Both the position numbers and the translations under genes were made by a program. Below are positions 1-64,000 of a DNA stretch of 64,000 bases, in pieces. Source of the stretch: Dyella amyloliquefaciens (GTDB lineage: Bacteria; Pseudomonadota; Gammaproteobacteria; Xanthomonadales; Rhodanobacteraceae). Numbering within the stretch: the first letter of the stretch is position 1; each line of letters starts with the position of its first letter. The DNA lies in contig NZ_SAYT01000004.1 of NCBI RefSeq assembly GCF_004296575.1, forward strand, positions 186,001 through 250,000, read 5' to 3'. Under the pieces are notes generated by a model. The model was given only the letters and a program-made list of their open reading frames with translations, searched no databases and was not told where the DNA came from.

Positions 1-370
1 CATTGGGCTTGGGCGGAACCTCGAGCACATTGAGCCAGAACACCGACTCACGGTCGGTTGGTAGCTGCTCGTGGGTAAAGATGATGCGCAGGCTCTGGTC
101 CTTGTGGGCCTCCATGCGGAACAGGGGCGGCGTGATCAGAAACGGCGTATCGACCTTGTCCGGCGTGGAATGGTCGTCGCCACGATCGATCCACGACTCG
201 ACCAGGGCCGGACGGTTGTTGTCATTGGTGAGGCGAACGGTGACTTCACCATCCTTGGCCGGAAAGATGACGCGCGTGCCGATGACCTGCACGCTTGCGT
301 GGGCGAGCGTGGCGAACTGGCACAGCACCAGCAGAGCCGCGACCAGGCCGCAGCGAACACGGATAACCAT
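1..370 (-). CDS. PapD-like periplasmic fimbrial chaperone, N-terminal part (cut by window edge)
   Basis: The first 123 residues of a chaperone-usher pilus chaperone, which caps pilin subunits in the periplasm by donor-strand complementation and hands them to the outer-membrane usher. A signal peptide runs to about residue 25 (ending LAHA). The mature part starts SVQVIGTRVIFPAKDG; Arg at mature position 8 matches the conserved subunit-anchoring Arg8 of PapD. The strand pattern VTVRLTN, the ITPPLFRMEAHKDQSLRI stretch and FWLNVLEVPP are family hallmarks. The ATG complement lies at 368-370. It follows the pilin gene by 94 bp on the same strand, so the two are probably one operon, with the usher expected beyond the left edge. 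Confidence 0.88.
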   Translation of the reverse strand, partial: MVIRVRCGLVAALLVLCQFATLAHASVQVIGTRVIFPAKDGEVTVRLTNDNNRPALVESWIDRGDDHSTPDKVDTPFLITPPLFRMEAHKDQSLRIIFTHEQLPTDRESVFWLNVLEVPPKPN

Positions 371-426
371 CGTTGGGTTGCCTCTCGAATGGGATGAGGC
401 GCCGCGGCCCCTGCCACCGCGTGGCG

Positions 427-447
427 CTGCGGCCATTGCGGCCGCAG
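427..447 (-). promoter_or_regulatory. stem-loop between pilin and chaperone genes
   Basis: A perfect 8-bp inverted repeat CTGCGGCC / GGCCGCAG with a 5-nt loop (ATTGC) sits 18 bp downstream of the pilin stop, before the chaperone gene. There is no T-run, so it is not a clear terminator. In fimbrial operons such hairpins can stabilise the pilin mRNA segment or partly stop transcription, giving excess major subunit; that role is inference here. Confidence 0.5.
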
Positions 448-464
448 ACGCCTGCGCGTCTTAC

Positions 465-1022
465 TTACTGGTAGTTGATGGTGAAGTTGACGGTCGTGTT
501 GACCGAACCGGCGCCCACCGTACCGCTCTTGTAGTACTGCGCGAAGTACTTCAGGGTCGCAGCGTTGCCGGTGATGGTTGCGCCATGCGAGTTCTGCGTG
601 GCCGTCGTCAGGTTGTTCAGCACAATGGCCGAAGCGTCGTCGGCATTGAGCAGCTGGACTTCGACGCCGCCCGCGGGGTTAGTGGCCGCAATATTCTTCA
701 GGTTGCCGTCGGACTGGATGTTGGCGCCATCGAAGAAGCTGACGGCGGTCTTGCTGGCGAGCGAGGGGTCGCAGCTGGCCAGGTTGAGTTGGAACGCGGT
801 GCGGCCGGCTACGTTCGAGGTGCTGAACGCGCTGGTCGACACGGTCGGCAACTGGACGGTGACGGCGCTGCCCACGCCGGCGCTGCCGGTGATGGTGCAG
901 GTGGTGCTGGCCACGGTGCCGCTGACGGTGATGGTGCCGTCGGCGGCCTGGGCCGACTGCGGAGCGAGTGCCACGGCGCCGAACGAAGCGGCGAGCACAG
1001 CAGAGAGGAGAAGCTTCTTCAT
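465..1022 (-). CDS. Fimbrial major subunit (FimA/spore-coat-U-like pilin)
   Basis: A 185-residue exported pilin. The signal peptide MKKLLLSAVLAASFGAVALA ends near residue 26 (SAQA/ADG). Cys42 and Cys84 give the conserved pilin disulfide, and the C-terminus VNTTVNFTINYQ has the alternating pattern of a subunit beta strand with a penultimate aromatic. The ATG at 1022 is chosen because AAAGGAC sits about 7 nt upstream; the in-frame ATG at 1028 would abut that ribosome binding site and the one at 1076 would give a charged N-terminus ahead of the signal peptide. It is followed by the chaperone gene on the same strand. An extended -10 and a CRP-type site lie upstream. Confidence 0.9.
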   Translation of the reverse strand: MKKLLLSAVLAASFGAVALAPQSAQAADGTITVSGTVASTTCTITGSAGVGSAVTVQLPTVSTSAFSTSNVAGRTAFQLNLASCDPSLASKTAVSFFDGANIQSDGNLKNIAATNPAGGVEVQLLNADDASAIVLNNLTTATQNSHGATITGNAATLKYFAQYYKSGTVGAGSVNTTVNFTINYQ

Positions 1023-1150
1023 ACCCATGTCCTTTGAATTTGGATACAGCGGTTTTTGGTGCGCTTTCCGGACCACGGGCTAGCGCCCCCCGATTGCGCT
1101 TTCGCTACTGGCTCGTGCCTCTTCGGGCCGATCTCCGATCGCTTCCCTCC

Positions 1151-1188
1151 GCTATAGCAACCCCCGTGCCAATGTGAACTCGGTCACA
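1151..1188 (-). promoter_or_regulatory. Clp/CRP-type operator with extended -10 promoter for the pilin operon
   Basis: TGTGA-N6-TCACA at 1173-1188 is a perfect match to the CRP consensus, which the xanthomonad homologue Clp also recognises. On the minus strand, TGCTATAGC (hexamer at 1151-1156) is an extended -10 box lying 16 bp from the site. This puts the operator centre roughly 37-41 bp upstream of the predicted start of transcription, close to a class II activator position. The pilin start codon is about 130 bp further on. The sequence match is direct; regulation by Clp is inferred. Confidence 0.65.
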
Positions 1189-1243
1189 AAAATGGCCGTC
1201 TGGCTGGAAAGTGAGACTTATTTGTTAATAAAGGGTGATGTTT

Positions 1244-1266
1244 AAGTGAGCCATAAAGGGTCACTT
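1244..1266. promoter_or_regulatory. imperfect inverted repeat upstream of pilin operon
   Basis: AAGTGAGCC-ATAAA-GGGTCACTT: 9-bp arms with one mismatch. It resembles a widened CRP-like site (GTGA...TCAC) and lies 56 bp beyond the consensus site, in the AT-rich part of the region. A second operator or a nucleoid-protein site is possible. Confidence 0.4.
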
Positions 1267-1286
1267 CCCGCTCCTTGGGAGGGGGC

Positions 1287-1310
1287 AAATGTGCAAATTG
1301 GGTCACATTT
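1287..1310. promoter_or_regulatory. inverted repeat AAATGTG...CACATTT
   Basis: Perfect 7-bp arms AAATGTG (1287-1293) and CACATTT (1304-1310) around a 10-bp centre. It contains TGTG and CACA half-sites like CRP targets but with non-standard spacing. This is the third symmetric element in the pilin upstream region. Confidence 0.4.
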
Positions 1311-1419
1311 TCATAATCGATTGGTGCCGAAAGTCCTCAAGCTTGTTCGGTGCCTGCCGATAACCCCTGCCCCGTGTAAAGGTTGCTTGACACGATCGAG
1401 TGGCTGGGCGTAGCCTCAG

Positions 1420-1437
1420 TGTCAAGTCAACTTGACA
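1420..1437. promoter_or_regulatory. perfect operator-like palindrome before membrane-protein/HTH operon
   Basis: TGTCAAGT-CA-ACTTGACA, 8-bp perfect arms with a 2-bp centre, ends 45 bp before the ATG at 1483. The right arm contains TTGACA, a consensus -35 box, so a bound repressor would block the promoter. The second gene of the operon encodes a small HTH protein, which suggests autoregulation. Confidence 0.6.
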
Positions 1438-1482
1438 TGTGTCGCGACGGGCCCAAGGTCCGCTGCGGAGGGGGATGAGGGC

Positions 1483-2091
1483 ATGGGAAGTGTGGACACC
1501 GGGCGCTGGGCGCCCATGCATACCTGGCCGGCGTGGGGACGCTGGCTGATCCTCGCGGCTACCTGTGCGCTGCTGGCCAGTGGCTTCTGGCTGATCGTGC
1601 TCGGCGGGCTGTGGCGGGTGCTGGGGCTGGTGGCGCTCGCCATGGGTATCCCGCTGTCCATTCATGCCGGACGCGCCATGCACCGGGAGCGCAGCCGTAC
1701 GGTCGATCGCCGCTATGCCCGCGAATTCATGCCGGCGATGCTTATCTATATGTTGGCCATGCTCTATGTGTGGCCGCTGCAGAAGACCATGGAGCCCGGC
1801 GTGCTGAAGGTGGCGGCGGCACTGCTGCCGGTGCTGCCGATCGCCTGGCTGATCATCGCCTCGATCCGCTATGTACTGGGCCACGACGAACTGGAACGCC
1901 GCCAGCATCTCGAGGCGCTCGCCATCGGCGTCGCCATCGTGAGCGTGGCCAGCATGGTGTTCGGTTTCCTGGCGGCAGCAAAGCTCATCGTCGTGGACGC
2001 CTCGCTGGCGTTGCTGCTGGTCTATCCGGCCCTGAGCATCGCTTACGGCGTGACCCATTGCGTGCTGGTCTGCCGTAACCGGGCCGAATGA
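1483..2091 (+). CDS. Six-helix membrane protein paired with an HTH regulator
   Basis: A 202-residue integral membrane protein of unknown function. About six hydrophobic segments are seen (two between residues 18 and 55, then near 76-94, 105-130, 146-168 and 172-195). The hydrophilic link before the fifth helix reads DELERRQHLEAL, a motif I associate with small inner-membrane proteins encoded next to a Cro/CI-type regulator in xanthomonads and other proteobacteria. The ATG at 1483 is preferred over the TTG at 1432 because GGAGGGGG lies 8-10 nt upstream and because the TTG overlaps the operator palindrome. The stop overlaps the HTH gene start (ATGA). No reaction can be assigned. Confidence 0.75.
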   Translation: MGSVDTGRWAPMHTWPAWGRWLILAATCALLASGFWLIVLGGLWRVLGLVALAMGIPLSIHAGRAMHRERSRTVDRRYAREFMPAMLIYMLAMLYVWPLQKTMEPGVLKVAAALLPVLPIAWLIIASIRYVLGHDELERRQHLEALAIGVAIVSVASMVFGFLAAAKLIVVDASLALLLVYPALSIAYGVTHCVLVCRNRAE

Positions 2092-2282
2092 ACAACCGCG
2101 TCCGCGAGCTTCGCAACGACCGCAGCTGGTCGCAGGCCGATCTGGCCGAGCGGCTCGATGTGTCGCGGCAGACCGTGAATGCCATCGAGACCGGCAAGTA
2201 CGATCCGAGCCTGCCGCTGGCTTTCAAGATCGCGCGGCTGTTCGGTCTTTCCATCGAATCGATCTTCGAGCCCGGGCCGTGA
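2088..2282 (+). CDS. Small Cro/CI-family HTH regulator (XRE, YozG-like)
   Basis: A 64-residue protein that is almost entirely one HTH_3 domain: VRELRNDRSWSQADLAERL, then the recognition helix SRQTVNAIETGKYDPSL, then LAFKIARLFGLSIESIF. Proteins of this length and pattern usually dimerise on short palindromes and regulate their own operon together with a linked membrane protein. It is translationally coupled (ATGA overlap) to the preceding membrane-protein gene. The 18-bp palindrome at 1420-1437 is the obvious candidate operator. Confidence 0.88.
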   Translation: MNNRVRELRNDRSWSQADLAERLDVSRQTVNAIETGKYDPSLPLAFKIARLFGLSIESIFEPGP

Positions 2283-2335
2283 GCGGCGATGGGCGCGAGT
2301 ACGTGCAACCCAAATGGATGAAGGGGTAGGCAGAT

Positions 2336-3913
2336 ATGGCAATCAATGGGCGAACTGCCCTGCGTATAGGCATCGTGGCCGTGGGTCTCGCCACGCTGGG
2401 ATGGAGTCACTTCCACGCACGGACGGCGGCATCGCCGGAGGTGGAGGAAACCGCAGCCACGGTTCCCGCGGCACCGGTCAGGCCGGTCAAGCCGCAGACC
2501 TGGCAGCTGGGCTCGCTTACGCTGACGCCGTGCGAGCTGGGCCAGCCCAACAGTGGGCTCTCCACCGCCGCGTGGTGCGCGCCGTTCGAGGTGCCCGAGA
2601 ACCGCGACGACCCGCATAGCCGCAAGATCAAGCTCAAGCTGGCGGTGATCCGCAGCAGCGCGCAGGTGGCCAGCAAGGACATGCTGGTGATGCTCGCCGG
2701 TGGCCCCGGCCAGGCGGCCACTGAGTCGTGGCCTGGCGTAGCCACTGCGCTGCAGCCGCTTACCGCGCATCGTCATGTGCTGTTGCTCGATCAGCGCGGC
2801 ACCGGCGGATCCAACCCGCTCACCTGCAAGGAAGAGAGCGCAGGTACGGAAGGCGGCGCCGACGACCTCGACGCGCATCCCGAAAAGGAACGCGAGGACA
2901 TCCAGCGCTGCCTCAAGGTGCTCGCCAGCAAGGCCGACCCGCGCTACTACACCACCACCGTCGCCGCGCAGGACCTGGAAGACGTGCGCCAGGCGCTCGG
3001 CGCCCCCTCCTTCGACCTCGTCGGCGTGTCCTACGGCACGCGCATGGCGCAGCAGTACGCCATGCGCTACCCGCAGGCAGTGCGCAGTCTGGTGCTCGAT
3101 GGCGTCGTGCCGAACGAGCTGGTGCTGGGCGAAGACTTCGCGCAGAACCTCGACGCCGCGCTGAAAGCGCAGTTCGCACGCTGCGAAACGAATGATGCTT
3201 GCCGAAAGCGCTTCAACGATCCGTACCAGACGCTGTACCAGCTGCGCGATGCACTGCGTGCCAATCCGCACACGGTGAGCTTCCGCGATCCGCAGAACTA
3301 CCAGACGGTGCAGCGCGTGCTGAACGAGGCGTCGCTGGCCAGCGTGGTGCGCATGTTCGCCTATACCCCGCTCACGGCGGCATTGCTGCCGCTATCCATC
3401 GACGCGGCGGCGCATGGCGACGTGGGTCCGCTGCTGGGCCAGGCCAAGCTGCTGTCGGGTGATCTGTCGGACACCATGAACGGCGGCATGCAGCTGTCGG
3501 TGATCTGCAGCGAAGATGCCGACCTGCTGACGCCGCGTCCGCAGGACGCGCACACCATCCTCGGTACGCGCATGATCGACACGCTGCAGAACGTCTGCTC
3601 GGTGTGGCCCAAGGGCACGCGTCCCGACGACTTCCACCAGCCGCTGAAGACCGACAAGCCGGTGCTGCTGCTATCGGGTGAATTCGATCCGGTGACGCCG
3701 CCACGCTACGGTGAGCAGGTGGCGAAGAACCTTCCGCAGTCGCGTCATGTCGTGCTCGCCGGCCAGGGGCACAACGTGATGAACGCCGGTTGCGCGCCAC
3801 AGGTCATCAAGCACTTCATCGAGGACCAGAACCCCAAGGCGCTGGACGTGAAGTGCCTCGATCGCCTGCGTGCCACGCCGATGTTCATCGACTTCAACGG
3901 AGCCACGCCATGA
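2336..3913 (+). CDS. Alpha/beta hydrolase with TAP-like C-terminal domain (exported aminopeptidase type)
   Basis: A 525-residue serine hydrolase of the proline iminopeptidase / tripeptidyl-aminopeptidase (SlpD/E-like) family. An N-terminal hydrophobic segment (residues 9-23) directs it to the membrane or periplasm. The oxyanion motif GGPGQ follows near residue 122. The nucleophile elbow GVSYGT has Ser232; SGEFDPVTPP supplies Asp451 and GQGHN supplies His479, so the triad is complete. The lid between the core halves carries paired cysteines. The ATG at 2336 follows AAGGGGTAGG. The stop overlaps the ABC ATPase start (ATGA), so hydrolase and exporter are probably made together; a shared peptide substrate is inference. 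Confidence 0.85.
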   Translation: MAINGRTALRIGIVAVGLATLGWSHFHARTAASPEVEETAATVPAAPVRPVKPQTWQLGSLTLTPCELGQPNSGLSTAAWCAPFEVPENRDDPHSRKIKLKLAVIRSSAQVASKDMLVMLAGGPGQAATESWPGVATALQPLTAHRHVLLLDQRGTGGSNPLTCKEESAGTEGGADDLDAHPEKEREDIQRCLKVLASKADPRYYTTTVAAQDLEDVRQALGAPSFDLVGVSYGTRMAQQYAMRYPQAVRSLVLDGVVPNELVLGEDFAQNLDAALKAQFARCETNDACRKRFNDPYQTLYQLRDALRANPHTVSFRDPQNYQTVQRVLNEASLASVVRMFAYTPLTAALLPLSIDAAAHGDVGPLLGQAKLLSGDLSDTMNGGMQLSVICSEDADLLTPRPQDAHTILGTRMIDTLQNVCSVWPKGTRPDDFHQPLKTDKPVLLLSGEFDPVTPPRYGEQVAKNLPQSRHVVLAGQGHNVMNAGCAPQVIKHFIEDQNPKALDVKCLDRLRATPMFIDFNGATP

Positions 3914-4644
3914 TCGAAGTAAAGGATTTGCACAAGGCGTTCGGCACGGTGAAGGCCGTGGACGGCGTGAGCTTCAAGGCGCGCGACGGCGAGATCACCG
4001 GTCTGCTTGGCCCGAACGGCGCCGGCAAGACCACCACGCTGCGCATGCTGTACACGCTGATGAAGCCCGATCGCGGCCAGGTGCTGGTGGATGGCATCGA
4101 CGCCGCGCAGGACGCGCTGGCCGTGCGCCGCCAGCTGGGCGTGCTACCCGACGCGCGTGGCCTTTACAAGCGCCTCACCGCACGCGAGAACATCGACTAC
4201 TTCGCGCGTTTGCACGGGCTGCCGGAGGATCTGCTGGCCATGCGTCGCGAGGCCTTGGTGCAGGCGCTGGAGATGGAAGACATCGGCGATCGCCGTACGG
4301 AAGGCTTTTCGCAAGGCCAGCGCGTGAAGACAGCGATTGCGCGCGCGCTGATCCACGATCCGCGCAATGTGATCCTTGACGAACCCACCAACGGCCTCGA
4401 CGTGATGGCCACGCGTGCGCTGCGCCAGTTCATGTTGCGGCTGAAGGCGGAGGGCCGCTGCGTGCTGTTCTCCAGCCACATCATGCAGGAGGTGGCTGCC
4501 TTGTGCGATCGCATCGTGGTGATCGCCAACGGCCGCGTAGTGGCGGACGAATCGCCCGAAGCACTGCGCGAGCAGACCGGGGAGGCGAATCTGGAAGACG
4601 CCTTCGTGAAGATCATCGGCAGCGAAGAGGGACTCGCCGCATGA
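3910..4644 (+). CDS. natA: ABC transporter ATPase, NatA-like
   Basis: A 244-residue ABC ATPase. It has Walker A GPNGAGKTTT near residue 37, the signature-region variant FSQGQRVKTAIARAL, Walker B NVILDEPTNGLD, and the switch histidine in LFSSHIMQEV. The start MIEVKDLHKAFGTVKAVDGV fits NatA/CcmA-type exporters of sodium or drugs. The ATG overlaps the hydrolase stop, and its own stop overlaps the permease start (ATGAACATG at 4641). It powers the following permease; the substrate is unknown. Confidence 0.88.
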   Translation: MIEVKDLHKAFGTVKAVDGVSFKARDGEITGLLGPNGAGKTTTLRMLYTLMKPDRGQVLVDGIDAAQDALAVRRQLGVLPDARGLYKRLTARENIDYFARLHGLPEDLLAMRREALVQALEMEDIGDRRTEGFSQGQRVKTAIARALIHDPRNVILDEPTNGLDVMATRALRQFMLRLKAEGRCVLFSSHIMQEVAALCDRIVVIANGRVVADESPEALREQTGEANLEDAFVKIIGSEEGLAA

Positions 4645-5849
4645 ACATGAATACCCGAGCGTCGCTGGGTCGCACCCGCGCCTTCCTCACCGTTTTTCTC
4701 AAGGAAGTGAAGGAAAACCTGCGCGATCGCCGCACACTCACCAGCGCCTTTCTCACCGGCCCGCTGCTTGGTCCGCTGATCCTGGTGATGCTGCTCAACA
4801 TCACGCTCAATCGCGAATTCGACAAGGCGGAGAAGCCGCTGCCGGTTCCCGTGATCGGTGCCGAGTACGCCCCCAATCTGATCGCCGCGCTGAAAGTCGA
4901 CGGCATCGTGCCGAAGCCGCCCATCGCCAATCCGGAAGTGGCCGTGCGCAAACAGGACGCTGACGTGGTGCTGCGCATCTCGCCGGATTACGGCAACGCG
5001 TGGCGCAAGGGTGAGCCGGTGCAGGTGGAGTTGATCTACGACTCCTCGCAGCGCGATGCGAACACGGCGGTAGCACGCGTGAGCCAGCTGGTGGAGACCT
5101 ATGCGCGCCAGCAGGGCGCAATGCGACTGGTCGCTCGTGGTCTTTCGCCCGGCACGGCCTGGCCGGTGATCGCCGCCAAACGCGACCAGGCCACGGCGCA
5201 GGCGCGCGCGGCGCTGATGTTCTCTATCCTGCCGTACTTCTTCGTGCTCACCGTGTTCATGGGTGGCATGTACCTGGCGATTGACCTCACCGCCGGCGAG
5301 CGCGAGCGTCAGTCGCTGGAGCCGCTGTTCGCCAACCCGGTGCCGCGCTGGAAGATCCTGGCCGGCAAATTGGCGGCGATCTGCGTGTTCTCGGCGGCGA
5401 GCCTGCTCATCTCGCTCACGGCTTTCGCTGTGGTGGGACGCTTCCTGCCGACCGAGAAGCTCGGCATGGAGCTGGACCTGGGCCTGAACTTCGCGAGCCG
5501 CGTGCTGCTGCTGATGTTGCCGCTGATCGTGTTGCTGGCCGCATTGCAGTCGCTGGTGGCGGCGTTCGCCAAGAGCTATCGCGAGGCGCAGACCTACGTG
5601 TCGCTGCTGATGTTCGTGCCGGTGATCCCGAGCATCCTGCTCTCCACCATGCCGATCAAGGCGCAGGCCTGGATGTACGCCGTGCCGCTGCTCGGCCAGC
5701 ACCTGGGCATCATGCAGCTGCTTCGCGGTGATGGCGTGGAGCCGCAACAACTGGGCCTGTGCCTGCTGGGCAGCCTGGTTGCCGCGGCGCTGGGCGTGCT
5801 GGTGACGGCGCGGCTGTATCAGTCGGAACGCCTGGCGATTTCCGGGTGA
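4641..5849 (+). CDS. natB: ABC-2 type permease, NatB-like
   Basis: A 402-residue membrane partner of the NatA-like ATPase. It starts with a cytoplasmic helix and one membrane span (TGPLLGPLILVMLLNITL), followed by a large periplasmic domain of about 130 residues. Five further spans begin at ILPYFFVLTVFMGGMYLAID. The conserved loop TAGERERQSLEPLFANPVPR is typical of NatB/ABC-2 exporters. The start overlaps the ATPase stop by 4 nt. The three-gene unit hydrolase-natA-natB ends at a REP pair that begins 11 bp after the stop. Confidence 0.85.
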   Translation: MNMNTRASLGRTRAFLTVFLKEVKENLRDRRTLTSAFLTGPLLGPLILVMLLNITLNREFDKAEKPLPVPVIGAEYAPNLIAALKVDGIVPKPPIANPEVAVRKQDADVVLRISPDYGNAWRKGEPVQVELIYDSSQRDANTAVARVSQLVETYARQQGAMRLVARGLSPGTAWPVIAAKRDQATAQARAALMFSILPYFFVLTVFMGGMYLAIDLTAGERERQSLEPLFANPVPRWKILAGKLAAICVFSAASLLISLTAFAVVGRFLPTEKLGMELDLGLNFASRVLLLMLPLIVLLAALQSLVAAFAKSYREAQTYVSLLMFVPVIPSILLSTMPIKAQAWMYAVPLLGQHLGIMQLLRGDGVEPQQLGLCLLGSLVAAALGVLVTARLYQSERLAISG

Positions 5850-5860
5850 CGCTTGGCTTC

Positions 5861-5990
5861 CTCTCCCCTCCGGGGAGAGGACTGAGGTGAGGGGCGGGTG
5901 CTCGCGAAAGAGCACCATAAAAGCCGGCTCGGATCCACGTCACCGCAAGATCGCCCCCTCACCCCAACCCTCTCCCCGGCGGGGAGAGGG
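5861..5990. repeat. REP family 2 inverted pair
   Basis: Two inverted copies of a palindrome (CTCTCCCC, short loop, GGGGAGAG) followed by a TGAGGTGAGGGG-type tail: 5861-5894 and, inverted, 5955-5990. Unit starts are 94 bp apart. It lies between natB and the peptidase gene. The same element occurs at 53834-53988, singly at 16911-16946 and inside uvrD. Confidence 0.85.
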
Positions 5991-6037
5991 AGCACCCCCG
6001 CGGTACCATGGCGTTTTCTCCCTCCGGGATACTCGCC

Positions 6038-7738
6038 ATGCGCCGCCACCTGCTCGCCCTGGGCCTCGTCGCCACCCTCGCCGGTTGCAGCTCGCACGAC
6101 AACGCCAGCACGGCCCAGGCACCCGCACCGGCGCCGGCCGCCACCGTGCCGGCGGTGCCGCCGCCGTCCACCGATGCCGACAACGCCGCGCAGCGCATGG
6201 CCAACTACGCCACGGTGAAGCTCACGGCCGATCTTTCCGGCTTCGACGACAAGCAGAAGCAGATGATCGCGCTGCTGGTGCAGGCGGCCGACGTCACCAA
6301 CGACATCTATTGGAAGCAGTCGTGGGGCGACAAGGCGGCGCTGATGGCGCGCATTCCCGACGACGTCACCCGTCGTTTCGCCGAGATCAACTACGGTCCG
6401 TGGGACCGCCTCGACAACGACCAGCCGTTCGTCGCCGGTGTGGGCGCGCGTCCGCCGGGTGCCCAGTTCTACCCGGCTGACATGAGCAAGGAAGAGTTCG
6501 ACAAGGCCGACCTCAAGGACAAGACCGGGCTCTACACGCTGCTGCGCCGCGATGCGCAGGGCAAGCTGGTCACCGTGCCGTATCACGAGGCGTACAAGGC
6601 CGACCTCGATCGCGCTGCCGGTCTGCTGCGGCAGGCCGCCGATCTTTCGTCCGACAAAGATTTCGCCGGCTACTTAAAGAAGCGCGCGGACGCGCTGCAG
6701 AGCGATGACTATCGCCCCAGCGACTTCGCCTGGATGTCGATGAAGAACAATCCCGTCGACATCGTGATCGGCCCGATCGAAACCTATGAAGACCAGCTCT
6801 ACGGCTACAAGGCCAGCTACGAAAGCTACGTGCTGGTGAAGGACCAGGCGTGGAGCGCCAAGCTCGCTCGCTTCGCCAAGTACCTGCCCGAGCTGCAGCG
6901 CGAGTTGCCGGTAGACGACAAGTACAAGGCCGAGAAGCCGGGTTCCGACGCCGACCTCAACGCTTATTTCGCGGTGTACTACGCGGGCGATGCCAACGTC
7001 GGCGCCAAGACCATCGCGATCAACCTGCCCAATGATGAGGAAGTGCAGCTGAAGAAGGGCACGCGCCGCCTGCAGCTGGAAAACGTGATGCAGGCAAAGT
7101 TCGACAAGATCATGCTGCCGATCGCCAAGGCGCTGATCGCGGATGACCAGCAGTCGCACCTCACCTTTGATGCATTCTTCGAGAACACCATGTTCCACGA
7201 AGTGGCGCATGGCCTGGGCATCAAGCAGACGCTCACCGACAAGGGCCTGGTGCGCACCGCGCTGAAGGACCAGGCCTCCAGCTTCGAAGAAGGCAAGGCC
7301 GACATCCTCGGCCTCTACATGGTCACCAAGCTGGCCGACAAGGGCGAGCTGGACAAGGCCAAGTTGATGGACAACTACGTCACCTTCCTTGCCGGCATCC
7401 TGCGCTCGGTCCGTTTCGGCGCCAGCGACGCGCACGCCAAGGCCAACATGGTGCGCTTCAACTTCTTCCAGCAGCAGGGCGCCTTCACCCGCGACGCGAC
7501 TACGGGTCGCTACCGCGTGGACTTCGACAAGATGACCGCGGCAATGAACGCGCTGTCGGCCAAGCTGCTCACCATCCAGGGTGACGGCGACTACGATGCC
7601 GCGAAGAAGCTCACCGACACCATGGGCAGTGTGGACGCCACGCTGGCGGGCGACCTGAAGCGCCTGGACCAGGCGAAGATTCCGGTGGATGTGACGTTTG
7701 ATCAGGGGTTGGACGTACTGGGTCTGGCTAAGCCCTGA
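6038..7738 (+). CDS. M49-like (dipeptidyl-peptidase III-related) zinc metallopeptidase lipoprotein
   Basis: A 566-residue lipoprotein. The signal MRRHLLALGLVATLAGCSS carries a lipobox (LAGC), so Cys16 is lipidated. An Ala/Pro-rich linker follows. The zinc site is HEVAHGLG, with the second motif EEGKADILGLYMV about 40 residues later, the pattern of bacterial Zn hydrolases related to dipeptidyl-peptidase III; classic M49 enzymes have HELLGH with an extra residue. The ATG at 6038 is chosen over the one at 6008 because it begins the lipoprotein signal. It probably trims peptides in the periplasm; the exact substrate is not evident. Confidence 0.75.
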   Translation: MRRHLLALGLVATLAGCSSHDNASTAQAPAPAPAATVPAVPPPSTDADNAAQRMANYATVKLTADLSGFDDKQKQMIALLVQAADVTNDIYWKQSWGDKAALMARIPDDVTRRFAEINYGPWDRLDNDQPFVAGVGARPPGAQFYPADMSKEEFDKADLKDKTGLYTLLRRDAQGKLVTVPYHEAYKADLDRAAGLLRQAADLSSDKDFAGYLKKRADALQSDDYRPSDFAWMSMKNNPVDIVIGPIETYEDQLYGYKASYESYVLVKDQAWSAKLARFAKYLPELQRELPVDDKYKAEKPGSDADLNAYFAVYYAGDANVGAKTIAINLPNDEEVQLKKGTRRLQLENVMQAKFDKIMLPIAKALIADDQQSHLTFDAFFENTMFHEVAHGLGIKQTLTDKGLVRTALKDQASSFEEGKADILGLYMVTKLADKGELDKAKLMDNYVTFLAGILRSVRFGASDAHAKANMVRFNFFQQQGAFTRDATTGRYRVDFDKMTAAMNALSAKLLTIQGDGDYDAAKKLTDTMGSVDATLAGDLKRLDQAKIPVDVTFDQGLDVLGLAKP

Positions 7739-7756
7739 GCTGCCTCAACCACCTCT

Positions 7757-7780
7757 GTGGGAGCGCACCCTGTGCGCGAC
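7757..7780 (+). repeat. REP family 1, single unit left of the RAYT gene
   Basis: A GTGG tetranucleotide followed by GA and the stem GCGCAC-CCT-GTGCGC. The conserved part continues into TGCGGAGCG. It is the left flank of the RAYT gene. Confidence 0.85.
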
Positions 7781-7806
7781 TGCGGAGCGTCAGGTTGTCG
7801 AGACCA

Positions 7807-7846
7807 ATAGAACGCAGGTAGTTTCCTACCTGAGCTTCCGTTCTAT
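7807..7846 (+). promoter_or_regulatory. extended hairpin in the leader of the RAYT gene
   Basis: Nested perfect inverted repeats: ATAGAACG (7807-7814) pairs with CGTTCTAT (7839-7846), and inside it CAGGTAG (7815-7821) pairs with CTACCTG (7826-7832) across a TTTC loop, with a 6-nt one-sided bulge. It ends 39 bp before the RAYT start codon. It could control RAYT translation or be a folded DNA substrate for the enzyme. Confidence 0.6.
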
Positions 7847-7885
7847 CCGATAGGTTCATGGCCCGAACGATGCGACGTTCGGACC

Positions 7886-8341
7886 ATGACTCCACGCTTC
7901 GGCTATCGCTCATTGCGCCACGGACGCGTTTCGCTTCCCGGTCAGATCTATCTGCTTACGACCGTTGCTGCCTATCGACGTCCGCTCTTCCGGAATGTGG
8001 AAGCGGCAAGAGCCTTGTCCCGCTGCATGCGCGAGGATTCTTGCTGGGGCGACGCCACACTCCTGTGCTGGGTATTGATGCCTGATCACTGGCATGGACT
8101 CGTGAAACTAGGGGCGCGCGACAACCTGTCCACCGTGATGAATCGCTTCAAATCCATCACCGCGAAGCGGCTCCATTGCACACAGGTGGGCCTTGTGTGG
8201 GATCGCGGCTATCACGATCGCGCCGTGCGTGCTGATGAGGATATGCGCGCCGTGGCTCGCTATATCGTCGCCAACCCGCTTCGTGCCGGACTGGTCAGTC
8301 ATGTTCTCGACTACCCCTACTGGGACTGCGTCTGGCTTTGA
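7886..8341 (+). CDS. REP-associated tyrosine transposase (RAYT, Y1/TnpA-REP family)
   Basis: A 151-residue Y1 HUH-type single-strand transposase. The HUH motif is PDHWHG (His68, His70), which binds the catalytic metal. Tyr126 in RYIVANPLRAGL is the expected nucleophile, and that motif is diagnostic for RAYTs. FKSITAKR and WDRGYHDR are further family signatures. RAYTs cut and join DNA at GTRG-tagged REP palindromes. The gene is flanked by a REP at 7757 and a REP pair at 8351-8429, and matching palindromes are scattered across the window. It looks intact, is usually single-copy, and normally shows no terminal inverted repeats. The ATG at 7886 lacks a strong ribosome binding site. Confidence 0.9.
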   Translation: MTPRFGYRSLRHGRVSLPGQIYLLTTVAAYRRPLFRNVEAARALSRCMREDSCWGDATLLCWVLMPDHWHGLVKLGARDNLSTVMNRFKSITAKRLHCTQVGLVWDRGYHDRAVRADEDMRAVARYIVANPLRAGLVSHVLDYPYWDCVWL

Positions 8342-8350
8342 TGGCTGTTT

Positions 8351-8429
8351 GTAGGAGCGCACCCTGTGCGCGACAAGCCAACGAAGCGGCAGGTTAATGG
8401 CACGTGTCGCGCACAGGGTGCGCTCCCAC
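8351..8429. repeat. REP family 1 inverted pair right of the RAYT gene
   Basis: Forward unit 8351-8374 (GTAG + GA + GCGCAC-CCT-GTGCGC + GAC) and inverted unit 8406-8429. Starts are 55 bp apart. It lies between the RAYT gene and the convergent aspartyl protease gene. Confidence 0.88.
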
Positions 8430-8443
8430 AGAAGAACATCTCG

Positions 8444-10318
8444 TTACCTCGGCGCCATATCCCTAGCCTTCATCTCCAGCACCCGACCATCCGCCAGCTT
8501 CAGCGACAGCGGCGCCCCCTCCGGAAGATGGGTGCTCATGTCCCGGAGCGTACCGAAGCTGAGCGTGGTGGCCGGCTTGCCGTTGGCAGCCAGGATCGCA
8601 TCGCCCTGCTTGAGTCCGGCCTGCTGTGCGGGGCTGCCGGGCATCACGTTGATGACGTCGAAGCGATCCGGATGGTCCGGCTTCTTTTCGGCGCGGAATC
8701 CGGCCATGCCGTAGTTCCATTCCGTCGCCTTCGCTCGCGGCATCAGCACCATCTGCTGGCGGCGGTAGTCGAAGTGCACGTTGAAGCGGGACAGGATGTC
8801 CTGCCCGATGTTGCCGGCTTCGCTTGGGTTGCCGGTGGCGCCGGCATCTTCGCGCGTGAGCATCGCCACGACGTTGTCGAGATGCTGCTGACCCAGCACC
8901 AGTTGCTGTGCATGGGCAACATGGGCGATGAACAGTCCGCCGACGCCACCGGTGGGAATTGGCAGTCCCGCGGCGTAGCGCGCCGAGATGCCGTTGCGAC
9001 CGGCCCATTGCGGGAACGTCAGCACGTAACCGGCATTGCCGGTGTCGATGCCGAACGTGCCGGTATGGCCGTCCTGTTGGGCGGTGACCAGCGGCATGTC
9101 GTCGGTGAAGCGCAGCGCGACCGCATCACCCTTCATGGCCGCGGGTGCCTCGCCCTGGTCGTAGGGTGAGAGACGAAGCTCATCACGGTCGTAGTCGAAG
9201 GTGATCGCGAAACGCTCGAACATCTCCAGGCCAAGAATGCCCGCGATCGGTGCACCGTCGCCGCGTTCGTAGAAGCCGAACGGGTAGGGCAGCACGGTGT
9301 AGGTGAGGTCGCGCACGTGGGCATCGACCAGCGCGGTGTCGTGCACCTTGGTATACGACGTGCTCATCGTGCCGGAGCCCGAGCCGCCGGAGACGCCGTT
9401 GCCTTTCGTCGCAAAGCCCAACAGCTTTGCCGCGTCGCTGGTCAGGATCGCGTGGCCGCCGGTATCCAGGATGAAAGGCATCGGCGGACGGCCATCGATG
9501 CTGACATCCACCAGCACGATGCCGCCTTCCACACGCAACCGCGTGGTGGCCGTGCGCGCACCGTTGGCCATGGTCACGTCGCGCACCTTGCCGTCCGGGC
9601 GGCGCAGTTCGGCGGTGGGCGTGGCGTCGAGCACCTTGTAACTCTCGACCACATCGATGCTGCTGCCATCGGCGTTGCCGGCCAGGTTGGCGCTCGAGGT
9701 CTCGATGCGGAAGGGCAGCTTCAGTCCGTTCACGTCACGGTAGTCGCCATAGCGCTGCGTCACCACGAGGAACGAGCTGGGCCAGGTGGCCCGGTCGAGG
9801 CGGTGGGTGGCCGGATCGATCCACAGCGTCACCGTGCGCCCGCCCGCGGGCGTGGCCTCGATGCGCTGCCAGCTGTGTCCCTTCTCCTGTGCATCGGGCA
9901 GGACGCGATAGCTCACCGGCGCATGCGTGTCGAGAAAGCCGAAGCGACGCAGCCAGTTCTCGGTTATGCCGACCGTGCGCGCTTCGTCCGAGTCGAGCGG
10001 GTGCACGAGGCCGGTGATGTCCTCGCGCCAACGGCCCTGCGCGTCGGCGCCTTCGGCGGCGGCGAACACCTCGTTGCGCATGCGGTTGACGAACTGGCCG
10101 TTGCGAAGATCGACCAGCATGTGCCACGGCCCGGCGAGATCGTCACCGGTCTCCTTGCCATCGGCTTGCAGCGCGACGGCCTGATTCCAATGCGTACCGC
10201 CATAGGCCTGGCGCAGGGCGTGCAACAAGGTATCGGGGTCGTTGGCCGTCGATGCCAGTGCGGGCGACAGTGCGCCGGCGAGCAGCAGGCCAAGCAGCGT
10301 GCGGGCGCGATACGACAT
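8444..10318 (-). CDS. Exported retropepsin-like aspartyl protease with C-terminal PDZ domain
   Basis: A 624-residue exported protein with a signal peptide (LLGLLLAGALSPALAS). Residues about 30-250 form a lipoprotein-carrier-like beta region. Two retropepsin motifs follow: FILDTGGHA near residue 284 and FGIDTGNAG near residue 424, so both lobes of a pepsin-like site may sit in one chain. A PDZ domain (PAQQAGLKQGDAILAANGKP) lies at about 545-615. AAGGAG lies 8 nt before the ATG at 10318. It follows the AraC gene on the same strand by 74 bp. It is likely a periplasmic protease or peptide-binding protein; the substrate is unknown. Confidence 0.82.
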   Translation of the reverse strand: MSYRARTLLGLLLAGALSPALASTANDPDTLLHALRQAYGGTHWNQAVALQADGKETGDDLAGPWHMLVDLRNGQFVNRMRNEVFAAAEGADAQGRWREDITGLVHPLDSDEARTVGITENWLRRFGFLDTHAPVSYRVLPDAQEKGHSWQRIEATPAGGRTVTLWIDPATHRLDRATWPSSFLVVTQRYGDYRDVNGLKLPFRIETSSANLAGNADGSSIDVVESYKVLDATPTAELRRPDGKVRDVTMANGARTATTRLRVEGGIVLVDVSIDGRPPMPFILDTGGHAILTSDAAKLLGFATKGNGVSGGSGSGTMSTSYTKVHDTALVDAHVRDLTYTVLPYPFGFYERGDGAPIAGILGLEMFERFAITFDYDRDELRLSPYDQGEAPAAMKGDAVALRFTDDMPLVTAQQDGHTGTFGIDTGNAGYVLTFPQWAGRNGISARYAAGLPIPTGGVGGLFIAHVAHAQQLVLGQQHLDNVVAMLTREDAGATGNPSEAGNIGQDILSRFNVHFDYRRQQMVLMPRAKATEWNYGMAGFRAEKKPDHPDRFDVINVMPGSPAQQAGLKQGDAILAANGKPATTLSFGTLRDMSTHLPEGAPLSLKLADGRVLEMKARDMAPR

Positions 10319-10392
10319 GGCAATGGCTCCTTGCTCGGGGTGGTGCCATCGTCCGTCCGGGCACGCCGGATGGCTAGGACGTAAATGGCGTA

Positions 10393-11187
10393 TCAGGACG
10401 CCTGTTGCACGCTGTGCCGGTAGTCACGTGGCGTCTTGCCGATGACGCGTTTGAACACCCGAGCGAAGTGGCTCTGGTCGCTGAAGCCTGCCATAGCGGC
10501 CACCTCGGCGATGGAATGGTCGTGTCCGGCCAGCGCCTTGCGTGCCAGTTCGATGCGCAGGCCGCGTTGATAATCACCCACGGTGGTGCCCTGGCTGCGC
10601 TGGAAACTGCGCGCCAGATGCGAGGGATGCACACCCGCCAGCAGCGCGAGCTCCTGCAGGGAAGGTGTCGCCAGCGGATCGTCGTGCAGGCGCTGCAACA
10701 CGCGTCGCAGCCAGGCCGGTCGTCGCTCGCCTTCCGCGCGACAGGCCGATGCCACCAGCTCCAGCACAGCCGACTGCAGTGCCAGTGTGGCGGCATCGTC
10801 GGTGGCGCGAAGCTCGCGCTCGATGCGGTCGAGCAGGCGGCCTGCATCGGGCAGGCGCAACTGGCGATGCTCGCGCAGCAGGCGCGACAGGCCTTCGCTC
10901 TCATCCATGAAGAACATGCTGATGCAGCGCGCGCCATGCGGACCGAAGCGATTGGCGTGCCGGTGTCCCTGCGGATGGGCGAGCAACAGGCCGGGCCGGC
11001 AATCCAGGTCGCCGCCGCTCGACTGTTGCGTGTACGCGCCGTCGGCGACCAGGCAGAGATAGCCCTCATCATGCTCATGCCAGGGCAGCACGTCGCCGGC
11101 CCTGTAAGGCGTGGCGGAGACTTGCAGGCCGTGCAGGCGACGGACCTGGTCGGGCTGCCCGTAGTTGGCGCGCTTGAGATGCTCCAT
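10393..11187 (-). CDS. AraC-family transcriptional regulator
   Basis: A 264-residue regulator with an N-terminal cupin sensor (HEHDEGYLCLVADGAY, metal-type histidines) and a C-terminal double HTH: LQELALLAGVHPSHLARSFQ followed by EVAAMAGFSDQSHFARVFKR and the closing GKTPRDYR. The architecture is that of small AraC regulators responding to small molecules. The nearest co-directional gene downstream is the aspartyl protease, and a small exported protein is divergent; either may be its target. The ligand cannot be told from sequence. Confidence 0.9.
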   Translation of the reverse strand: MEHLKRANYGQPDQVRRLHGLQVSATPYRAGDVLPWHEHDEGYLCLVADGAYTQQSSGGDLDCRPGLLLAHPQGHRHANRFGPHGARCISMFFMDESEGLSRLLREHRQLRLPDAGRLLDRIERELRATDDAATLALQSAVLELVASACRAEGERRPAWLRRVLQRLHDDPLATPSLQELALLAGVHPSHLARSFQRSQGTTVGDYQRGLRIELARKALAGHDHSIAEVAAMAGFSDQSHFARVFKRVIGKTPRDYRHSVQQAS

Positions 11188-11373
11188 GGCGCCAGTCTAG
11201 GCCGCTGCCGCCCCGGGGCATGTGCCGTCGGTCAGGCCCGTCATGCTGCAACGCGAATTGCCTCTTCAGTCCGGGCCGGCGCACATTGCACCCGCCAGGT
11301 GTTGCTGCAGGTGCCGCTTCCGCATCTCGATCGCTGTTTGCCTAGATGGAGTCAACGCAAGGGGGATGGTGCC

Positions 11374-11880
11374 GTGGGTAACAGCAAGGCAGCAGGGAAG
11401 TGTTGGCGCGATATCGGCGTTGCGGCGTTTGCCGCCTGCGTGGCAATCGGTGCGGTGCATGCCGAATCGTCCGAAGGGAATTCACCCTATCTGTCGGCGT
11501 TCGAATCGGCAGCCGGGGGCAAGAGTTCGAGCATGAGCGTGGAAGGCAGACTGGGCGGGTTCGTCCTCGGTCCCAACAAGCTGGTGTTCGTCGATCGCGC
11601 CAACCAGAAGCTCTGGCTCGTCACTACCAGGGATGGCTGCGAACAACCGGCCATCACCGATGATGACAGCGTGGTTACGCAGGATGCCCAGGGGCGTGTC
11701 ACGTCCTGCCACTTCAAGAGCATCCAGCCGGTCAATCGCGAAAAGCTTTCGCGCATCCTGGCATCGCGCCAGAGCGATGCCGATATCTTCAGCACCCTGC
11801 CGGTACTGGGGCCTCCGTCCCACGACGCCAGCATCGATCACACGAGTGACGCCACCTCCAGCAGCAACGGGATGAAATAG
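11374..11880 (+). CDS. Small exported protein of unknown function
   Basis: A 168-residue protein with a signal peptide (IGVAAFAACVAIGAVHA). The GTG at 11374 is chosen because GGGGG lies 8 nt upstream and no in-frame ATG precedes the signal sequence. The mature part has two cysteines (TTRDGCEQP and VTSCHFKS) suited to a disulfide and the segment NKLVFVDRANQKLWLVTT, which weakly recalls DUF6491-type proteins of xanthomonads. The C-terminus is Ser/Asp-rich and probably disordered. It is divergent from the AraC gene. Confidence 0.6.
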   Translation: MGNSKAAGKCWRDIGVAAFAACVAIGAVHAESSEGNSPYLSAFESAAGGKSSSMSVEGRLGGFVLGPNKLVFVDRANQKLWLVTTRDGCEQPAITDDDSVVTQDAQGRVTSCHFKSIQPVNREKLSRILASRQSDADIFSTLPVLGPPSHDASIDHTSDATSSSNGMK

Positions 11881-11892
11881 CTGCGTTGTGGT

Positions 11893-12753
11893 TCAGGCCG
11901 GTACGCCGTCGCCGAGATGGCGGTGCGCCCAGGCTGCGACAGTATCGGGATGTTCAAGGTGCAGATGGTGCCCGCCTTGCAGCGTGCTCACCTCGATGCG
12001 ACCGACGCAGGCGGCGCGTTCCTCCATCTGCGTGCGCGGCAGGTAGGGTGTGGCGGGATCGGCCAGCAGCAGCGCCGCAGGCGATTCAATGCCGCGCAAC
12101 AACGCACGCACCTGGGCTTCGGGCAGGCGCAATGGTGAGGGTCGGTTGAGCCGCGGATCGCTGCGCCAGCGCCAGCCGCCGTCGGTCTCGCGCAGGCCCC
12201 GTTCCACGATGGGGCGCGCCTGTGCTGCGGGCAGCCCACTGGCGATGGTTCGCGCGCTGATCGCATGGTCGATCGAGGGGAATGCTCGCAGCGAGCGTCC
12301 CGTGGCCGACGAGGTCAACGCATCACGAAAGCGGCGCAGCGTGTGGTGCCCGTCATCGGCGATCGGGCCGATGCCTTCGATCAGCAGCAACTGCTCCACC
12401 CGTTCCGGTGTGGCGGCGGCGACCATGGCGGCGATGCCTGCACCCAGCGAATGTCCGAGCAGGCGATAGCTGGACAGCTGCAACGCTTCGGCCGCAGCCA
12501 GCACGGCGCGCACATAGTCGATGAAGTGATAGTGGGTGCCCGCCGGCAGATGGTCCGAGTGGCCATGCCCCGGCAGTTCCAGCGCAATCACCTGCCAGCG
12601 CTCGGCCAGCAGGGGAGCGAGAAAGGCATAGCTGCCGGCGTTGTCCAGCCAGCCATGCAGGGCGAGCAGCGGCGGCGCATGGTCGTCGCCCCACACCTGT
12701 GCACGCAGGCGCAGATGGGGCAGGGCGATATCGCGTTCGCGGGGTTCGGTCAT
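11893..12753 (-). CDS. Alpha/beta fold hydrolase
   Basis: A 286-residue cytoplasmic hydrolase of the epoxide hydrolase/esterase superfamily. The oxyanion region is LALHGWLDNAGS, the nucleophile elbow is LLGHSLGAGIAA (Ser in GHSLG), an acid is expected in LLLADPATPY, and the catalytic His is in LQGGHHLHLEHP. It has close relatives of the YbfF/YchK-like "serine hydrolase" type. Its ATG (12751-12753) overlaps the ferrochelatase stop (ATGA), so the two genes are translationally coupled. The substrate is unknown. Confidence 0.82.
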   Translation of the reverse strand: MTEPRERDIALPHLRLRAQVWGDDHAPPLLALHGWLDNAGSYAFLAPLLAERWQVIALELPGHGHSDHLPAGTHYHFIDYVRAVLAAAEALQLSSYRLLGHSLGAGIAAMVAAATPERVEQLLLIEGIGPIADDGHHTLRRFRDALTSSATGRSLRAFPSIDHAISARTIASGLPAAQARPIVERGLRETDGGWRWRSDPRLNRPSPLRLPEAQVRALLRGIESPAALLLADPATPYLPRTQMEERAACVGRIEVSTLQGGHHLHLEHPDTVAAWAHRHLGDGVPA

Positions 12754-13817
12754 GTCGAGGCTTCGTTGCCGGTGGCCGCGCCGGACGGCCAGCCGGCCAT
12801 ATGACGCCGCACCAGCTGGACCAGACTTTCGACCTGTCCCGGTGAATCGTTGAGCGCGGGGATGTAACGCAGCTCGCTGCCGCCGGCCTCCTTGAAGAAG
12901 TCGTGGTTCTGCATGGCGATCTCCTCGAGCGTCTCCAGGCAGTCGACAGCGAAGCCCGGGCAGGCGACATCCAGCGTCTTCACCCCCGATGTCGCCAGCT
13001 CGCGCACGGTAGCGTCGGTGTAGGGCTGCAGCCATTGTTCGCGGCCCACGCGCGACTGGAAGCTCACCACCAGCTGCGAGTCGTCCAGTTGCAGACGCTG
13101 GCGCAATGCGTGGGCGGTGGCCTGGCATTGGTCGAGGTAGGGGTCGCCGGCACGCACGTAACGCTCGGGAATGCCGTGGAAGGACAGCAGCAGGCGATCG
13201 CCGCGCCCGTGCGCAGCCCACCATTGTTCGATGCTGCGGGCCAGCGCTTCGATATGCCCGGCATCGTCGTGATAGTCGTTGACGATGCGCAGCTCCGGTG
13301 GCCAGCGCAGCGACTTCATGGCATCGGCCACGGCATCGATCACCGAACCGGTGGAGGTGGCCGAATACTGCGGATACAGCGGCAGCACCAGCAGCCGGCG
13401 GACACCTTCGCGCTGCAACTGTTTGATCTGGTGCTGCACCGATGGCTGTCCGTAGCGCATTGCCAGGGCGACGCGGACCGGCGCACCGCCATCGTGCGAC
13501 AGTTCTTCCTGCAGGCGGGTGGCTAGCGCCTCGCTGCCCACGCGCAGGGGAGAGCCCTGTGCCGTCCAGATGCGCTGGTAGGCGTGGGCCGAGCGCGCGG
13601 GGCGCACGCGCAGGATCACGCCGTGCAGGATCAGCCACCACAACCAGCGCGGGTAGTCGATGACTCGGTGGTCGCCGAGAAATTCGGCCAGATACGGACG
13701 CACCGCGCTCGCCGTGGGTGCATCGGGTGTGCCGAGGTTCACCAACAGCACTGCAGCCTGAACGGCTGGGTCATGGGAATCACCGGCAGGGCCGGTATAG
13801 TCATGGCTGCGTGGCAT
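12750..13817 (-). CDS. hemH: Ferrochelatase
   Basis: A 355-residue enzyme that inserts Fe2+ into protoporphyrin IX, the last step of haem synthesis. The N-terminal motif is AVLLVNLGTPDAPT; further motifs are PLYPQYSATSTGSV, LLSFHGIPERYV with the metal-binding His, and VACPGFAVDCLETLEEIA. The start MPRSHDY at 13817 gives the usual family length. It heads a two-gene unit with the alpha/beta hydrolase and is divergent from the SYLF gene with about 106 bp between them. Other haem genes (hemD, hemX, hemY) lie at 59280-62495. Confidence 0.95.
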   Translation of the reverse strand: MPRSHDYTGPAGDSHDPAVQAAVLLVNLGTPDAPTASAVRPYLAEFLGDHRVIDYPRWLWWLILHGVILRVRPARSAHAYQRIWTAQGSPLRVGSEALATRLQEELSHDGGAPVRVALAMRYGQPSVQHQIKQLQREGVRRLLVLPLYPQYSATSTGSVIDAVADAMKSLRWPPELRIVNDYHDDAGHIEALARSIEQWWAAHGRGDRLLLSFHGIPERYVRAGDPYLDQCQATAHALRQRLQLDDSQLVVSFQSRVGREQWLQPYTDATVRELATSGVKTLDVACPGFAVDCLETLEEIAMQNHDFFKEAGGSELRYIPALNDSPGQVESLVQLVRRHMAGWPSGAATGNEAST

Positions 13818-13923
13818 CGTGGCGTCGGCGAGAGAAACCGCCGCAGAGTCTGCCACAAGCTGCCCAGGCTGCCGTGGACACGGTTGCCGCAGCAGCCTTC
13901 GAAATCCAGCTTCAGGAGTCATC

Positions 13924-14613
13924 ATGTTCAAGGCATCGTTGCATCGCGTGTTGCTTGCCCTGTCGGTTCTGCTGCTGCCGGCCATGGCGGCGCACGCCGA
14001 GGATCCGCCGCTGGTCCGCGCGCAGAACTCCGTGCGCGTGCTCAACGAGATCATGCAGGCGCCCGACAAGTCGATCCCGACCGACCTGCTCAAGGAAGCC
14101 AAGGCCATCGCCGTCATCCCCGACCTGCTCAAGGTGGGCTTCGTGTTCGGTGGTCGCCGCGGCGAGGGCGTGATCTCGGTCAAGGGTCCGGACGGCACCT
14201 GGTCCAACCCCAGCTTCATCACCATGACCGGCGGCAGCGTGGGCTTCCAGGCCGGCGCCTCGTCCACCGACGTGATCCTGGTGTTCCGCACCCAGCGCGG
14301 CGTGGACTCGATAGTCAATGGCAAGTTCACCCTCGGCGCGGACGCCGCCGCCGCGGCCGGCCCGGTCGGCCGTACCGCCCAGGCCTCCACCGACAGCGAC
14401 TTCAAGGCCGAGATCTACTCCTACTCGCGTTCGCGCGGCCTGTTCGCCGGCGTGGCCCTGGACGGCTCCGCCCTGCGCATCGATTACGACGCCAACGAAT
14501 CGATCTACGGCAAGGGTGTGACCCCGCGCCGCATCTTCGAAGGCGGGGTCAGCAACGTTCCCAGTCAGGTGGTCGATTTCAGGGATCGCCTTGAGGAGTA
14601 CACTCAGCGATGA
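13924..14613 (+). CDS. SYLF (Ysc84-type) domain exported protein
   Basis: A 229-residue protein with a signal peptide (VLLALSVLLLPAMAAHA) and one SYLF domain: KEAKAIAVIPDLLKVGFVFGGRRGEG, then GGSVGFQAGASSTDVILVF and GRTAQASTDSDFKAEIYSYSRSRGLFAGVALDG. SYLF proteins bind lipids, and bacterial secreted forms are of uncertain role. AGGAG lies 6 nt before the ATG at 13924. It precedes tatA on the same strand by 67 bp, where AGCGGCGG/CCGCCGCT could fold as a weak hairpin. Confidence 0.85.
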   Translation: MFKASLHRVLLALSVLLLPAMAAHAEDPPLVRAQNSVRVLNEIMQAPDKSIPTDLLKEAKAIAVIPDLLKVGFVFGGRRGEGVISVKGPDGTWSNPSFITMTGGSVGFQAGASSTDVILVFRTQRGVDSIVNGKFTLGADAAAAAGPVGRTAQASTDSDFKAEIYSYSRSRGLFAGVALDGSALRIDYDANESIYGKGVTPRRIFEGGVSNVPSQVVDFRDRLEEYTQR

Positions 14614-14680
14614 TGTGGAGCGGCGGCGCGATGGCGTGACAGCTTAGTTCCGCCGCTTAAACGTCTCTGAGGCCTGCTAA

Positions 14681-14926
14681 ATGAGCATTACCCATCTACT
14701 TATCCTGCTCGTCGTGGTCGTGCTGATCTTCGGCACCAAGAAGCTGCGCAACATCGGCTCCGACCTCGGCGGCGCCGTGCGTGACTTCAAGAAGGGCCTG
14801 GACGGCGGCGAGGAAGGTACCTCCAAGCCGAACACCTCGAGCGATCCGAACGAGCGCCTGCGCGCCGACCCGCCGGCTGGTACGACCCAGAACCAGAGCC
14901 AGCACGACACCACCGAGCAGAAGTAA
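14681..14926 (+). CDS. tatA: Sec-independent translocase subunit TatA
   Basis: An 81-residue protein with a short N-terminal membrane helix ([13 protein letters not shown]), the invariant FG-T-KK-L hinge ([10 protein letters not shown]), an amphipathic helix ([13 protein letters not shown]) and a polar tail. TatA oligomers form the passage for folded twin-arginine proteins. It is the first gene of tatABC. Confidence 0.95.
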
Positions 14927-14941
14927 ACCGGTTCGCGGTCC

Positions 14942-15337
14942 ATGATCGAGATCAGCTTCGGCAAGCTGGTACTGCTCGCGCTCATCGCGCTGATCGTACT
15001 CGGCCCGGAAAAACTGCCGCACGCCGCCCGTACGGCGGGCGCGTTGCTGCGTCGTGTGCGTACCGGCTGGGACAGCGTGCGCGCGGAGGTGGAGCGCGAG
15101 CTGCAGGTGGAGGAGATCCGCCGCCAGGCCAAGGAGGCAGCGGATCGTGCTCACGCCGCCCAGGCCGAGCTCGACGAGACCCTGCGCAAGATGCGGCCCA
15201 ACGGCGACGCACCCGCGCCGGCTTCCTCCGAGCCCTCTCCCGCGCCTGCACCGGTCGACGAACCGGTCGTGACCGCCACCATGGCGGACGCTTCCAGCGT
15301 CGCGCCGACCAAGGAGTCTTCGCATGGCGGCGCCTGA
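14942..15337 (+). CDS. tatB: Sec-independent translocase subunit TatB
   Basis: A 131-residue TatB. The N-terminus MIEISFGKLVLLALIALIVL ends in GPEKLPHAART (the GPE hinge replaces the FG of TatA). A long amphipathic, Arg/Glu-rich helix follows, with an Ala/Pro-rich tail. TatB with TatC receives signal peptides. The 3' end overlaps tatC by 14 nt. Confidence 0.95.
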   Translation: MIEISFGKLVLLALIALIVLGPEKLPHAARTAGALLRRVRTGWDSVRAEVERELQVEEIRRQAKEAADRAHAAQAELDETLRKMRPNGDAPAPASSEPSPAPAPVDEPVVTATMADASSVAPTKESSHGGA

Positions 15338-16088
15338 GCTGGATGGTCCGGATGACGGCGGCCTCGAGGAAGGCCTGTTCTCGCACCTGATCGAGCTGCG
15401 CTCGCGCCTGATGCGGGCCATCGTCGCCGTATTGGTGGTGCTGGCGGCGCTGATTCCATTCGCCAACCGCCTGTATACCGAGCTGGCCGCACCACTGGTG
15501 TCGCGCCTGCCGCAGGGTGCCCACCTGATCGCGACCGAAGTGGCCAGTCCGTTCGTAACGCCGTTGAAGCTGGCGTTCTATGCGGCCTTGTTCATCGCGA
15601 TGCCGGTGGTGGTGTACCAGTTGTGGGCCTTCGTGCGCCCCGGTCTCTACCGCAACGAGAAGCGGCTGGCGCGCCCGTTGCTGGTGGCCGCGCTGTTCCT
15701 GTTCTATCTGGGCTGCGCGTTTGCCTATTTCCTGGTGCTGCCCGCCGCGTTCCGCTTCCTCACGGCAGTGACGCCGCAGGGCGTGGAAATGATGACGGAC
15801 ATCACGCATTACCTCGACTTCGTGATGCTGATGTTCTTCGCCTTCGGCCTGTGCTTCGAGGTGCCGGTGGCGGTGGTGATCCTCGCCGCGATCGGCGTGG
15901 TGAACCTGGAGCAGCTGCGTAACGGCAGGCGCTACGCCATCGTGGGCGCATTCGCCATTGCGGCCTTCATCACGCCGCCGGACATCACCTCGATGATCAT
16001 GCTGGCCGTTCCGATGTGCCTCCTGTATGAGCTCGGCGTGCTGGCCGTGCGCTGGCTGCTCAAGCCCGCGCCTGCGGAGGCGTCGTGA
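15324..16088 (+). CDS. tatC: Sec-independent translocase subunit TatC
   Basis: A 254-residue membrane protein with six spans, the receptor for twin-arginine signal peptides. Family motifs are FSHLIELRSRLMRA near the N-terminus, the Pro-containing first periplasmic loop, FVRPGLYRNEKR, and the acidic CFEVPV. It overlaps tatB by 14 nt and the downstream cupin gene by 4 nt (GTGA). Confidence 0.96.
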   Translation: MAAPELDGPDDGGLEEGLFSHLIELRSRLMRAIVAVLVVLAALIPFANRLYTELAAPLVSRLPQGAHLIATEVASPFVTPLKLAFYAALFIAMPVVVYQLWAFVRPGLYRNEKRLARPLLVAALFLFYLGCAFAYFLVLPAAFRFLTAVTPQGVEMMTDITHYLDFVMLMFFAFGLCFEVPVAVVILAAIGVVNLEQLRNGRRYAIVGAFAIAAFITPPDITSMIMLAVPMCLLYELGVLAVRWLLKPAPAEAS

Positions 16089-16564
16089 GCGACGCGGTCG
16101 CCCGCGTCGGAGAGCTGAAGGACTCGCTGCAACTGCAGCCGCACGTCGAAGGTGGCTATTACCGCCGCTTCCATCCCGCCAAGGCTGCGGATGGCAACAC
16201 CAGTGCTCGTCATGCGATGAGTGCCATCCACTATCTGCTCGAGCATGGCCAGTTCAGTAGCTGGCATCGGGTCGACGCGGAAGAAGCCTGGCATTTCGTC
16301 GAGGGCGAGCCGCTGGAGCTGCTCATCTACAATCCGGCCTGCAACCGGCTTGAGCGTCATTGTCTGGGGCCGCTTAACGGTGACAACCGTTCCGTGGCCG
16401 TGGTGCCGGCTGGTGCCTGGCAGGCCGCGCGGCCGCTCGGGCGCTATGCGCTGGTGACCTGCATGGTGGCACCTGGGTTCGAATACGAGGGATTCGAACT
16501 GTTGGCGGAGAGTGATCCGCTGGCGGGGCATTTGGCGGGGTTGGTGCCGGAAATCGGGTTTTAG
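16085..16564 (+). CDS. DUF985 cupin protein
   Basis: A 159-residue single-domain cupin. HVEGGYYRRFH and FSSWHRVDAEEAWHFVEGEPLEL are the DUF985 (YML079-like) signatures, and the C-terminal MVAPGFEYEGFEL closes the barrel. The metal ligands of active cupins are only partly present. The start is GTG, overlapping the tatC stop. Its function is unknown in the family; coupling to tatC may be just operon packing. Confidence 0.85.
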   Translation: MSDAVARVGELKDSLQLQPHVEGGYYRRFHPAKAADGNTSARHAMSAIHYLLEHGQFSSWHRVDAEEAWHFVEGEPLELLIYNPACNRLERHCLGPLNGDNRSVAVVPAGAWQAARPLGRYALVTCMVAPGFEYEGFELLAESDPLAGHLAGLVPEIGF

Positions 16565-16755
16565 GCGTCGTGGACAATTTCCAGCAGGTCGTCTTCACAA
16601 GACACGCGACGTTCTAAGCCCTCATCGCCATGGCGCGTTGCGGTTTGGCCGTACCCTTGGAGGTAGCACGTCCCTGGTTCGGCTTGCACCGGTCATCCGA
16701 CGCTCCTATCCCCCATAACGCTAAGAGCTCTGGCTCTAAAGGCCGTTTTCTTTGG

Positions 16756-16791
16756 GTTACTTTTCTTTTGGGCCAGCAAAAGAAAAGTGAC
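16756..16791. repeat. AT-rich hairpin of a probable multicopy intergenic element
   Basis: ACTTTTCTTTTG (16759-16770) and CAAAAGAAAAGT (16777-16788) are perfect 12-bp arms around GGCCAG, extended outward by three more pairs (one G-T). The motif and its surroundings resemble repeats I know from many xanthomonad intergenic regions. It may act as a bidirectional terminator for the convergent neighbours. Confidence 0.6.
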
Positions 16792-16910
16792 TCGAGCGCC
16801 GGCAGGGGATCGAAACGCCCGCCGCGTAGGCGGCACCCTGGCGGTAGCGCATCAGGCAGAAGCGCGAGGCGCTGGCTCGCGGCTTACGCTGAAGGCCGAG
16901 GCGAGAACCG

Positions 16911-16946
16911 CACCCTCTCCCCAGCCCTCTCCCGAAGGGAGAGGGA
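16911..16946. repeat. REP family 2, single unit
   Basis: One inverted-orientation unit: a CACCCTCTCCCCAG-type tail followed by CCCTCTCCC-GAA-GGGAGAGGG. There is no partner within 150 bp. Confidence 0.75.
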
Positions 16947-17120
16947 GTGACAGCTCGCGTCATGGAGGGTGTTCACGCCGGTCGCCTTTTGGATTGCACC
17001 GGAACTAAGGTGCAGGCGGCACGAGTGCAGACTGCGTTCCCACCGGGAAGGATGGAGCGCAGTAGCGGACGCAAACCAAACTCGCGACGCTTGCTATGGG
17101 GCGCCAGGGGAACGAAAAAC

Positions 17121-18494
17121 TCAGTGCTTGCTCGGCGTCGTCGCCGCAGCCGCCGGCACCCCACGATTCAACGCCAAACCCTTCAACACATTCAGCGCCT
17201 GCGACAACGCGTAGTCCTGCGTCGCCAGCTTGGCATTCTCGGCGCTGCCGTCGTTGTCGATGTCCTTGCCGCCCTTGGAGCCGTCTTCGTTGGCGAGGTG
17301 GTTGGGCAGGTCGGCTTCGGAGGCGATCAGGCTCGGCGGGCTGTCGGCCTTGTTGACCGAGAGATCGGCCAGGGCGATGTCAGGCTTGATGCCTTCGGCC
17401 TGGATCGAGGTGCCGTTCGGGGTGTAGTAGCGCGCGGTGGTGATCTTTACCGCGTGGTCCGCGTCCAGCGGCAGCACGGTCTGCACCACGCCCTTGCCGA
17501 AGGTGCGGCGGCCGATGATCAGGGCGCGGCGGTTGTCCTTCAGCGCGCCGGAAACGATCTCGGCGGCGGAAGCGGTGCCGTTGTCCACCAGTACCACCAT
17601 CGGTGCGCCGTGGAGCAGGTCGCCCGCGTGCGCTTCGAAACTGAGGTTGGAGTCCTGCAGGCGGCCGCGCGTGGTGACGATGGTGCCCGAATCCAGGAAG
17701 TCGTCGCTGACGCCCACCGCAGCGGTGAGCAGGCCGCCCGGGTTGGAACGCAGGTCGAGGATCGCGCCCTTCTGCGGGCCGTTCTTGCGGACCAGCTCGG
17801 CCAGCTTCTTCTCCAGGTCCGGCGCGGTGTCGTCCTGGAACTGGCTGATGCGGATATAGGCGTAGCCCGGCTCGATCTCGCGTGTCTTAACGCTGGTGAC
17901 GGAGATGCGCTCGCGCACCATCGGCATATCGATCGGCTTGTCGCTCTTCTCGTGCAGGATGGTGAGGGTGATCTTGCTGCCCGGGTCCCCGCGCAGTTCC
18001 TTGAACATCTCGTCGATGTTGTCGGCATCCACCGGCTTGCCGTTGATCTTCACGATGGTGTCGCCCGGCTTGATGCCGGCCCGCGCGGCAGGCGTGTCGT
18101 CGATGGGGGCGACGATGCGCAGCGTGCCGTCCACCTGCAGCACCTCGATGCCGAGGCCGCCGTACTGGCCGGTGGTGTCCTCGTTGAGTTCGGCCAGGCC
18201 GTCCTTGTCCAGGTATTCGCTGTGCGGATCCAGGCCGCTGAGCATGCCGCTGATGGCGGCCTTCATCAGGGTCTTGTTGTCCACCGGCTCCACGTAGGCC
18301 TGGCGCACGATCTCGTAGACGCGGCTGAAGTTGCGCACGTCGTCGAGGTCCAGGCGGTCCGGTACGGAGCTGGCCGGCGCAAGGGCGGCGGCGGTGGGGG
18401 TCGCGGAAGACTTGGCGCCGTTGGGCGCGGTCTGGGCCTGTGCCAGCGGCGCCGCCAACAGCAGGGCGGCCAGACTCAAGGTGGAAAACCGCAT
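17121..18494 (-). CDS. ctpA: S41-family C-terminal processing peptidase (CtpA/Prc-like)
   Basis: A 457-residue periplasmic serine protease. Signal peptide MRFSTLSLAALLLAAPLAQA, then a helical N-domain (YEIVRQAYVEPVDNKTLM, GLDPHSEYLD), a PDZ domain (GGLGIEVLQV ... AGIKPGDTIVKINGKPV), and the catalytic domain with LDLRSNPGG, the Ser in DNGTASAAEI and the Lys in RTFGKGVVQT (Ser/Lys dyad). The ATG at 18494 begins a clean signal peptide; an upstream ATG at 18587 would add 31 basic residues. It lies directly downstream of the EnvC-like gene on the same strand (131 bp), a gene order often seen in proteobacteria. Confidence 0.92.
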   Translation of the reverse strand: MRFSTLSLAALLLAAPLAQAQTAPNGAKSSATPTAAALAPASSVPDRLDLDDVRNFSRVYEIVRQAYVEPVDNKTLMKAAISGMLSGLDPHSEYLDKDGLAELNEDTTGQYGGLGIEVLQVDGTLRIVAPIDDTPAARAGIKPGDTIVKINGKPVDADNIDEMFKELRGDPGSKITLTILHEKSDKPIDMPMVRERISVTSVKTREIEPGYAYIRISQFQDDTAPDLEKKLAELVRKNGPQKGAILDLRSNPGGLLTAAVGVSDDFLDSGTIVTTRGRLQDSNLSFEAHAGDLLHGAPMVVLVDNGTASAAEIVSGALKDNRRALIIGRRTFGKGVVQTVLPLDADHAVKITTARYYTPNGTSIQAEGIKPDIALADLSVNKADSPPSLIASEADLPNHLANEDGSKGGKDIDNDGSAENAKLATQDYALSQALNVLKGLALNRGVPAAAATTPSKH

Positions 18495-18624
18495 GGTAGG
18501 GAGGACTCCGGGGAACCGAGGGAAACGCCACCGGCGAGCAGCGCAGTGCTGCTTGGACCGCCGGATCGCGTTGGAATTCAATGTCATGTCGCGGAGATTA
18601 GCCTGCGACGCCGCGTAGCCGGCG

Positions 18625-19827
18625 TCAATGTCGCTGGCTCAACCATGTGCGCGGATCGACGGGTTTGTTGTTCTGGCGCAGCTCGAAGTAGACACCGGTA
18701 TTGACCCCGGTGGGTGCGCTGGCCGTACCTACTGCCTCGCCGGCTGCCACCTGGTCGCCCACGCCGTGCAGCAGGGTTTCGTTGTTGCCGTACATGCTCA
18801 GCCAGCCGTTGCCGTGGCTGAGGATGACCAGCATGCCGTAGCCGCGCAGGAAGGCCGCGTACACCACCTTGCCGCTGGACACCGCGCGCACCTCGCTGCC
18901 GCCCGGCGCCTTGATCAGCACGCCGCTGCCGTAGGTGTTGACCGTGCCGCTGGCCGGCCAGGGCAGGTTGCCACGGATGTTCACCAGCCCCTTGCCCGGG
19001 GGCGGCGCGGCGCTGCCCGCATTGGCCTTCGCGGCGGCGCGCTCGGCCTCGCGGGCTGCTTCCTCGATGGCCTTCTGCAGCTTGTCGACCAGCTGGTTCA
19101 GCGAGGCCTCGTTCTGCTTCAGGGCGGCCAGCCTGGCGCCCTGGTCCTTGTACTGGGCGTCGGTGTCGGCCACCAGCTTGGCCTGGCTGGCTCGCTGCTG
19201 CTCCAGGGTCTTGGCCTGGGTCTCGCGTTCGACGCGACTGGCCTGCAGGGTCTGCTTTTCCGCCGAGATCTGCGTCTCCAGGTCTTGCAGTTTGGCCAGG
19301 TCGCCCATCAGCTTCTGCACCCGGGCCACGCGGTCTTCCTGGAAATACTTGGAGTAGGCCAGGGCCTGGGCGATGCGGGCCACATCGTCATCGCCCATCA
19401 GCAGGCGCAGGTCCGAGCCCTGGCCCAGCGCATAGGTGGCGCGCAGCAGGTCAGCAATGGCGGCGCGCTGGCCTTCGAGGCTCTTCTGCAATTCGCCGCG
19501 CTGGGTCTCCAGTCCGTCCAGTTCCTTCTGCTTGGCCGTCAGCTGAGTGTCGGTATCGCGCACCGCCTTGGCGGCGGTCGCCACGGCATTGGCCTGCTTG
19601 GCCAGTTCGGCGGTGGCGCTGTCGCGCTTGGCGGCCGTCTCGGCCTGCTCCTTGGCGAGCGCTTCCATCCTGCTGTGGATATCCGAGAGCTTTTTCTGCG
19701 CCTCGGCCTGCTCCGCGCGCGTCTTGCTGTCCTGCGCCGCCCAGGCGGGCAGGGTCAACAGGGAGAGCAGGATGGCGCCGGTCATGGCACGGGCGAGGGG
19801 GCGGGCACGACGGACTGGTATGGGCAT
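18625..19827 (-). CDS. envC: EnvC-like murein hydrolase activator
   Basis: A 400-residue exported protein. After a signal peptide ending LTLPAWAAQ comes a long coiled coil (about residues 35-240, Gln/Ala/Lys-rich) and a C-terminal LytM/M23 domain (about 280-400). The LytM domain lacks the zinc ligands: the usual HxH near the end is replaced by GVYFELR, as in E. coli EnvC, which activates AmiA/AmiB amidases at the septum instead of cutting peptidoglycan itself. The ATG at 19827 is preferred to the one at 19899 because it gives a normal signal peptide. It is followed by ctpA. Confidence 0.9.
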   Translation of the reverse strand: MPIPVRRARPLARAMTGAILLSLLTLPAWAAQDSKTRAEQAEAQKKLSDIHSRMEALAKEQAETAAKRDSATAELAKQANAVATAAKAVRDTDTQLTAKQKELDGLETQRGELQKSLEGQRAAIADLLRATYALGQGSDLRLLMGDDDVARIAQALAYSKYFQEDRVARVQKLMGDLAKLQDLETQISAEKQTLQASRVERETQAKTLEQQRASQAKLVADTDAQYKDQGARLAALKQNEASLNQLVDKLQKAIEEAAREAERAAAKANAGSAAPPPGKGLVNIRGNLPWPASGTVNTYGSGVLIKAPGGSEVRAVSSGKVVYAAFLRGYGMLVILSHGNGWLSMYGNNETLLHGVGDQVAAGEAVGTASAPTGVNTGVYFELRQNNKPVDPRTWLSQRH

Positions 19828-20214
19828 CGGCCGATTATCACAGAGCGCGATGACGGCGCGCGAGCCGGCATGGATCGGGGCGCCATGGCGAGCAGGCACG
19901 GTCTGGGCGTCAGCCCATGCTTTTCACTGGTATGCCCGGCTGTGATTTCGAGGACAGCCGATGACATCCATCGGCAATGCCGTGTCGCATGTCCGAATGA
20001 CCTGAGCGCGCACCGAGCCACCGTGACGCGGGTGATGCGCATGGATGTCCTGCGGACAAAATTGCTTCCAGTTGAAACTTTCATTTGGACGTAAAGATGT
20101 CTTTGACGCGACGCACCAATTGTGTTTTAGTCGAGGCCACACCTGGATACGTGGCAGCGGTGCCTTTGGCGCCGTTGGGACGACGTGTCTGTACCCATCA
20201 GCCGGGGAGGCGAG
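19828..20214. other. 387-bp non-coding region upstream of gltB
   Basis: No gene is seen. It separates the divergent envC and gltB genes. A weak promoter candidate for gltB is TTGACG (20103-20108), 16 bp, TTTTAG (20125-20130). I found no clear sigma-54 (-24/-12) element. Confidence 0.45.
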
Positions 20215-26096
<5,882 letters not shown>

Positions 26097-26124
26097 AGGC
26101 GTGCGCCCCAGCGCCAAGGCCTGT

Positions 26125-26205
26125 GTGGGAGCGCACCCTGTGCGCGATAAGCCTGCACAGCGGCGACGCCGATACGCTGCGGTCGCGCACCGGGTGCGCT
26201 CCTAC
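26125..26205. repeat. REP family 1 inverted pair
   Basis: Forward unit 26125-26148 (GTGG, stem GCGCAC-CCT-GTGCGC) and inverted unit 26182-26205 (loop CGG, ending CTAC). Starts are 57 bp apart. It lies between gltD and the methylglyoxal synthase gene. Confidence 0.87.
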
Positions 26206-26274
26206 AGGTGAAGCTATTATTCGCGTCGGCCGCCTTCGGGCGGTCGAACTTTCATCCCCCCCGGAGCGAACCCC

Positions 26275-27147
26275 ATGCGCCTTGGCCTCGCCGCCAACCA
26301 ACTCCATCACGCCCATGCCGATGCTGCACTGTTCCGCTGGCTGCGTGCCTGCGAAACGGGTATCCGTGAACTGGACTTGGGGCTGCATGCGGTAGGGCGG
26401 ACTTATGACGCCATACTGCGCGCGGGTCATCTCGAAAACTTCCCGTCGCTGCATCGTTATCCCTACGGGCGCGAGGGTGGCCTGATGAAGCTCGTCGCCG
26501 AGGTCGTTGGCCTTGGCGAAGGGCGTGTACTGGATGGCGCCATCTACCTGATCGATCCGGTGGATCCATCGTCCATTTTTCCCGAAGCGATCGCGCTCAA
26601 GCGCCAGTGCGTCATCCATGGCAAGCCGTTCATCTCCACCGTCGCCACCGCGCGTGACTGGATCGAGATGGAGCGCGTGCACGCCGGATTGGCGCCCGAC
26701 CCGGGTGCCGACAACCTGCACGCGTTGGAAGCGCAGACCATCGCCCTGATCGCGCACGACGCGATGAAGCCGCAGATGCTCGCTTATGCCGCCGAGCACT
26801 TCGATGTATTGTCCCGTTTTGCCCATCGCGTGGGCACCGGCACTACCGGCCAGCGACTCAACGAACTGGCCTGGAGCCGCGGCTGGCCCACCGACAGTGC
26901 ATGGGTCGAGCGCTACCAGAGCGGCCCGATGGGTGGCGATGCACAGATCGCGGACCTGGTGCTCGAGCGGCGCTGCCAGCGCGCGATCTTCTTCGAGGAT
27001 CCGCACGTGGCACGCCAGCACGAAGCCGACATCCAGCTTCTCGAACGCGCGGTCACCACGCGTACCGACGAGGCGGCGTGCATCACCTCGCCTCGCGTCG
27101 CCGCCCGTTGGGCGGAGGGTGTGCGGTTGCGGAGCGCGAGGCGCTAA
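26275..27147 (+). CDS. mgsA: Methylglyoxal synthase, tandem two-domain form with decayed first domain
   Basis: A 290-residue protein; E. coli MgsA has 152. Residues about 155-285 hold the full active site: His161-Asp162 in LIAHDAMK, GTGTTG at 188, Asp222 in SGPMGGD, Asp242 in FFEDP, His249 and Asp252 in QHEAD. This domain should convert dihydroxyacetone phosphate to methylglyoxal and phosphate. Residues 1-135 align by pattern to the same fold but have lost the catalytic set: AANQ for AHD, EGGL for MGGD, and no PH-x-x-D. It may be an internal duplication whose first copy is now structural or regulatory. The ATG at 26275 follows GGAGCG. Confidence 0.8.
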   Translation: MRLGLAANQLHHAHADAALFRWLRACETGIRELDLGLHAVGRTYDAILRAGHLENFPSLHRYPYGREGGLMKLVAEVVGLGEGRVLDGAIYLIDPVDPSSIFPEAIALKRQCVIHGKPFISTVATARDWIEMERVHAGLAPDPGADNLHALEAQTIALIAHDAMKPQMLAYAAEHFDVLSRFAHRVGTGTTGQRLNELAWSRGWPTDSAWVERYQSGPMGGDAQIADLVLERRCQRAIFFEDPHVARQHEADIQLLERAVTTRTDEAACITSPRVAARWAEGVRLRSARR

Positions 27148-27574
27148 GCCCCTCTTTTGCGCCCTCGAGGCGATGCGAAGCTGCGCGAATCCTTGATGGA
27201 TTCGCTCGGTGTTGCCGATTTTATCGATGAATATGCTATGGCGCGGAATATGCAGGTGCTGCGCGGCAGCATCTCATATGGATGTCCAAACGAAATTTTT
27301 CGCGTGGCGAATGGGGTCGATCGGCAATGATCGTCACTGTACGTGGTGCATCGTCCTTTGCGTTTTGTGCTCGAGCGAAATTTGCGCAAGAAATTTCGCG
27401 CTGCTATGACAATGTGCGCTTGGCGTTATGTACTTGTGATGTGATCCGGCTGGTGAAATAGTCCACTCGCGCCTGACCGGAAACTAGCTGGTTTTTTCTC
27501 TTTCGACTGTCCCGATGCATTGCCGGGATAGGCGCATTCGGGCCGTCCCCAGGCCCCACAAAGAGGAGATCGCC
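27148..27574. other. 427-bp non-coding region upstream of the TonB-dependent receptor
   Basis: No gene is seen. It is locally AT-rich. It holds a perfect 9-bp inverted repeat (27375-27399) and, near 27481-27500, a short AAACTA/TGGTTT symmetry followed by a T-rich run that could attenuate the receptor mRNA. AAGAGGAG at 27561-27568 is the receptor ribosome binding site. Confidence 0.55.
27375..27399. promoter_or_regulatory. operator-like inverted repeat upstream of the TonB-dependent receptor
   Basis: GCGAAATTT (27375-27383) and AAATTTCGC (27391-27399) are perfect 9-bp arms with a 7-bp spacer. A related half-site, CGAAATTTTTCGCG, lies about 85 bp upstream. It is about 175 bp before the receptor start codon. 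The cognate regulator is not apparent. Confidence 0.5.
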
Positions 27575-30394
27575 ATGAAGCGCAACAAGCTTGCCTTGTC
27601 GTTGGCCGGGCTTTTTCTCACGTCTACGTCCAGCGTCGTTCTTGCCCAGGACAATAGTCAGGCCCCACAGCCCCAGGCCCCGCAGGAGCAGCAGGCCAAG
27701 CAGCTCCAAACCATCACCGTGACCGGTTCGGCGCTGCCGCGCGTTGACGTGGAAACGCCTTCGCCCGTCACCGTGATCACCGCCGCGCAGATAGAACGTA
27801 GCGGCCTGAAGACGGTCAGCGATGTCGTGCGCGCTATTTCGGCCGACAACAGCGGCAGCATCCCCACGGCATTCACCGCGGGTTTCGCCGCCGGTTCGTC
27901 TGGCGTGGCGCTGCGTGGCCTGACCGTGAACTCCACGCTGGTGCTCATCGACGGACGGCGCAGTGCAAGCTATGCGCTGGCCGACGACGGTCAACGCACC
28001 TTCGTGGATCTCAATACCATTCCCATCGCGGCGGTGGAGCGCATCGACGTGCTGAAGGACGGCGCCTCGTCGCTGTATGGCGCCGATGCCATCGCCGGCG
28101 TGGTGAACATCATCCTCAAGCCCAGCTACACGGGTGGTGAGGCGACCGCCGAGGTGGGTACCTCGCAGCATGGTGGTGGCACCACCACGCGCTTTACGGG
28201 CCTGCTCGGTGGCGGCGACCTGGACAAGGATGGTCACAACGCCTACATCAGCGTCGAATATCAGAAAGACGACGAAATCATGCTCAAGGATCGCGGCTTT
28301 CCGTACAACACGACGAACCTGTCCTCGATCGGCGGCAACAACCTGATCCAGGGCCAGCCCAGCCTTAACCTCGGTTCGACCTACGGCACGGTGACGCCTG
28401 CCATGTTGACTCGCCCGGGCGATCTCACCTCAGGCGTGCCGTTGCCGGGCGCCGTCGCACAACCGTTGCGTCCGTGCGGATCCGATTCCACCCTGATCAC
28501 GAACGACCCGAACAACCCCGGTAGTTACTGCGCGCAGAACCAGACGGGGCAAGACACCCAGATTGCGCCGGAGCAGCAGCGCCTGGGCTTGTATGGCCGC
28601 TTTACCGTCAAGCTGAGCGATGATGCGACGGCTTATCTGTCCGCCAGTTATTTCCAGAATGAAGTGCAGTCCACGGCAGTGCCTCCGCAGATCCAGAACA
28701 GCACACCGAAGAACACCAATGCGATCACCTTGCCGCCGACGTTGCCCGACGGGTCGCTCAATCCGAACAACCCGTTCGCCGCGCAGGGCCAGTACGCGCT
28801 GATCAACTATGCCTTCCCCGGCCTGCAGTTCGGCGCCATCGACGATACCAACCACAATCTGCGCGTCGCCGCCGGCATCAAAGGACGTGCCTGGGGTTGG
28901 GACTACGACAGCGCCCTGGTGATCAACCACACCTGGCTGGACGTCAACAACTACGGCTATCTCAACTACAACCAGCTGATCAGCGATATCACCAACGGCA
29001 CCTACAACTTCATCAACCCATCGGCGAATTCGAGCGCCACGCTGGCGGCGTTGTCGCCGACCTTGAACAAGACCTCCACCACCGACATGGATTCGATCGA
29101 CTTCCGTGCATCGCGTGAATTGTGGGAGATGGATGGCGGGCCGATGGGTCTCGGTGTCGGCGCCGACTTTCGCCATGAGGCACAGGACGATCCGGACCTG
29201 AATCCGGATCTCGCCGCACAAGGCCTGGGCATCGCGCACACCATCGGCAGGCGCAATGTCTATGGCGTTTACGGCGAAGTGGTGATGCCGCTGCTGCAGT
29301 CGCTGGAACTGGATCTGTCCGGGCGTTACGATCACTACTCGGATTTCGGCAGTAACGTATCGCCGAAGGCGGGCTTCAAGTGGAAGCCGATCGACATGCT
29401 GGCGATTCGTGGCACCTACTCGCAAGGCTTCCGTGCCCCGAGCTTTGCGGAAAACGGTTCGAGCGCCTCCGAAGGTTTTACGACCTATACGCCACCCGCG
29501 GACTTCCAGGCCGCCCACGGCAACAACGGTTATGTGCAGCCCTATCCGCTGGGCTTTCTCACCGCGGCCAACCCGAACATCAAGCCGGAGAAGTCGGAGA
29601 GCTATACGTTCGGCATCGTGATCCAGCCCTGGCAGCCGATCAGCCTTTCGTTGGACTACTACGACATCAGGAAGACGGGCGTGATCACGGCCGCCGACTC
29701 CAGCGCGGTGCTGGACGCGTATTACGCGGGCCTGCCGTTGCCGGCGAATACGGCTGTCATCGCGGACAACCCGGATCCGCAAAACCCGACCGCGCTGGCC
29801 AGGCCGATCGTGGTCGAGGCGTTGTACGTGAACGAGAATAGCCTCGAAACCAATGGCCTGGACGCCGACCTGCGTGGTGACTTCAAGTTCAACGACGACT
29901 GGCGCTGGATCAGCGAGCTCAATGCGACGCAGATCTTCGAGTGGAATCTCTATCTGCAGGACGGCTCGGAACAGCGCTTCGTGGGTACGCATGGACCGTA
30001 CCAGCTGTCATCGGGCGCGGGCACGCCGCGCACGCGTGCATCATGGGCCAATACCGTGATGTGGAAGGCGCTGACGGTGACCGGTACGTTCTATTACACC
30101 AGCGGCGAGTCGTTCGTTGTGCCTGATATCCAGCCCGGGTGCTTCTCCACCAATACGATCACCGGTGCCAACTTCCCGGCGGACTGCCACATGTCGTCGA
30201 TCACCACCTTCGACCTCACTGGCAGCTACGACTTCAACGAGCACGTCTCGGTGTTCGGTTCGATCATGAACGCGTTTGACCGCAAGCCGCCGCTGGATCC
30301 GATCAACTATGCGGCCAACAACTACAACCCGACGTATGGCTATTCCGGCATCGTGGGTCGCTTCTTCAACCTGGGCGTGAAGGTGAAGATGTAA
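27575..30394 (+). CDS. TonB-dependent outer-membrane receptor
   Basis: A 939-residue outer-membrane receptor. Signal peptide MKRNKLALSLAGLFLTSTSS to about VLAQ; a Gln/Pro-rich stretch and then the TonB box-like LQTITVTGSALPR; the plug domain (VTVITAAQIERSGLKTVSDVV, LVLIDGRR, VERIDVLKDGASSLYGADAI, GVVNIIL); then a 22-strand-type barrel ending FFNLGVKVKM with a terminal aromatic/charged pattern. It is the large oar-like or NGO-type receptor common in xanthomonads, with Asn-rich extracellular loops. Substrate (siderophore, glycan or peptide) cannot be read from sequence, and no transport partners are adjacent. A strong terminator follows. Confidence 0.92.
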   Translation: MKRNKLALSLAGLFLTSTSSVVLAQDNSQAPQPQAPQEQQAKQLQTITVTGSALPRVDVETPSPVTVITAAQIERSGLKTVSDVVRAISADNSGSIPTAFTAGFAAGSSGVALRGLTVNSTLVLIDGRRSASYALADDGQRTFVDLNTIPIAAVERIDVLKDGASSLYGADAIAGVVNIILKPSYTGGEATAEVGTSQHGGGTTTRFTGLLGGGDLDKDGHNAYISVEYQKDDEIMLKDRGFPYNTTNLSSIGGNNLIQGQPSLNLGSTYGTVTPAMLTRPGDLTSGVPLPGAVAQPLRPCGSDSTLITNDPNNPGSYCAQNQTGQDTQIAPEQQRLGLYGRFTVKLSDDATAYLSASYFQNEVQSTAVPPQIQNSTPKNTNAITLPPTLPDGSLNPNNPFAAQGQYALINYAFPGLQFGAIDDTNHNLRVAAGIKGRAWGWDYDSALVINHTWLDVNNYGYLNYNQLISDITNGTYNFINPSANSSATLAALSPTLNKTSTTDMDSIDFRASRELWEMDGGPMGLGVGADFRHEAQDDPDLNPDLAAQGLGIAHTIGRRNVYGVYGEVVMPLLQSLELDLSGRYDHYSDFGSNVSPKAGFKWKPIDMLAIRGTYSQGFRAPSFAENGSSASEGFTTYTPPADFQAAHGNNGYVQPYPLGFLTAANPNIKPEKSESYTFGIVIQPWQPISLSLDYYDIRKTGVITAADSSAVLDAYYAGLPLPANTAVIADNPDPQNPTALARPIVVEALYVNENSLETNGLDADLRGDFKFNDDWRWISELNATQIFEWNLYLQDGSEQRFVGTHGPYQLSSGAGTPRTRASWANTVMWKALTVTGTFYYTSGESFVVPDIQPGCFSTNTITGANFPADCHMSSITTFDLTGSYDFNEHVSVFGSIMNAFDRKPPLDPINYAANNYNPTYGYSGIVGRFFNLGVKVKM

Positions 30395-30419
30395 GTCATC
30401 CGGCCTGAAGAGTTGTATG

Positions 30420-30454
30420 GCGGCGCACCACGGCATCGGGTGCGCCGCTTTTTT
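30420..30454 (+). terminator. Rho-independent terminator after the TonB-dependent receptor
   Basis: GCGGCGCACC / GGTGCGCCGC perfect 10-bp stem with a 9-nt loop, followed by TTTTTT. It lies 26 bp after the receptor stop and before the NRDE gene. Confidence 0.92.
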
Positions 30455-30492
30455 CGCTGGCGTTGGCGCCGATGCTTGCCGACAATGCAGGC

Positions 30493-31254
30493 ATGTGCCT
30501 GATCGCATTCGCCTGGAACCACCATCCGCGCTGGCGCCTGCTGCTTGCCGGCAATCGCGACGAATTCCACGCGCGCCCCAGCGCACCACTCGCGCGCTGG
30601 TCGTCGCCCTCCATCGTGGCGGGCAAGGACCTGGAAGCCGGTGGTACCTGGCTGGGCGTGACCGACGACGGACGCTGCAGCGTGGTCACCAATGTTCGCG
30701 ATCCACGGGATCCGCAACTGGGCCGGTCGCGCGGTCTGCTGGCGCTCGACTATCTGGGTGGCAGCGCGGATGCCACCGCGCATGCGCAAACATTGTTGAC
30801 CACCGCGTCAGGCTATCGTCCCTTCAACCTGCTCACGTTCGATACGCGGGCGGCGTTCTATATCGGCAATCGTCCCGACGCACGGGCGCAGGCCATCACG
30901 CCGGGCGTACATGGCCTGTCAAACGCCGACTTCAACACGCCGTGGCCCAAGACGCATGCACTGATGCAACGCGTGCAGGCGTGGCTGGAAGGGGGGCAAG
31001 ACGAAGACTTCGCGCCCCTGTTCGCCGCCCTGGCCGATCCCCACGCTTATCCCGACGACGAGTTGCCCGATACCGGCGTGGGCCTGGAGCGGGAGCGCTG
31101 GCTGTCTTCCGCCTTCATTCGCGGCGAGCACTACGGCACGCGGGCCAGCACGGTGGTCGCCATTGGCCACGACGGGCGAGGTGTGGTGGTGGAGCGGCGC
31201 TTCGGGCCGTTCGGCCGGGAAGAAGGCGAGACGGCGATTCCGGTTTCGCCCTGA
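30493..31254 (+). CDS. NRDE (TANGO2-like) family protein
   Basis: A 253-residue protein. MCLIAF puts the conserved Cys at position 2, as in Ntn-type hydrolases, and LLLAGNRDEFHARPS contains the family-naming NRDE motif. GGTWLGVTDDGRCSVVTNVR is the next conserved block. The ATG at 30493 exposes Cys2 after Met removal, which decides the start over the ATG at 30463. Bacterial members are of unknown function; eukaryotic TANGO2 is linked to lipid or haem handling. It follows the receptor terminator. Confidence 0.88.
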   Translation: MCLIAFAWNHHPRWRLLLAGNRDEFHARPSAPLARWSSPSIVAGKDLEAGGTWLGVTDDGRCSVVTNVRDPRDPQLGRSRGLLALDYLGGSADATAHAQTLLTTASGYRPFNLLTFDTRAAFYIGNRPDARAQAITPGVHGLSNADFNTPWPKTHALMQRVQAWLEGGQDEDFAPLFAALADPHAYPDDELPDTGVGLERERWLSSAFIRGEHYGTRASTVVAIGHDGRGVVVERRFGPFGREEGETAIPVSP

Positions 31255-31259
31255 GGGTG

Positions 31260-31682
31260 CTACTCGCCGGATCTGGCGGGGAATTCGCCATCCACGTAGA
31301 ACCAACGGCCATCTTCGCGGACGAAGCGGCTGACCTCGTGCATGCGTTGTGCCTTGCCGCCGCCGTAACGCAGGCGTGCCACGAACTCCACGGTGGCCGT
31401 GTCGCCCTCGCTTTCATGACGCTTCACCGACAGGCCAAGCCAGGTCGGCGCGGGCTGCTGTGACGCCAGCTTGAGATGAGCCGGCCGCGTGCTGTGATGC
31501 CAGGTGGCGAGCAGATAATCCTCACGCTTGAGTACGTAGGCGCTGTAACGCGAACGCATCAGTTGTTCGGCGGTGGTTGCCACGGCCCCTTCGTGCAGCA
31601 GTCCGCAACAACGGGCATAGCCGGCGTCGTTCCCGCAGGGGCAGGGAGTCAGGGTGTCGATGGCTTGCACGTAGGGTCGCAT
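31260..31682 (-). CDS. YchJ-family (UPF0225) protein with SEC-C motif
   Basis: A 140-residue protein. The N-terminus [18 protein letters not shown] is a SEC-C zinc-binding motif, followed by the YchJ core: [30 protein letters not shown] and ending in [17 protein letters not shown]. The NTF2-like fold is expected. Function is unknown. The ATG at 31682 directly precedes the motif. It is convergent with the NRDE gene, 5 bp apart. Confidence 0.88.
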
Positions 31683-31773
31683 GGCTTGGCTGGGGCGCGT
31701 CTCGGGGCGCCGCTGGCGAGCATCCTGACGCCTTTGCCGGCAAATGCCAATGGTGATCCATAGCCGGCGCGGG

Positions 31774-32367
31774 TCAGCGCCGGCGCTGCCATACCCGCAG
31801 GCGATTGTTGGCCGGCATCGCGATATCGTTGATGAGATCGAAGCCCGCCACTTCCGCCAAGGCATCCACCGCTTCGGCATCGCGGATGCGCATATGCGCC
31901 CCGCGGGCCTGCAGCCACTGGTCGAACTCGGCGTTGCTCTCGCTGGTGTAGCGGCCGTTGTAGTTGAACGGGCCATAGATGGCGAGGATGGCGTCGTCGG
32001 TGGTCACGCTGCCTATGCGGTCGAACAGGCGCTCGACCTCGTCCCAGCCCATGATATGCAGCGTATTGGCGCTGAAGACGGCGTCGTAATGGTGGAGGGG
32101 CCAGGTGCCGCCCACGTCCAGCTCGATCGGCGGGGGTGTGTTGGCTCGGCCGGCCTCATCCAGCCACAGGCGAATGCCGGGCAGGTTGTCCACGCGATCG
32201 GAGCATTGCCAGGTGAGCGCGGGCATCGCCTCGGCGAAATACACCGCGTGCTGGCCGGTGCCGCTGCCGATCTCCAGCACCTCGCGACGATCCGCGAACT
32301 GCTCGCGCAACACGTCCAGGATCGGATCGCGGTTGCGCTCGCAGGAGGGAGCGCTGGGCTTGTCCAC
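31774..32367 (-). CDS. DUF938 SAM-dependent methyltransferase-like protein
   Basis: A 197-residue class I methyltransferase-like protein. [16 protein letters not shown] at the start and [16 protein letters not shown] (SAM motif I) are DUF938 signatures; [10 protein letters not shown] is the motif II acid and [18 protein letters not shown] the motif IV region. The substrate is unknown. The start codon is GTG (32365-32367), which immediately abuts the TAA of the upstream small membrane protein, so translation is coupled. Confidence 0.88.
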
Positions 32368-32565
32368 TTACACCGGCCGGCCGCGCAGCACGCGGGCCGG
32401 CAGCATCAGCAAGGCGCCGAGAAAGGCAAACACGGCGCCCACCGTGATGCCGACCAGCCGCAAGGGCAGCGTCAGCAACCACACGATGGGATACAGCACG
32501 ATCGCCAGCAGCGCGAGCGGCCAGCAGAACACCAGCAACAACAACCAGAGCAGGAAGGCGACCAT
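32368..32565 (-). CDS. Small hydrophobic membrane protein
   Basis: A 65-residue protein that is nearly all hydrophobic, with two or three membrane segments (FLLWLLLLVFCWPLALLAIV, and VGAVFAFLGALLMLPARVL). No family is recognised. It is kept as a gene because it has a good ATG, membrane-protein composition, and zero-gap coupling to the DUF938 gene. Confidence 0.6.
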   Translation of the reverse strand: MVAFLLWLLLLVFCWPLALLAIVLYPIVWLLTLPLRLVGITVGAVFAFLGALLMLPARVLRGRPV

Positions 32566-32634
32566 GGCCCGATCCTCATGCCGGAAACCACGCCACTTTA
32601 GCCCAGCGGATCGTGGTGTCGTAGATGACTACTT

Positions 32635-33213
32635 TCACCCCATGGGCTTCACGCCGATCAGCCAGCCGTGCAGCCAGAACGCGAACACCGCCCAGAACAC
32701 CATGCCAGCCACCAGCGCGATGACGTCGCCCTTCACCGTTCCCGCCGGATAGCGCACGCCTGCGGCGCGATCACGGCGGCGGGCGCTGATGAAGTCGACC
32801 ACGGCCCACAGCAGGAAGGCTCCAAATAGCACCACGTCATGCAGCATGCCGGTCGCGAGCAGATGGCCGAAGGCCCAGGTTTTCACGCCGGCCAGCATGG
32901 GATGGCCGAGCTTCGCCTTGAAGTGATTGCCGGGCACATAGGCCGCGATCACCAGGACGAAGGCGATCAGGGTGAACAGCGCATTGAGATGGCGCAGCCA
33001 CATCGGCGGCACATACAACAACACGGGTTGCTGGCGGGCCAGCCCGAAGCCCCAGATGATCAGTGCGAAGCCAGCGATGGATACCAGCGTATAGAGCCCT
33101 TTCCAGCCCTTTTCGCCGAGCCGGGCGATCTGCCGGCTGCGCCAGTCGTTGGCAAAGATGCGGATGGAATGCGAACCGAGGAACAACACCAGACCGAGGA
33201 TCAGCAGCGTCAT
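32635..33213 (-). CDS. NnrU-family membrane protein
   Basis: A 192-residue inner-membrane protein with about five or six spans. LFLGSHSIRIFANDWRSR, LARQQPVLLYVPPMWLRHL and the KLGHPMLAGVKTWAFGHLLATG block are NnrU/DUF1295-like signatures, with conserved histidines in the membrane. NnrU was first linked to nitric oxide reduction clusters, but homologues such as this one occur without them; carotenoid isomerase-type relatives are known. No denitrification genes are nearby. Confidence 0.87.
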   Translation of the reverse strand: MTLLILGLVLFLGSHSIRIFANDWRSRQIARLGEKGWKGLYTLVSIAGFALIIWGFGLARQQPVLLYVPPMWLRHLNALFTLIAFVLVIAAYVPGNHFKAKLGHPMLAGVKTWAFGHLLATGMLHDVVLFGAFLLWAVVDFISARRRDRAAGVRYPAGTVKGDVIALVAGMVFWAVFAFWLHGWLIGVKPMG

Positions 33214-33300
33214 GGGCTCACCTGAGAGGTTGGCGGAACGACCTGATCATACGGGCAAGCGGTCGCCGGGTGATGACAGCGGCTTCCAGCCTATCCACTT

Positions 33301-33381
33301 GTAGGAGCGCACCCAGTGCGCGACCGCGGCGTATCGGCTTCACCGCTCCGTTGGCTTTTCGCGCACTGGGTGCGCTCCTAC
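33301..33381. repeat. REP family 1 inverted pair
   Basis: Forward unit 33301-33324 (GTAG, stem GCGCAC-CCA-GTGCGC) and inverted unit 33358-33381. Starts are 57 bp apart. It lies between nnrU and the HutD-like gene. Confidence 0.88.
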
Positions 33382-33402
33382 AGCGGTAGAGGGGGGCTAC
33401 CC

Positions 33403-33957
33403 TCAGCGCGGCCGCACCAACGCCAGCAGCACGACGCTGCCTTCGGCCAGCTTGAACGGACTGCGATCGGGCAGCCACGCGTCGCCGGCCTGCAGATCGC
33501 CATCGATGGTTGTCACCGAACCACGTGCGACGTAGATCAGCACGCACGAAGGATCCGGCTCATGGCTGCCCGGTTGATCGATCGTACGCACCTCGCCCTG
33601 TCCCCACGCGCGGCGAACCATCAGGTTGAAATCCCGCGTGGCGCCGCCGGCCATCGTCACTTCCACGCGCGCCTCGCCCGCAAAGGCGAACGGCTCGAAC
33701 GGCAACACCAGCGCATGCTCGCGCGCATCGTCCAGCGTCATGGTGAAGCCGTCGCCTTCCAGCAGCACGATCTGTCGATCGATGCCGGGAAAGGTGGAGA
33801 ACGGCGCGGCGCTGTTCACCTCGGCCACGCTGACTCGCCACAGGAAATCCTCGCTGCCGGCATTGGCGGGAAAGCGCGCGATCTCGCGCGTGGTGCCCAT
33901 GCCGTTCTTCCACGGCTGCGGTTGCGTGTCGGCGGCGCGGATGACGTGAAAGCTCAT
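33403..33957 (-). CDS. HutD/Ves family cupin-like protein
   Basis: A 184-residue protein. PQPWKNGMGTTREIARFP and DFLWRVSVAEVNSAAPFSTFPGIDRQIVLLEGDGFTM are the HutD/Ves signatures, a double-cupin fold. Members are linked to histidine use (HutD) or cold response (Ves), but no hut genes are nearby. The ATG overlaps the dinG stop (ATGA). Confidence 0.87.
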   Translation of the reverse strand: MSFHVIRAADTQPQPWKNGMGTTREIARFPANAGSEDFLWRVSVAEVNSAAPFSTFPGIDRQIVLLEGDGFTMTLDDAREHALVLPFEPFAFAGEARVEVTMAGGATRDFNLMVRRAWGQGEVRTIDQPGSHEPDPSCVLIYVARGSVTTIDGDLQAGDAWLPDRSPFKLAEGSVVLLALVRPR

Positions 33958-36056
33958 GCCACTTTCTCGATGACGCGGGTGAAGGGCGGCAGTGCCTTGA
34001 GCATGCGCTCGCCGTAGCGCTTGAGCACGACGCGGCGATCCAGCAGCACGATGCGGCCGCGATCGGTCTCGGTGCGGATCAGGCGGCCGCAATACTGCGT
34101 GAGCAGGCGCGTCGCTTCCGGCACGGTGACTTCGATGAAGGGATTACGGCCGCGCGACTCGAGCCATTCCGCGTAGGTCGCGCCCACCGGATCGGTGGGT
34201 ACCGCGAACGGCAGCTGGGTGATCACCACCGTTTCGCACAGCTTGCCCGGCAGGTCGAGGCCTTCGCCGAACGAGGCGAGGCCGAACAGCGTGCTGCCCT
34301 TGCCTGCTTCAATGTCGGCGATGTGTTCGGCCACCAGCTGTGCCTTGCCCAGCGAGCCTTGTGCGCGCACCTTGCGCACGTATTCGATCGGCAGCTTCTG
34401 CAGCACGCGATCGAGTTTCATGCGCGAGGTGAACAACACGAGGTTGCCGGCCGACCAGTCCAGGTTTGCCGAAAGCCAGTCGCAGATTTCCTGCACGTGC
34501 TCTTCGCGCGCATCGGGCAGCGCGCGCAGCGCCGGCACTTCGAGGCGCGCCTGCGCGGCGAGGTCGAACGGGGAGGGCAGGCTCAGCGTCACCGCTTCGT
34601 CGGGTAGGCCGACGGCATCGGCAAAACCCCGGAAATTGCCGCCAGCGCTGAGCGTGGCGGAGGTCATTACCGCGGCGCTCGCGTTGCCCCACAGCACGCT
34701 GCGCAGCAGGCCGCCCGCGGAAACCGCGGAGGCATGGCAGATCAATTGCTGGTCGGAACCCAGTGTCACCCAGCGTGCGAGCGGCGGTGCGTTGTCACCA
34801 TCCGAGGCTGACCACGCGCGCCACGTGCGCAGCTGACGGTCGATGCGCTCCAGCGCTATGCCCAGCTCGCGCGACAGCGCTTCATGCGTGGGGCCGCTCT
34901 CGGTCATCTCGAGCACCGCGCGGCGCACGGCGCCGACCCAGCGCTCGATCTCGCCGGTGAATACGTAGAGTGCGCGGGCGTGCTCCACCCACGCTTCGGG
35001 CAACTGGCCGAGCGAGCCGCGATACATCGGCTCATTGTCGTCGGGCGAGGGCAGCCAGCCGAGGCGGATTTCCCTTTCCAGTTCTTCCAGCCCGTTGCTG
35101 AGCTCCTGCAACTTTTCGTCGCCGGCATCCAGCGAGAGTTTGCCGATCACTTCCTTGTCGGTGAGCGAATACGCGGCGTGGATCTGCCGGCCCAGGCGAC
35201 TCAGCTGGCGCACGGCAGCGGTCATGTAGACCTCGGCGGCGCCGCGATCGATTGCCTTCGACGGGACGTGGTGACCTTCGTCGAAGATGTACAGCGTTTC
35301 GTCGGGCTTGGGCAGGATCACGCCGCCGAAACCGTCTTCCTCGCGCGGCATGGTGAGGTCGGCCAGCACCAGGTCCTGGTTGGCCACGATGATGTCGGCG
35401 TCGCCCACCGCGCGGCGCGCGGCGAAGAACGGGCAGTTCATGAACAGCGCGCACTTGCGGCCGGTGCAGCCGCCCGCGCTGGTGGTGATCATCGGGCGCA
35501 GCAGGTCGCTGATCGGTTCGGGCGCGGCGTCGATGTCGCCGTCCCATTCATGGCGATCGAACAGGTCGGCCAGCTTGGACAGCGCCTTCTTGTCGCGTTC
35601 CTGCGGCGGCTTGGTCCACAGCGCCAGGTCGGCATCGAAGCCGAGGCCCATCTGGGCCGTCTCGTTGAGGCTGTTGCTGGCCATCGCGAGGTTGCGCGGG
35701 CACAGGTAGCGGCCGCGGCCCTTGGCCAGTGCCACCTTCGCCTCGGTGCCGTTGAGCTTGAGGTACAGCGGGATATCACGCTGCACGAGCTGCTCCTGCA
35801 GCGCGACGGTCGCGGTGGCGATCAGCAGCTTCTTCTTCTGCGCGCGCGCCACTTCGACGCCGGCGATCAGGTAGGCCATCGACTTGCCGGTGCCGGTGGG
35901 CGCCTCGATCACGGCGGCGCCACCTTCCTGTGCCAGTGCCTTGGCCACCTCGGCGATCATCTTTCCCTGCGACGCACGCGCTCGGAAGCCGGGCAGGCCG
36001 TCCTTCAGGCGCGTATAGGAGGCGCGGATCGCGTCTTTGGTGGCGTCAGTGAGCAT
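33954..36056 (-). CDS. dinG: ATP-dependent DNA helicase DinG
   Basis: A 700-residue superfamily 2 (XPD-like) 5'-3' helicase that unwinds R-loops and forked DNA. Walker A is EAPTGTGKSMAY, the Fe-S cluster cysteines are in GRYLCPRN and GGCTGRKCALFMNCPFF, Walker B is YIFDEGHH, and motif VI is YCGRLIRTETDRGRI. The start MLTDATKDAI at 36056 gives the normal DinG length; the open frame continues further upstream but without family sequence. It is followed by, and overlaps, the hutD-like gene. Confidence 0.94.
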   Translation of the reverse strand: MLTDATKDAIRASYTRLKDGLPGFRARASQGKMIAEVAKALAQEGGAAVIEAPTGTGKSMAYLIAGVEVARAQKKKLLIATATVALQEQLVQRDIPLYLKLNGTEAKVALAKGRGRYLCPRNLAMASNSLNETAQMGLGFDADLALWTKPPQERDKKALSKLADLFDRHEWDGDIDAAPEPISDLLRPMITTSAGGCTGRKCALFMNCPFFAARRAVGDADIIVANQDLVLADLTMPREEDGFGGVILPKPDETLYIFDEGHHVPSKAIDRGAAEVYMTAAVRQLSRLGRQIHAAYSLTDKEVIGKLSLDAGDEKLQELSNGLEELEREIRLGWLPSPDDNEPMYRGSLGQLPEAWVEHARALYVFTGEIERWVGAVRRAVLEMTESGPTHEALSRELGIALERIDRQLRTWRAWSASDGDNAPPLARWVTLGSDQQLICHASAVSAGGLLRSVLWGNASAAVMTSATLSAGGNFRGFADAVGLPDEAVTLSLPSPFDLAAQARLEVPALRALPDAREEHVQEICDWLSANLDWSAGNLVLFTSRMKLDRVLQKLPIEYVRKVRAQGSLGKAQLVAEHIADIEAGKGSTLFGLASFGEGLDLPGKLCETVVITQLPFAVPTDPVGATYAEWLESRGRNPFIEVTVPEATRLLTQYCGRLIRTETDRGRIVLLDRRVVLKRYGERMLKALPPFTRVIEKVA

Positions 36057-36157
36057 GGGCAGATCGGGGCGCGAGGGTTCGCGACGGCTGGCCATTCTCG
36101 CATGCCGGGGACCGGGGTGCCGGCCCGGCATCCCCGCTCCGCCGGAACGGCGTGGGA

Positions 36158-37792
36158 TCAGAGGCCAGCGTTGATCCGTAGGGCGACAGCCTCGGCCACG
36201 CGGATGCCGTCCACGGCCGCCGAGAGGATGCCGCCGGCGTAGCCAGCCCCTTCGCCCGCGGGATACAGGCCCTGCGTGTTGAGGCTCTGGTAGTCGTCGC
36301 CACGGCGGATGCGCACCGGGGACGAGGTGCGCGTCTCCACGCCGGTCAGTATGGCGTCGCGCATGGCGAAGCCCTTGATTTGGCGATCGAACGCCGGCAA
36401 TGCCTCGCGGATTGCCTCGATGGCGTAATCGGGCAGGGCAGGCGCGAGGTCGGTGAGATGCACACCGGGCTTGTACGAGGGCTGCACGCTGCCGAATTCG
36501 GACGACGGCTTGCCCGCCAGGAAATCGCCGACCAGCTGGCCCGGCGCGCTGTAGTCGCGCCCGCCGAGTTCGTAGGCACGCGATTCGAGTGCGCGCTGCA
36601 GCGCGATGCCGGCGAGCGGACTGCCGCTGTCGTCGAAGGCGGCGAAGTCTTTCGGATCGATGCCCACCACGATGGCCGCGTTCGCATTGCGCTCGTTGCG
36701 CGAATACTGACTCATGCCGTTGGTGACCACGCGCTCCGGTTCGGATGCAGCGGCCACCACGGTGCCGCCCGGGCACATGCAGAAGCTGTACACCGAGCGG
36801 CCGTTCTTGCAGTGGTGCACCAGCTTGTAGTCGGCGGCACCGAGGATCGGATGCCCCGCCTGCGGGCCGAAGCGTGCCTGGTCGACGATCGACTGCGGAT
36901 GTTCGACGCGGAAGCCGATCGAAAATGGTTTGGCTTCCATGTATACGCCGCGCTCGTGCAGCTGGAAGAAGGTGTCGCGCGCACTGTGGCCCACGGCGAG
37001 CACCACGTGGTCGCTCAGCAGCTGTTCGCCGCTGGCCAGCACCACACCGCGGATCTGGCGGGTGCCATCGGCATCGGTGTCGACGAGGAAATCATCCACG
37101 CGCTGCGAGAAGCGGATCTCGCCGCCCAGCGACTCGATGGTCGCGCGCATGTTCTCCACCATCGTGACGAGGCGGAAGGTGCCGATGTGCGGCTTGCTGA
37201 CGTAGAGGATCTCTTCCGGCGCGCCGGCCAGCACGAATTCGGTGAGCACCTTGCGACCGTGATGGTGCGGATCGGAAATCTGGCTGTGCAGCTTGCCGTC
37301 GGAGAACGTGCCGGCACCACCTTCGCCGAACTGCACGTTGGATTCTGGTTCGAGCTTGCGCTTGCGCCACAGGCCCCAGGTATCCACGGTGCGTTCGCGC
37401 ACCGCCTTGCCACGGTCCAGGATGATGGGGCGATAGCCCATCTGCGCCAGCAGCAGTCCGGCGAACAGGCCGCACGGTCCCATGCCGATCACGATGGGGC
37501 GCTGGGCCAGATCCTCCGGCGCCTGCGCCACGAAGTGGTAGCTGGTGTCGGGCGTGGGCTGTACGTGCTTGTCGTCGGCATGGCGCTTGAGCACGCCGGC
37601 TTCATCGGCCAGTTCCACGTCCAGCGTGTAGATCAGCTGGATGGCGCCGCGCTTGCGCGCGTCGTAGCCGCGGCGGAACACATGGACGGCATGCACCGCG
37701 TCCTTGCCGAGCCCGAGCTTCGCGCGCACGGCGGCCTCGACCGCCCCTTCGGGGTGGTCCAGCGGGAGCTTGATGTCGGTGAGTCGGATCAT
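36158..37792 (-). CDS. NAD(P)/FAD-dependent dehydrogenase (uncharacterised FAD-dependent family)
   Basis: A 544-residue flavoprotein. Residues 1-90 form an N-terminal BFN-like domain (MIRLTDIKLPLDHPEGAV). The FAD dinucleotide site is IVIGMGPCGLFAGLLLAQMG near residue 95, followed by NVQFGEGGAGTFSDGKL and HVVLAVGHSARDTF. The C-terminus GLYPAGEGAGYAGGILSAAVDGI is the second FAD motif. The family is widespread and often annotated as FAD-dependent dehydrogenase; no substrate is known. The ATG at 37792 is favoured over 37834 because the family starts at MIRL. Confidence 0.88.
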   Translation of the reverse strand: MIRLTDIKLPLDHPEGAVEAAVRAKLGLGKDAVHAVHVFRRGYDARKRGAIQLIYTLDVELADEAGVLKRHADDKHVQPTPDTSYHFVAQAPEDLAQRPIVIGMGPCGLFAGLLLAQMGYRPIILDRGKAVRERTVDTWGLWRKRKLEPESNVQFGEGGAGTFSDGKLHSQISDPHHHGRKVLTEFVLAGAPEEILYVSKPHIGTFRLVTMVENMRATIESLGGEIRFSQRVDDFLVDTDADGTRQIRGVVLASGEQLLSDHVVLAVGHSARDTFFQLHERGVYMEAKPFSIGFRVEHPQSIVDQARFGPQAGHPILGAADYKLVHHCKNGRSVYSFCMCPGGTVVAAASEPERVVTNGMSQYSRNERNANAAIVVGIDPKDFAAFDDSGSPLAGIALQRALESRAYELGGRDYSAPGQLVGDFLAGKPSSEFGSVQPSYKPGVHLTDLAPALPDYAIEAIREALPAFDRQIKGFAMRDAILTGVETRTSSPVRIRRGDDYQSLNTQGLYPAGEGAGYAGGILSAAVDGIRVAEAVALRINAGL

Positions 37793-37877
37793 GCGGGGAG
37801 GGCGTCGGACGTGGATAGTCCGGCATTTTCGCATGGTCGGGCGGTGGGGCGGGGGTGGGCTGCGGTTGGCGGCCGCG

Positions 37878-37901
37878 GTCGCGCACTGGGTGCGCTCCTA
37901 C
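37878..37901 (-). repeat. REP family 1, single inverted unit
   Basis: A stem of GCGCAC-TGG-GTGCGC followed by TCCTAC in inverted orientation. No forward partner is found within 100 bp. Confidence 0.82.
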
Positions 37902-37926
37902 AGGAGGGGCATCGCAGTCCGGCGGG

Positions 37927-38580
37927 TTACCCTTCGGCGGCGATCTTGCGCAAGGTCTGTTCGAAGACCTCAGGCGGTTGGCCGCCCTGGATCAGGTAGC
38001 GATCGTTGATGATCACCGACGGCACGGCGCGGACGCCCTGCGACTGGTAGAACTGCTCCTGCGCACGGACGTCCTGCGCATAGCGGTCCTCGGCCAGCAC
38101 GTGACGCGCCTCGACCGGGTCGAGGCCAACCTGTGTCGCCACATCCACCAGCACGTCGCGCGAACTCACATCGCGTCCTTCGGTGAAATAGGCGGCGAGC
38201 AGCGCCTGCTTCAGTTCGGGCTGGCGCCCCTGCAAGGCCGCCCAGTGCAGCAGGCGGTGGGCATCGAAGGTATTCACGATGCGCTTGCGGCGGTCCATGT
38301 TGAAGGTGAAGCCGACTTCGGCGCCGCGCTGGCGGATCGCTTCCTGGTTCTGCTCCATCTGCTCCGGCGTGCTGCCGTACTTGCGCACCAGGTGCTCCAC
38401 CACGTCTTCACCTTCCGGCGCCATCTGCGGATTGAGCTCGAACGGCTGGAAGTGCATCTCCACCGCGACGTCGTCGCCCATGCTCTGCAGTGCGCGCTCC
38501 AGCGACTTCAGGCCGACGGCGCACCAGGGGCACACCACATCGGAAACAAAGTCGATCTTGAGGGCAACGGGAGCAGTCAT
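37927..38580 (-). CDS. DsbA-family (FrnE-like) oxidoreductase
   Basis: A 217-residue thioredoxin-fold protein without a signal peptide, so cytoplasmic. The active site is CPWC near residue 17 (VVCPWCAVGLKSLE), and VRAVPSVIINDRYLIQGGQ holds the cis-Pro loop. The family is DsbA-like 2-hydroxychromene isomerase/FrnE. The ATG at 38580 is chosen because AGAGGA lies 8 nt upstream; the TTG at 38586 is unlikely. Confidence 0.9.
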   Translation of the reverse strand: MTAPVALKIDFVSDVVCPWCAVGLKSLERALQSMGDDVAVEMHFQPFELNPQMAPEGEDVVEHLVRKYGSTPEQMEQNQEAIRQRGAEVGFTFNMDRRKRIVNTFDAHRLLHWAALQGRQPELKQALLAAYFTEGRDVSSRDVLVDVATQVGLDPVEARHVLAEDRYAQDVRAQEQFYQSQGVRAVPSVIINDRYLIQGGQPPEVFEQTLRKIAAEG

Positions 38581-38700
38581 GGGCAATTCCTCTGGGACTT
38601 CCTCTTCATGGGTACGCGGCCGCCCACTATCAAGAGTTGATGGATGCCGGCCCGCCGCGCCGGATGTCGGCGGGTCGACGGGCCGTGCAGCGGCGAGCGA

Positions 38701-39207
38701 TCAGGCCTTGCCGATGAAGTCCGTCTTGCCGAGATCGGCGCCGGCCTCACGCAGGATCGCGTAGGCGGTGGTGCAGTGGAAGAACAGGTTCGGGATCACG
38801 AAGTGCAGCAGGTAGCCCTCGCCTTCGAAATGCTGTTCGCCGCTGCGCATCTTGAGCGTGATCGCACGGGTTTCGCTGCCATCGATCTGGTCGGGCTTGA
38901 AGCTCTTGATGTAGTCGATCGCGCGATCGATGCGCGCATGCAGTTCGGCGAAGCTGGCTTCGTTGTCCTCGAACTTCAACGGATCCACGCCGGCGAGGCG
39001 CGCCGCGCCGTTCTTGGCCATGTCGGTGGCGATCTGCACCTGGCGCGTAAGCGGCAGCATGTCCGCCGTCAGGCGCGCGCCCAGCAGCAGCGCGGGTTCG
39101 TACTTGCGTGCCTCGGCATGTGCCTCGCCCTTGCGCAGCACATGCTGCAGATTGGCCAGCGCGCGCAGGAAAACGGGAACAGAGGCCTGGTACATCGACA
39201 AAGTCAT
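38701..39207 (-). CDS. DUF1993 family protein
   Basis: A 168-residue helical protein. The SMYQASVPVFLRALANLQHVL start and FHCTTAYAILREAGADLGKTDF end are DUF1993 (DinB-like four-helix) signatures. Function is unknown. The ATG overlaps the MFS transporter stop (ATGA). Confidence 0.88.
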   Translation of the reverse strand: MTLSMYQASVPVFLRALANLQHVLRKGEAHAEARKYEPALLLGARLTADMLPLTRQVQIATDMAKNGAARLAGVDPLKFEDNEASFAELHARIDRAIDYIKSFKPDQIDGSETRAITLKMRSGEQHFEGEGYLLHFVIPNLFFHCTTAYAILREAGADLGKTDFIGKA

Positions 39208-40553
39208 GGGGATTGCTCCGGTGGTTCAGGGGTGGTGACGGTGCCTTGAAGCGTGACGACCGAGGAAAGCTCGCCCGTCCCGCTGGTATCGGTGGGGGAA
39301 TCGGCCTGGGCCAGATCGCCCGTGTGACGGGTAACGCGCATGGCGAGCACCGTGCCGACCGCCAGCAGGCCGGCCGACAACACGAAGGCCAGGCCGGGCA
39401 AGTGGACGGGCGACGAAGGCGAGATGGAAAACGAGAACACCTGGGCGAACAGGAACGGGCCAAAAATGCCGGCGAAGCTCGCCAGGCTGCTGATCGCACC
39501 CTGCAGGCGGCCTTGTTCGGAAGGATCGACCTGATGCGTCATCAGCGACTGGATCGGCGGTTGCGAAAGGCCCCACAGTGCCATGAGGGGAATGCCGAGC
39601 AGGAACACCGTGCCGCTGCTGGCCAGGCCCATCGCCAGGAACGAGCCGATGCCGCACAACATGCCGCCGAGCATCAGCCGCCGCTCGCCGAACTTCGGCG
39701 CCAGCTTGCGGGTAAGCACGGCCTGCACGAACCCATCGCATGCACCCATCAGCATCAGCACGTAACCGACGGCCTGCGGACCCCAGCTGTAGCGGTAGTC
39801 CGCGTAGAGCACGAAGGTGGTCTGCAGCACGTAGTGCGCGAGGTAGACCAGGAACATCACCACCGCCAGGCCCATCACCAGCGGATAGCGGCGCACCAGC
39901 TTCAGCGAGCCCAGCGGATGCGCGCTGTGCATCTCGAAGCGCTTGGTGCGGCGTTCCTTCGGCAGCGATTCGGGCAATACGAACAGGCCGTACATGAAAT
40001 TGCAGGCAGCCAGCGCCGCAGCGACCCAGAACGGCAGGCGCAGGTGGATGTCGCCCAGGAAGCCGCCGAGGCCCGGACCGATGATGAAGCCCAGACCGAA
40101 CGCGCTGCCGAGGATGCCGTAGGCCGCGGCGCGCTTTTCCTTGGGCGTGATGTCGGCGATGTAGGCGTTGGCCGTGGTGAAGCTGGCCGCCGTCATGCCC
40201 AGCAGCACGCGGGCCAGGAACAGCAGCCACAGCGTGGGCGCCAGCGCGAGCACCACGAAGTCGATGGCCAGGCCCGCGTTGGAGATTAGGATGACCGGGC
40301 GGCGCCCGAACCGGTCCGACAGCGCCCCCTGCACCGGCGAAAACGCAAACTGCACGATGGCGAACACGGTGCCGAATACGCCCACCCACCAGGCCGCCCT
40401 GGCGATGCCGCCACCGGCCAGCTGTTCGATCAGGTGGGGCAGCACCGGAATGACGATGCCGAACGCGAGCATGTCCAGCACCACGGTGATGTAGATGAAC
40501 ACGAGCGCGGCCCGACGGCGCGGATGGAGCTCGTTGATGGTCGGCTGATCCAT
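39204..40553 (-). CDS. MFS transporter, TetA/DHA1-like
   Basis: A 449-residue transporter with 12 expected spans. VFIYITVVLDMLAFGIVIPVLP is the TetA-like first helix with its Asp, and SDRFGRRPVILISN is the MFS loop 2-3 motif; GLGFIIGPGLGGFLG is the antiporter motif C. It resembles class B/C tetracycline/H+ antiporters, but the xanthomonad chromosomal members are not shown to give resistance. The C-tail is long and Thr/Pro-rich. It overlaps the DUF1993 gene. Confidence 0.88.
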   Translation of the reverse strand: MDQPTINELHPRRRAALVFIYITVVLDMLAFGIVIPVLPHLIEQLAGGGIARAAWWVGVFGTVFAIVQFAFSPVQGALSDRFGRRPVILISNAGLAIDFVVLALAPTLWLLFLARVLLGMTAASFTTANAYIADITPKEKRAAAYGILGSAFGLGFIIGPGLGGFLGDIHLRLPFWVAAALAACNFMYGLFVLPESLPKERRTKRFEMHSAHPLGSLKLVRRYPLVMGLAVVMFLVYLAHYVLQTTFVLYADYRYSWGPQAVGYVLMLMGACDGFVQAVLTRKLAPKFGERRLMLGGMLCGIGSFLAMGLASSGTVFLLGIPLMALWGLSQPPIQSLMTHQVDPSEQGRLQGAISSLASFAGIFGPFLFAQVFSFSISPSSPVHLPGLAFVLSAGLLAVGTVLAMRVTRHTGDLAQADSPTDTSGTGELSSVVTLQGTVTTPEPPEQSP

Positions 40554-40667
40554 GGGCACGGGGTTCGCGGCGAAGGTCGAACCATAGCCGATTGCGCGTG
40601 ACGGGGCGTGTGCGGTGCGGCAGGCGTTTCCCCAGCCCTCAGGAAGAGATCGGTGAAGGCTCTTCCT

Positions 40668-40749
40668 GTAGGAGCGCACCCAGTGCGCGATCGGGAGGTT
40701 GCCGGGACCTTCGCTCCGTAGGCTTTTCGCGCACTGGGTGCGCTCCTAC
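40668..40749. repeat. REP family 1 inverted pair
   Basis: Forward unit 40668-40691 (GTAG, stem GCGCAC-CCA-GTGCGC) and inverted unit 40726-40749. Starts are 58 bp apart. It lies between the EF-hand gene and the MFS gene. Confidence 0.88.
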
Positions 40750-40786
40750 AAAGGCGGCTGGTGACGATTCGCCCGGTAAGATTTCG

Positions 40787-41110
40787 TCAACCTTGCGGCG
40801 GCTGGGTCAGCTCATGCGCGTCGAGATAGCCGTCGTGGTTGCGGTCCAGCTTGTGGAACTGGCGGCGCAGGTTGTCCTGGTATTGCTTGAGCGTGATCGG
40901 CTTGCCGTGCCCACCCGGCAGTTCATCGGCTTCCAGCACGCCATCGCCATTGCGATCGAGCCGCTGGAAGCCTTCGCTCAGGTGCGCCACGTACTCGGCC
41001 TCGCTCACGCGGCCGTCGCCATCGGTATCGAACAGTCGCAGGTACTCGGCCGGCGTGCTCTGCGCATGCACCAGTGCGGGCAGCAGAAACAGCAGGCCGA
41101 GGCGGCGCAT
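40787..41110 (-). CDS. Exported EF-hand calcium-binding protein
   Basis: A 107-residue protein with a signal peptide (MRRLGLLFLLPALVHA) and three full 12-residue EF-hand loops: Asp28-Glu39 (DTDGDGRVSEAE), Asp52-Glu63 (DRNGDGVLEADE) and Asp89-Glu100 (DRNHDGYLDAHE), each with the acidic ligands at 1, 3, 5 and 12. Calcium binding in the periplasm is expected. The ATG (41108-41110) starts 2 nt after the mksB stop, so it is probably the last gene of the condensin operon. A REP pair follows it. Confidence 0.85.
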   Translation of the reverse strand: MRRLGLLFLLPALVHAQSTPAEYLRLFDTDGDGRVSEAEYVAHLSEGFQRLDRNGDGVLEADELPGGHGKPITLKQYQDNLRRQFHKLDRNHDGYLDAHELTQPPQG

Positions 41111-41112
41111 GG

Positions 41113-43905
41113 TCAGGCGGCCTCGGTGCGACGGCGCAACACCGCCAGCGGCTGGGCCCAGGTGGCGCCGGGGCGGCGCTTGCTGGTCACCAGGGTGAGG
41201 TCGCTGGGCTGGAACACGTTGATGTTGTGCGTGGCCGGCGTGGTGAGGATGTACTGCGCGCGGGTGGACTTGAGGAACGCGCCCACCTTGTCGATGTTGA
41301 AGATGTCCAGGTGCGCGAACGGCTCGTCGATGAACACGAAGCCACCGGGGCGGTCCTCGTCCCGCATCAAAGCGACCAGCAACAGCAGCGACTTCATCAC
41401 CTGCTGGCCGCCGGATGCCTCGCCGTCGTCCATACCGATCCAGCCCTTCTTGTCGAACTCGAAGCGCACGTTGAGCCCGGCTTGCGCCAGCGCCAGGTCT
41501 TCGTTGGAGAGCTCCGGCAGTTCCGTTTCCACACCGATGCCCGCCAGATCGGCCAGCACCTTCAGGTTGCGCGCGTAGCGCTTCACCGTATTGCGGAGCA
41601 CGTTGAGGTACGCGCCGCGTGCCTCGTGCGTGATGCGGGCCGCGCGCTCCAGGTGCACGCGGCGACGCTGCAGGTCGCCCTTCAGGCCGTCATGGTCGTT
41701 GGCGTACTTGTCGCGCAGCGGAAGCACGCCATCGTCGGTTTCCCAGTGGCCTTCGTTGAGGCGGCGCTCGATGCGGTCGATCTCGCGACGCACGGCCGCG
41801 GGCGATTCATAGCGCTCGCGCAGCTCCAGCATGGCCTTGCGCGCGCGATGCACCGGACGCACATGGCTGCGTTTGTGGCGGAAGGCCTTCAGGCGGTCGA
41901 CCTGTTCGTTGCGGAACTGGGAGAACTGGCGCGCGCTGTCGGCCAGTTGCTGCTGTGCCTGGCGATGCTCGCGGGCCTCGTTGTCGCGCCGGCGAGAATT
42001 CTGCTGGCGCTTTTCGCGAACTGCTTCGTAGTGTGCTTCCGCGGCGGCATAGCTGTCGGCGCAACGCTGCACGTCATCCTGCAGCGCAGGTTGAGACTCG
42101 TGCGCGGCCGCGAACTCGTCGGCGCGGTCGGCCAGCTGGTTGCTGGCGTTGGCGCCGCGCAGCAGGCTTTCGGCGTCGCTGGCCTGCTCCTGGTAGGTCT
42201 TGCGCTTGTCGCCAATGGCGCGCAGCTGCTTCTCGATCTGTTGCAGGCGATCTTCGCCCTCGCGCAGCTGGCGCTCGCGCGCAGCACTGCCAAAGTAGAC
42301 ATCGTCCACGCCCAGGTGACGACCACCGCGGCGTTCGCGGAAATAGCCCTGCGGGGTGATCCAGTCCTGCTCCTTGCCCAGCTTCGCGCCGTCGGCCACG
42401 TCTTCGACGCGGCGGATGCGGTCGAGCTGGCGCAGCAGCCATTCCGGTGCGGGTGCGGTGAAGTCCACCACTTCCAGCAGCGAGCCACGCGTGGGTGCCG
42501 TGGTCGGCGCACGCTCGGCCACCACGAAGTGCTTGTAACGATGCTGCTCGCCCAGGCGCCACGCAGCTTCGCGATCGCGTGGATGATCGAGCAGCACGAC
42601 ATGGCGATAGCCAGCGAGCACGGCTTCCACAGCCGCCTGCCAGCGCGGCTCGCTGATCTCCACGATCTCGCTGAGCATGCTGTGGCCGATGCCCGCGTCG
42701 TCCAGCGCGCGGCGGAACGACTGCTCGAACTCCGGCGTATAGCGTTGACCGCGGCGCCAGGCCGCCAGCTGTGCGGTCAGCGTGGACAGCTGTTCGCGCA
42801 GGCGTGCCTCGTCGTTCTGCAGGCGACCGAGCTGGCTGCGCGCTTCCACGAGTTGCTTGCCCTGCTTTTCGTGATCGGCACCGTCCTGCTCGGAGACCAG
42901 CTTGCGCAGGTGCGCTTCCTGCTTGAGCAGGGTGGCATTCTCAGTTTCGGCACGGCGCGCCTCGTCCAGTTGCTGCTTGGCCTGCTGGCGGACCTGGTCG
43001 GCCACGTGTTGCTCGCCGCGCAGCGATTCCTCGCCCGCGTCCAGCGTCTGCAGTCCAAGCTGCAGTTCCACGTCGCGCGCCGACAGATCGCGACACTTGC
43101 GCTTGAGGCCGAGCAACTGCGGGCGCGCGCCGCGGATCGCGGCGTGCAGTTCTGCCAGTTCCGTCCGCGGCAGGGTCTCGGCCACCAGGTCGGTGTGCTC
43201 GTGCTTGAGCGCATCCCACTCCTGCCAGGAACGCACGCGGCCCTCGGCTTCCTGCAGGCTCACGCCGATCAGTGAAAGCTGGTGCTCCAGGCCGTGCAGT
43301 TCACGATCCGCTTCGGATTGTTCATTGCGCGCGCGCTGGTAATCCTCCAGCACGGTCTTGTCGCCGAACACGTCGAACACCAGGTCGAGCAGCGACTTCG
43401 GTGGCAGCTGGCACAACTTGTCGGTGGCGCCCTGTTCCAGCGTCAGCACGCGGCGGATCGCCTGCGACAGGCCGGCGCCTTCCAGGCGCACGCGGTACTC
43501 GCGCAGGCCAAGCCAGTCGTTGCGCGCCTCGATCTCATCGATGCTCACGTCACCGCCCAGCACCGAGTATTGGCGCTGCCATTCGCCGCCCTTCTTCTGG
43601 ATGCGCATGGCCAGCGTCACTTCGCTGTCCATGATCGGGAAGAACGGGCGCTCGCCGCGCGGGCCCGGCAGGTTGCCCACGCGGGCGCGCAGCCACGCGA
43701 AGGGCTTGCCGTTGTGGCGCAGGTAGCTCTTGTAGTCGCGGTTGCCGGCGCAGTCGATGGTGAGCAGGGTGCGCAGCGCATCCAGCAGGGTGGTCTTGCC
43801 CGAACCGTTGGGGCCGACCACGGTGACGATGTTGGTATCCAGCGGCAGGCTGAAGCGCTGCCAGTAGTCCCAGTGGATGACTTCGAGGCTGCGGAAATCA
43901 AACAT
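41113..43905 (-). CDS. mksB: SMC-like ATPase, MksB/JetC-type condensin subunit
   Basis: A 930-residue SMC/SbcC-like ATPase. Walker A GPNGSGKTT at residues 31-39 opens the N-terminal head. Two long coiled coils flank a globular hinge (about 430-560). The C-terminal head has the signature SGGQQ at 831 and Walker B FVFIDEP with Asp860 and Glu861. It should load DNA with kleisin and KITE partners encoded directly upstream, like MukB or MksB; it is clearly shorter than MukB (about 1480). The ATG at 43905 overlaps the mksE stop by 8 nt. Its stop is 2 nt before the EF-hand gene. Family assignment rests on motifs and gene order. Confidence 0.78.
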   Translation of the reverse strand: MFDFRSLEVIHWDYWQRFSLPLDTNIVTVVGPNGSGKTTLLDALRTLLTIDCAGNRDYKSYLRHNGKPFAWLRARVGNLPGPRGERPFFPIMDSEVTLAMRIQKKGGEWQRQYSVLGGDVSIDEIEARNDWLGLREYRVRLEGAGLSQAIRRVLTLEQGATDKLCQLPPKSLLDLVFDVFGDKTVLEDYQRARNEQSEADRELHGLEHQLSLIGVSLQEAEGRVRSWQEWDALKHEHTDLVAETLPRTELAELHAAIRGARPQLLGLKRKCRDLSARDVELQLGLQTLDAGEESLRGEQHVADQVRQQAKQQLDEARRAETENATLLKQEAHLRKLVSEQDGADHEKQGKQLVEARSQLGRLQNDEARLREQLSTLTAQLAAWRRGQRYTPEFEQSFRRALDDAGIGHSMLSEIVEISEPRWQAAVEAVLAGYRHVVLLDHPRDREAAWRLGEQHRYKHFVVAERAPTTAPTRGSLLEVVDFTAPAPEWLLRQLDRIRRVEDVADGAKLGKEQDWITPQGYFRERRGGRHLGVDDVYFGSAARERQLREGEDRLQQIEKQLRAIGDKRKTYQEQASDAESLLRGANASNQLADRADEFAAAHESQPALQDDVQRCADSYAAAEAHYEAVREKRQQNSRRRDNEAREHRQAQQQLADSARQFSQFRNEQVDRLKAFRHKRSHVRPVHRARKAMLELRERYESPAAVRREIDRIERRLNEGHWETDDGVLPLRDKYANDHDGLKGDLQRRRVHLERAARITHEARGAYLNVLRNTVKRYARNLKVLADLAGIGVETELPELSNEDLALAQAGLNVRFEFDKKGWIGMDDGEASGGQQVMKSLLLLVALMRDEDRPGGFVFIDEPFAHLDIFNIDKVGAFLKSTRAQYILTTPATHNINVFQPSDLTLVTSKRRPGATWAQPLAVLRRRTEAA

Positions 43906-44614
43906 CGTGGCTCGCCTCGCTGTCTTCGGATTCGTCGGACTCTTCGTACAGCGGCTCGTCGCTGTCGCCGATGTCCTCGCGCGGCGTGAGGCCGGCCAGC
44001 AGGTCGCCCAGCGCGCCATCGAGGATGCGTCGTGCGGTGCGCTCGTAATCGAACACCAGGTCGAGCAGCGGGCCTTCGGCCAGCTCGCCCTTGCGGCGGA
44101 TGATGAAGCCGTGGCGGCTCAGCACGCCGAGGTTGAAGTTCACGCGCGTCTTGCCGCCGAGGCGGTCGCCAAAGTCGGCCAGCAGGGTGCGTTCGGCCAC
44201 CACCGGCGACAGTGACGCATCCCGCGAGATGGGCTTGGCTTCGGCGAACATCTGCGTCTGCGAGGCGTCCGCTTCGGCCTGCTGGCGGTCCAGCTGGCGT
44301 TGGCGCTTGGGCAGCACGATCAGCGCCCACAGCACCACCAGTAGCGCCACGGCATCGCGGTCGAGCTGCAGCGTATTGGAGATCCAGCTGTCGCTGCCCC
44401 CGAACACGCTGCGCTCGGCGCTGCGCGTGATGGCCACGCCGATATAGGCGGAGTAGGGGTGTTCGCGCAGCTCCAGGCCCACCGCGGCGAGGCGGCGGTC
44501 CAGTTCTTCGCGGAAGGTTTCGTCGAGCAGCGCCTTGCGGGCCTGCGCGTCGTCGCGCGGCAGCCAGCGCTGCGACAGCAGGCGCGCGGTCAGCGCGGCG
44601 ATGTCGTCATGCAT
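43898..44614 (-). CDS. mksE: MksE/JetB-like KITE subunit of the condensin complex
   Basis: A 238-residue protein. The segment LREHPYSAYIGVAITRSAERSVFGG and the wHTH part FGDRLGGKTRVNFNLGVLSRHGFI fit the DUF4194/MksE-type KITE proteins, which bind the kleisin. A hydrophobic helix LLVVLWALIVLPKRQRQL lies in the middle. The C-terminus is acidic (SDEPLYEESDESEDSE). It overlaps the upstream kleisin gene and the downstream mksB by 8 nt each, so the three are translationally coupled. Confidence 0.72.
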   Translation of the reverse strand: MHDDIAALTARLLSQRWLPRDDAQARKALLDETFREELDRRLAAVGLELREHPYSAYIGVAITRSAERSVFGGSDSWISNTLQLDRDAVALLVVLWALIVLPKRQRQLDRQQAEADASQTQMFAEAKPISRDASLSPVVAERTLLADFGDRLGGKTRVNFNLGVLSRHGFIIRRKGELAEGPLLDLVFDYERTARRILDGALGDLLAGLTPREDIGDSDEPLYEESDESEDSEASHDV

Positions 44615-45902
44615 CGTTGGTTTCCTTGGGATGCAGGCGGCCCGCGCTTACCAGCGCGATCGCCGCCAGGCCTGGGTCCACCAGGCGGGGTTCAATTTCC
44701 AGCTGCAGCGGCAGACGTGCGAGATCGGCGGTCGGGCCCTGCAGGGCGGAGGACTCAGGGTCGCCGAGCAGGCCGAGCAGCGAGAGGCGATAGGCACTCA
44801 GCGCGTAGTCGTCGCCACGCAGCGCATCGCGCAGCTCCAGCGGTGTACTGACGGCGGCCAGTACGCCATGCCAGTCGAGCAACGGCGAGAGATCTTCCTC
44901 GTCGATCGGCAGGTCGTGCGTGGTGGGTGTTGCTTCGGCGCCGGGCAGCTCGGTGTTTTCGGCGGCGGCGCGTTCGCGCTCCAGCAGTTCGTATTCAGCC
45001 ACGTCGAGCGCGATCTGGTCCTGCACGAACGGTGGATGCAGCGGCAGCAGGTGCGCTTCGTCCGCGTGCTGGGCCAGCGTATCGGCGGTGAGCGAACGCA
45101 GCCAGGCCACCAGGTCGGACGAGGAGAGACCGGTGCGGCCCAGGTGCACGCGATGCTGGTCGATCTTGTTGAGCTCGCGCTGGAACACGCCGGCCTGGCG
45201 CAGCAGCGCACTTTGCGCGCGGCCCACGGCCTGGGCGAGTCGATGCGTGGAGGAGTCCAGGTCTTCGCTGTCGGCGATGGCGCTCACCACCTCGGTGCCT
45301 TTCTCCACCCAGGTCCACACCGATTCCAGGTGCAGGGCGGCGCGGCGGATGCGGTGCTCGGAGCCCGACAGCACGGCGCGGTCGAAATCTTCCTTCAGCT
45401 CGGACAGACGCGAAAGCAGGTGGCCCAGCTCGTCGGCCGAGATGCGACCCACGGCCTGGCCGGCCGCCAGCTGCGCGGTGATGTAGCCGAGGCCATCCTC
45501 ATCGTCGCGCTCGAATTCCAGCAGCGTGGACACGGCGGCCAGCGCCTTGCGGCCCAGCGGACTCACGCGGTAGCGCAGCGTCTCGCTGTCCCAGGTCAGC
45601 AGCTCGTGTTCCTTCAGGCGCTGCACCACGGTTTCCAACTTCACCGGTTCGACGAAGGCGAGCTGGTCGCGGATTTCCGCGGGCGTCCATTCCGGCGCAT
45701 GCGCGCGTGCACCTAGGGTGCGCAGCACCAGCAGGCGCAGCAGCACCTGGGCGTCGCCACCATGGAACAGCGCGCTGAAGGCGCGCAGCAGGGCACGACC
45801 GCGCAACAGCGGAAACACGGCCGGCAAGTCTTCGGCGGAGATACCTTCGCGCAGTACGTCCTGCAGGCGCTCGTCGGCGCCCGCGTTATCGATCGGCAAC
45901 AT
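44607..45902 (-). CDS. mksF: MksF/JetA-like kleisin subunit of the condensin complex
   Basis: A 431-residue protein. Winged-helix-like N-terminus (LLRAFSALFHGGDAQVLLRLLVLRTLG, ETVVQRLKEHELLTWD), a helical middle (LGHLLSRLSELKEDFDRAV), and a C-terminal domain. It has the size, order and pattern of the MksF/DUF3375-type kleisins that join the SMC heads. The ATG at 45902 is preferred to upstream starts, which would overlap folE. It lies 13 bp downstream of the folE stop. No MksG/JetD-type TOPRIM gene is found on either side. Confidence 0.7.
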   Translation of the reverse strand: MLPIDNAGADERLQDVLREGISAEDLPAVFPLLRGRALLRAFSALFHGGDAQVLLRLLVLRTLGARAHAPEWTPAEIRDQLAFVEPVKLETVVQRLKEHELLTWDSETLRYRVSPLGRKALAAVSTLLEFERDDEDGLGYITAQLAAGQAVGRISADELGHLLSRLSELKEDFDRAVLSGSEHRIRRAALHLESVWTWVEKGTEVVSAIADSEDLDSSTHRLAQAVGRAQSALLRQAGVFQRELNKIDQHRVHLGRTGLSSSDLVAWLRSLTADTLAQHADEAHLLPLHPPFVQDQIALDVAEYELLERERAAAENTELPGAEATPTTHDLPIDEEDLSPLLDWHGVLAAVSTPLELRDALRGDDYALSAYRLSLLGLLGDPESSALQGPTADLARLPLQLEIEPRLVDPGLAAIALVSAGRLHPKETNDA

Positions 45903-45915
45903 CAAGCGCGAGGCT

Positions 45916-46518
45916 TCAGCGGCCAGCGCCGTGGATGCCGATGAACTGCAGGAACTCCGCACGCGTGCGCGCGTCGTCGCGGAACGCACCGAGCATCTGG
46001 CTGGTGACCATCGACACGCCGCGCTTGTGTACGCCGCGCGTGGTCATGCATTCGTGGCTGGCATCGATCACTACGGCCACGCCGGCCGGGTGCAGGTTCT
46101 CCTGGATGCACTGGGCAATCTGCGCGGTGAGCTTTTCCTGCACCTGGAAGCGACGTGCATAGGCGTCCACCACGCGGGCCAGCTTGCTGATGCCCACCAC
46201 GCGGTTGGTCGGCAGGTAGCCCACGTGGGCGCGGCCGATGATCGGCGCCATGTGGTGCTCGCAATGGCTTTCGAACTCGATGTCGCGCAGCACGACCATT
46301 TCGTCGTAGCCGGCCACTTCCTCAAAGGTGCGGCGCAGGTATTCGCCCGGATCGACGTCGTAGCCGGAGAACCAATCCTTGTACGCCTTCACCACGCGCT
46401 TGGGCGTATCGAGCAGACCTTCACGGGCCGGATCCTCGCCCGACCAGCGCAGCAGGACGCGTACGGCCTCCTCGGCCTGTTCGCGGGTGACTTCGGTCGA
46501 CTCGTTGCGCTCGGTCAT
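45916..46518 (-). CDS. folE: GTP cyclohydrolase I
   Basis: A 200-residue enzyme that converts GTP to dihydroneopterin triphosphate for folate. Zinc ligands are in [12 protein letters not shown] and [30 protein letters not shown] is the substrate-site block. The start MTERNE at 46518 gives the usual length. It heads the minus-strand run folE-mksF-mksE-mksB-EF-hand, with no metabolic link apparent. Confidence 0.95.
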
Positions 46519-46697
46519 GCGGGTTCCTTCGGGTACGGCTTTTCGGACGCGCCAGTGTAACGCGGCCGTCAAGCTTTCGGCCGTGGGGACGATGCTTGTT
46601 TCGCTGGATCAATGACTTGGCTGCAGGTTCGGGTCGTGCTTACGGGGGACTGCCGCTGGCGGGTAGACTTCCTCCCGAGTCAAAGGGAGCGTTGGAT

Positions 46698-47549
46698 ATG
46701 AAGCTGGGAAGCTGGATGGGATGTTGCCTGCTGTCGCTTGCGGCGTTGGGTGCAGCGCACGCGCAAAGCGTGCGCAAGACGGCCGAAGCGAGCATGGTGC
46801 TGACGGGCACGGTGGACGTGAATCCGGATGGGAGCCTGCACGGCTACACCATCGACAAGCGCGAGCTGGTGCCGTCGGACGTGGCCGCCATCGTCGACAA
46901 GAACGTCTCGCGCTGGACCTTCAAGCTGTCGTCTCCGACGACCGAAGTGATCCATACCAAGATGAGCCTCCTGGTTCTGGCCAAGCCGATGGGAGACGAC
47001 AAGTACTCGGTGACCGTGTCGGGTTCGTCATTCGGCGAGAACGACGGAAGCAATGGCGAGTCGGTGAGTTACAAGTCGCATAAGCCGAACCCGACCTACC
47101 CCAAGGCAGCGGTGAGCGCGCGCGTCAGCGGTACGGCGTTCCTGCTGCTGCGCATCGGACGCGACGGCACCGTGGAAGAAGCTGTGGCAGAGCAGGTGAA
47201 CCTCGACCAGTACGGCACTGCCAATGAAATGCGCCAGTACCGCAAGATGCTGGCGGATGCCTCCCTGCTGGCCGCCAGGCAATGGACTTACAACGTGCCG
47301 ACCCACGGCAAGAGCGTCAACGACCCATACTGGCAGGTGCGCGTGCCAGTGAGCTTCAACCTGCTGCCGTTCGGCGAGCGACCCAAGGAAACCTATGGCC
47401 GCTGGCATGGCTACATCCCCGGTCCGCGCGAGACTCCTCCGTGGATCAGCCAGACCTTGCTGGGCGAAGCGCCGGATGCCATGCCGGACGATGGGCTGCA
47501 TGCCGGCAACTCGGCACTGCGCCTGGCCACGCCGCTGGGTGGGAGCTGA
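46698..47549 (+). CDS. Exported protein with TonB C-terminal-like domain
   Basis: A 283-residue exported protein. Signal peptide MKLGSWMGCCLLSLAALGAA; a first domain of unknown fold (residues 25-130); then HKPNPTYPKAAVSARVSGTAFLLLRIGRDGTVEEAVAE, the TonB C-terminal beta pattern, ending WQVRVPVSFNLLP. The N-terminus is cleavable, not a membrane anchor as in true TonB, so it may be a periplasmic TonB-CTD protein rather than an energy transducer. The ATG at 46698 follows AAAGGGAGC. Confidence 0.72.
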   Translation: MKLGSWMGCCLLSLAALGAAHAQSVRKTAEASMVLTGTVDVNPDGSLHGYTIDKRELVPSDVAAIVDKNVSRWTFKLSSPTTEVIHTKMSLLVLAKPMGDDKYSVTVSGSSFGENDGSNGESVSYKSHKPNPTYPKAAVSARVSGTAFLLLRIGRDGTVEEAVAEQVNLDQYGTANEMRQYRKMLADASLLAARQWTYNVPTHGKSVNDPYWQVRVPVSFNLLPFGERPKETYGRWHGYIPGPRETPPWISQTLLGEAPDAMPDDGLHAGNSALRLATPLGGS

Positions 47550-47557
47550 GTAGCCCC

Positions 47558-48418
47558 TTAGACTGGCGCTGCTCGAAACACCGCAATCCGGTTGGCCTCG
47601 CTGGGGCCAACCGCTGTCAACCACGCTTCGGATTCGACCACGCTCGTGCACGGACCGAACGTGATGATCCGGATGGAACGACGTTCCGATTCGCGGCGCA
47701 ACGCATCGAGCACGCCGCGCAGGATCGCACCGGTGAACGGCGTATAGAGATAGAACACGGTGCCGCGGGACAGGTCCGCATCGCGGACGTCCTTCGCCTC
47801 GAAGGTCACTCTGTCGAGGTGCAACGATTCGGCGCAGCGTTGCGCCAGCCGGGCGTAGATCCGCTCCCGTTCGATGCCGACGCAATGCGCGCCGCTCAGA
47901 ATGGCAACCAGCATCGGCACGTGCCCGAGGCCCGAGCCCAGATCGACAAGAACGTCGCCGTCCGTGAGGCCTGCGCGCTCCACCAGGTCAAAGATGTGCC
48001 GCACCGGCGTCGGTTGATAGAACACCATGCCGGGTTCCAGCGGGGCGATCCCGTCGGCTGGTTCGTCGAAGGCGAGGACGTCACCGATCAGTGCATCGAG
48101 GTGGTCGTAACCCTCAGCGGCGTCGATGTCGCCCCCGGGCGACCAGTGACGCAAGGCCTGCATGCCAATGCCGCGCCTGATCTCTGTGCGAATCGTTTCG
48201 CAGAGCTGCCGCTGGGCGCCGAATAGTCGCGCAAGCAGGGCTTTTGCCCGCTCATGCAGAGGATCGGATTCCGGGGCGTCTTCCAGCCATTCCTCCAGCC
48301 ATTCGATCGCGCGGATGCGCTCGCGCAACGCGCCGGGCGGCTCGAGCGAGCGATCCCGTTCGAGCGCATCGATCAGCGCATGGGAGGTATCTGGCGTCGG
48401 TGGCGCGTCATGGGTCAT
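47558..48418 (-). CDS. SAM-dependent methyltransferase-like protein
   Basis: A 286-residue protein. Residues 1-130 are a helical N-domain; then GMVFYQPTPVRHIFDLVE and VLVDLGSGLGHVPMLVAIL, a class I SAM motif I, with CVGIERERIY as the motif II acid and TVFYLYTPFTGAILRGVL as motif IV. The pattern is similar to DOT1-like/class I methyltransferases without a known target. It is convergent with the TonB-like gene, 8 bp apart. Confidence 0.75.
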   Translation of the reverse strand: MTHDAPPTPDTSHALIDALERDRSLEPPGALRERIRAIEWLEEWLEDAPESDPLHERAKALLARLFGAQRQLCETIRTEIRRGIGMQALRHWSPGGDIDAAEGYDHLDALIGDVLAFDEPADGIAPLEPGMVFYQPTPVRHIFDLVERAGLTDGDVLVDLGSGLGHVPMLVAILSGAHCVGIERERIYARLAQRCAESLHLDRVTFEAKDVRDADLSRGTVFYLYTPFTGAILRGVLDALRRESERRSIRIITFGPCTSVVESEAWLTAVGPSEANRIAVFRAAPV

Positions 48419-48472
48419 GGCGCGCGCATGCTGCCACGCGACGGCGAGTCGTGGGTGAACAGCATGAAGTCA

Positions 48473-49252
48473 TCAACGCGGATCGGGCACGAAATGGCCG
48501 GGGAACGGATCGGGCCGTGACGGCGGAGTGCGCTCGCTCGAAGGGATGACGCCCTGTGCGACCAGCCGCTCGCGCGTGTCGTAGTACAGCGTGATCACGT
48601 CGTCGGGTGTGGACGAGGCACGTTCGAAATCGGTATAGCTCACCACCGAGGTTTCGCGCGGACCGTGTCCGGTGCCGATGGGGCCACTCTCCGATGACAG
48701 CGCCTTGGCGAGCGGGGCCGGTGTTGCGGGGGCGTAGCGCATCTGGTCAAGCGGGGCGCTTGATGACTCCTGCGGCAGGGGCCTAACGGGCATAGGCATG
48801 GGCAAGGGGCGCGGACGAAACACAGCCATGCCGATCACGCCGACGTTGTCCGGTCGTCCCGTGCGTGACGCGTAGCTGCGCGACGCATCGGCGAATACGA
48901 AATCCGCCACTTCGGAAAGACTCTTGCGCCAGCCGCGGATCTCGGTGGCGGCGAACGGGTCGAGCACATAGCCGGTCTGCGACCAGTCAGCGGTATCGCC
49001 GGAGAGGACGTTCACGCCATCGACGGAGAGGACGCCGAGCACGCGTCGGCCTTCGAGGCTGTGTAACTGGATCTGGTAGCGATGGCCGGGCTGTCCCGCC
49101 ACGTAATAGCGCCCGTCGTAGCGATAGACCGGCAGCTCCTGCTGCGAGGTGCGGTCGTAGACCTTGAGGTCCACCAGCCTGCCGACGGCGCCAGTTTGGG
49201 TGCAGGCTGCCAGCGCGGCCATCCCTAGGAAGCATTTCCATGCGGTGTTCAT
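48473..49252 (-). CDS. Lipoprotein of unknown function
   Basis: A 259-residue protein. MNTAWKCFLGMAALAAC gives a lipobox-like LAAC, so a lipid-anchored Cys17 is likely. Residues 30-140 form a beta-rich region (VYRYDGRYYVAGQPGHRYQIQ, GVLSVDGVNVLSGDTADWSQ, then GWRKSLSEVADFVFADASRSYASRTGRPDNVGVIGMAVF), followed by a long Pro/Ser-rich tail. No family is named; similar exported proteins with the GVNVLSG and GW...F patterns occur in xanthomonads. It is divergent from the FlxA-like gene. Confidence 0.65.
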   Translation of the reverse strand: MNTAWKCFLGMAALAACTQTGAVGRLVDLKVYDRTSQQELPVYRYDGRYYVAGQPGHRYQIQLHSLEGRRVLGVLSVDGVNVLSGDTADWSQTGYVLDPFAATEIRGWRKSLSEVADFVFADASRSYASRTGRPDNVGVIGMAVFRPRPLPMPMPVRPLPQESSSAPLDQMRYAPATPAPLAKALSSESGPIGTGHGPRETSVVSYTDFERASSTPDDVITLYYDTRERLVAQGVIPSSERTPPSRPDPFPGHFVPDPR

Positions 49253-49390
49253 GCGGTGACTCCGGCAGGCATCGAAGACCGATGCATACCGTGGAACGAA
49301 GCACGCGGCGGAATGGGGTTAGCCTCTCGCGGTACTCAAGTTCCCGGGCAACCGGCCGATGCGACTGGCGACCTCTCAAAAGGACTGAGC

Positions 49391-49852
49391 GTGAGCATCG
49401 GCATTCACCTGGACACGTCCACCATTCCGCTGACGATCGCGGGATCGTCGTCAGGCGCGGCCTCCGGCTCGTCGGATCCATCCTCCTCGACACAGGCGGC
49501 TTCCGCCTCGGGGAAGACCTCGGTGACAAAGGGAGCGGCAAGCGGCGGTGGCGCCAGTCCTGCGTCGGGCAGTTCCAGCAGCGACAGCAGCACGGAAAGC
49601 GCGACGGTAAAGGCCCTGAAGCGAGAAATTGCCCAGCTGCAGAAGCAGCTCGCGCAGGAGCAGCAGGCGCTGCATGCGGCGACGTCGGGCCACAAGGCAT
49701 CGGACCCGGCGAGCATGGCGCGGATCTCCGCCCTGCAATCGGCCGTGGCGACCACCAATGGCCAGCTGGAAACCGCCGTCACCGCGCTCTCGGCGGCGTT
49801 GCTGGAAGAGGGCACCAGCAGCAGCGGTTCGCTGGTCAGCACCTCGGCCTGA
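49391..49852 (+). CDS. FlxA-like coiled-coil protein
   Basis: A 153-residue Ser/Ala-rich protein with a coiled coil at about residues 77-100 (VKALKREIAQLQKQLAQEQQ) and a second helical part (ARISALQSAVATTNGQLETAV). This is the FlxA-family pattern; FlxA itself is flagellum-associated in E. coli, but no flagellar genes are here. The GTG at 49391 is chosen because AAAAGGA lies about 7 nt upstream and the preceding codons look non-coding. Confidence 0.6.
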   Translation: MSIGIHLDTSTIPLTIAGSSSGAASGSSDPSSSTQAASASGKTSVTKGAASGGGASPASGSSSSDSSTESATVKALKREIAQLQKQLAQEQQALHAATSGHKASDPASMARISALQSAVATTNGQLETAVTALSAALLEEGTSSSGSLVSTSA

Positions 49853-49861
49853 CGGCGCGGA

Positions 49862-51307
49862 TCAGCTTTCCGCGTCGTCTTCGGTGTTCTCTTCGAGTGC
49901 GGGCGCATCGCCCAGCAATTGCTGGGCCTCGTGGCCGGGCAGGGTTTCCACGCCGCGCAGCTTGCGTTCGATCGCGCGCGTGCGCACGCTGGCCTGATCG
50001 ATAACGTTGCTTGCTTCGTTGAGCTTCTTGCGCGTTTTCTCCAGCACGGTGCCGAACTTGCTGAACTCGGTCTTCACCGCGCCGAGCAGCGTCCACACCT
50101 CGCTGCTGCGCTTGGCGATGGCCAGCGTGCGGAAGCCCATCTGCAGGCTGTTGAGAAGAGCCGTGAGCGTGGTCGGGCCGGCCACGGTGACGTGGTGCTC
50201 GCGCTGCAGGGTTTCGAACAGGCCCGGGCGGCGGATCACCTCGGCATACAGGCCTTCGGTGGGCAGGAACAACACGGCGAAATCGGTGGTGTGCGGCGGC
50301 GCCACGTACTTGCTGCGGATCCGCTTGGCTTCCTCACGCACGCGTGTTTCCAGCGCGCGACCGGCGAGTGCGGCGGCGTCCGCGTCGGCCGCTTCCTGTG
50401 CGTCGAGCAGGCGCTGGTAATCCTCCACCGGGAATTTCGCGTCGATCGGCAGATAGAGCTGCGCGGTCTCGCCCGAGCCGGGCATGCGCACGGCGAATTC
50501 CACGCGATCGTTGCTGCCGGGAATGGTGATCACGTTCGAGTCGTACTGTTCGGTGGTGAGCAACTGCTCCAGCAGCGCGCCGAGCTGTACTTCGCCGAGG
50601 ATGCCGCGCGTTTTCACGTTGGTGAGCACGCGCTTGAGGTCACCCACGCCGGTGGCGAGGTTCTGCATTTCGCCGAGGCCGCGCTGCACCTGTTCCAGGC
50701 GCTCCGAGACCAGGGCGAACGACTGGCCCAGTCGCGTTTCCAGTGTGGTCTGCAGCTTCTCGTCGACCGTGGCGCGCATCTGCTCCAGCTTCGCCGCGTT
50801 GTCGTCCTGGATCGCCTTGAGCTTGGTTTCCAGCGTGGCGCGCACTTCGTTGAGGCGCTTTTCGTTGTCCGCGGTGAGCGCGGCCAGGCGCTGCTGCTGC
50901 TGTTCGCCGAAATGGTTGAGCGTGAGCGTCTGTTCCTCACGGCCGCGACGTGCGTCCTCGGTCAACCGCTGCGCCAGCGTTTGCAGGCCGGTGTCGGTGC
51001 GCTCGGTGAGCACGTCCAGGCGCTGGCCGAACTGGCCGATGCGCTCGTGCTGCTGCGTGCTCATGCCGCCCAGCTGTTCCTGCACGACCGTACGGAACTG
51101 ACCCAGCGTCTGCGCCATCTCGCCACGACCGGCACGCTGTTCCTGGGCGAGCGCATCGCGCAGGTGGCGGTTGTCGTCCTTAAGCGCATCGAGTCGTGCC
51201 GTCAGGCCGCCGTCGTCGCGATGACGTTGCAGGTTCATCAGCTGCAACACGATCAGCGCCAGCACGGCGACGACGAGCACGATCAACAGGATTTCAGTCA
51301 CGGACAT
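49862..51307 (-). CDS. rmuC: DNA recombination protein RmuC
   Basis: A 481-residue protein. An N-terminal membrane anchor (LLIVLVVAVLALIVLQLMNL) precedes a long coiled coil (about 35-220) and the RmuC nuclease-like domain: GDLKRVLTNVKTRGILGEVQLGALLEQ, VEFAVRMPG, DAKFPVEDYQRLLDA and VLFLPTEGLYAEV. RmuC limits inversions at short inverted repeats, which is notable in a genome rich in REP palindromes. It is convergent with the FlxA-like gene. Confidence 0.93.
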   Translation of the reverse strand: MSVTEILLIVLVVAVLALIVLQLMNLQRHRDDGGLTARLDALKDDNRHLRDALAQEQRAGRGEMAQTLGQFRTVVQEQLGGMSTQQHERIGQFGQRLDVLTERTDTGLQTLAQRLTEDARRGREEQTLTLNHFGEQQQQRLAALTADNEKRLNEVRATLETKLKAIQDDNAAKLEQMRATVDEKLQTTLETRLGQSFALVSERLEQVQRGLGEMQNLATGVGDLKRVLTNVKTRGILGEVQLGALLEQLLTTEQYDSNVITIPGSNDRVEFAVRMPGSGETAQLYLPIDAKFPVEDYQRLLDAQEAADADAAALAGRALETRVREEAKRIRSKYVAPPHTTDFAVLFLPTEGLYAEVIRRPGLFETLQREHHVTVAGPTTLTALLNSLQMGFRTLAIAKRSSEVWTLLGAVKTEFSKFGTVLEKTRKKLNEASNVIDQASVRTRAIERKLRGVETLPGHEAQQLLGDAPALEENTEDDAES

Positions 51308-51375
51308 GGCGGCACCTGGCAGTACAAGGCGCCAAGTGTACGCGTTGTCGTCTCAGGAGCCGGGATTCCGACGGG

Positions 51376-52593
51376 TTACGCCTTGGGCGCCGGGAGGCGG
51401 AACGCGCCCTGGTCGAAGGCCTTGCAGTAGGTCTTCCAGTCGCGCCGGACCTGCTTCGTGCAGTCCTTGGCCACGCCGAGCAGTTGCGTGGGCCAGCGGC
51501 GTTTTTCGCCGAACGCCATCAACTGGTCGGCTGTGGCGGCGCCTTCGCGGCCGCTGCTGCGCAGCTGGGCCCAGGCCACCAGCTTGCCCATGGTTCCGAG
51601 CACGCCTTCCAGTCGATCCAGCTTGCCGCCCCAGTCGGTGAGCGCCAGGCGATCCTCGGTGGGCTGCAGGCCGCGCAGCACGTACGACTTCTGTCCCATG
51701 GTGACGGCGCGGAAGAACGCCGGGCTGATGGCCTGCATGCGCGCCTGCACCGATACCACCCGCTCGGCTTCGCTACGCCACTGCGGCTGGCGGATGCCCA
51801 GGTGAGGTACCAGCGAGGAGGGCAGCGCCTGCTTGAGATCGAGCAGGTAGTTGCCGTCGGGCGATCCCTTGCCTTCAATCAGGACGGCGTAGCGGTCGAC
51901 GCCCAGGCTGCCCGTGCCGGCGATGCGTCGTGCCACGTCGAGCACGCGATAGAAACGCGGCTTGTCTTCCCTGGCGGCTATGCGGTCGATCAGGGCGGTG
52001 ACCTTCTCGCGCTGCTTGTCGGTAACGGGCAGTGCGCGCCGTCCGTCGATGCGCAGCGTGCGGTGCTTGCCCTTGCGCACGGTGCGGCTGTCCAGGAAAT
52101 GCGGGCGCAGGCGACCGCGCAGGCTGCCGAGCAGATCGCCCACCATGCCGCTGGCCATGTCGCGCTCAACCCAGCGCGCTTTGCCCATGCGAAGCTCCGC
52201 CGCGTAGCTGTCGAGGAAATCGCGGCAGAGATGGTTGGCCTGGGAGGTATTCAGGTTCAGGCTGCTGGCGGCCATGTGCACGCTGGTCAGCAGGCGCACC
52301 AGCTCCCAGGAACTGGGTGCGAGCGCGGCCTCGTCGAAATCGTTGAGGTCGAAATAGACGAGGCGATTGTCGCCCTTGTAGCTGCCCATGTTCTCCAGGT
52401 GCAGGTCGCCACACACCCACACGGGCGGCGCCTTGGCGAGCCACTTCGCCTCGGGAAGCTGTGCGTAGAACAGATGGCAGGTGCCGCGCAGGAACGTGAA
52501 CGGGTCATGGCGCATGGCCATGTACTTGCGCTGCAGGCGTTCGGGATCGCGCTTGGCGTTGTAGTTGCGGATGGAATCGACGACATCGGTCAT
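51376..52593 (-). CDS. DUF2252 family protein (kinase-like fold)
   Basis: A 405-residue protein. KYMAMRHDPFTFLRGTCHLFY and VWVCGDLHLENMG (the kinase-like catalytic-loop look-alike) with VYFDLNDFDEA (the DFG-like Asp) are the DUF2252 signatures. QKSYVLRGLQPTEDRLAL is conserved near the end. Activity is unproven in the family. It follows the rlmI gene on the same strand with a 25-bp gap. Confidence 0.88.
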   Translation of the reverse strand: MTDVVDSIRNYNAKRDPERLQRKYMAMRHDPFTFLRGTCHLFYAQLPEAKWLAKAPPVWVCGDLHLENMGSYKGDNRLVYFDLNDFDEAALAPSSWELVRLLTSVHMAASSLNLNTSQANHLCRDFLDSYAAELRMGKARWVERDMASGMVGDLLGSLRGRLRPHFLDSRTVRKGKHRTLRIDGRRALPVTDKQREKVTALIDRIAAREDKPRFYRVLDVARRIAGTGSLGVDRYAVLIEGKGSPDGNYLLDLKQALPSSLVPHLGIRQPQWRSEAERVVSVQARMQAISPAFFRAVTMGQKSYVLRGLQPTEDRLALTDWGGKLDRLEGVLGTMGKLVAWAQLRSSGREGAATADQLMAFGEKRRWPTQLLGVAKDCTKQVRRDWKTYCKAFDQGAFRLPAPKA

Positions 52594-52618
52594 GTCAGGC
52601 CCTCCACGCAGGCAGGAA

Positions 52619-53791
52619 CTACATCACGCGGCAGAACACCGCCTTCAGATAACGCCCTTCCGGCACGTCGCTGCGGAACGGGTGGTCGGCACCGGCGCCG
52701 GCCGTGTGCAGCACCTGGATCTCGCGTCCGGCGTTGAGTGCCACGCGACGCAGCATCTCCAGGAAATCCGCCTCGCTGATCAGGCCGGTGCACGAGCACG
52801 TCAGCAGCAGGCCGCCCGGCGGGATCACGTCGAGCGCGAGGCGGTTCATCGCGAAGTACTTCTTCAGCGCGTCGAACACCTTGTTGCGGTCGCGCGTGAG
52901 CTTGGCCGGATCGAGGATCACCGCGTCGTACTGCTCGCCGCGCTCCACCGCGCCACGCAGCCAGTCGAACATGTCGGCAGCCTCGAACACGGCCGGCACG
53001 TCGTTGGCCGCCGCGTTCGCACGCGCGATTTCCAGGATGCCCGGATCCATGTCCACACCGGTCGCCGACTTCGCGCCAGCGGCCAGCGCATGCACCGCGA
53101 AGCCGCCCGAGTTGCAGCACAGGTCCAGCACGCGGCGACCCTTGGTCAGGCGCGCGAAGTGATGGCGGTTCTCGCGCTGGTCGGCGAAGAAGCCCGTCTT
53201 GTGGCCGTAGCCCGGTGCCGCGTGGAAACGCAGGCCGTGCTCGTGCACTTCCACCGGCGCGGGCGCCTCGGGCGAACGGCAGTCGAAGGATTCCTGCTTC
53301 TGCACGTGGGTCTCGGCGAACCAGTACAGGCGTGCGTCCGGGAAATGGCGCAGCAGTGCGGCGTGGATCGCTTCGCGGAAGCGCCACATGCCGGCGGCGA
53401 AGTATTCGATCACGAGGATGTCGGCGTAGCGGTCCACCACCAGGCCGGAAAGCCCGTCACCTTCGCTGTGCACCACGCGCCAGGCATCGCTCACGCGGTC
53501 GAGCTGCAGCAGCTCCTGGCGCAGGCCGATGGCGCGGTCGATGCGCGCGGCGATCCATTCGGCATCGATGGTTTCAGCCGGATCGGCGGTAAGCAGGCGC
53601 AGCGCGATACGCGCATGGCCGTTCCAGAAGCCGCGCCCCACGAAACGCCCCTTGGCGTCCTCCACGTCCACCACGCTGCCGGGCGGCAGGCGGTTTTCGG
53701 GCTTGTGCACCTGGGCGGACCACACCCAGGGGTGGCCAGGGGAACGGTCGGTCTTGAGGCGGATGACGGGGAGGGAAGCGGGGGTATTCAT
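52619..53791 (-). CDS. rlmI: 23S rRNA (cytosine-C5) methyltransferase RlmI-like
   Basis: A 390-residue class I SAM methyltransferase. An N-terminal PUA-type domain (LKTDRSPGHPWVWSAQV) is followed by an EEHEE-like part and the methyltransferase with KTGFFADQRENR, VLDLCCNSGGFAVHAL (motif I), GVDMDPGILE, AVILDPAKLTR (motif IV) and LLTCSCTGLI (catalytic Cys). RlmI methylates C1962 of 23S rRNA in E. coli. The ATG at 53791 is preferred to the GTG at 53797; neither has a strong ribosome binding site. Confidence 0.9.
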   Translation of the reverse strand: MNTPASLPVIRLKTDRSPGHPWVWSAQVHKPENRLPPGSVVDVEDAKGRFVGRGFWNGHARIALRLLTADPAETIDAEWIAARIDRAIGLRQELLQLDRVSDAWRVVHSEGDGLSGLVVDRYADILVIEYFAAGMWRFREAIHAALLRHFPDARLYWFAETHVQKQESFDCRSPEAPAPVEVHEHGLRFHAAPGYGHKTGFFADQRENRHHFARLTKGRRVLDLCCNSGGFAVHALAAGAKSATGVDMDPGILEIARANAAANDVPAVFEAADMFDWLRGAVERGEQYDAVILDPAKLTRDRNKVFDALKKYFAMNRLALDVIPPGGLLLTCSCTGLISEADFLEMLRRVALNAGREIQVLHTAGAGADHPFRSDVPEGRYLKAVFCRVM

Positions 53792-53833
53792 CCGCACATG
53801 ATAGCTGGTGCGCGGAAGTGGCCGCTTTTTACT

Positions 53834-53988
53834 CCCTCTCCCCTTCGGGGAGAGGGCTGGGGTGAGGGGGCAATCTTGCGAGGGCGTTGCTAGGTCTATC
53901 TGGGAAAGGACGAGCTAGAGCTCAGTTCTCAATGAGCGCCAGGCAAGACCCGCCCCTCACCCCGACCCTCTCCCCGAAGGGGAGAGGG
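53834..53988. repeat. REP family 2 inverted pair
   Basis: Forward unit 53834-53869 (CCCTCTCCCC-TTC-GGGGAGAGGG + CTGGGGTGAGGGG) and inverted unit 53953-53988. Starts are 119 bp apart. It lies between rlmI and a small membrane protein gene. Confidence 0.88.
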
Positions 53989-53998
53989 AGCAGAAGCT

Positions 53999-54433
53999 TC
54001 AGCGCAGGCGCAGCGCCAGCCAGGACAGCAGGGCTAGCAGGTTGAGGCCGATCCGCGACATCCCCGGTCCGGCCACGGCAAGCACGAAGCCCTCGCTGCC
54101 GAAGTGCCAGTCCAGGTCCAGCCGCACCGGCAGGTGCAGGGTGGCGAAGACGTTGACGTAGCCGCCGCAATGCAGCGCATAGCTGAAGATCGGCGTGGCG
54201 ATGAGCGGCAGTTGCAGCAGCTGCGCCCAGCTGGAGAAGGTCACGCCGCGTTCGCTGTTTTCCAGCAGCAGCACGCCGGCCACCAGCACGAACGCATAGA
54301 CGATCAGGCCGATCACGGCCACCAGCGAGTCGTGCGAACCGAAGGGCAGCAGCCGGCGCAGCATGTTGACCATGCCGAAGAAGCCACCGGCCACCTCGAG
54401 GATGCCGATCAGTCGGAACAGGAAATTGCGCAC
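53999..54433 (-). CDS. Small membrane protein of unknown function
   Basis: A 144-residue inner-membrane protein with about four spans (around 8-28, 36-58, 68-88 and 115-140). No family is recognised. The start is GTG at 54433, with AGGCGAG about 10 nt upstream. The next gene upstream on the same strand is also a small membrane protein, but the two are not similar. Confidence 0.68.
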   Translation of the reverse strand: MRNFLFRLIGILEVAGGFFGMVNMLRRLLPFGSHDSLVAVIGLIVYAFVLVAGVLLLENSERGVTFSSWAQLLQLPLIATPIFSYALHCGGYVNVFATLHLPVRLDLDWHFGSEGFVLAVAGPGMSRIGLNLLALLSWLALRLR

Positions 54434-54480
54434 GTGCGTACTCGCCTAAAAGCCCGGAGCATAGCGGAAGGCGTAGCGGC

Positions 54481-54987
54481 TTAATCCTGCGCAGCCAGCA
54501 CTTCCAGTGGCGTGGCAAAGACCCTGTTCCGCTTCGGTTCAATACGCACACGGCCGAGCATCACGAAGGCGATCAGCGCCACCAGGTTCACCCCCAGGCC
54601 GACGCCGCTGCCTCGGCCCGAGTTGCCCAGGAACCAGTTGAAGCTCGCGCCCACGTTCGCCCCCGCGCCAAAAAGCGTGCCGGCATAGACATTCACCGCC
54701 GCACCGGCGAACAGGTTGTAGACCAGCCACGGCGTCTGGATCACCGGGACCTGGGCCAGCAGCAACAGGCGCGTCCAGTGCAGGCCGAGCCGGTGGCCGC
54801 GCCACAGGGCACAGGCGGCGACGCCGATGCCGGCGTAGACGATGGCGAACATGCCCGCGAGGACCCGCACCAGGATGGACGGTTGGGCCGCCAGCATCAG
54901 GCACACCACGATACCCACGACAGCCCCCAAGCCGAGGCCGATGCAAAGCGCACGCACAAGCCTGTGCGTTACAGGTATGACGCTCAT
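54481..54987 (-). CDS. Membrane protein of unknown function
   Basis: A 168-residue protein with four hydrophobic segments: ALCIGLGLGAVVGIVVCLML, VLAGMFAIVYAGIGVAACALW, LLLLAQVPVIQTPWLVYNLF and GLGVNLVALIAFVMLG. A Gly/Asn-rich stretch (GAGANVGASFNWFLG) precedes the last. The start at 54987 (MSVIPVTH) is chosen because it opens just before the first helix. Function is unknown. Confidence 0.68.
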   Translation of the reverse strand: MSVIPVTHRLVRALCIGLGLGAVVGIVVCLMLAAQPSILVRVLAGMFAIVYAGIGVAACALWRGHRLGLHWTRLLLLAQVPVIQTPWLVYNLFAGAAVNVYAGTLFGAGANVGASFNWFLGNSGRGSGVGLGVNLVALIAFVMLGRVRIEPKRNRVFATPLEVLAAQD

Positions 54988-55052
54988 CCGGATTTCCCCT
55001 GGTTCCCCGGCGCCTTTGATAGCAAGTCGCCGGTGCCTCGGCAAGACGGGGG

Positions 55053-55997
55053 CTACAAGTCGTCCGCCAGCTCGTGCAGGTCGGCGATGTGCTGCTCCCA
55101 CCAGCGCGGTTCGGCCACGAAGGGGAAGGCGGCGGGGAAGGCCGGGTCATGCCAGCGGGTGGCGATCCATCCGGCGTAATGAAGCTGCCGCATGGCGCGC
55201 AGTGCGGGCACCAGGGCCAGTTCGGTGAAGTCGAACTCGCGCATCTGCTGATAACCCTCGAGCAAGGCCTGCATGCCGGCATCGTCGTTGGCGAGCATCC
55301 ACAGGTCCTGCACCGCCGGGCCCATGCGGGCGTCGTCGAGGTCGACGAAATGCGGGCCGTGGTCGGTCCACAGCACATTGCCCGGATGGCAGTCGCCGTG
55401 CAGGCGCAACTGGCGCACCGGGCCCACGGCTTCCAGGTGCGCGGCGACGGCCTGGTCCACGCGTTCCGCCGCGGTGCGATAGGCGGCGTGCAGGGATGGC
55501 GGCAGCAGGGACGAGGCGAGTACCGCGCGCATGGGCTGTTCGATCAGCGCGGCGCGATCGATGCGCCCGCGATGCTGGAACGGCTGCCGTGCACCCACGC
55601 TGTGGATGCGTGCAATCAGTCGCCCCAGCCATTCGAGCTGCTCGGCCGATTCCAGCGACGGCGCTCGGCCACCGCGGCGTGGCGTCAGCGCATAACGAAA
55701 GCCCGCGTGATGCAGCAGGGTGCGTCCCCCGAACACCAGGGGCGCCACCATCGGGATGTCGTCGTCGGCCAGTTCCTGCGCGAACGCGTGCTCTTCCAGG
55801 ATCGCCGCGTCGCTCCAGCGGTGCGGGCGGTAGAACTTGGCGATGATCGGTGCGGCATCCTCGATGCCGACCTGCCACACGCGGTTTTCGTAACTGTTGA
55901 GCGCCAGCAGTCGCCCATCAGGCCACAGCCCGCAGGCGGTGACGGCATCCAGCACGCAGTCCGGGTCCAGCGAGTGATAGGGCGCTTCCAGGCTCAA
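55053..55997 (-). CDS. srkA: Stress response serine/threonine kinase SrkA (YihE)
   Basis: A 314-residue kinase with an aminoglycoside-phosphotransferase-like fold. LNSYENRVWQVGIEDAAPIIAKFYRP holds the ATP-site Lys, LRLHGDCHPGNVLWTD is the catalytic loop, and HFVDLDDARMGPAVQDLW the metal-binding Asp. SrkA protects cells from death pathways after stress in E. coli. The start is TTG (55995-55997), overlapping the thioesterase stop as TTGA; upstream codons belong to that gene in another frame. No ATG is available near the family N-terminus. Confidence 0.88.
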   Translation of the reverse strand: MSLEAPYHSLDPDCVLDAVTACGLWPDGRLLALNSYENRVWQVGIEDAAPIIAKFYRPHRWSDAAILEEHAFAQELADDDIPMVAPLVFGGRTLLHHAGFRYALTPRRGGRAPSLESAEQLEWLGRLIARIHSVGARQPFQHRGRIDRAALIEQPMRAVLASSLLPPSLHAAYRTAAERVDQAVAAHLEAVGPVRQLRLHGDCHPGNVLWTDHGPHFVDLDDARMGPAVQDLWMLANDDAGMQALLEGYQQMREFDFTELALVPALRAMRQLHYAGWIATRWHDPAFPAAFPFVAEPRWWEQHIADLHELADDL

Positions 55998-56434
55998 CGC
56001 GGCGCCACCACGCGCGACGGAATCACCGCCATGGTGATGCGCGAGATGCACACCAGCTCGCCGGCCTCGTCCTCGATGCGGATTTCCCACACCTGCGTCT
56101 TGCGCCCGATATGGATCACGCGCGCGGTGCCGGTCACGATGCCGTTGCGCGCGCCCCGCACGTGGTTGGCGTTGATGTCGAGGCCGACGGCGGCTTCCTG
56201 TGCCGGGTCCAGCGTAAGCATCGCGGCCGTGCTGCCCAGCGTTTCGGCGAGCACCACCGAGGCGCCGCCGTGCAGCAGACCGTAGGGCTGGTGGGTACGG
56301 TGGTCCACCGGCATGGTGCCGCGCAGCCAGTCATCGCCCACTTCGGTGACGCGGATGCCCAGCGTTTCCATCATGGTGCTGGCGCTCCAGCCGTTGATGC
56401 GCTCGAGCGAAATATCCTGTTTCCAGATGGCCAT
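55994..56434 (-). CDS. PaaI/EntH-like hotdog thioesterase
   Basis: A 146-residue hotdog enzyme. HQPYGLLHGGASVVLAETLGS carries the catalytic Glu after HGG, as in YdiI/EntH (1,4-dihydroxy-2-naphthoyl-CoA or aryl-ACP thioesterases). The start MAIWKQDISLERIN at 56434 matches the family N-terminus. It overlaps the srkA gene (TTGA) and is divergent from the ferredoxin reductase gene by 77 bp. Confidence 0.9.
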   Translation of the reverse strand: MAIWKQDISLERINGWSASTMMETLGIRVTEVGDDWLRGTMPVDHRTHQPYGLLHGGASVVLAETLGSTAAMLTLDPAQEAAVGLDINANHVRGARNGIVTGTARVIHIGRKTQVWEIRIEDEAGELVCISRITMAVIPSRVVAPR

Positions 56435-56511
56435 GGGGTGATTCTCCGGGCAAAAAGCTTGTGAATGGGCGCGGGGGCCCTCATTGTCGGCTGACTGCTG
56501 TCGCCGCGACA

Positions 56512-57582
56512 ATGCACCACGTGTCCAAGGTCATCATTCAATCCACCGGTCGTCACTTTCCTGCCGCGCCGGGTGAAACCGTGCTGGAAGCCGCACAGCG
56601 GGCCGGCATCGCGTTGCCGTATTCATGCCGCGCCGGCGTCTGTGGCAGCTGCAAGGCCACGCTGATCGAAGGCCATTGCGACTATCCGCGCAATCCACCG
56701 CTGGCCCTGAGTGGCGTGGCGCCGTCGCAGCACGCGATCCTGCTGTGCCAGGCGGTGCCGCGCGGCGACCTGGTGATCGAGGCGCGCGAAGTCACTTCGG
56801 TGGAAGACATCGCGCGTCGCGAGCTCGACGTGGTGGTGGCGCGCAAGTGGATACTCGCGCCCGACGTGATCGGCCTGCACCTGAAGCCCGCATCGGACGA
56901 GGTGCGCCTCAATTGGCTGCCGGGCCAGTACCTCGACGTGCTGCTGGATGAAGGGCGGCGTCGGCCGTTTTCCATCGCCAATCACCCCGAGGCGGACGGC
57001 ATCATCGAACTGCACGTGCGCCATGTGGCGGGCGGCGGCTTCACCTCGTGGGTGGCCGACACGCTGAAGCTGGGCGATAAGCTGCGTATCGAGGGGCCGT
57101 TGGGTACGTTCGTGCCACGCGAGGATTCCGAGCGACCGATGATCTTCATGGCCGGCGGCACCGGCTTCGCGCCGGTGAAGGCCATCGTGGAGCATTTCAT
57201 TTCGCTGGGGACGCGTCGCCCCATGCGCGTGTATTGGGGCGCACGAAGCGCCGCGGACCTCTACCTGCGCGGGCTGGCCGAGAGCTGGGCGAGCAAGGCA
57301 CACGACCTCGTCTTTCAGGCGGTGATTTCCGAAACGGAAGAGGCCGCGAGCCACGGCACGCGCGTGGGCCTGGTGCACGAGGCGGTGCTGGAAGACCAGC
57401 CCGACCTCGCAGGGTATGACGTTTACATGAGCGGACCGCCGGCGATGATCAATGCCGGCCGCAAGCTGTTCGTCGATGCAAACCTGCCGGAAGACCGCCT
57501 GTACTACGACTCGTTCGACTACGCGCCGGATGTGCTGGCGCTGATCCTGGGCAGCCGCGCGGGCATTGCCATCGAGACGTGA
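56512..57582 (+). CDS. 2Fe-2S ferredoxin reductase, CDP-6-deoxy-delta-3,4-glucoseen reductase-like
   Basis: A 356-residue electron-transfer flavoprotein. The N-terminal plant-type ferredoxin has cysteines in PYSCRAGVCGSCKATL and a fourth in LLCQAVP. The FAD site is RRPFSIANHP, and the NAD site is FMAGGTGFAPVKAIVEH. The order ferredoxin-FAD-NAD matches AscD/DdhD and phenol hydroxylase reductase types. Deoxysugar or oxygenase partners are absent nearby, so the acceptor is unknown. The start is either ATG 56512 or GTG 56521. Confidence 0.85.
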   Translation: MHHVSKVIIQSTGRHFPAAPGETVLEAAQRAGIALPYSCRAGVCGSCKATLIEGHCDYPRNPPLALSGVAPSQHAILLCQAVPRGDLVIEAREVTSVEDIARRELDVVVARKWILAPDVIGLHLKPASDEVRLNWLPGQYLDVLLDEGRRRPFSIANHPEADGIIELHVRHVAGGGFTSWVADTLKLGDKLRIEGPLGTFVPREDSERPMIFMAGGTGFAPVKAIVEHFISLGTRRPMRVYWGARSAADLYLRGLAESWASKAHDLVFQAVISETEEAASHGTRVGLVHEAVLEDQPDLAGYDVYMSGPPAMINAGRKLFVDANLPEDRLYYDSFDYAPDVLALILGSRAGIAIET

Positions 57583-57596
57583 GCTTCCACGCTGTT

Positions 57597-57677
57597 GTGG
57601 GAGCGCACCCTGTGCGCGACAAACCTACAGAGCGGTGATCACCAGGCGCCGCGGTCGCGCACAGGGTGCGCTCCCAC
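57597..57677. repeat. REP family 1 inverted pair
   Basis: Forward unit 57597-57620 (GTGG, stem GCGCAC-CCT-GTGCGC) and inverted unit 57654-57677. Starts are 57 bp apart. It lies between convergent genes. Confidence 0.88.
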
Positions 57678-57694
57678 AGATGGATGACGACGGA

Positions 57695-58138
57695 TCAGTT
57701 CTTGCCCTTGGCCACCGGCAATTGCGCCTGCTGCCATGCCAGCACGCCACCGCCGAGGGTGAAGACCTTGGAGAAACCCGCCTTCACCAGTCGCTGCGCA
57801 GCCTTGCCGGTGTTGCGACCGTCCTTGTCGATCAGCACCACGGGCAGGTCCTTGGCCTTGGCCAGGTCCTTCTGTTCGGGATCGAACTGGCTCATCGCCA
57901 CATGACGCGAGCCCGGCACGTGGGCCTTCTCGAAATCGGCATAGGCGGACAGGTCGATCATCAGCGGACTTTCGCGGTTGATCAGCAGGGTGAGGCCGGC
58001 GGGCGTCAGTTCCTTGTACTTGCGGAACAGCGTGAGGATTTCCATCACGATGATCGCCAGCAACAGCACGAGAAACAGCGCGGCGAGCGCGAGATGGTTG
58101 CCGATGAACTCGGGCAACTTGTGCAGTACATCGTTCAT
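57695..58138 (-). CDS. Membrane-anchored rhodanese-like protein lacking the catalytic cysteine
   Basis: A 147-residue protein. One membrane span (LALAALFLVLLLAIIVMEIL, residues 16-35) precedes a rhodanese domain: LMIDLSAYADFEKAHVPGSRHV and VVLIDKDGRNTGKAAQRL. The catalytic Cys expected in the loop is Asp104 here, and the protein contains no cysteine at all, so sulfurtransfer is unlikely. The layout is like YibN, which is usually encoded next to grxC and secB; those are not seen here. Confidence 0.85.
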   Translation of the reverse strand: MNDVLHKLPEFIGNHLALAALFLVLLLAIIVMEILTLFRKYKELTPAGLTLLINRESPLMIDLSAYADFEKAHVPGSRHVAMSQFDPEQKDLAKAKDLPVVLIDKDGRNTGKAAQRLVKAGFSKVFTLGGGVLAWQQAQLPVAKGKN

Positions 58139-58242
58139 TCGAAAGCTTCCGCAGGCGCGGCGAGGGCCGCGCGGGGTGAATAGAACCGGGGATTATAGGG
58201 GAAGGGGATGGGCGGGGCGTGGCCCCGTGCCGCTTCCCGGGC

Positions 58243-58656
58243 TTACTGCCGGCTGATGTCCGGCAGGCCGCTCACCAGCCACCAGTGCTTGCCTTCGGCG
58301 TCGTAATGCCAGGTCTGGTGGTCGGTGATGGTGCGTTCGGCCTGGGTGTTCACGTTGACCAGGTTGATCTGCACGTCCTGGGTCACTTCCACATCGCCGT
58401 GGGGCGTGGGGCCCTTGCCCTCGTCGTAGCCGCTCACCTTGTACTGCTGGTAGCGGGACATTTCGAGGGCCGATACCGGGTGCGTCTCACGCAGCTTCGG
58501 GTCCACGAACGCCTGCGCGGCGTTGAAGTCACCCCAGCGCACCGTACTGGCGTAGGCATTGAGCGTGGTGGTGAGCGTATCGCTGCGCTGTTGCGTGGCG
58601 CAGCCGGAAAGCGACAGCGTGGCGAGAGCGGCAAACGTGGTCAGGATGCGGCGCAT
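58243..58656 (-). CDS. Lipoprotein of unknown function
   Basis: A 137-residue lipoprotein: MRRILTTFAALATLSLSGC ends in a lipobox with Cys19. The mature part (LNAYASTVRWGDFNAAQAFV, then VSGYDEGKGPTPHGDVEVTQDVQINLVN and WHYDAEGKHWWLVSGLP) has an NTF2-like pattern. Function is unknown. It is encoded upstream of the rhodanese gene on the same strand, with a 104-bp gap. Confidence 0.78.
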   Translation of the reverse strand: MRRILTTFAALATLSLSGCATQQRSDTLTTTLNAYASTVRWGDFNAAQAFVDPKLRETHPVSALEMSRYQQYKVSGYDEGKGPTPHGDVEVTQDVQINLVNVNTQAERTITDHQTWHYDAEGKHWWLVSGLPDISRQ

Positions 58657-58707
58657 ATTCGGTCCCCCGGGATCAGGCCTCCATTCTGCCCAACCCCGGT
58701 GACGATT

Positions 58708-59190
58708 TCATACGGCGTCGGGCGAACGCCGCTTGGCCACGAAACGGGCTTCCAGCGTGGCTGCTGGCTTCGCGCCGGTACCAGGGACGCGACAGGCCAC
58801 TTCGATGCGGGCTCGGCCGCGTGCGGCCAGCGTGTCGAAAAAGGTCGACCAGTCCGCGGTGTCGGCCAGGCGGGCCTCGCTCACGAAGTCGCCCCACACC
58901 GGTTCGAGATAACGCACCGTGGACTCGCCCACGAACACATCGCAATCGAGGTTGCGCATGCGGAGCTCCAGTTCCACCAGGCCCCAGCCGGTCAAGGTCA
59001 TCGTGCTCACCAGGCTGCCGCCGAAGGCGCAGCCTTTGTCGTTGACGTTGGGCGGCAGCGGCGCGGCGATGGACAGCCGCTGTTCGTCGCAACCGTCCAG
59101 GCTCAGGTCCATGTTCTGGGCGAGGGGAATTTCGTCGCGCATGAAGGTCACCAGCTTGCGCGCCAGGGTATGTCGTTCGGTCGTGCTCAT
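58708..59190 (-). CDS. YiiD-C-like hotdog thioesterase
   Basis: A 160-residue protein. IPLAQNMDLSLDGCDEQRLSI and NVNDKGCAFGGSLVSTMTLTGWGLVEL are typical of the thioesterase domain found at the C-terminus of YiiD. A substrate acyl-CoA or acyl-ACP is expected. The start at 59190 (MSTTERHT) fits the family; an earlier ATG at 59259 would overlap the hemD promoter region. It is divergent from hemD by 89 bp. Confidence 0.85.
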   Translation of the reverse strand: MSTTERHTLARKLVTFMRDEIPLAQNMDLSLDGCDEQRLSIAAPLPPNVNDKGCAFGGSLVSTMTLTGWGLVELELRMRNLDCDVFVGESTVRYLEPVWGDFVSEARLADTADWSTFFDTLAARGRARIEVACRVPGTGAKPAATLEARFVAKRRSPDAV

Positions 59191-59279
59191 CGGGGGTCGT
59201 GTCGGGTCGGGGAATGCGTAGTTTACGCACCATGCGGGAAGCGCGCCGCTACACTGCACGGGTTTCCATGGAGAGGTTC

Positions 59280-60050
59280 ATGACCGCGCCACGCCCGATT
59301 GCCGCCAGGCCCGCGCTGCACGGCCGTACCGTAGTCATCACGCGCCCGTCCGGTACCGGTTCCTCCTTGGCACGGGAGGTGCGCCGGCGCGGTGGCACAC
59401 CGATGCTGCTGCCCGGCCTGTCGTTGCATGAGGTGGACCAACCCGAGGAATCTGCCGCAGCCCTGGGCGCGGCGCTTGGAGACGACCTGCTGATCTTCAC
59501 CAGCCCCGCCGCCGTGCGTTTTGCCGCGCGGCTGGCGCCCTTGCGGACGCAGGCTACCGTGCTCGCCGTGGGCCAGGGCACCGCGCGAGCGCTCCGCCGG
59601 CACGGGGTGAAGGCGCCGCTGGCGCCGACGTTGCGGCAGGACAGCGAGGGGCTGCTTGAACATCCCATGTTGGCCGAACCCCGGGGGCTGCGCGTCGCCC
59701 TGATCGGTGCACCGGGAGGTCGCGGCGTGTTGCGGGCAACCTTGGCCGAACGCGGTGTCCAGTTGCGCGAAGTACACGTGTACCAGCGCGGCGTTCCGCG
59801 CTGGCAGGCAAGACATCTCGAAGCGCTGCAACAGTTGCCCGACGATGCACGCGTGTTGCTCTCCAGCGCCGAGGCGCTGGGCAACCTGCAACAAGGCCTG
59901 CCGGTACACGCATGGGCCCAGCTTTGCGCCGCCGTTGCCGTGGCCAGTAGCGAACGGCTCGCCGATGCGGCTCGCAGTGCGGGATTTTCCCGCGTGCTCC
60001 TGGCCTCGTCGGCGTTGTCCTCTGATCTGCTCGCCGCCGCTGCGCGTTGA
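59280..60050 (+). CDS. hemD: Uroporphyrinogen-III synthase
   Basis: A 256-residue two-domain enzyme that closes hydroxymethylbilane into uroporphyrinogen III with ring D inversion. GRTVVITRPSGTGSSLAREV, LLIFTSPAAVRFAARL and VALIGAPGGRGVLRATL are the family blocks, with VHVYQRGVP and the conserved pattern of sparse identity. GGAGAGG lies 5 nt before the ATG at 59280. It is followed by hemX and hemY in the order seen in xanthomonads. Confidence 0.92.
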   Translation: MTAPRPIAARPALHGRTVVITRPSGTGSSLAREVRRRGGTPMLLPGLSLHEVDQPEESAAALGAALGDDLLIFTSPAAVRFAARLAPLRTQATVLAVGQGTARALRRHGVKAPLAPTLRQDSEGLLEHPMLAEPRGLRVALIGAPGGRGVLRATLAERGVQLREVHVYQRGVPRWQARHLEALQQLPDDARVLLSSAEALGNLQQGLPVHAWAQLCAAVAVASSERLADAARSAGFSRVLLASSALSSDLLAAAAR

Positions 60051-60156
60051 CCTGTGTCAGTTCGGTGAAACCGAGGCGATGCCGGCGCGCTGAAGGGCGG
60101 CACCTTCACGCCCGCTTGATGCGAGTCCCCCGTTGCGGGCTGCTAGCATGGCGGCC

Positions 60157-61242
60157 ATGAGCCAAGACGACTCCTTCTCCCGATCCGAGGCGCCTGCGGG
60201 CGCGCAAACTGGTTCCTCCCGATCGCGCAGCACGCCAGCGCGGCGCGGCAGCGGCACTTTGGCGGTAGCGTTGCTGCTGTCGTTGGTGGCTGTCGGCGGC
60301 GCCGGCTACGTCGGTTGGCGCCAATGGCAGCAGGAACAGGGCAACGCCGCGGGCAACGTGGCGCTGCAGGGGCTGCAGCAGCGCGTGGACAGTCTCGAGA
60401 ATGTCGCCAAGGCCGGTGACAGCGAGCGCAACCTGCTGCGCCAGCGACTGGGCGATGCCGATCAGGTGAACCGCTCGTTGCGCGAGGAACTGCTAAGTCA
60501 GGCCGAGCGCACGCGCAACCTCGAAGACGCCGTGGCCAAGCTGTCCGAGAAGACGCTCTCCGGCCACGACGCCATGCTGCTGGATGAAACCGAATCGCTG
60601 CTGCGCATGGCCAAGGAGCGGTACGACCTGTTCCATGACGCGCAAGGTGCGGCGGCCGCGTATGCCCTGGCCGACCAGACGCTGGCGGCGGTGGATGATG
60701 GTGCGTTCTCCGGCCTGCGCCAGAGCATCGGTGCGGAGCGCGAAGCACTGGCCAAGAGTCAGCCCGCCACACTCGACGCGTCGTTGACGGCGCTGTCCGC
60801 GCTACGCACGGCGGTGCTGGAACTTCCGCTCAAGCCTTTGGATACGGCGGGTTCCGAAGCCTCCACCAGCGCATGGTCGCGCGTGAGCGCAGCCATCGGG
60901 AATGTAGTGAAGGTGCAGCGGACCAACGGCGCGCCGCTCTCGGTGGCGGATGCACGCTTCGCGCGTGAACTCACCGCCATCGATCTCGCTCAGGCGCAAG
61001 CCGCGTTGCTGGCGGCGGATCGCGACGCCTACGCCGCCGCACTCAAGCGCGCGGACACGGGCATCGCCGCGCAATTCGACACGAATGCGCCCGCCGTGCA
61101 GCAGGCGCGCACGCAACTGACCGCCCTGCAGGCACAGCAGCCGTCCGCACCGGTACAGCTGGGCGCCGCCCTCGGCGAATTGCGCAATCTGCGCGCGGTA
61201 CATGCGCTCAAGCCTGCCGCCGCCAACGGGGCCAAGCCATGA
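60157..61242 (+). CDS. hemX: HemX, membrane-anchored protein of the hemDXY operon
   Basis: A 361-residue protein with a basic N-tail, one membrane span (LAVALLLSLVAVGGAGYVGW) and a long coiled-coil/helical periplasmic part (LQQRVDSLENVAK, ERTRNLEDAVAKL). It is often annotated uroporphyrinogen-III C-methyltransferase, but it has no methyltransferase motifs; it more likely acts in haem biosynthesis assembly. The start is uncertain between ATG 60148 and 60157. The stop overlaps hemY (ATGA). Confidence 0.88.
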   Translation: MSQDDSFSRSEAPAGAQTGSSRSRSTPARRGSGTLAVALLLSLVAVGGAGYVGWRQWQQEQGNAAGNVALQGLQQRVDSLENVAKAGDSERNLLRQRLGDADQVNRSLREELLSQAERTRNLEDAVAKLSEKTLSGHDAMLLDETESLLRMAKERYDLFHDAQGAAAAYALADQTLAAVDDGAFSGLRQSIGAEREALAKSQPATLDASLTALSALRTAVLELPLKPLDTAGSEASTSAWSRVSAAIGNVVKVQRTNGAPLSVADARFARELTAIDLAQAQAALLAADRDAYAAALKRADTGIAAQFDTNAPAVQQARTQLTALQAQQPSAPVQLGAALGELRNLRAVHALKPAAANGAKP

Positions 61243-62495
61243 AGCTGTGGCGCTGGATCCTGCTGCTGGTGGTGCTCGCAGCGTTGGCCGCCTTCGGCTG
61301 GCACTGGGTCGCGGAAGATCCGGGTTATGTGATGGTGCAGCTGCGCGGCTGGCAGGCCGAGACGACGGTGGTTGCCGCCCTCGTCATCCTGTTGCTCGCG
61401 TGGGCAGTCATCGGCGCCGTGTGGTTTGCCATCCGCTGGCCGTTTGGTGCGCTGACGCGTCGCCATCGTCGGCTCAGCCGGCAGAAGATGGGTGAAGGGT
61501 TGCTCGCATTGATGGAAGGCCGCCATGGCGATGCCGAGCGCGACCTGCATCGCGCCTCCCGCCTGGATGCCTTGCGTGGTCCCGCCTTGCTGGCCGCCGC
61601 CGAGGCGGCTTCGCGTCGCGGCGAGAATGTGCGCGCGCTCGCTACGCTCGATGAAGCAGGTCAGGTGGCGCCGCGCGCGGCACGCGTGCTGCGTGCCCGC
61701 GTGCTCCGTCGTGAAGGCAAGCCGACCGAGGCCGTGAACCTGCTGGCGAGCGATGCCGACACCGGCAACCTGACGCCGGGTGGCTGGCGCGAGCTGGCCC
61801 TCGCGGCATTGGCGGCGGGCGATACGCGCCGCGCCCGGCTGGCGCTGGACCCCTTGCAGAAGAGTGGTGCCCTCGGCACGCGCGGTTATACCGCGGTGGA
61901 AGCCCAAGTGCTTTCCGCGTCGCTGCGTGCCGCGCCCGACGCCTCCGCGCTCAACGCGCTATGGGCCCAGTTGCCCAAGGCACAGCGTCGCCTGCCTGCG
62001 GCGGTCGATGCCTATGCCCGTCAGGCGGCGAGCTTCGGCATGATGCTGCCCGCGATGGACGAAGTGGAATCTGCGTTGCGCCGCGAATGGTCGCCGATGC
62101 TGATCGAGACCTACGGAGCACTCGGCGCCGAAGATATCGAGGCGCGCCTGCGCCGTGCCGAGTCGTGGCTCGAAGGTCATCCCAACGATGCCGCCCTGCT
62201 GCTCACCCTGGGCCGCATGTGCGTGCGGCTCAGCCTGTGGGGCAAGGCCGCGCAGTATCTCGAACGCTCGCTGGCGCTCATACCTACCAGTGGTGCGTGG
62301 GAAGCGCTCGGCGACGTCTATGCGGGCCAGAACGAGGCGGGCATGGCGCAGCGCTGCTATCGCAACGCGCTGGCGCTTGCGCGCGGCGAGCCGGCCACGT
62401 CGCTGCCGCAAGGTCCGCGCGCCTCGCGCCTGGATACACGTCCTATCGCGGTGGAAGAGCGCAGCGAACACGGTGTGCCGCGGTTGCCGGAATAG
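61239..62495 (+). CDS. hemY: HemY, inner-membrane TPR protein
   Basis: A 418-residue protein with two membrane spans (WILLLVVLAALAAFGWHWV and ALVILLLAWAVIGAVWFAI) and a TPR-rich C-terminal part (LLALMEGRHGDAERDLHRAS, YLERSLALIPTSGAWEALGD). Bacterial HemY of this type is linked to a late haem step, not the protoporphyrinogen oxidase of the same name. It overlaps hemX by 4 nt and is followed by a REP pair. Confidence 0.93.
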   Translation: MKLWRWILLLVVLAALAAFGWHWVAEDPGYVMVQLRGWQAETTVVAALVILLLAWAVIGAVWFAIRWPFGALTRRHRRLSRQKMGEGLLALMEGRHGDAERDLHRASRLDALRGPALLAAAEAASRRGENVRALATLDEAGQVAPRAARVLRARVLRREGKPTEAVNLLASDADTGNLTPGGWRELALAALAAGDTRRARLALDPLQKSGALGTRGYTAVEAQVLSASLRAAPDASALNALWAQLPKAQRRLPAAVDAYARQAASFGMMLPAMDEVESALRREWSPMLIETYGALGAEDIEARLRRAESWLEGHPNDAALLLTLGRMCVRLSLWGKAAQYLERSLALIPTSGAWEALGDVYAGQNEAGMAQRCYRNALALARGEPATSLPQGPRASRLDTRPIAVEERSEHGVPRLPE

Positions 62496-62518
62496 TCGGC
62501 GCGATAGATAGCTTCACT

Positions 62519-62598
62519 GTGGGAGCGCACCCTGTGCGCGACGACCGGACGAAGAGGTGATCTTTCGCTCCGCGGTCGCGCACAGGGTGCGCTCCCAC
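62519..62598. repeat. REP family 1 inverted pair
   Basis: Forward unit 62519-62542 (GTGG, stem GCGCAC-CCT-GTGCGC) and inverted unit 62575-62598, the latter preceded by CGCTCCGCG. Starts are 56 bp apart. It lies between hemY and a convergent membrane gene. Confidence 0.88.
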
Positions 62599-62628
62599 AA
62601 AAAAAGACGACCGATAGCGCTCGCCGGA

Positions 62629-62985
62629 TCAGCTCACCGAGATCGCCCAGGTGATGAATCCGGCGTTGGCGGCCGTGAACACCATCGCCAGCAGGAAGAT
62701 GACGTCGGCCACGCGCTCCAACCGATAGTTGCGGTTGACGTTGCGCGTGCGCAGCGCCCAGTACGCCAGCAGGCACGATGCGAGGTAGAACATCGCGTTG
62801 ACGGCCAGCAGGTCGTCGGCAAGGGTGTCCTCGCGCCGTAGTGAAATCACGACGCGCAGGATGCCGACGACGGTGAGACATACGCCCACCATCGTGGCCG
62901 AGGCGGTGAAGATGTGGACGCAGATGTCGTCGTCCAGGCGACGGCGGCGTTCGGCAGGGGCTTCCTCGTCGACGTTGTATGTCAT
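62629..62985 (-). CDS. Small membrane protein of unknown function
   Basis: A 118-residue protein with three hydrophobic segments (HIFTASATMVGVCLTVVGIL, LLAVNAMFYLASCLLAYWAL and VADVIFLLAMVFTAANAGFI). The N-terminus is charged (DEEAPAERRRRLDDD). It resembles small bacterial membrane proteins of unknown role. The start at 62985 (MTYNVDE) is chosen over upstream frames. Confidence 0.68.
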   Translation of the reverse strand: MTYNVDEEAPAERRRRLDDDICVHIFTASATMVGVCLTVVGILRVVISLRREDTLADDLLAVNAMFYLASCLLAYWALRTRNVNRNYRLERVADVIFLLAMVFTAANAGFITWAISVS

Positions 62986-63020
62986 GGCCTGGCCTGGTCG
63001 TAGAGGGTCCGGAAGCTGGG

Positions 63021-63043
63021 AAAACCTCCGCCGTTGCCGGAGG
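63021..63043 (-). terminator. Weak Rho-independent terminator after uvrD
   Basis: On the minus strand CCTCCG-GCAACGG-CGGAGG is followed by TTTTCCC. The 6-bp stem and short T-run lie about 74 bp after the uvrD stop. Confidence 0.55.
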
Positions 63044-63116
63044 CTTCGTTCGACATGACGTGCGTGAAGCGACCCGATGATACGCCCAGGGGCGACATCA
63101 TCCGGCGACGCGGGCC

Positions 63117-64000
63117 TTACAGCGGTGTCAGGTTGGCATAGGCGTAGACCAGCCACTTGCTGCCGGCCGACGCGAAGTTCACCTGGATGCGCATGTGCGC
63201 GCCACTGCCTTCGGCGCTCACCACCACACCCTCGCCGAAGCTGGGATGGTTGACGCGTTGCCCCAGCTTGAGTGGCATGGGTTCGTCCAGCGAAACGGAG
63301 CCGCTGTTCGGCCGCGCGCCATAAAGCGGGCGGCTGACCTGCACGCGCGGCCGCACTTCGTCGATGAGTTCGGGCGGAATCTCGCCGAGAAAGCGCGACG
63401 GCCGCGCCAGCATTTCCTGGCCGTGCATACGGCGCGATTCGGCGTAGGTGATGAACAGGCGCTCGCGGGCGCGGGTGATGCCGACATAGGCGAGGCGGCG
63501 CTCTTCTTCGAGGCGACCTTCGTCCTCCACCGAGCGCTGGCTCGGGAACAGGCCTTCTTCCATGCCAACCAGGAACACCACCGGGAATTCCAGGCCCTTG
63601 GCCGAATGCAGCGTCATCAGCTGCACGCAGTCGTCCCAGGATTCGCCCTGGCCTTCGCCGGCCTCGAGGGCGGCATGCGAGAGGAACGCGGCCAGCTCGC
63701 TCAGGCCGGCCTCGACGTCGTCAGGCGTGAGTTCGAAGCGGCTGGCGACGTTGACCAGCTCGTCCAGGTTCTCCACGCGCGATTCGGCATTGCCGCGGCT
63801 GTCCTTTTCGTAGAAGTCGCGCAGGCCGCTGTGGGTGATGGCGTGGTCGATCTGTTCGGCCAATGCCATCGCACTTGAAACCCTCTCTCCTGCGGGGAGA
63901 GGGTTGGGTGAGGGGTCATTCGAAGCGGAAGCGCTCGGCAAGCCCGCCCCCTCACCCCAGCCCTCTCCCCCTGGGGGAGAAAAAGCGCGCGCCATGTCCT
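63117..64000 (-). CDS. uvrD: DNA helicase II UvrD, C-terminal part, with in-frame REP insertion
   Basis: At least 294 C-terminal residues of UvrD (cut by the window edge), the 3'-5' helicase of nucleotide excision and mismatch repair. ALAEQIDHAITHSGLRDFYE, RVENLDELVNVASRF, ALEAGEGQ, QLMTLHSAKGLEFPVVF, RRLAYVGITRARERL and the C-terminal GQRVNHPSFGEGVVV (Tudor-like) match the family in order. Within the coding frame, 42 extra residues sit between ...DM and ALAEQIDH; they are encoded by a 126-bp REP pair. The frame stays open through the insert to the window end. The rest of the gene is outside, so integrity of the whole cannot be checked. Confidence 0.9.
   Translation of the reverse strand, partial: DMARAFSPPGGEGWGEGAGLPSASASNDPSPNPLPAGERVSSAMALAEQIDHAITHSGLRDFYEKDSRGNAESRVENLDELVNVASRFELTPDDVEAGLSELAAFLSHAALEAGEGQGESWDDCVQLMTLHSAKGLEFPVVFLVGMEEGLFPSQRSVEDEGRLEEERRLAYVGITRARERLFITYAESRRMHGQEMLARPSRFLGEIPPELIDEVRPRVQVSRPLYGARPNSGSVSLDEPMPLKLGQRVNHPSFGEGVVVSAEGSGAHMRIQVNFASAGSKWLVYAYANLTPL
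63870..63995 (-). repeat. REP family 2 pair inserted in frame within uvrD
   Basis: The 126-bp element holds a forward unit (63881-63915) and an inverted unit (63947-63980) of REP family 2. It lies between two copies of GCCAT (63865-63869 and 63991-63995), a likely 5-bp target duplication. Its length is 42 codons exactly, and it adds a Gly/Pro/Ser-rich peptide. Removing it restores GAC ATG GCA TTG GCC (DMALA). Confidence 0.87.

Follow-up and report, generated by a model that had tools for sequence, protein, structure and literature searches.

REPINs are doublets of REP sequences that are linked to RAYT transposases. A second group of related elements, the GTAG/CGTC REPs, is described as lying in frame in many genes and giving rise to "REP-decorated" proteins (PMC3733652; BMC Genomics 2013, 14:522). 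PMC3733652 stresses genes of replication and repair, naming a UvrD/REP helicase and RNA helicases, and it gives one same-site case, the recB REPs of X. campestris and X. oryzae, which lie at about the same site. It also asks whether REP insertions in repair genes reflect chance or change repair. Palindromes in frame in protein genes are likewise known as Rickettsia palindromic elements (RPE), whose insertions are summarized in PMC10969869; PMC3733652 cites work in which proteins with RPE-1 are expressed in vivo.

Here, we describe a REP pair in frame in uvrD of Dyella amyloliquefaciens, at the end of a window that comprises the whole 64,000-nt stretch of DNA analyzed, G000:C12:186001-250000 of the source genome. 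Like the intragenic GTAG/CGTC REPs, the element is a small palindrome dimer in frame in a protein gene; in-frame REPs, including those of a UvrD/REP helicase, are already known from PMC3733652, and the view in the original prediction that REPs are normally extragenic is therefore too strict. Unlike those REPs, however, the hairpins of eight dispersed copies of this element carry no consistent GTAG or CGTC tag, the end mark of those superfamilies, as judged by eye. In addition, across a bacterial family a single loop holds two palindromes of clearly unrelated sequence and, in genome G062, a CGTC-like third. The likeness to the palindromic elements of Rickettsia holds in that a palindromic insert lies in frame in an intact gene whose orthologs occur without it. 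The uvrD element differs from RPE in length and sequence, however, and its hosts are distant; whereas RPE-1 protein expression is cited in PMC3733652, the uvrD insert is known from sequence alone. With REPINs, it shares an inverted REP pair with a spacer and dispersed copies, although the RAYT in the window is flanked by another REP family and thus offers no tie to that of uvrD. In the open-access literature, we found no report of one loop holding unrelated palindromes across a family. The locus turns a scattered curiosity, REPs in repair genes, into a comparative system in which one helicase loop has short and palindrome-holding alleles in many relatives, named species included. The question in PMC3733652 of chance versus altered repair becomes directly testable in this system, which also provides natural data on the extra length that this part of UvrD tolerates.

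A REP pair within the uvrD open reading frame

On the extended contig, the minus-strand gene uvrD is one complete open frame of 760 codons that runs past the window edge and remains open through the REP pair (Table 1). Its product has the UvrD-helicase, UvrD_C, and PcrA_UvrD_tudor domains (Pfam). The inverted arms and the single open frame confirm a REP pair inside uvrD and in frame, with no stop codon of the insert in the used frame of the source genome (G000). A repeat search yielded 85 matches to the uvrD repeat in this genome, and the two hairpin variants occur at 72 and 19 sites with at most one mismatch, compared with none for the reversed pattern. The repeat is thus a high-copy short palindrome, as is characteristic of a dispersed REP-pair (REPIN-like) element. 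Positions 63868–63992 have a pronounced hairpin potential (z −4.6; 0 of 200 shuffles as low), although the same loop reaches only z −2.4 in a 60-shuffle survey with other limits.

Table 1 Features of the uvrD insert and of a second REP-bearing gene in the source genome (G000)
Feature	Position	Strand	Remarks
uvrD 3' part (residues 468–760 and stop)	63117..63998	-	gene extends beyond the window to G000:C12:251399
Insert-derived codons 474–509, 36 residues (SPPGGEG...ERVSS)	63873..63980	-	alignment of 20 congeners
First REP arm, coding order	63949..63983	-	hairpin 63961–63983, inner motif 63949–63957
Linker between inner motifs, 34 nt	63915..63948	-	homologous to other type A uvrD linkers and to dispersed REP pairs
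Second REP arm, coding order	63881..63914	-	hairpin 63881–63903, 1 mismatch (by eye), inner motif 63906–63914
Native codons MARAF, wrongly assigned to the insert in the original prediction	63981..63995	-	congener alignment
In-frame REP pair in hrpA-like gene	G000:C13:141150-141302

We considered an RNA family or an intron as the identity of the insert and rejected both, as the 32 Rfam matches are all to microRNA families below their gathering scores; we take these matches to be chance hits of a GC-rich hairpin. Self-splicing introns and inteins are also larger than the insert of ≈108 bp. Strong hairpins could in principle stall ribosomes or cause them to skip, but an insert missing from the mature product through RNA removal or translational bypass, or one that is an artifact of assembly or annotation, is most improbable given that in-frame relatives are present in assemblies of many species and that the Rfam search points to no RNA that would be removed.

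A gene for a RAYT-type Y1 transposase is located at 7886–8341 of the window, and both of its flanks carry a different REP family (GTGGGAGCGCACC / GTGGGAGCGCACCCTGTGCGCGAC); G000 has a second RAYT gene as well. The family flanking the RAYT gene in the window (GTGGGAGCGCACCCTGTGCGCGAC) also occurs at ≈62519–62598 and, outside the window, a short way upstream of uvrD. A profile search of the insert carriers G010 and G011 gave no PF01797 match.

Limits of the insert and its position in UvrD

Among the 20 genomes of the genus, 16 encode a short loop that aligns as MARAF-AG(T/A)xxG(D/N)-ALALAEQ, and four have a long loop (G000, G010, G011, and, in eroded form, G009). Seven native residues of the short-loop congeners (AGTETGN or alike) are replaced by 36 in G000, for a net gain of 29 rather than the 42 residues originally predicted. 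That prediction had bounded the insert by a 5-bp target duplication, GCCAT, and had found that its excision in silico rejoins a normal UvrD sequence. The two GCCAT copies are indeed present (63865–63869 and 63991–63995, 126 bp apart), but the second is native, corresponding to the ATGGC of "DMARAF" in short-loop congeners, and the first is part of "AMALAEQ" in the long allele, a stretch that reads "ALALAEQ" in short-loop congeners. Because MARAF belongs to the native sequence of all 16 short-loop congeners, there is neither a GCCAT duplication nor a 42-residue insert, and we rejected the GCCAT-bounded model; removal from GCCAT to GCCAT takes away five native residues. In relatives, the frame is indeed unbroken and a gap falls where the insert lies, although not one of 42 residues, and the possibility that the presumed insert is native sequence in relatives applies to MARAF but not to residues 474–509. 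The hairpin of the first arm (63961–63983) is eroded at its outer end, with three mismatches to CCCTCTCCCCNNNGGGGAGAGGG (counted by eye), and overlaps the Phe-473 codon. We found no target duplication at the insertion ends of this REP pair, termed type A below; some copies have the dinucleotide CT at either end, as read from the copy alignment, which may be due to chance.

The insert point aligns between residues 470 and 473 of Escherichia coli UvrD, so the location originally given was roughly right. We take the 2B subdomain of the E. coli protein to span residues ≈378–550, which would place the insert point inside it, and the insert-bearing loop is therefore probably part of 2B. We consider it likely that the insert is a dispersed non-coding REP pair that has entered a length-tolerant UvrD loop in frame and is translated there as a tolerated selfish element. 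A hairpin–linker–hairpin unit of ≈103 bp would have inserted into this loop and would be read as a Pro/Gly/Ser-rich segment, presumably disordered and nearly neutral in effect, in a flexible part of the regulatory 2B subdomain. Its persistence could be explained by the lack of a stop in the used frame, by the sparing of the helicase core, and by the removal of frame-breaking changes. The loop itself would serve as an acceptor, occupied repeatedly by the REP pair, by 7-bp arrays, and by a third palindrome.

The uvrD loop is an insertion hot spot in Rhodanobacteraceae

The relatives compared are Dyella and other Rhodanobacteraceae. A 121-residue UvrD query has matches in 224 of 233 genomes, with no internal stop in any listed match. 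We examined 126 of these 224 loci, consisting of all 20 of the genus, 26 of the best others, and 80 other listed loci; these 26 loci bias the sample toward long loops, and 98 loci were left out. The parser, which accepts open frames only and so makes "in frame" partly a matter of construction, handled 124 loci; G058 and G230 were not parsed, although the G058 loop is in frame when read separately. These 124 loops comprise 45 short ones, 38 of type A (with REP motifs), 22 of type B, and 19 other long loops, in a classification by motif counts that leaves borderline loops uncertain and includes one type A loop that is mostly masked. Type B loops are inverted arrays of a 7-bp unit, for example GGGACTC ... 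GAGTCCC. Among the 19 other long loops, that of G062 contains a 32-nt inverted repeat, 78% complementary and starting with CGTC; G053 has a shorter hairpin that resembles it by eye, although the repeat finder did not list it. Those of G022, G035, and G168 contain heptads missed by the motif list, and several others look eroded.

With 60 dinucleotide shuffles, 23 of 37 type A loops, 13 of 22 type B loops, and 3 of 19 others have z below −3, as opposed to 0 of 78 downstream control stretches. The third-kind loops of G062 (z −2.3) and G053 (z −1.5) miss this value, as does that of G000. Among the 29 listed matches from other families of the order, whose spans are shorter than the query, none has an insertion. 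The uvrD loop is thus an insertion hot spot in Rhodanobacteraceae that has been occupied several times, by the REP pair, by inverted 7-bp arrays, and by a third palindrome in at least one genome; the insert kinds at this one loop are unrelated, which implies separate entries.

Type A inserts share one arrangement and occur outside uvrD

Type A inserts are common to five genera, with a shared start, frame, and homologous linker. Of 17 copies with both hairpins, 15 have their left edge 6–7 nt past the start of the Phe codon, and the spacing is 43 in 18 of 23 loci with both inner motifs. These inner motifs always have one orientation and a constant phase (phase 2 in 29 of 29 hits for one, phase 0 in 29 of 29 for the other). 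Because the hairpin exists as two variants that compensate each other in length, the outer hairpin motifs fall in two or three phases; the variants are found in mixed combinations. Linker identity between genera is 0.618, compared with 0.281 after shuffling (18 loci with spacing 43), and uvrD linkers are mutually 0.631 identical (141 pairs, 19 loci). The linker amino acids are also alike between genera, with a mean BLOSUM score of 16.9 versus −2.6 for shuffled sequences, a likeness for which DNA similarity alone suffices.

Neutral repeated entry should lead to variation, and the one orientation and inner frame of type A fit either a single old entry or selection. In the latter case, the insert would be functional, changing either the regulatory 2B subdomain or the contact with a partner. 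The constant frame and orientation, the position between E. coli residues 470 and 473, the similar linker amino acids, and the stress laid on repair genes in PMC3733652 are compatible with such a role. We nevertheless regard it as unlikely, as more than a third of the parsed loci (45 of 124) do without an insert, the site holds unrelated sequences of differing lengths, and the listed matches from other families lack any insertion.

Copies of the type A unit lie outside uvrD as well; G007, with a short loop in its own uvrD, is an example. These matches overturned our initial view that the linker is restricted to uvrD. We fetched 20 non-uvrD places, picked from linker-unit matches and hairpin pairs. 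Eight have the same spacing, three another spacing, and nine no motif pair; the eight same-spacing copies represent ≈5 separate sites, as G007, G011, G197, and G201 share flanks. An inverted pair with a homologous spacer is therefore present at several sites. The linkers of the eight dispersed copies have a mean identity of 0.52–0.63 to uvrD linkers, with a null value of 0.32. The recurrence of spacing and linker elsewhere shows REP pairs of this family to be units, in line with the original prediction but not on the basis of the GCCAT duplication that it invoked.

An intergenic REP pair (L304–L323) upstream of a conserved ATGAGCGA start is present in G005, G007, and G011; 12 congeners, whose intergenic sequence is unlike theirs, lack it (15 of 20 parsed). 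This pair is patchy too (3 of 15), so patchiness is not special to uvrD.

History of the inserts

On a quick tree of the UvrD flanks, with SH-aLRT support only, type A requires 23 changes, at least 13 of them forced by starred branches, type B requires 20 (at least 15 forced by starred branches), and all four loop states together require 42. Type B is scattered much like shuffled labels (204 of 500 as low). The tree places G000 beside three species whose short AG...ALALAEQ loop looks native. We also considered a transferred tract beside the G000 insert and rejected it, because adjoining 25-codon windows are no closer to carriers than to short-loop sisters, in a test that misses short tracts.

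In genomes with a v1 majority, the uvrD arms comprise 13 v1 and 8 v2, and in those with a v2 majority 0 and 4 (Fisher p 0.039), a comparison in which arms are not independent and 6 of 21 genomes gave no arm; the arms thus follow the majority variant of their genome weakly. It is quite conceivable, if somewhat short of an even chance, that type A stems from a single ancient insertion made before several genera of Rhodanobacteraceae diverged, which was vertically inherited, often lost or replaced, and had its hairpins gene-converted from other REPs. The start, orientation, inner frame, spacing of 43, and homologous linker common to 18 loci in five genera agree with such an origin, as do the mixed hairpin variants and the bias of the arms toward the majority variant. 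The number of forced changes on the tree, the branching of G000 among short-loop species, and the fact that dispersed-copy linkers resemble uvrD linkers roughly as much as uvrD linkers resemble one another all argue in the opposite direction. A single insertion concerns the history of type A only and is compatible with a tolerated element. The type A pattern seems about equally compatible with an old single entry followed by losses, with repeated entry, and with recombination of short tracts; insertion, descent, and recombination may all have contributed to the spread of the element.

Type B elements

In some hosts, type B is dispersed through the genome as a repeat. The G194 element has 122 matches in G194, 63 each in G210 and G139, and 26 in G032, and it is rare (1–3 matches) in G101, G209, G150, and G157. 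In 12 of the 22 type B loops, nucleotide 5 is the first of a GGGA or GGGG run. A scan of the fetched loci gave 0 exact 7-bp arrays with letters unlike those of the loops, whereas the genome search revealed many 7-bp arrays in some genomes. The uvrD gene of G194 contains two near-identical inverted 7-bp-repeat elements, both in frame (L199, 277–405 and 1116–1257); one lies in the hot-spot loop and the other between helicase motifs II and III.

A second REP-bearing helicase gene

A rough open-frame scan of the 30 best REP places in G000 (≈23 sites) identified two REP sites crossed by long coding-type frames, uvrD and an hrpA-like gene, which we named from its Helicase_C, HA2_C, OB_NTP_bind, and DUF3418 domains. 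We chose 20 hrpA loci by hand, mostly split matches, from the 94 genomes with matches; at one site, 15 of them carry one or more of four REP motifs and 14 carry at least two. Five of these 15 come from genomes in which the uvrD loop is short.

The presence of REP pairs in two helicase-type genes, together with the excess in repair genes described in PMC3733652, argues against pure chance. It is possible, although we doubt it, that the uvrD loop captures unrelated palindromes at almost the same nucleotide, that lengthening alters UvrD regulation, and that selection favors captures in helicase genes, acting through either host mutability or the elements' own spread. In G075, the hrpA REP element has undergone tandem multiplication.
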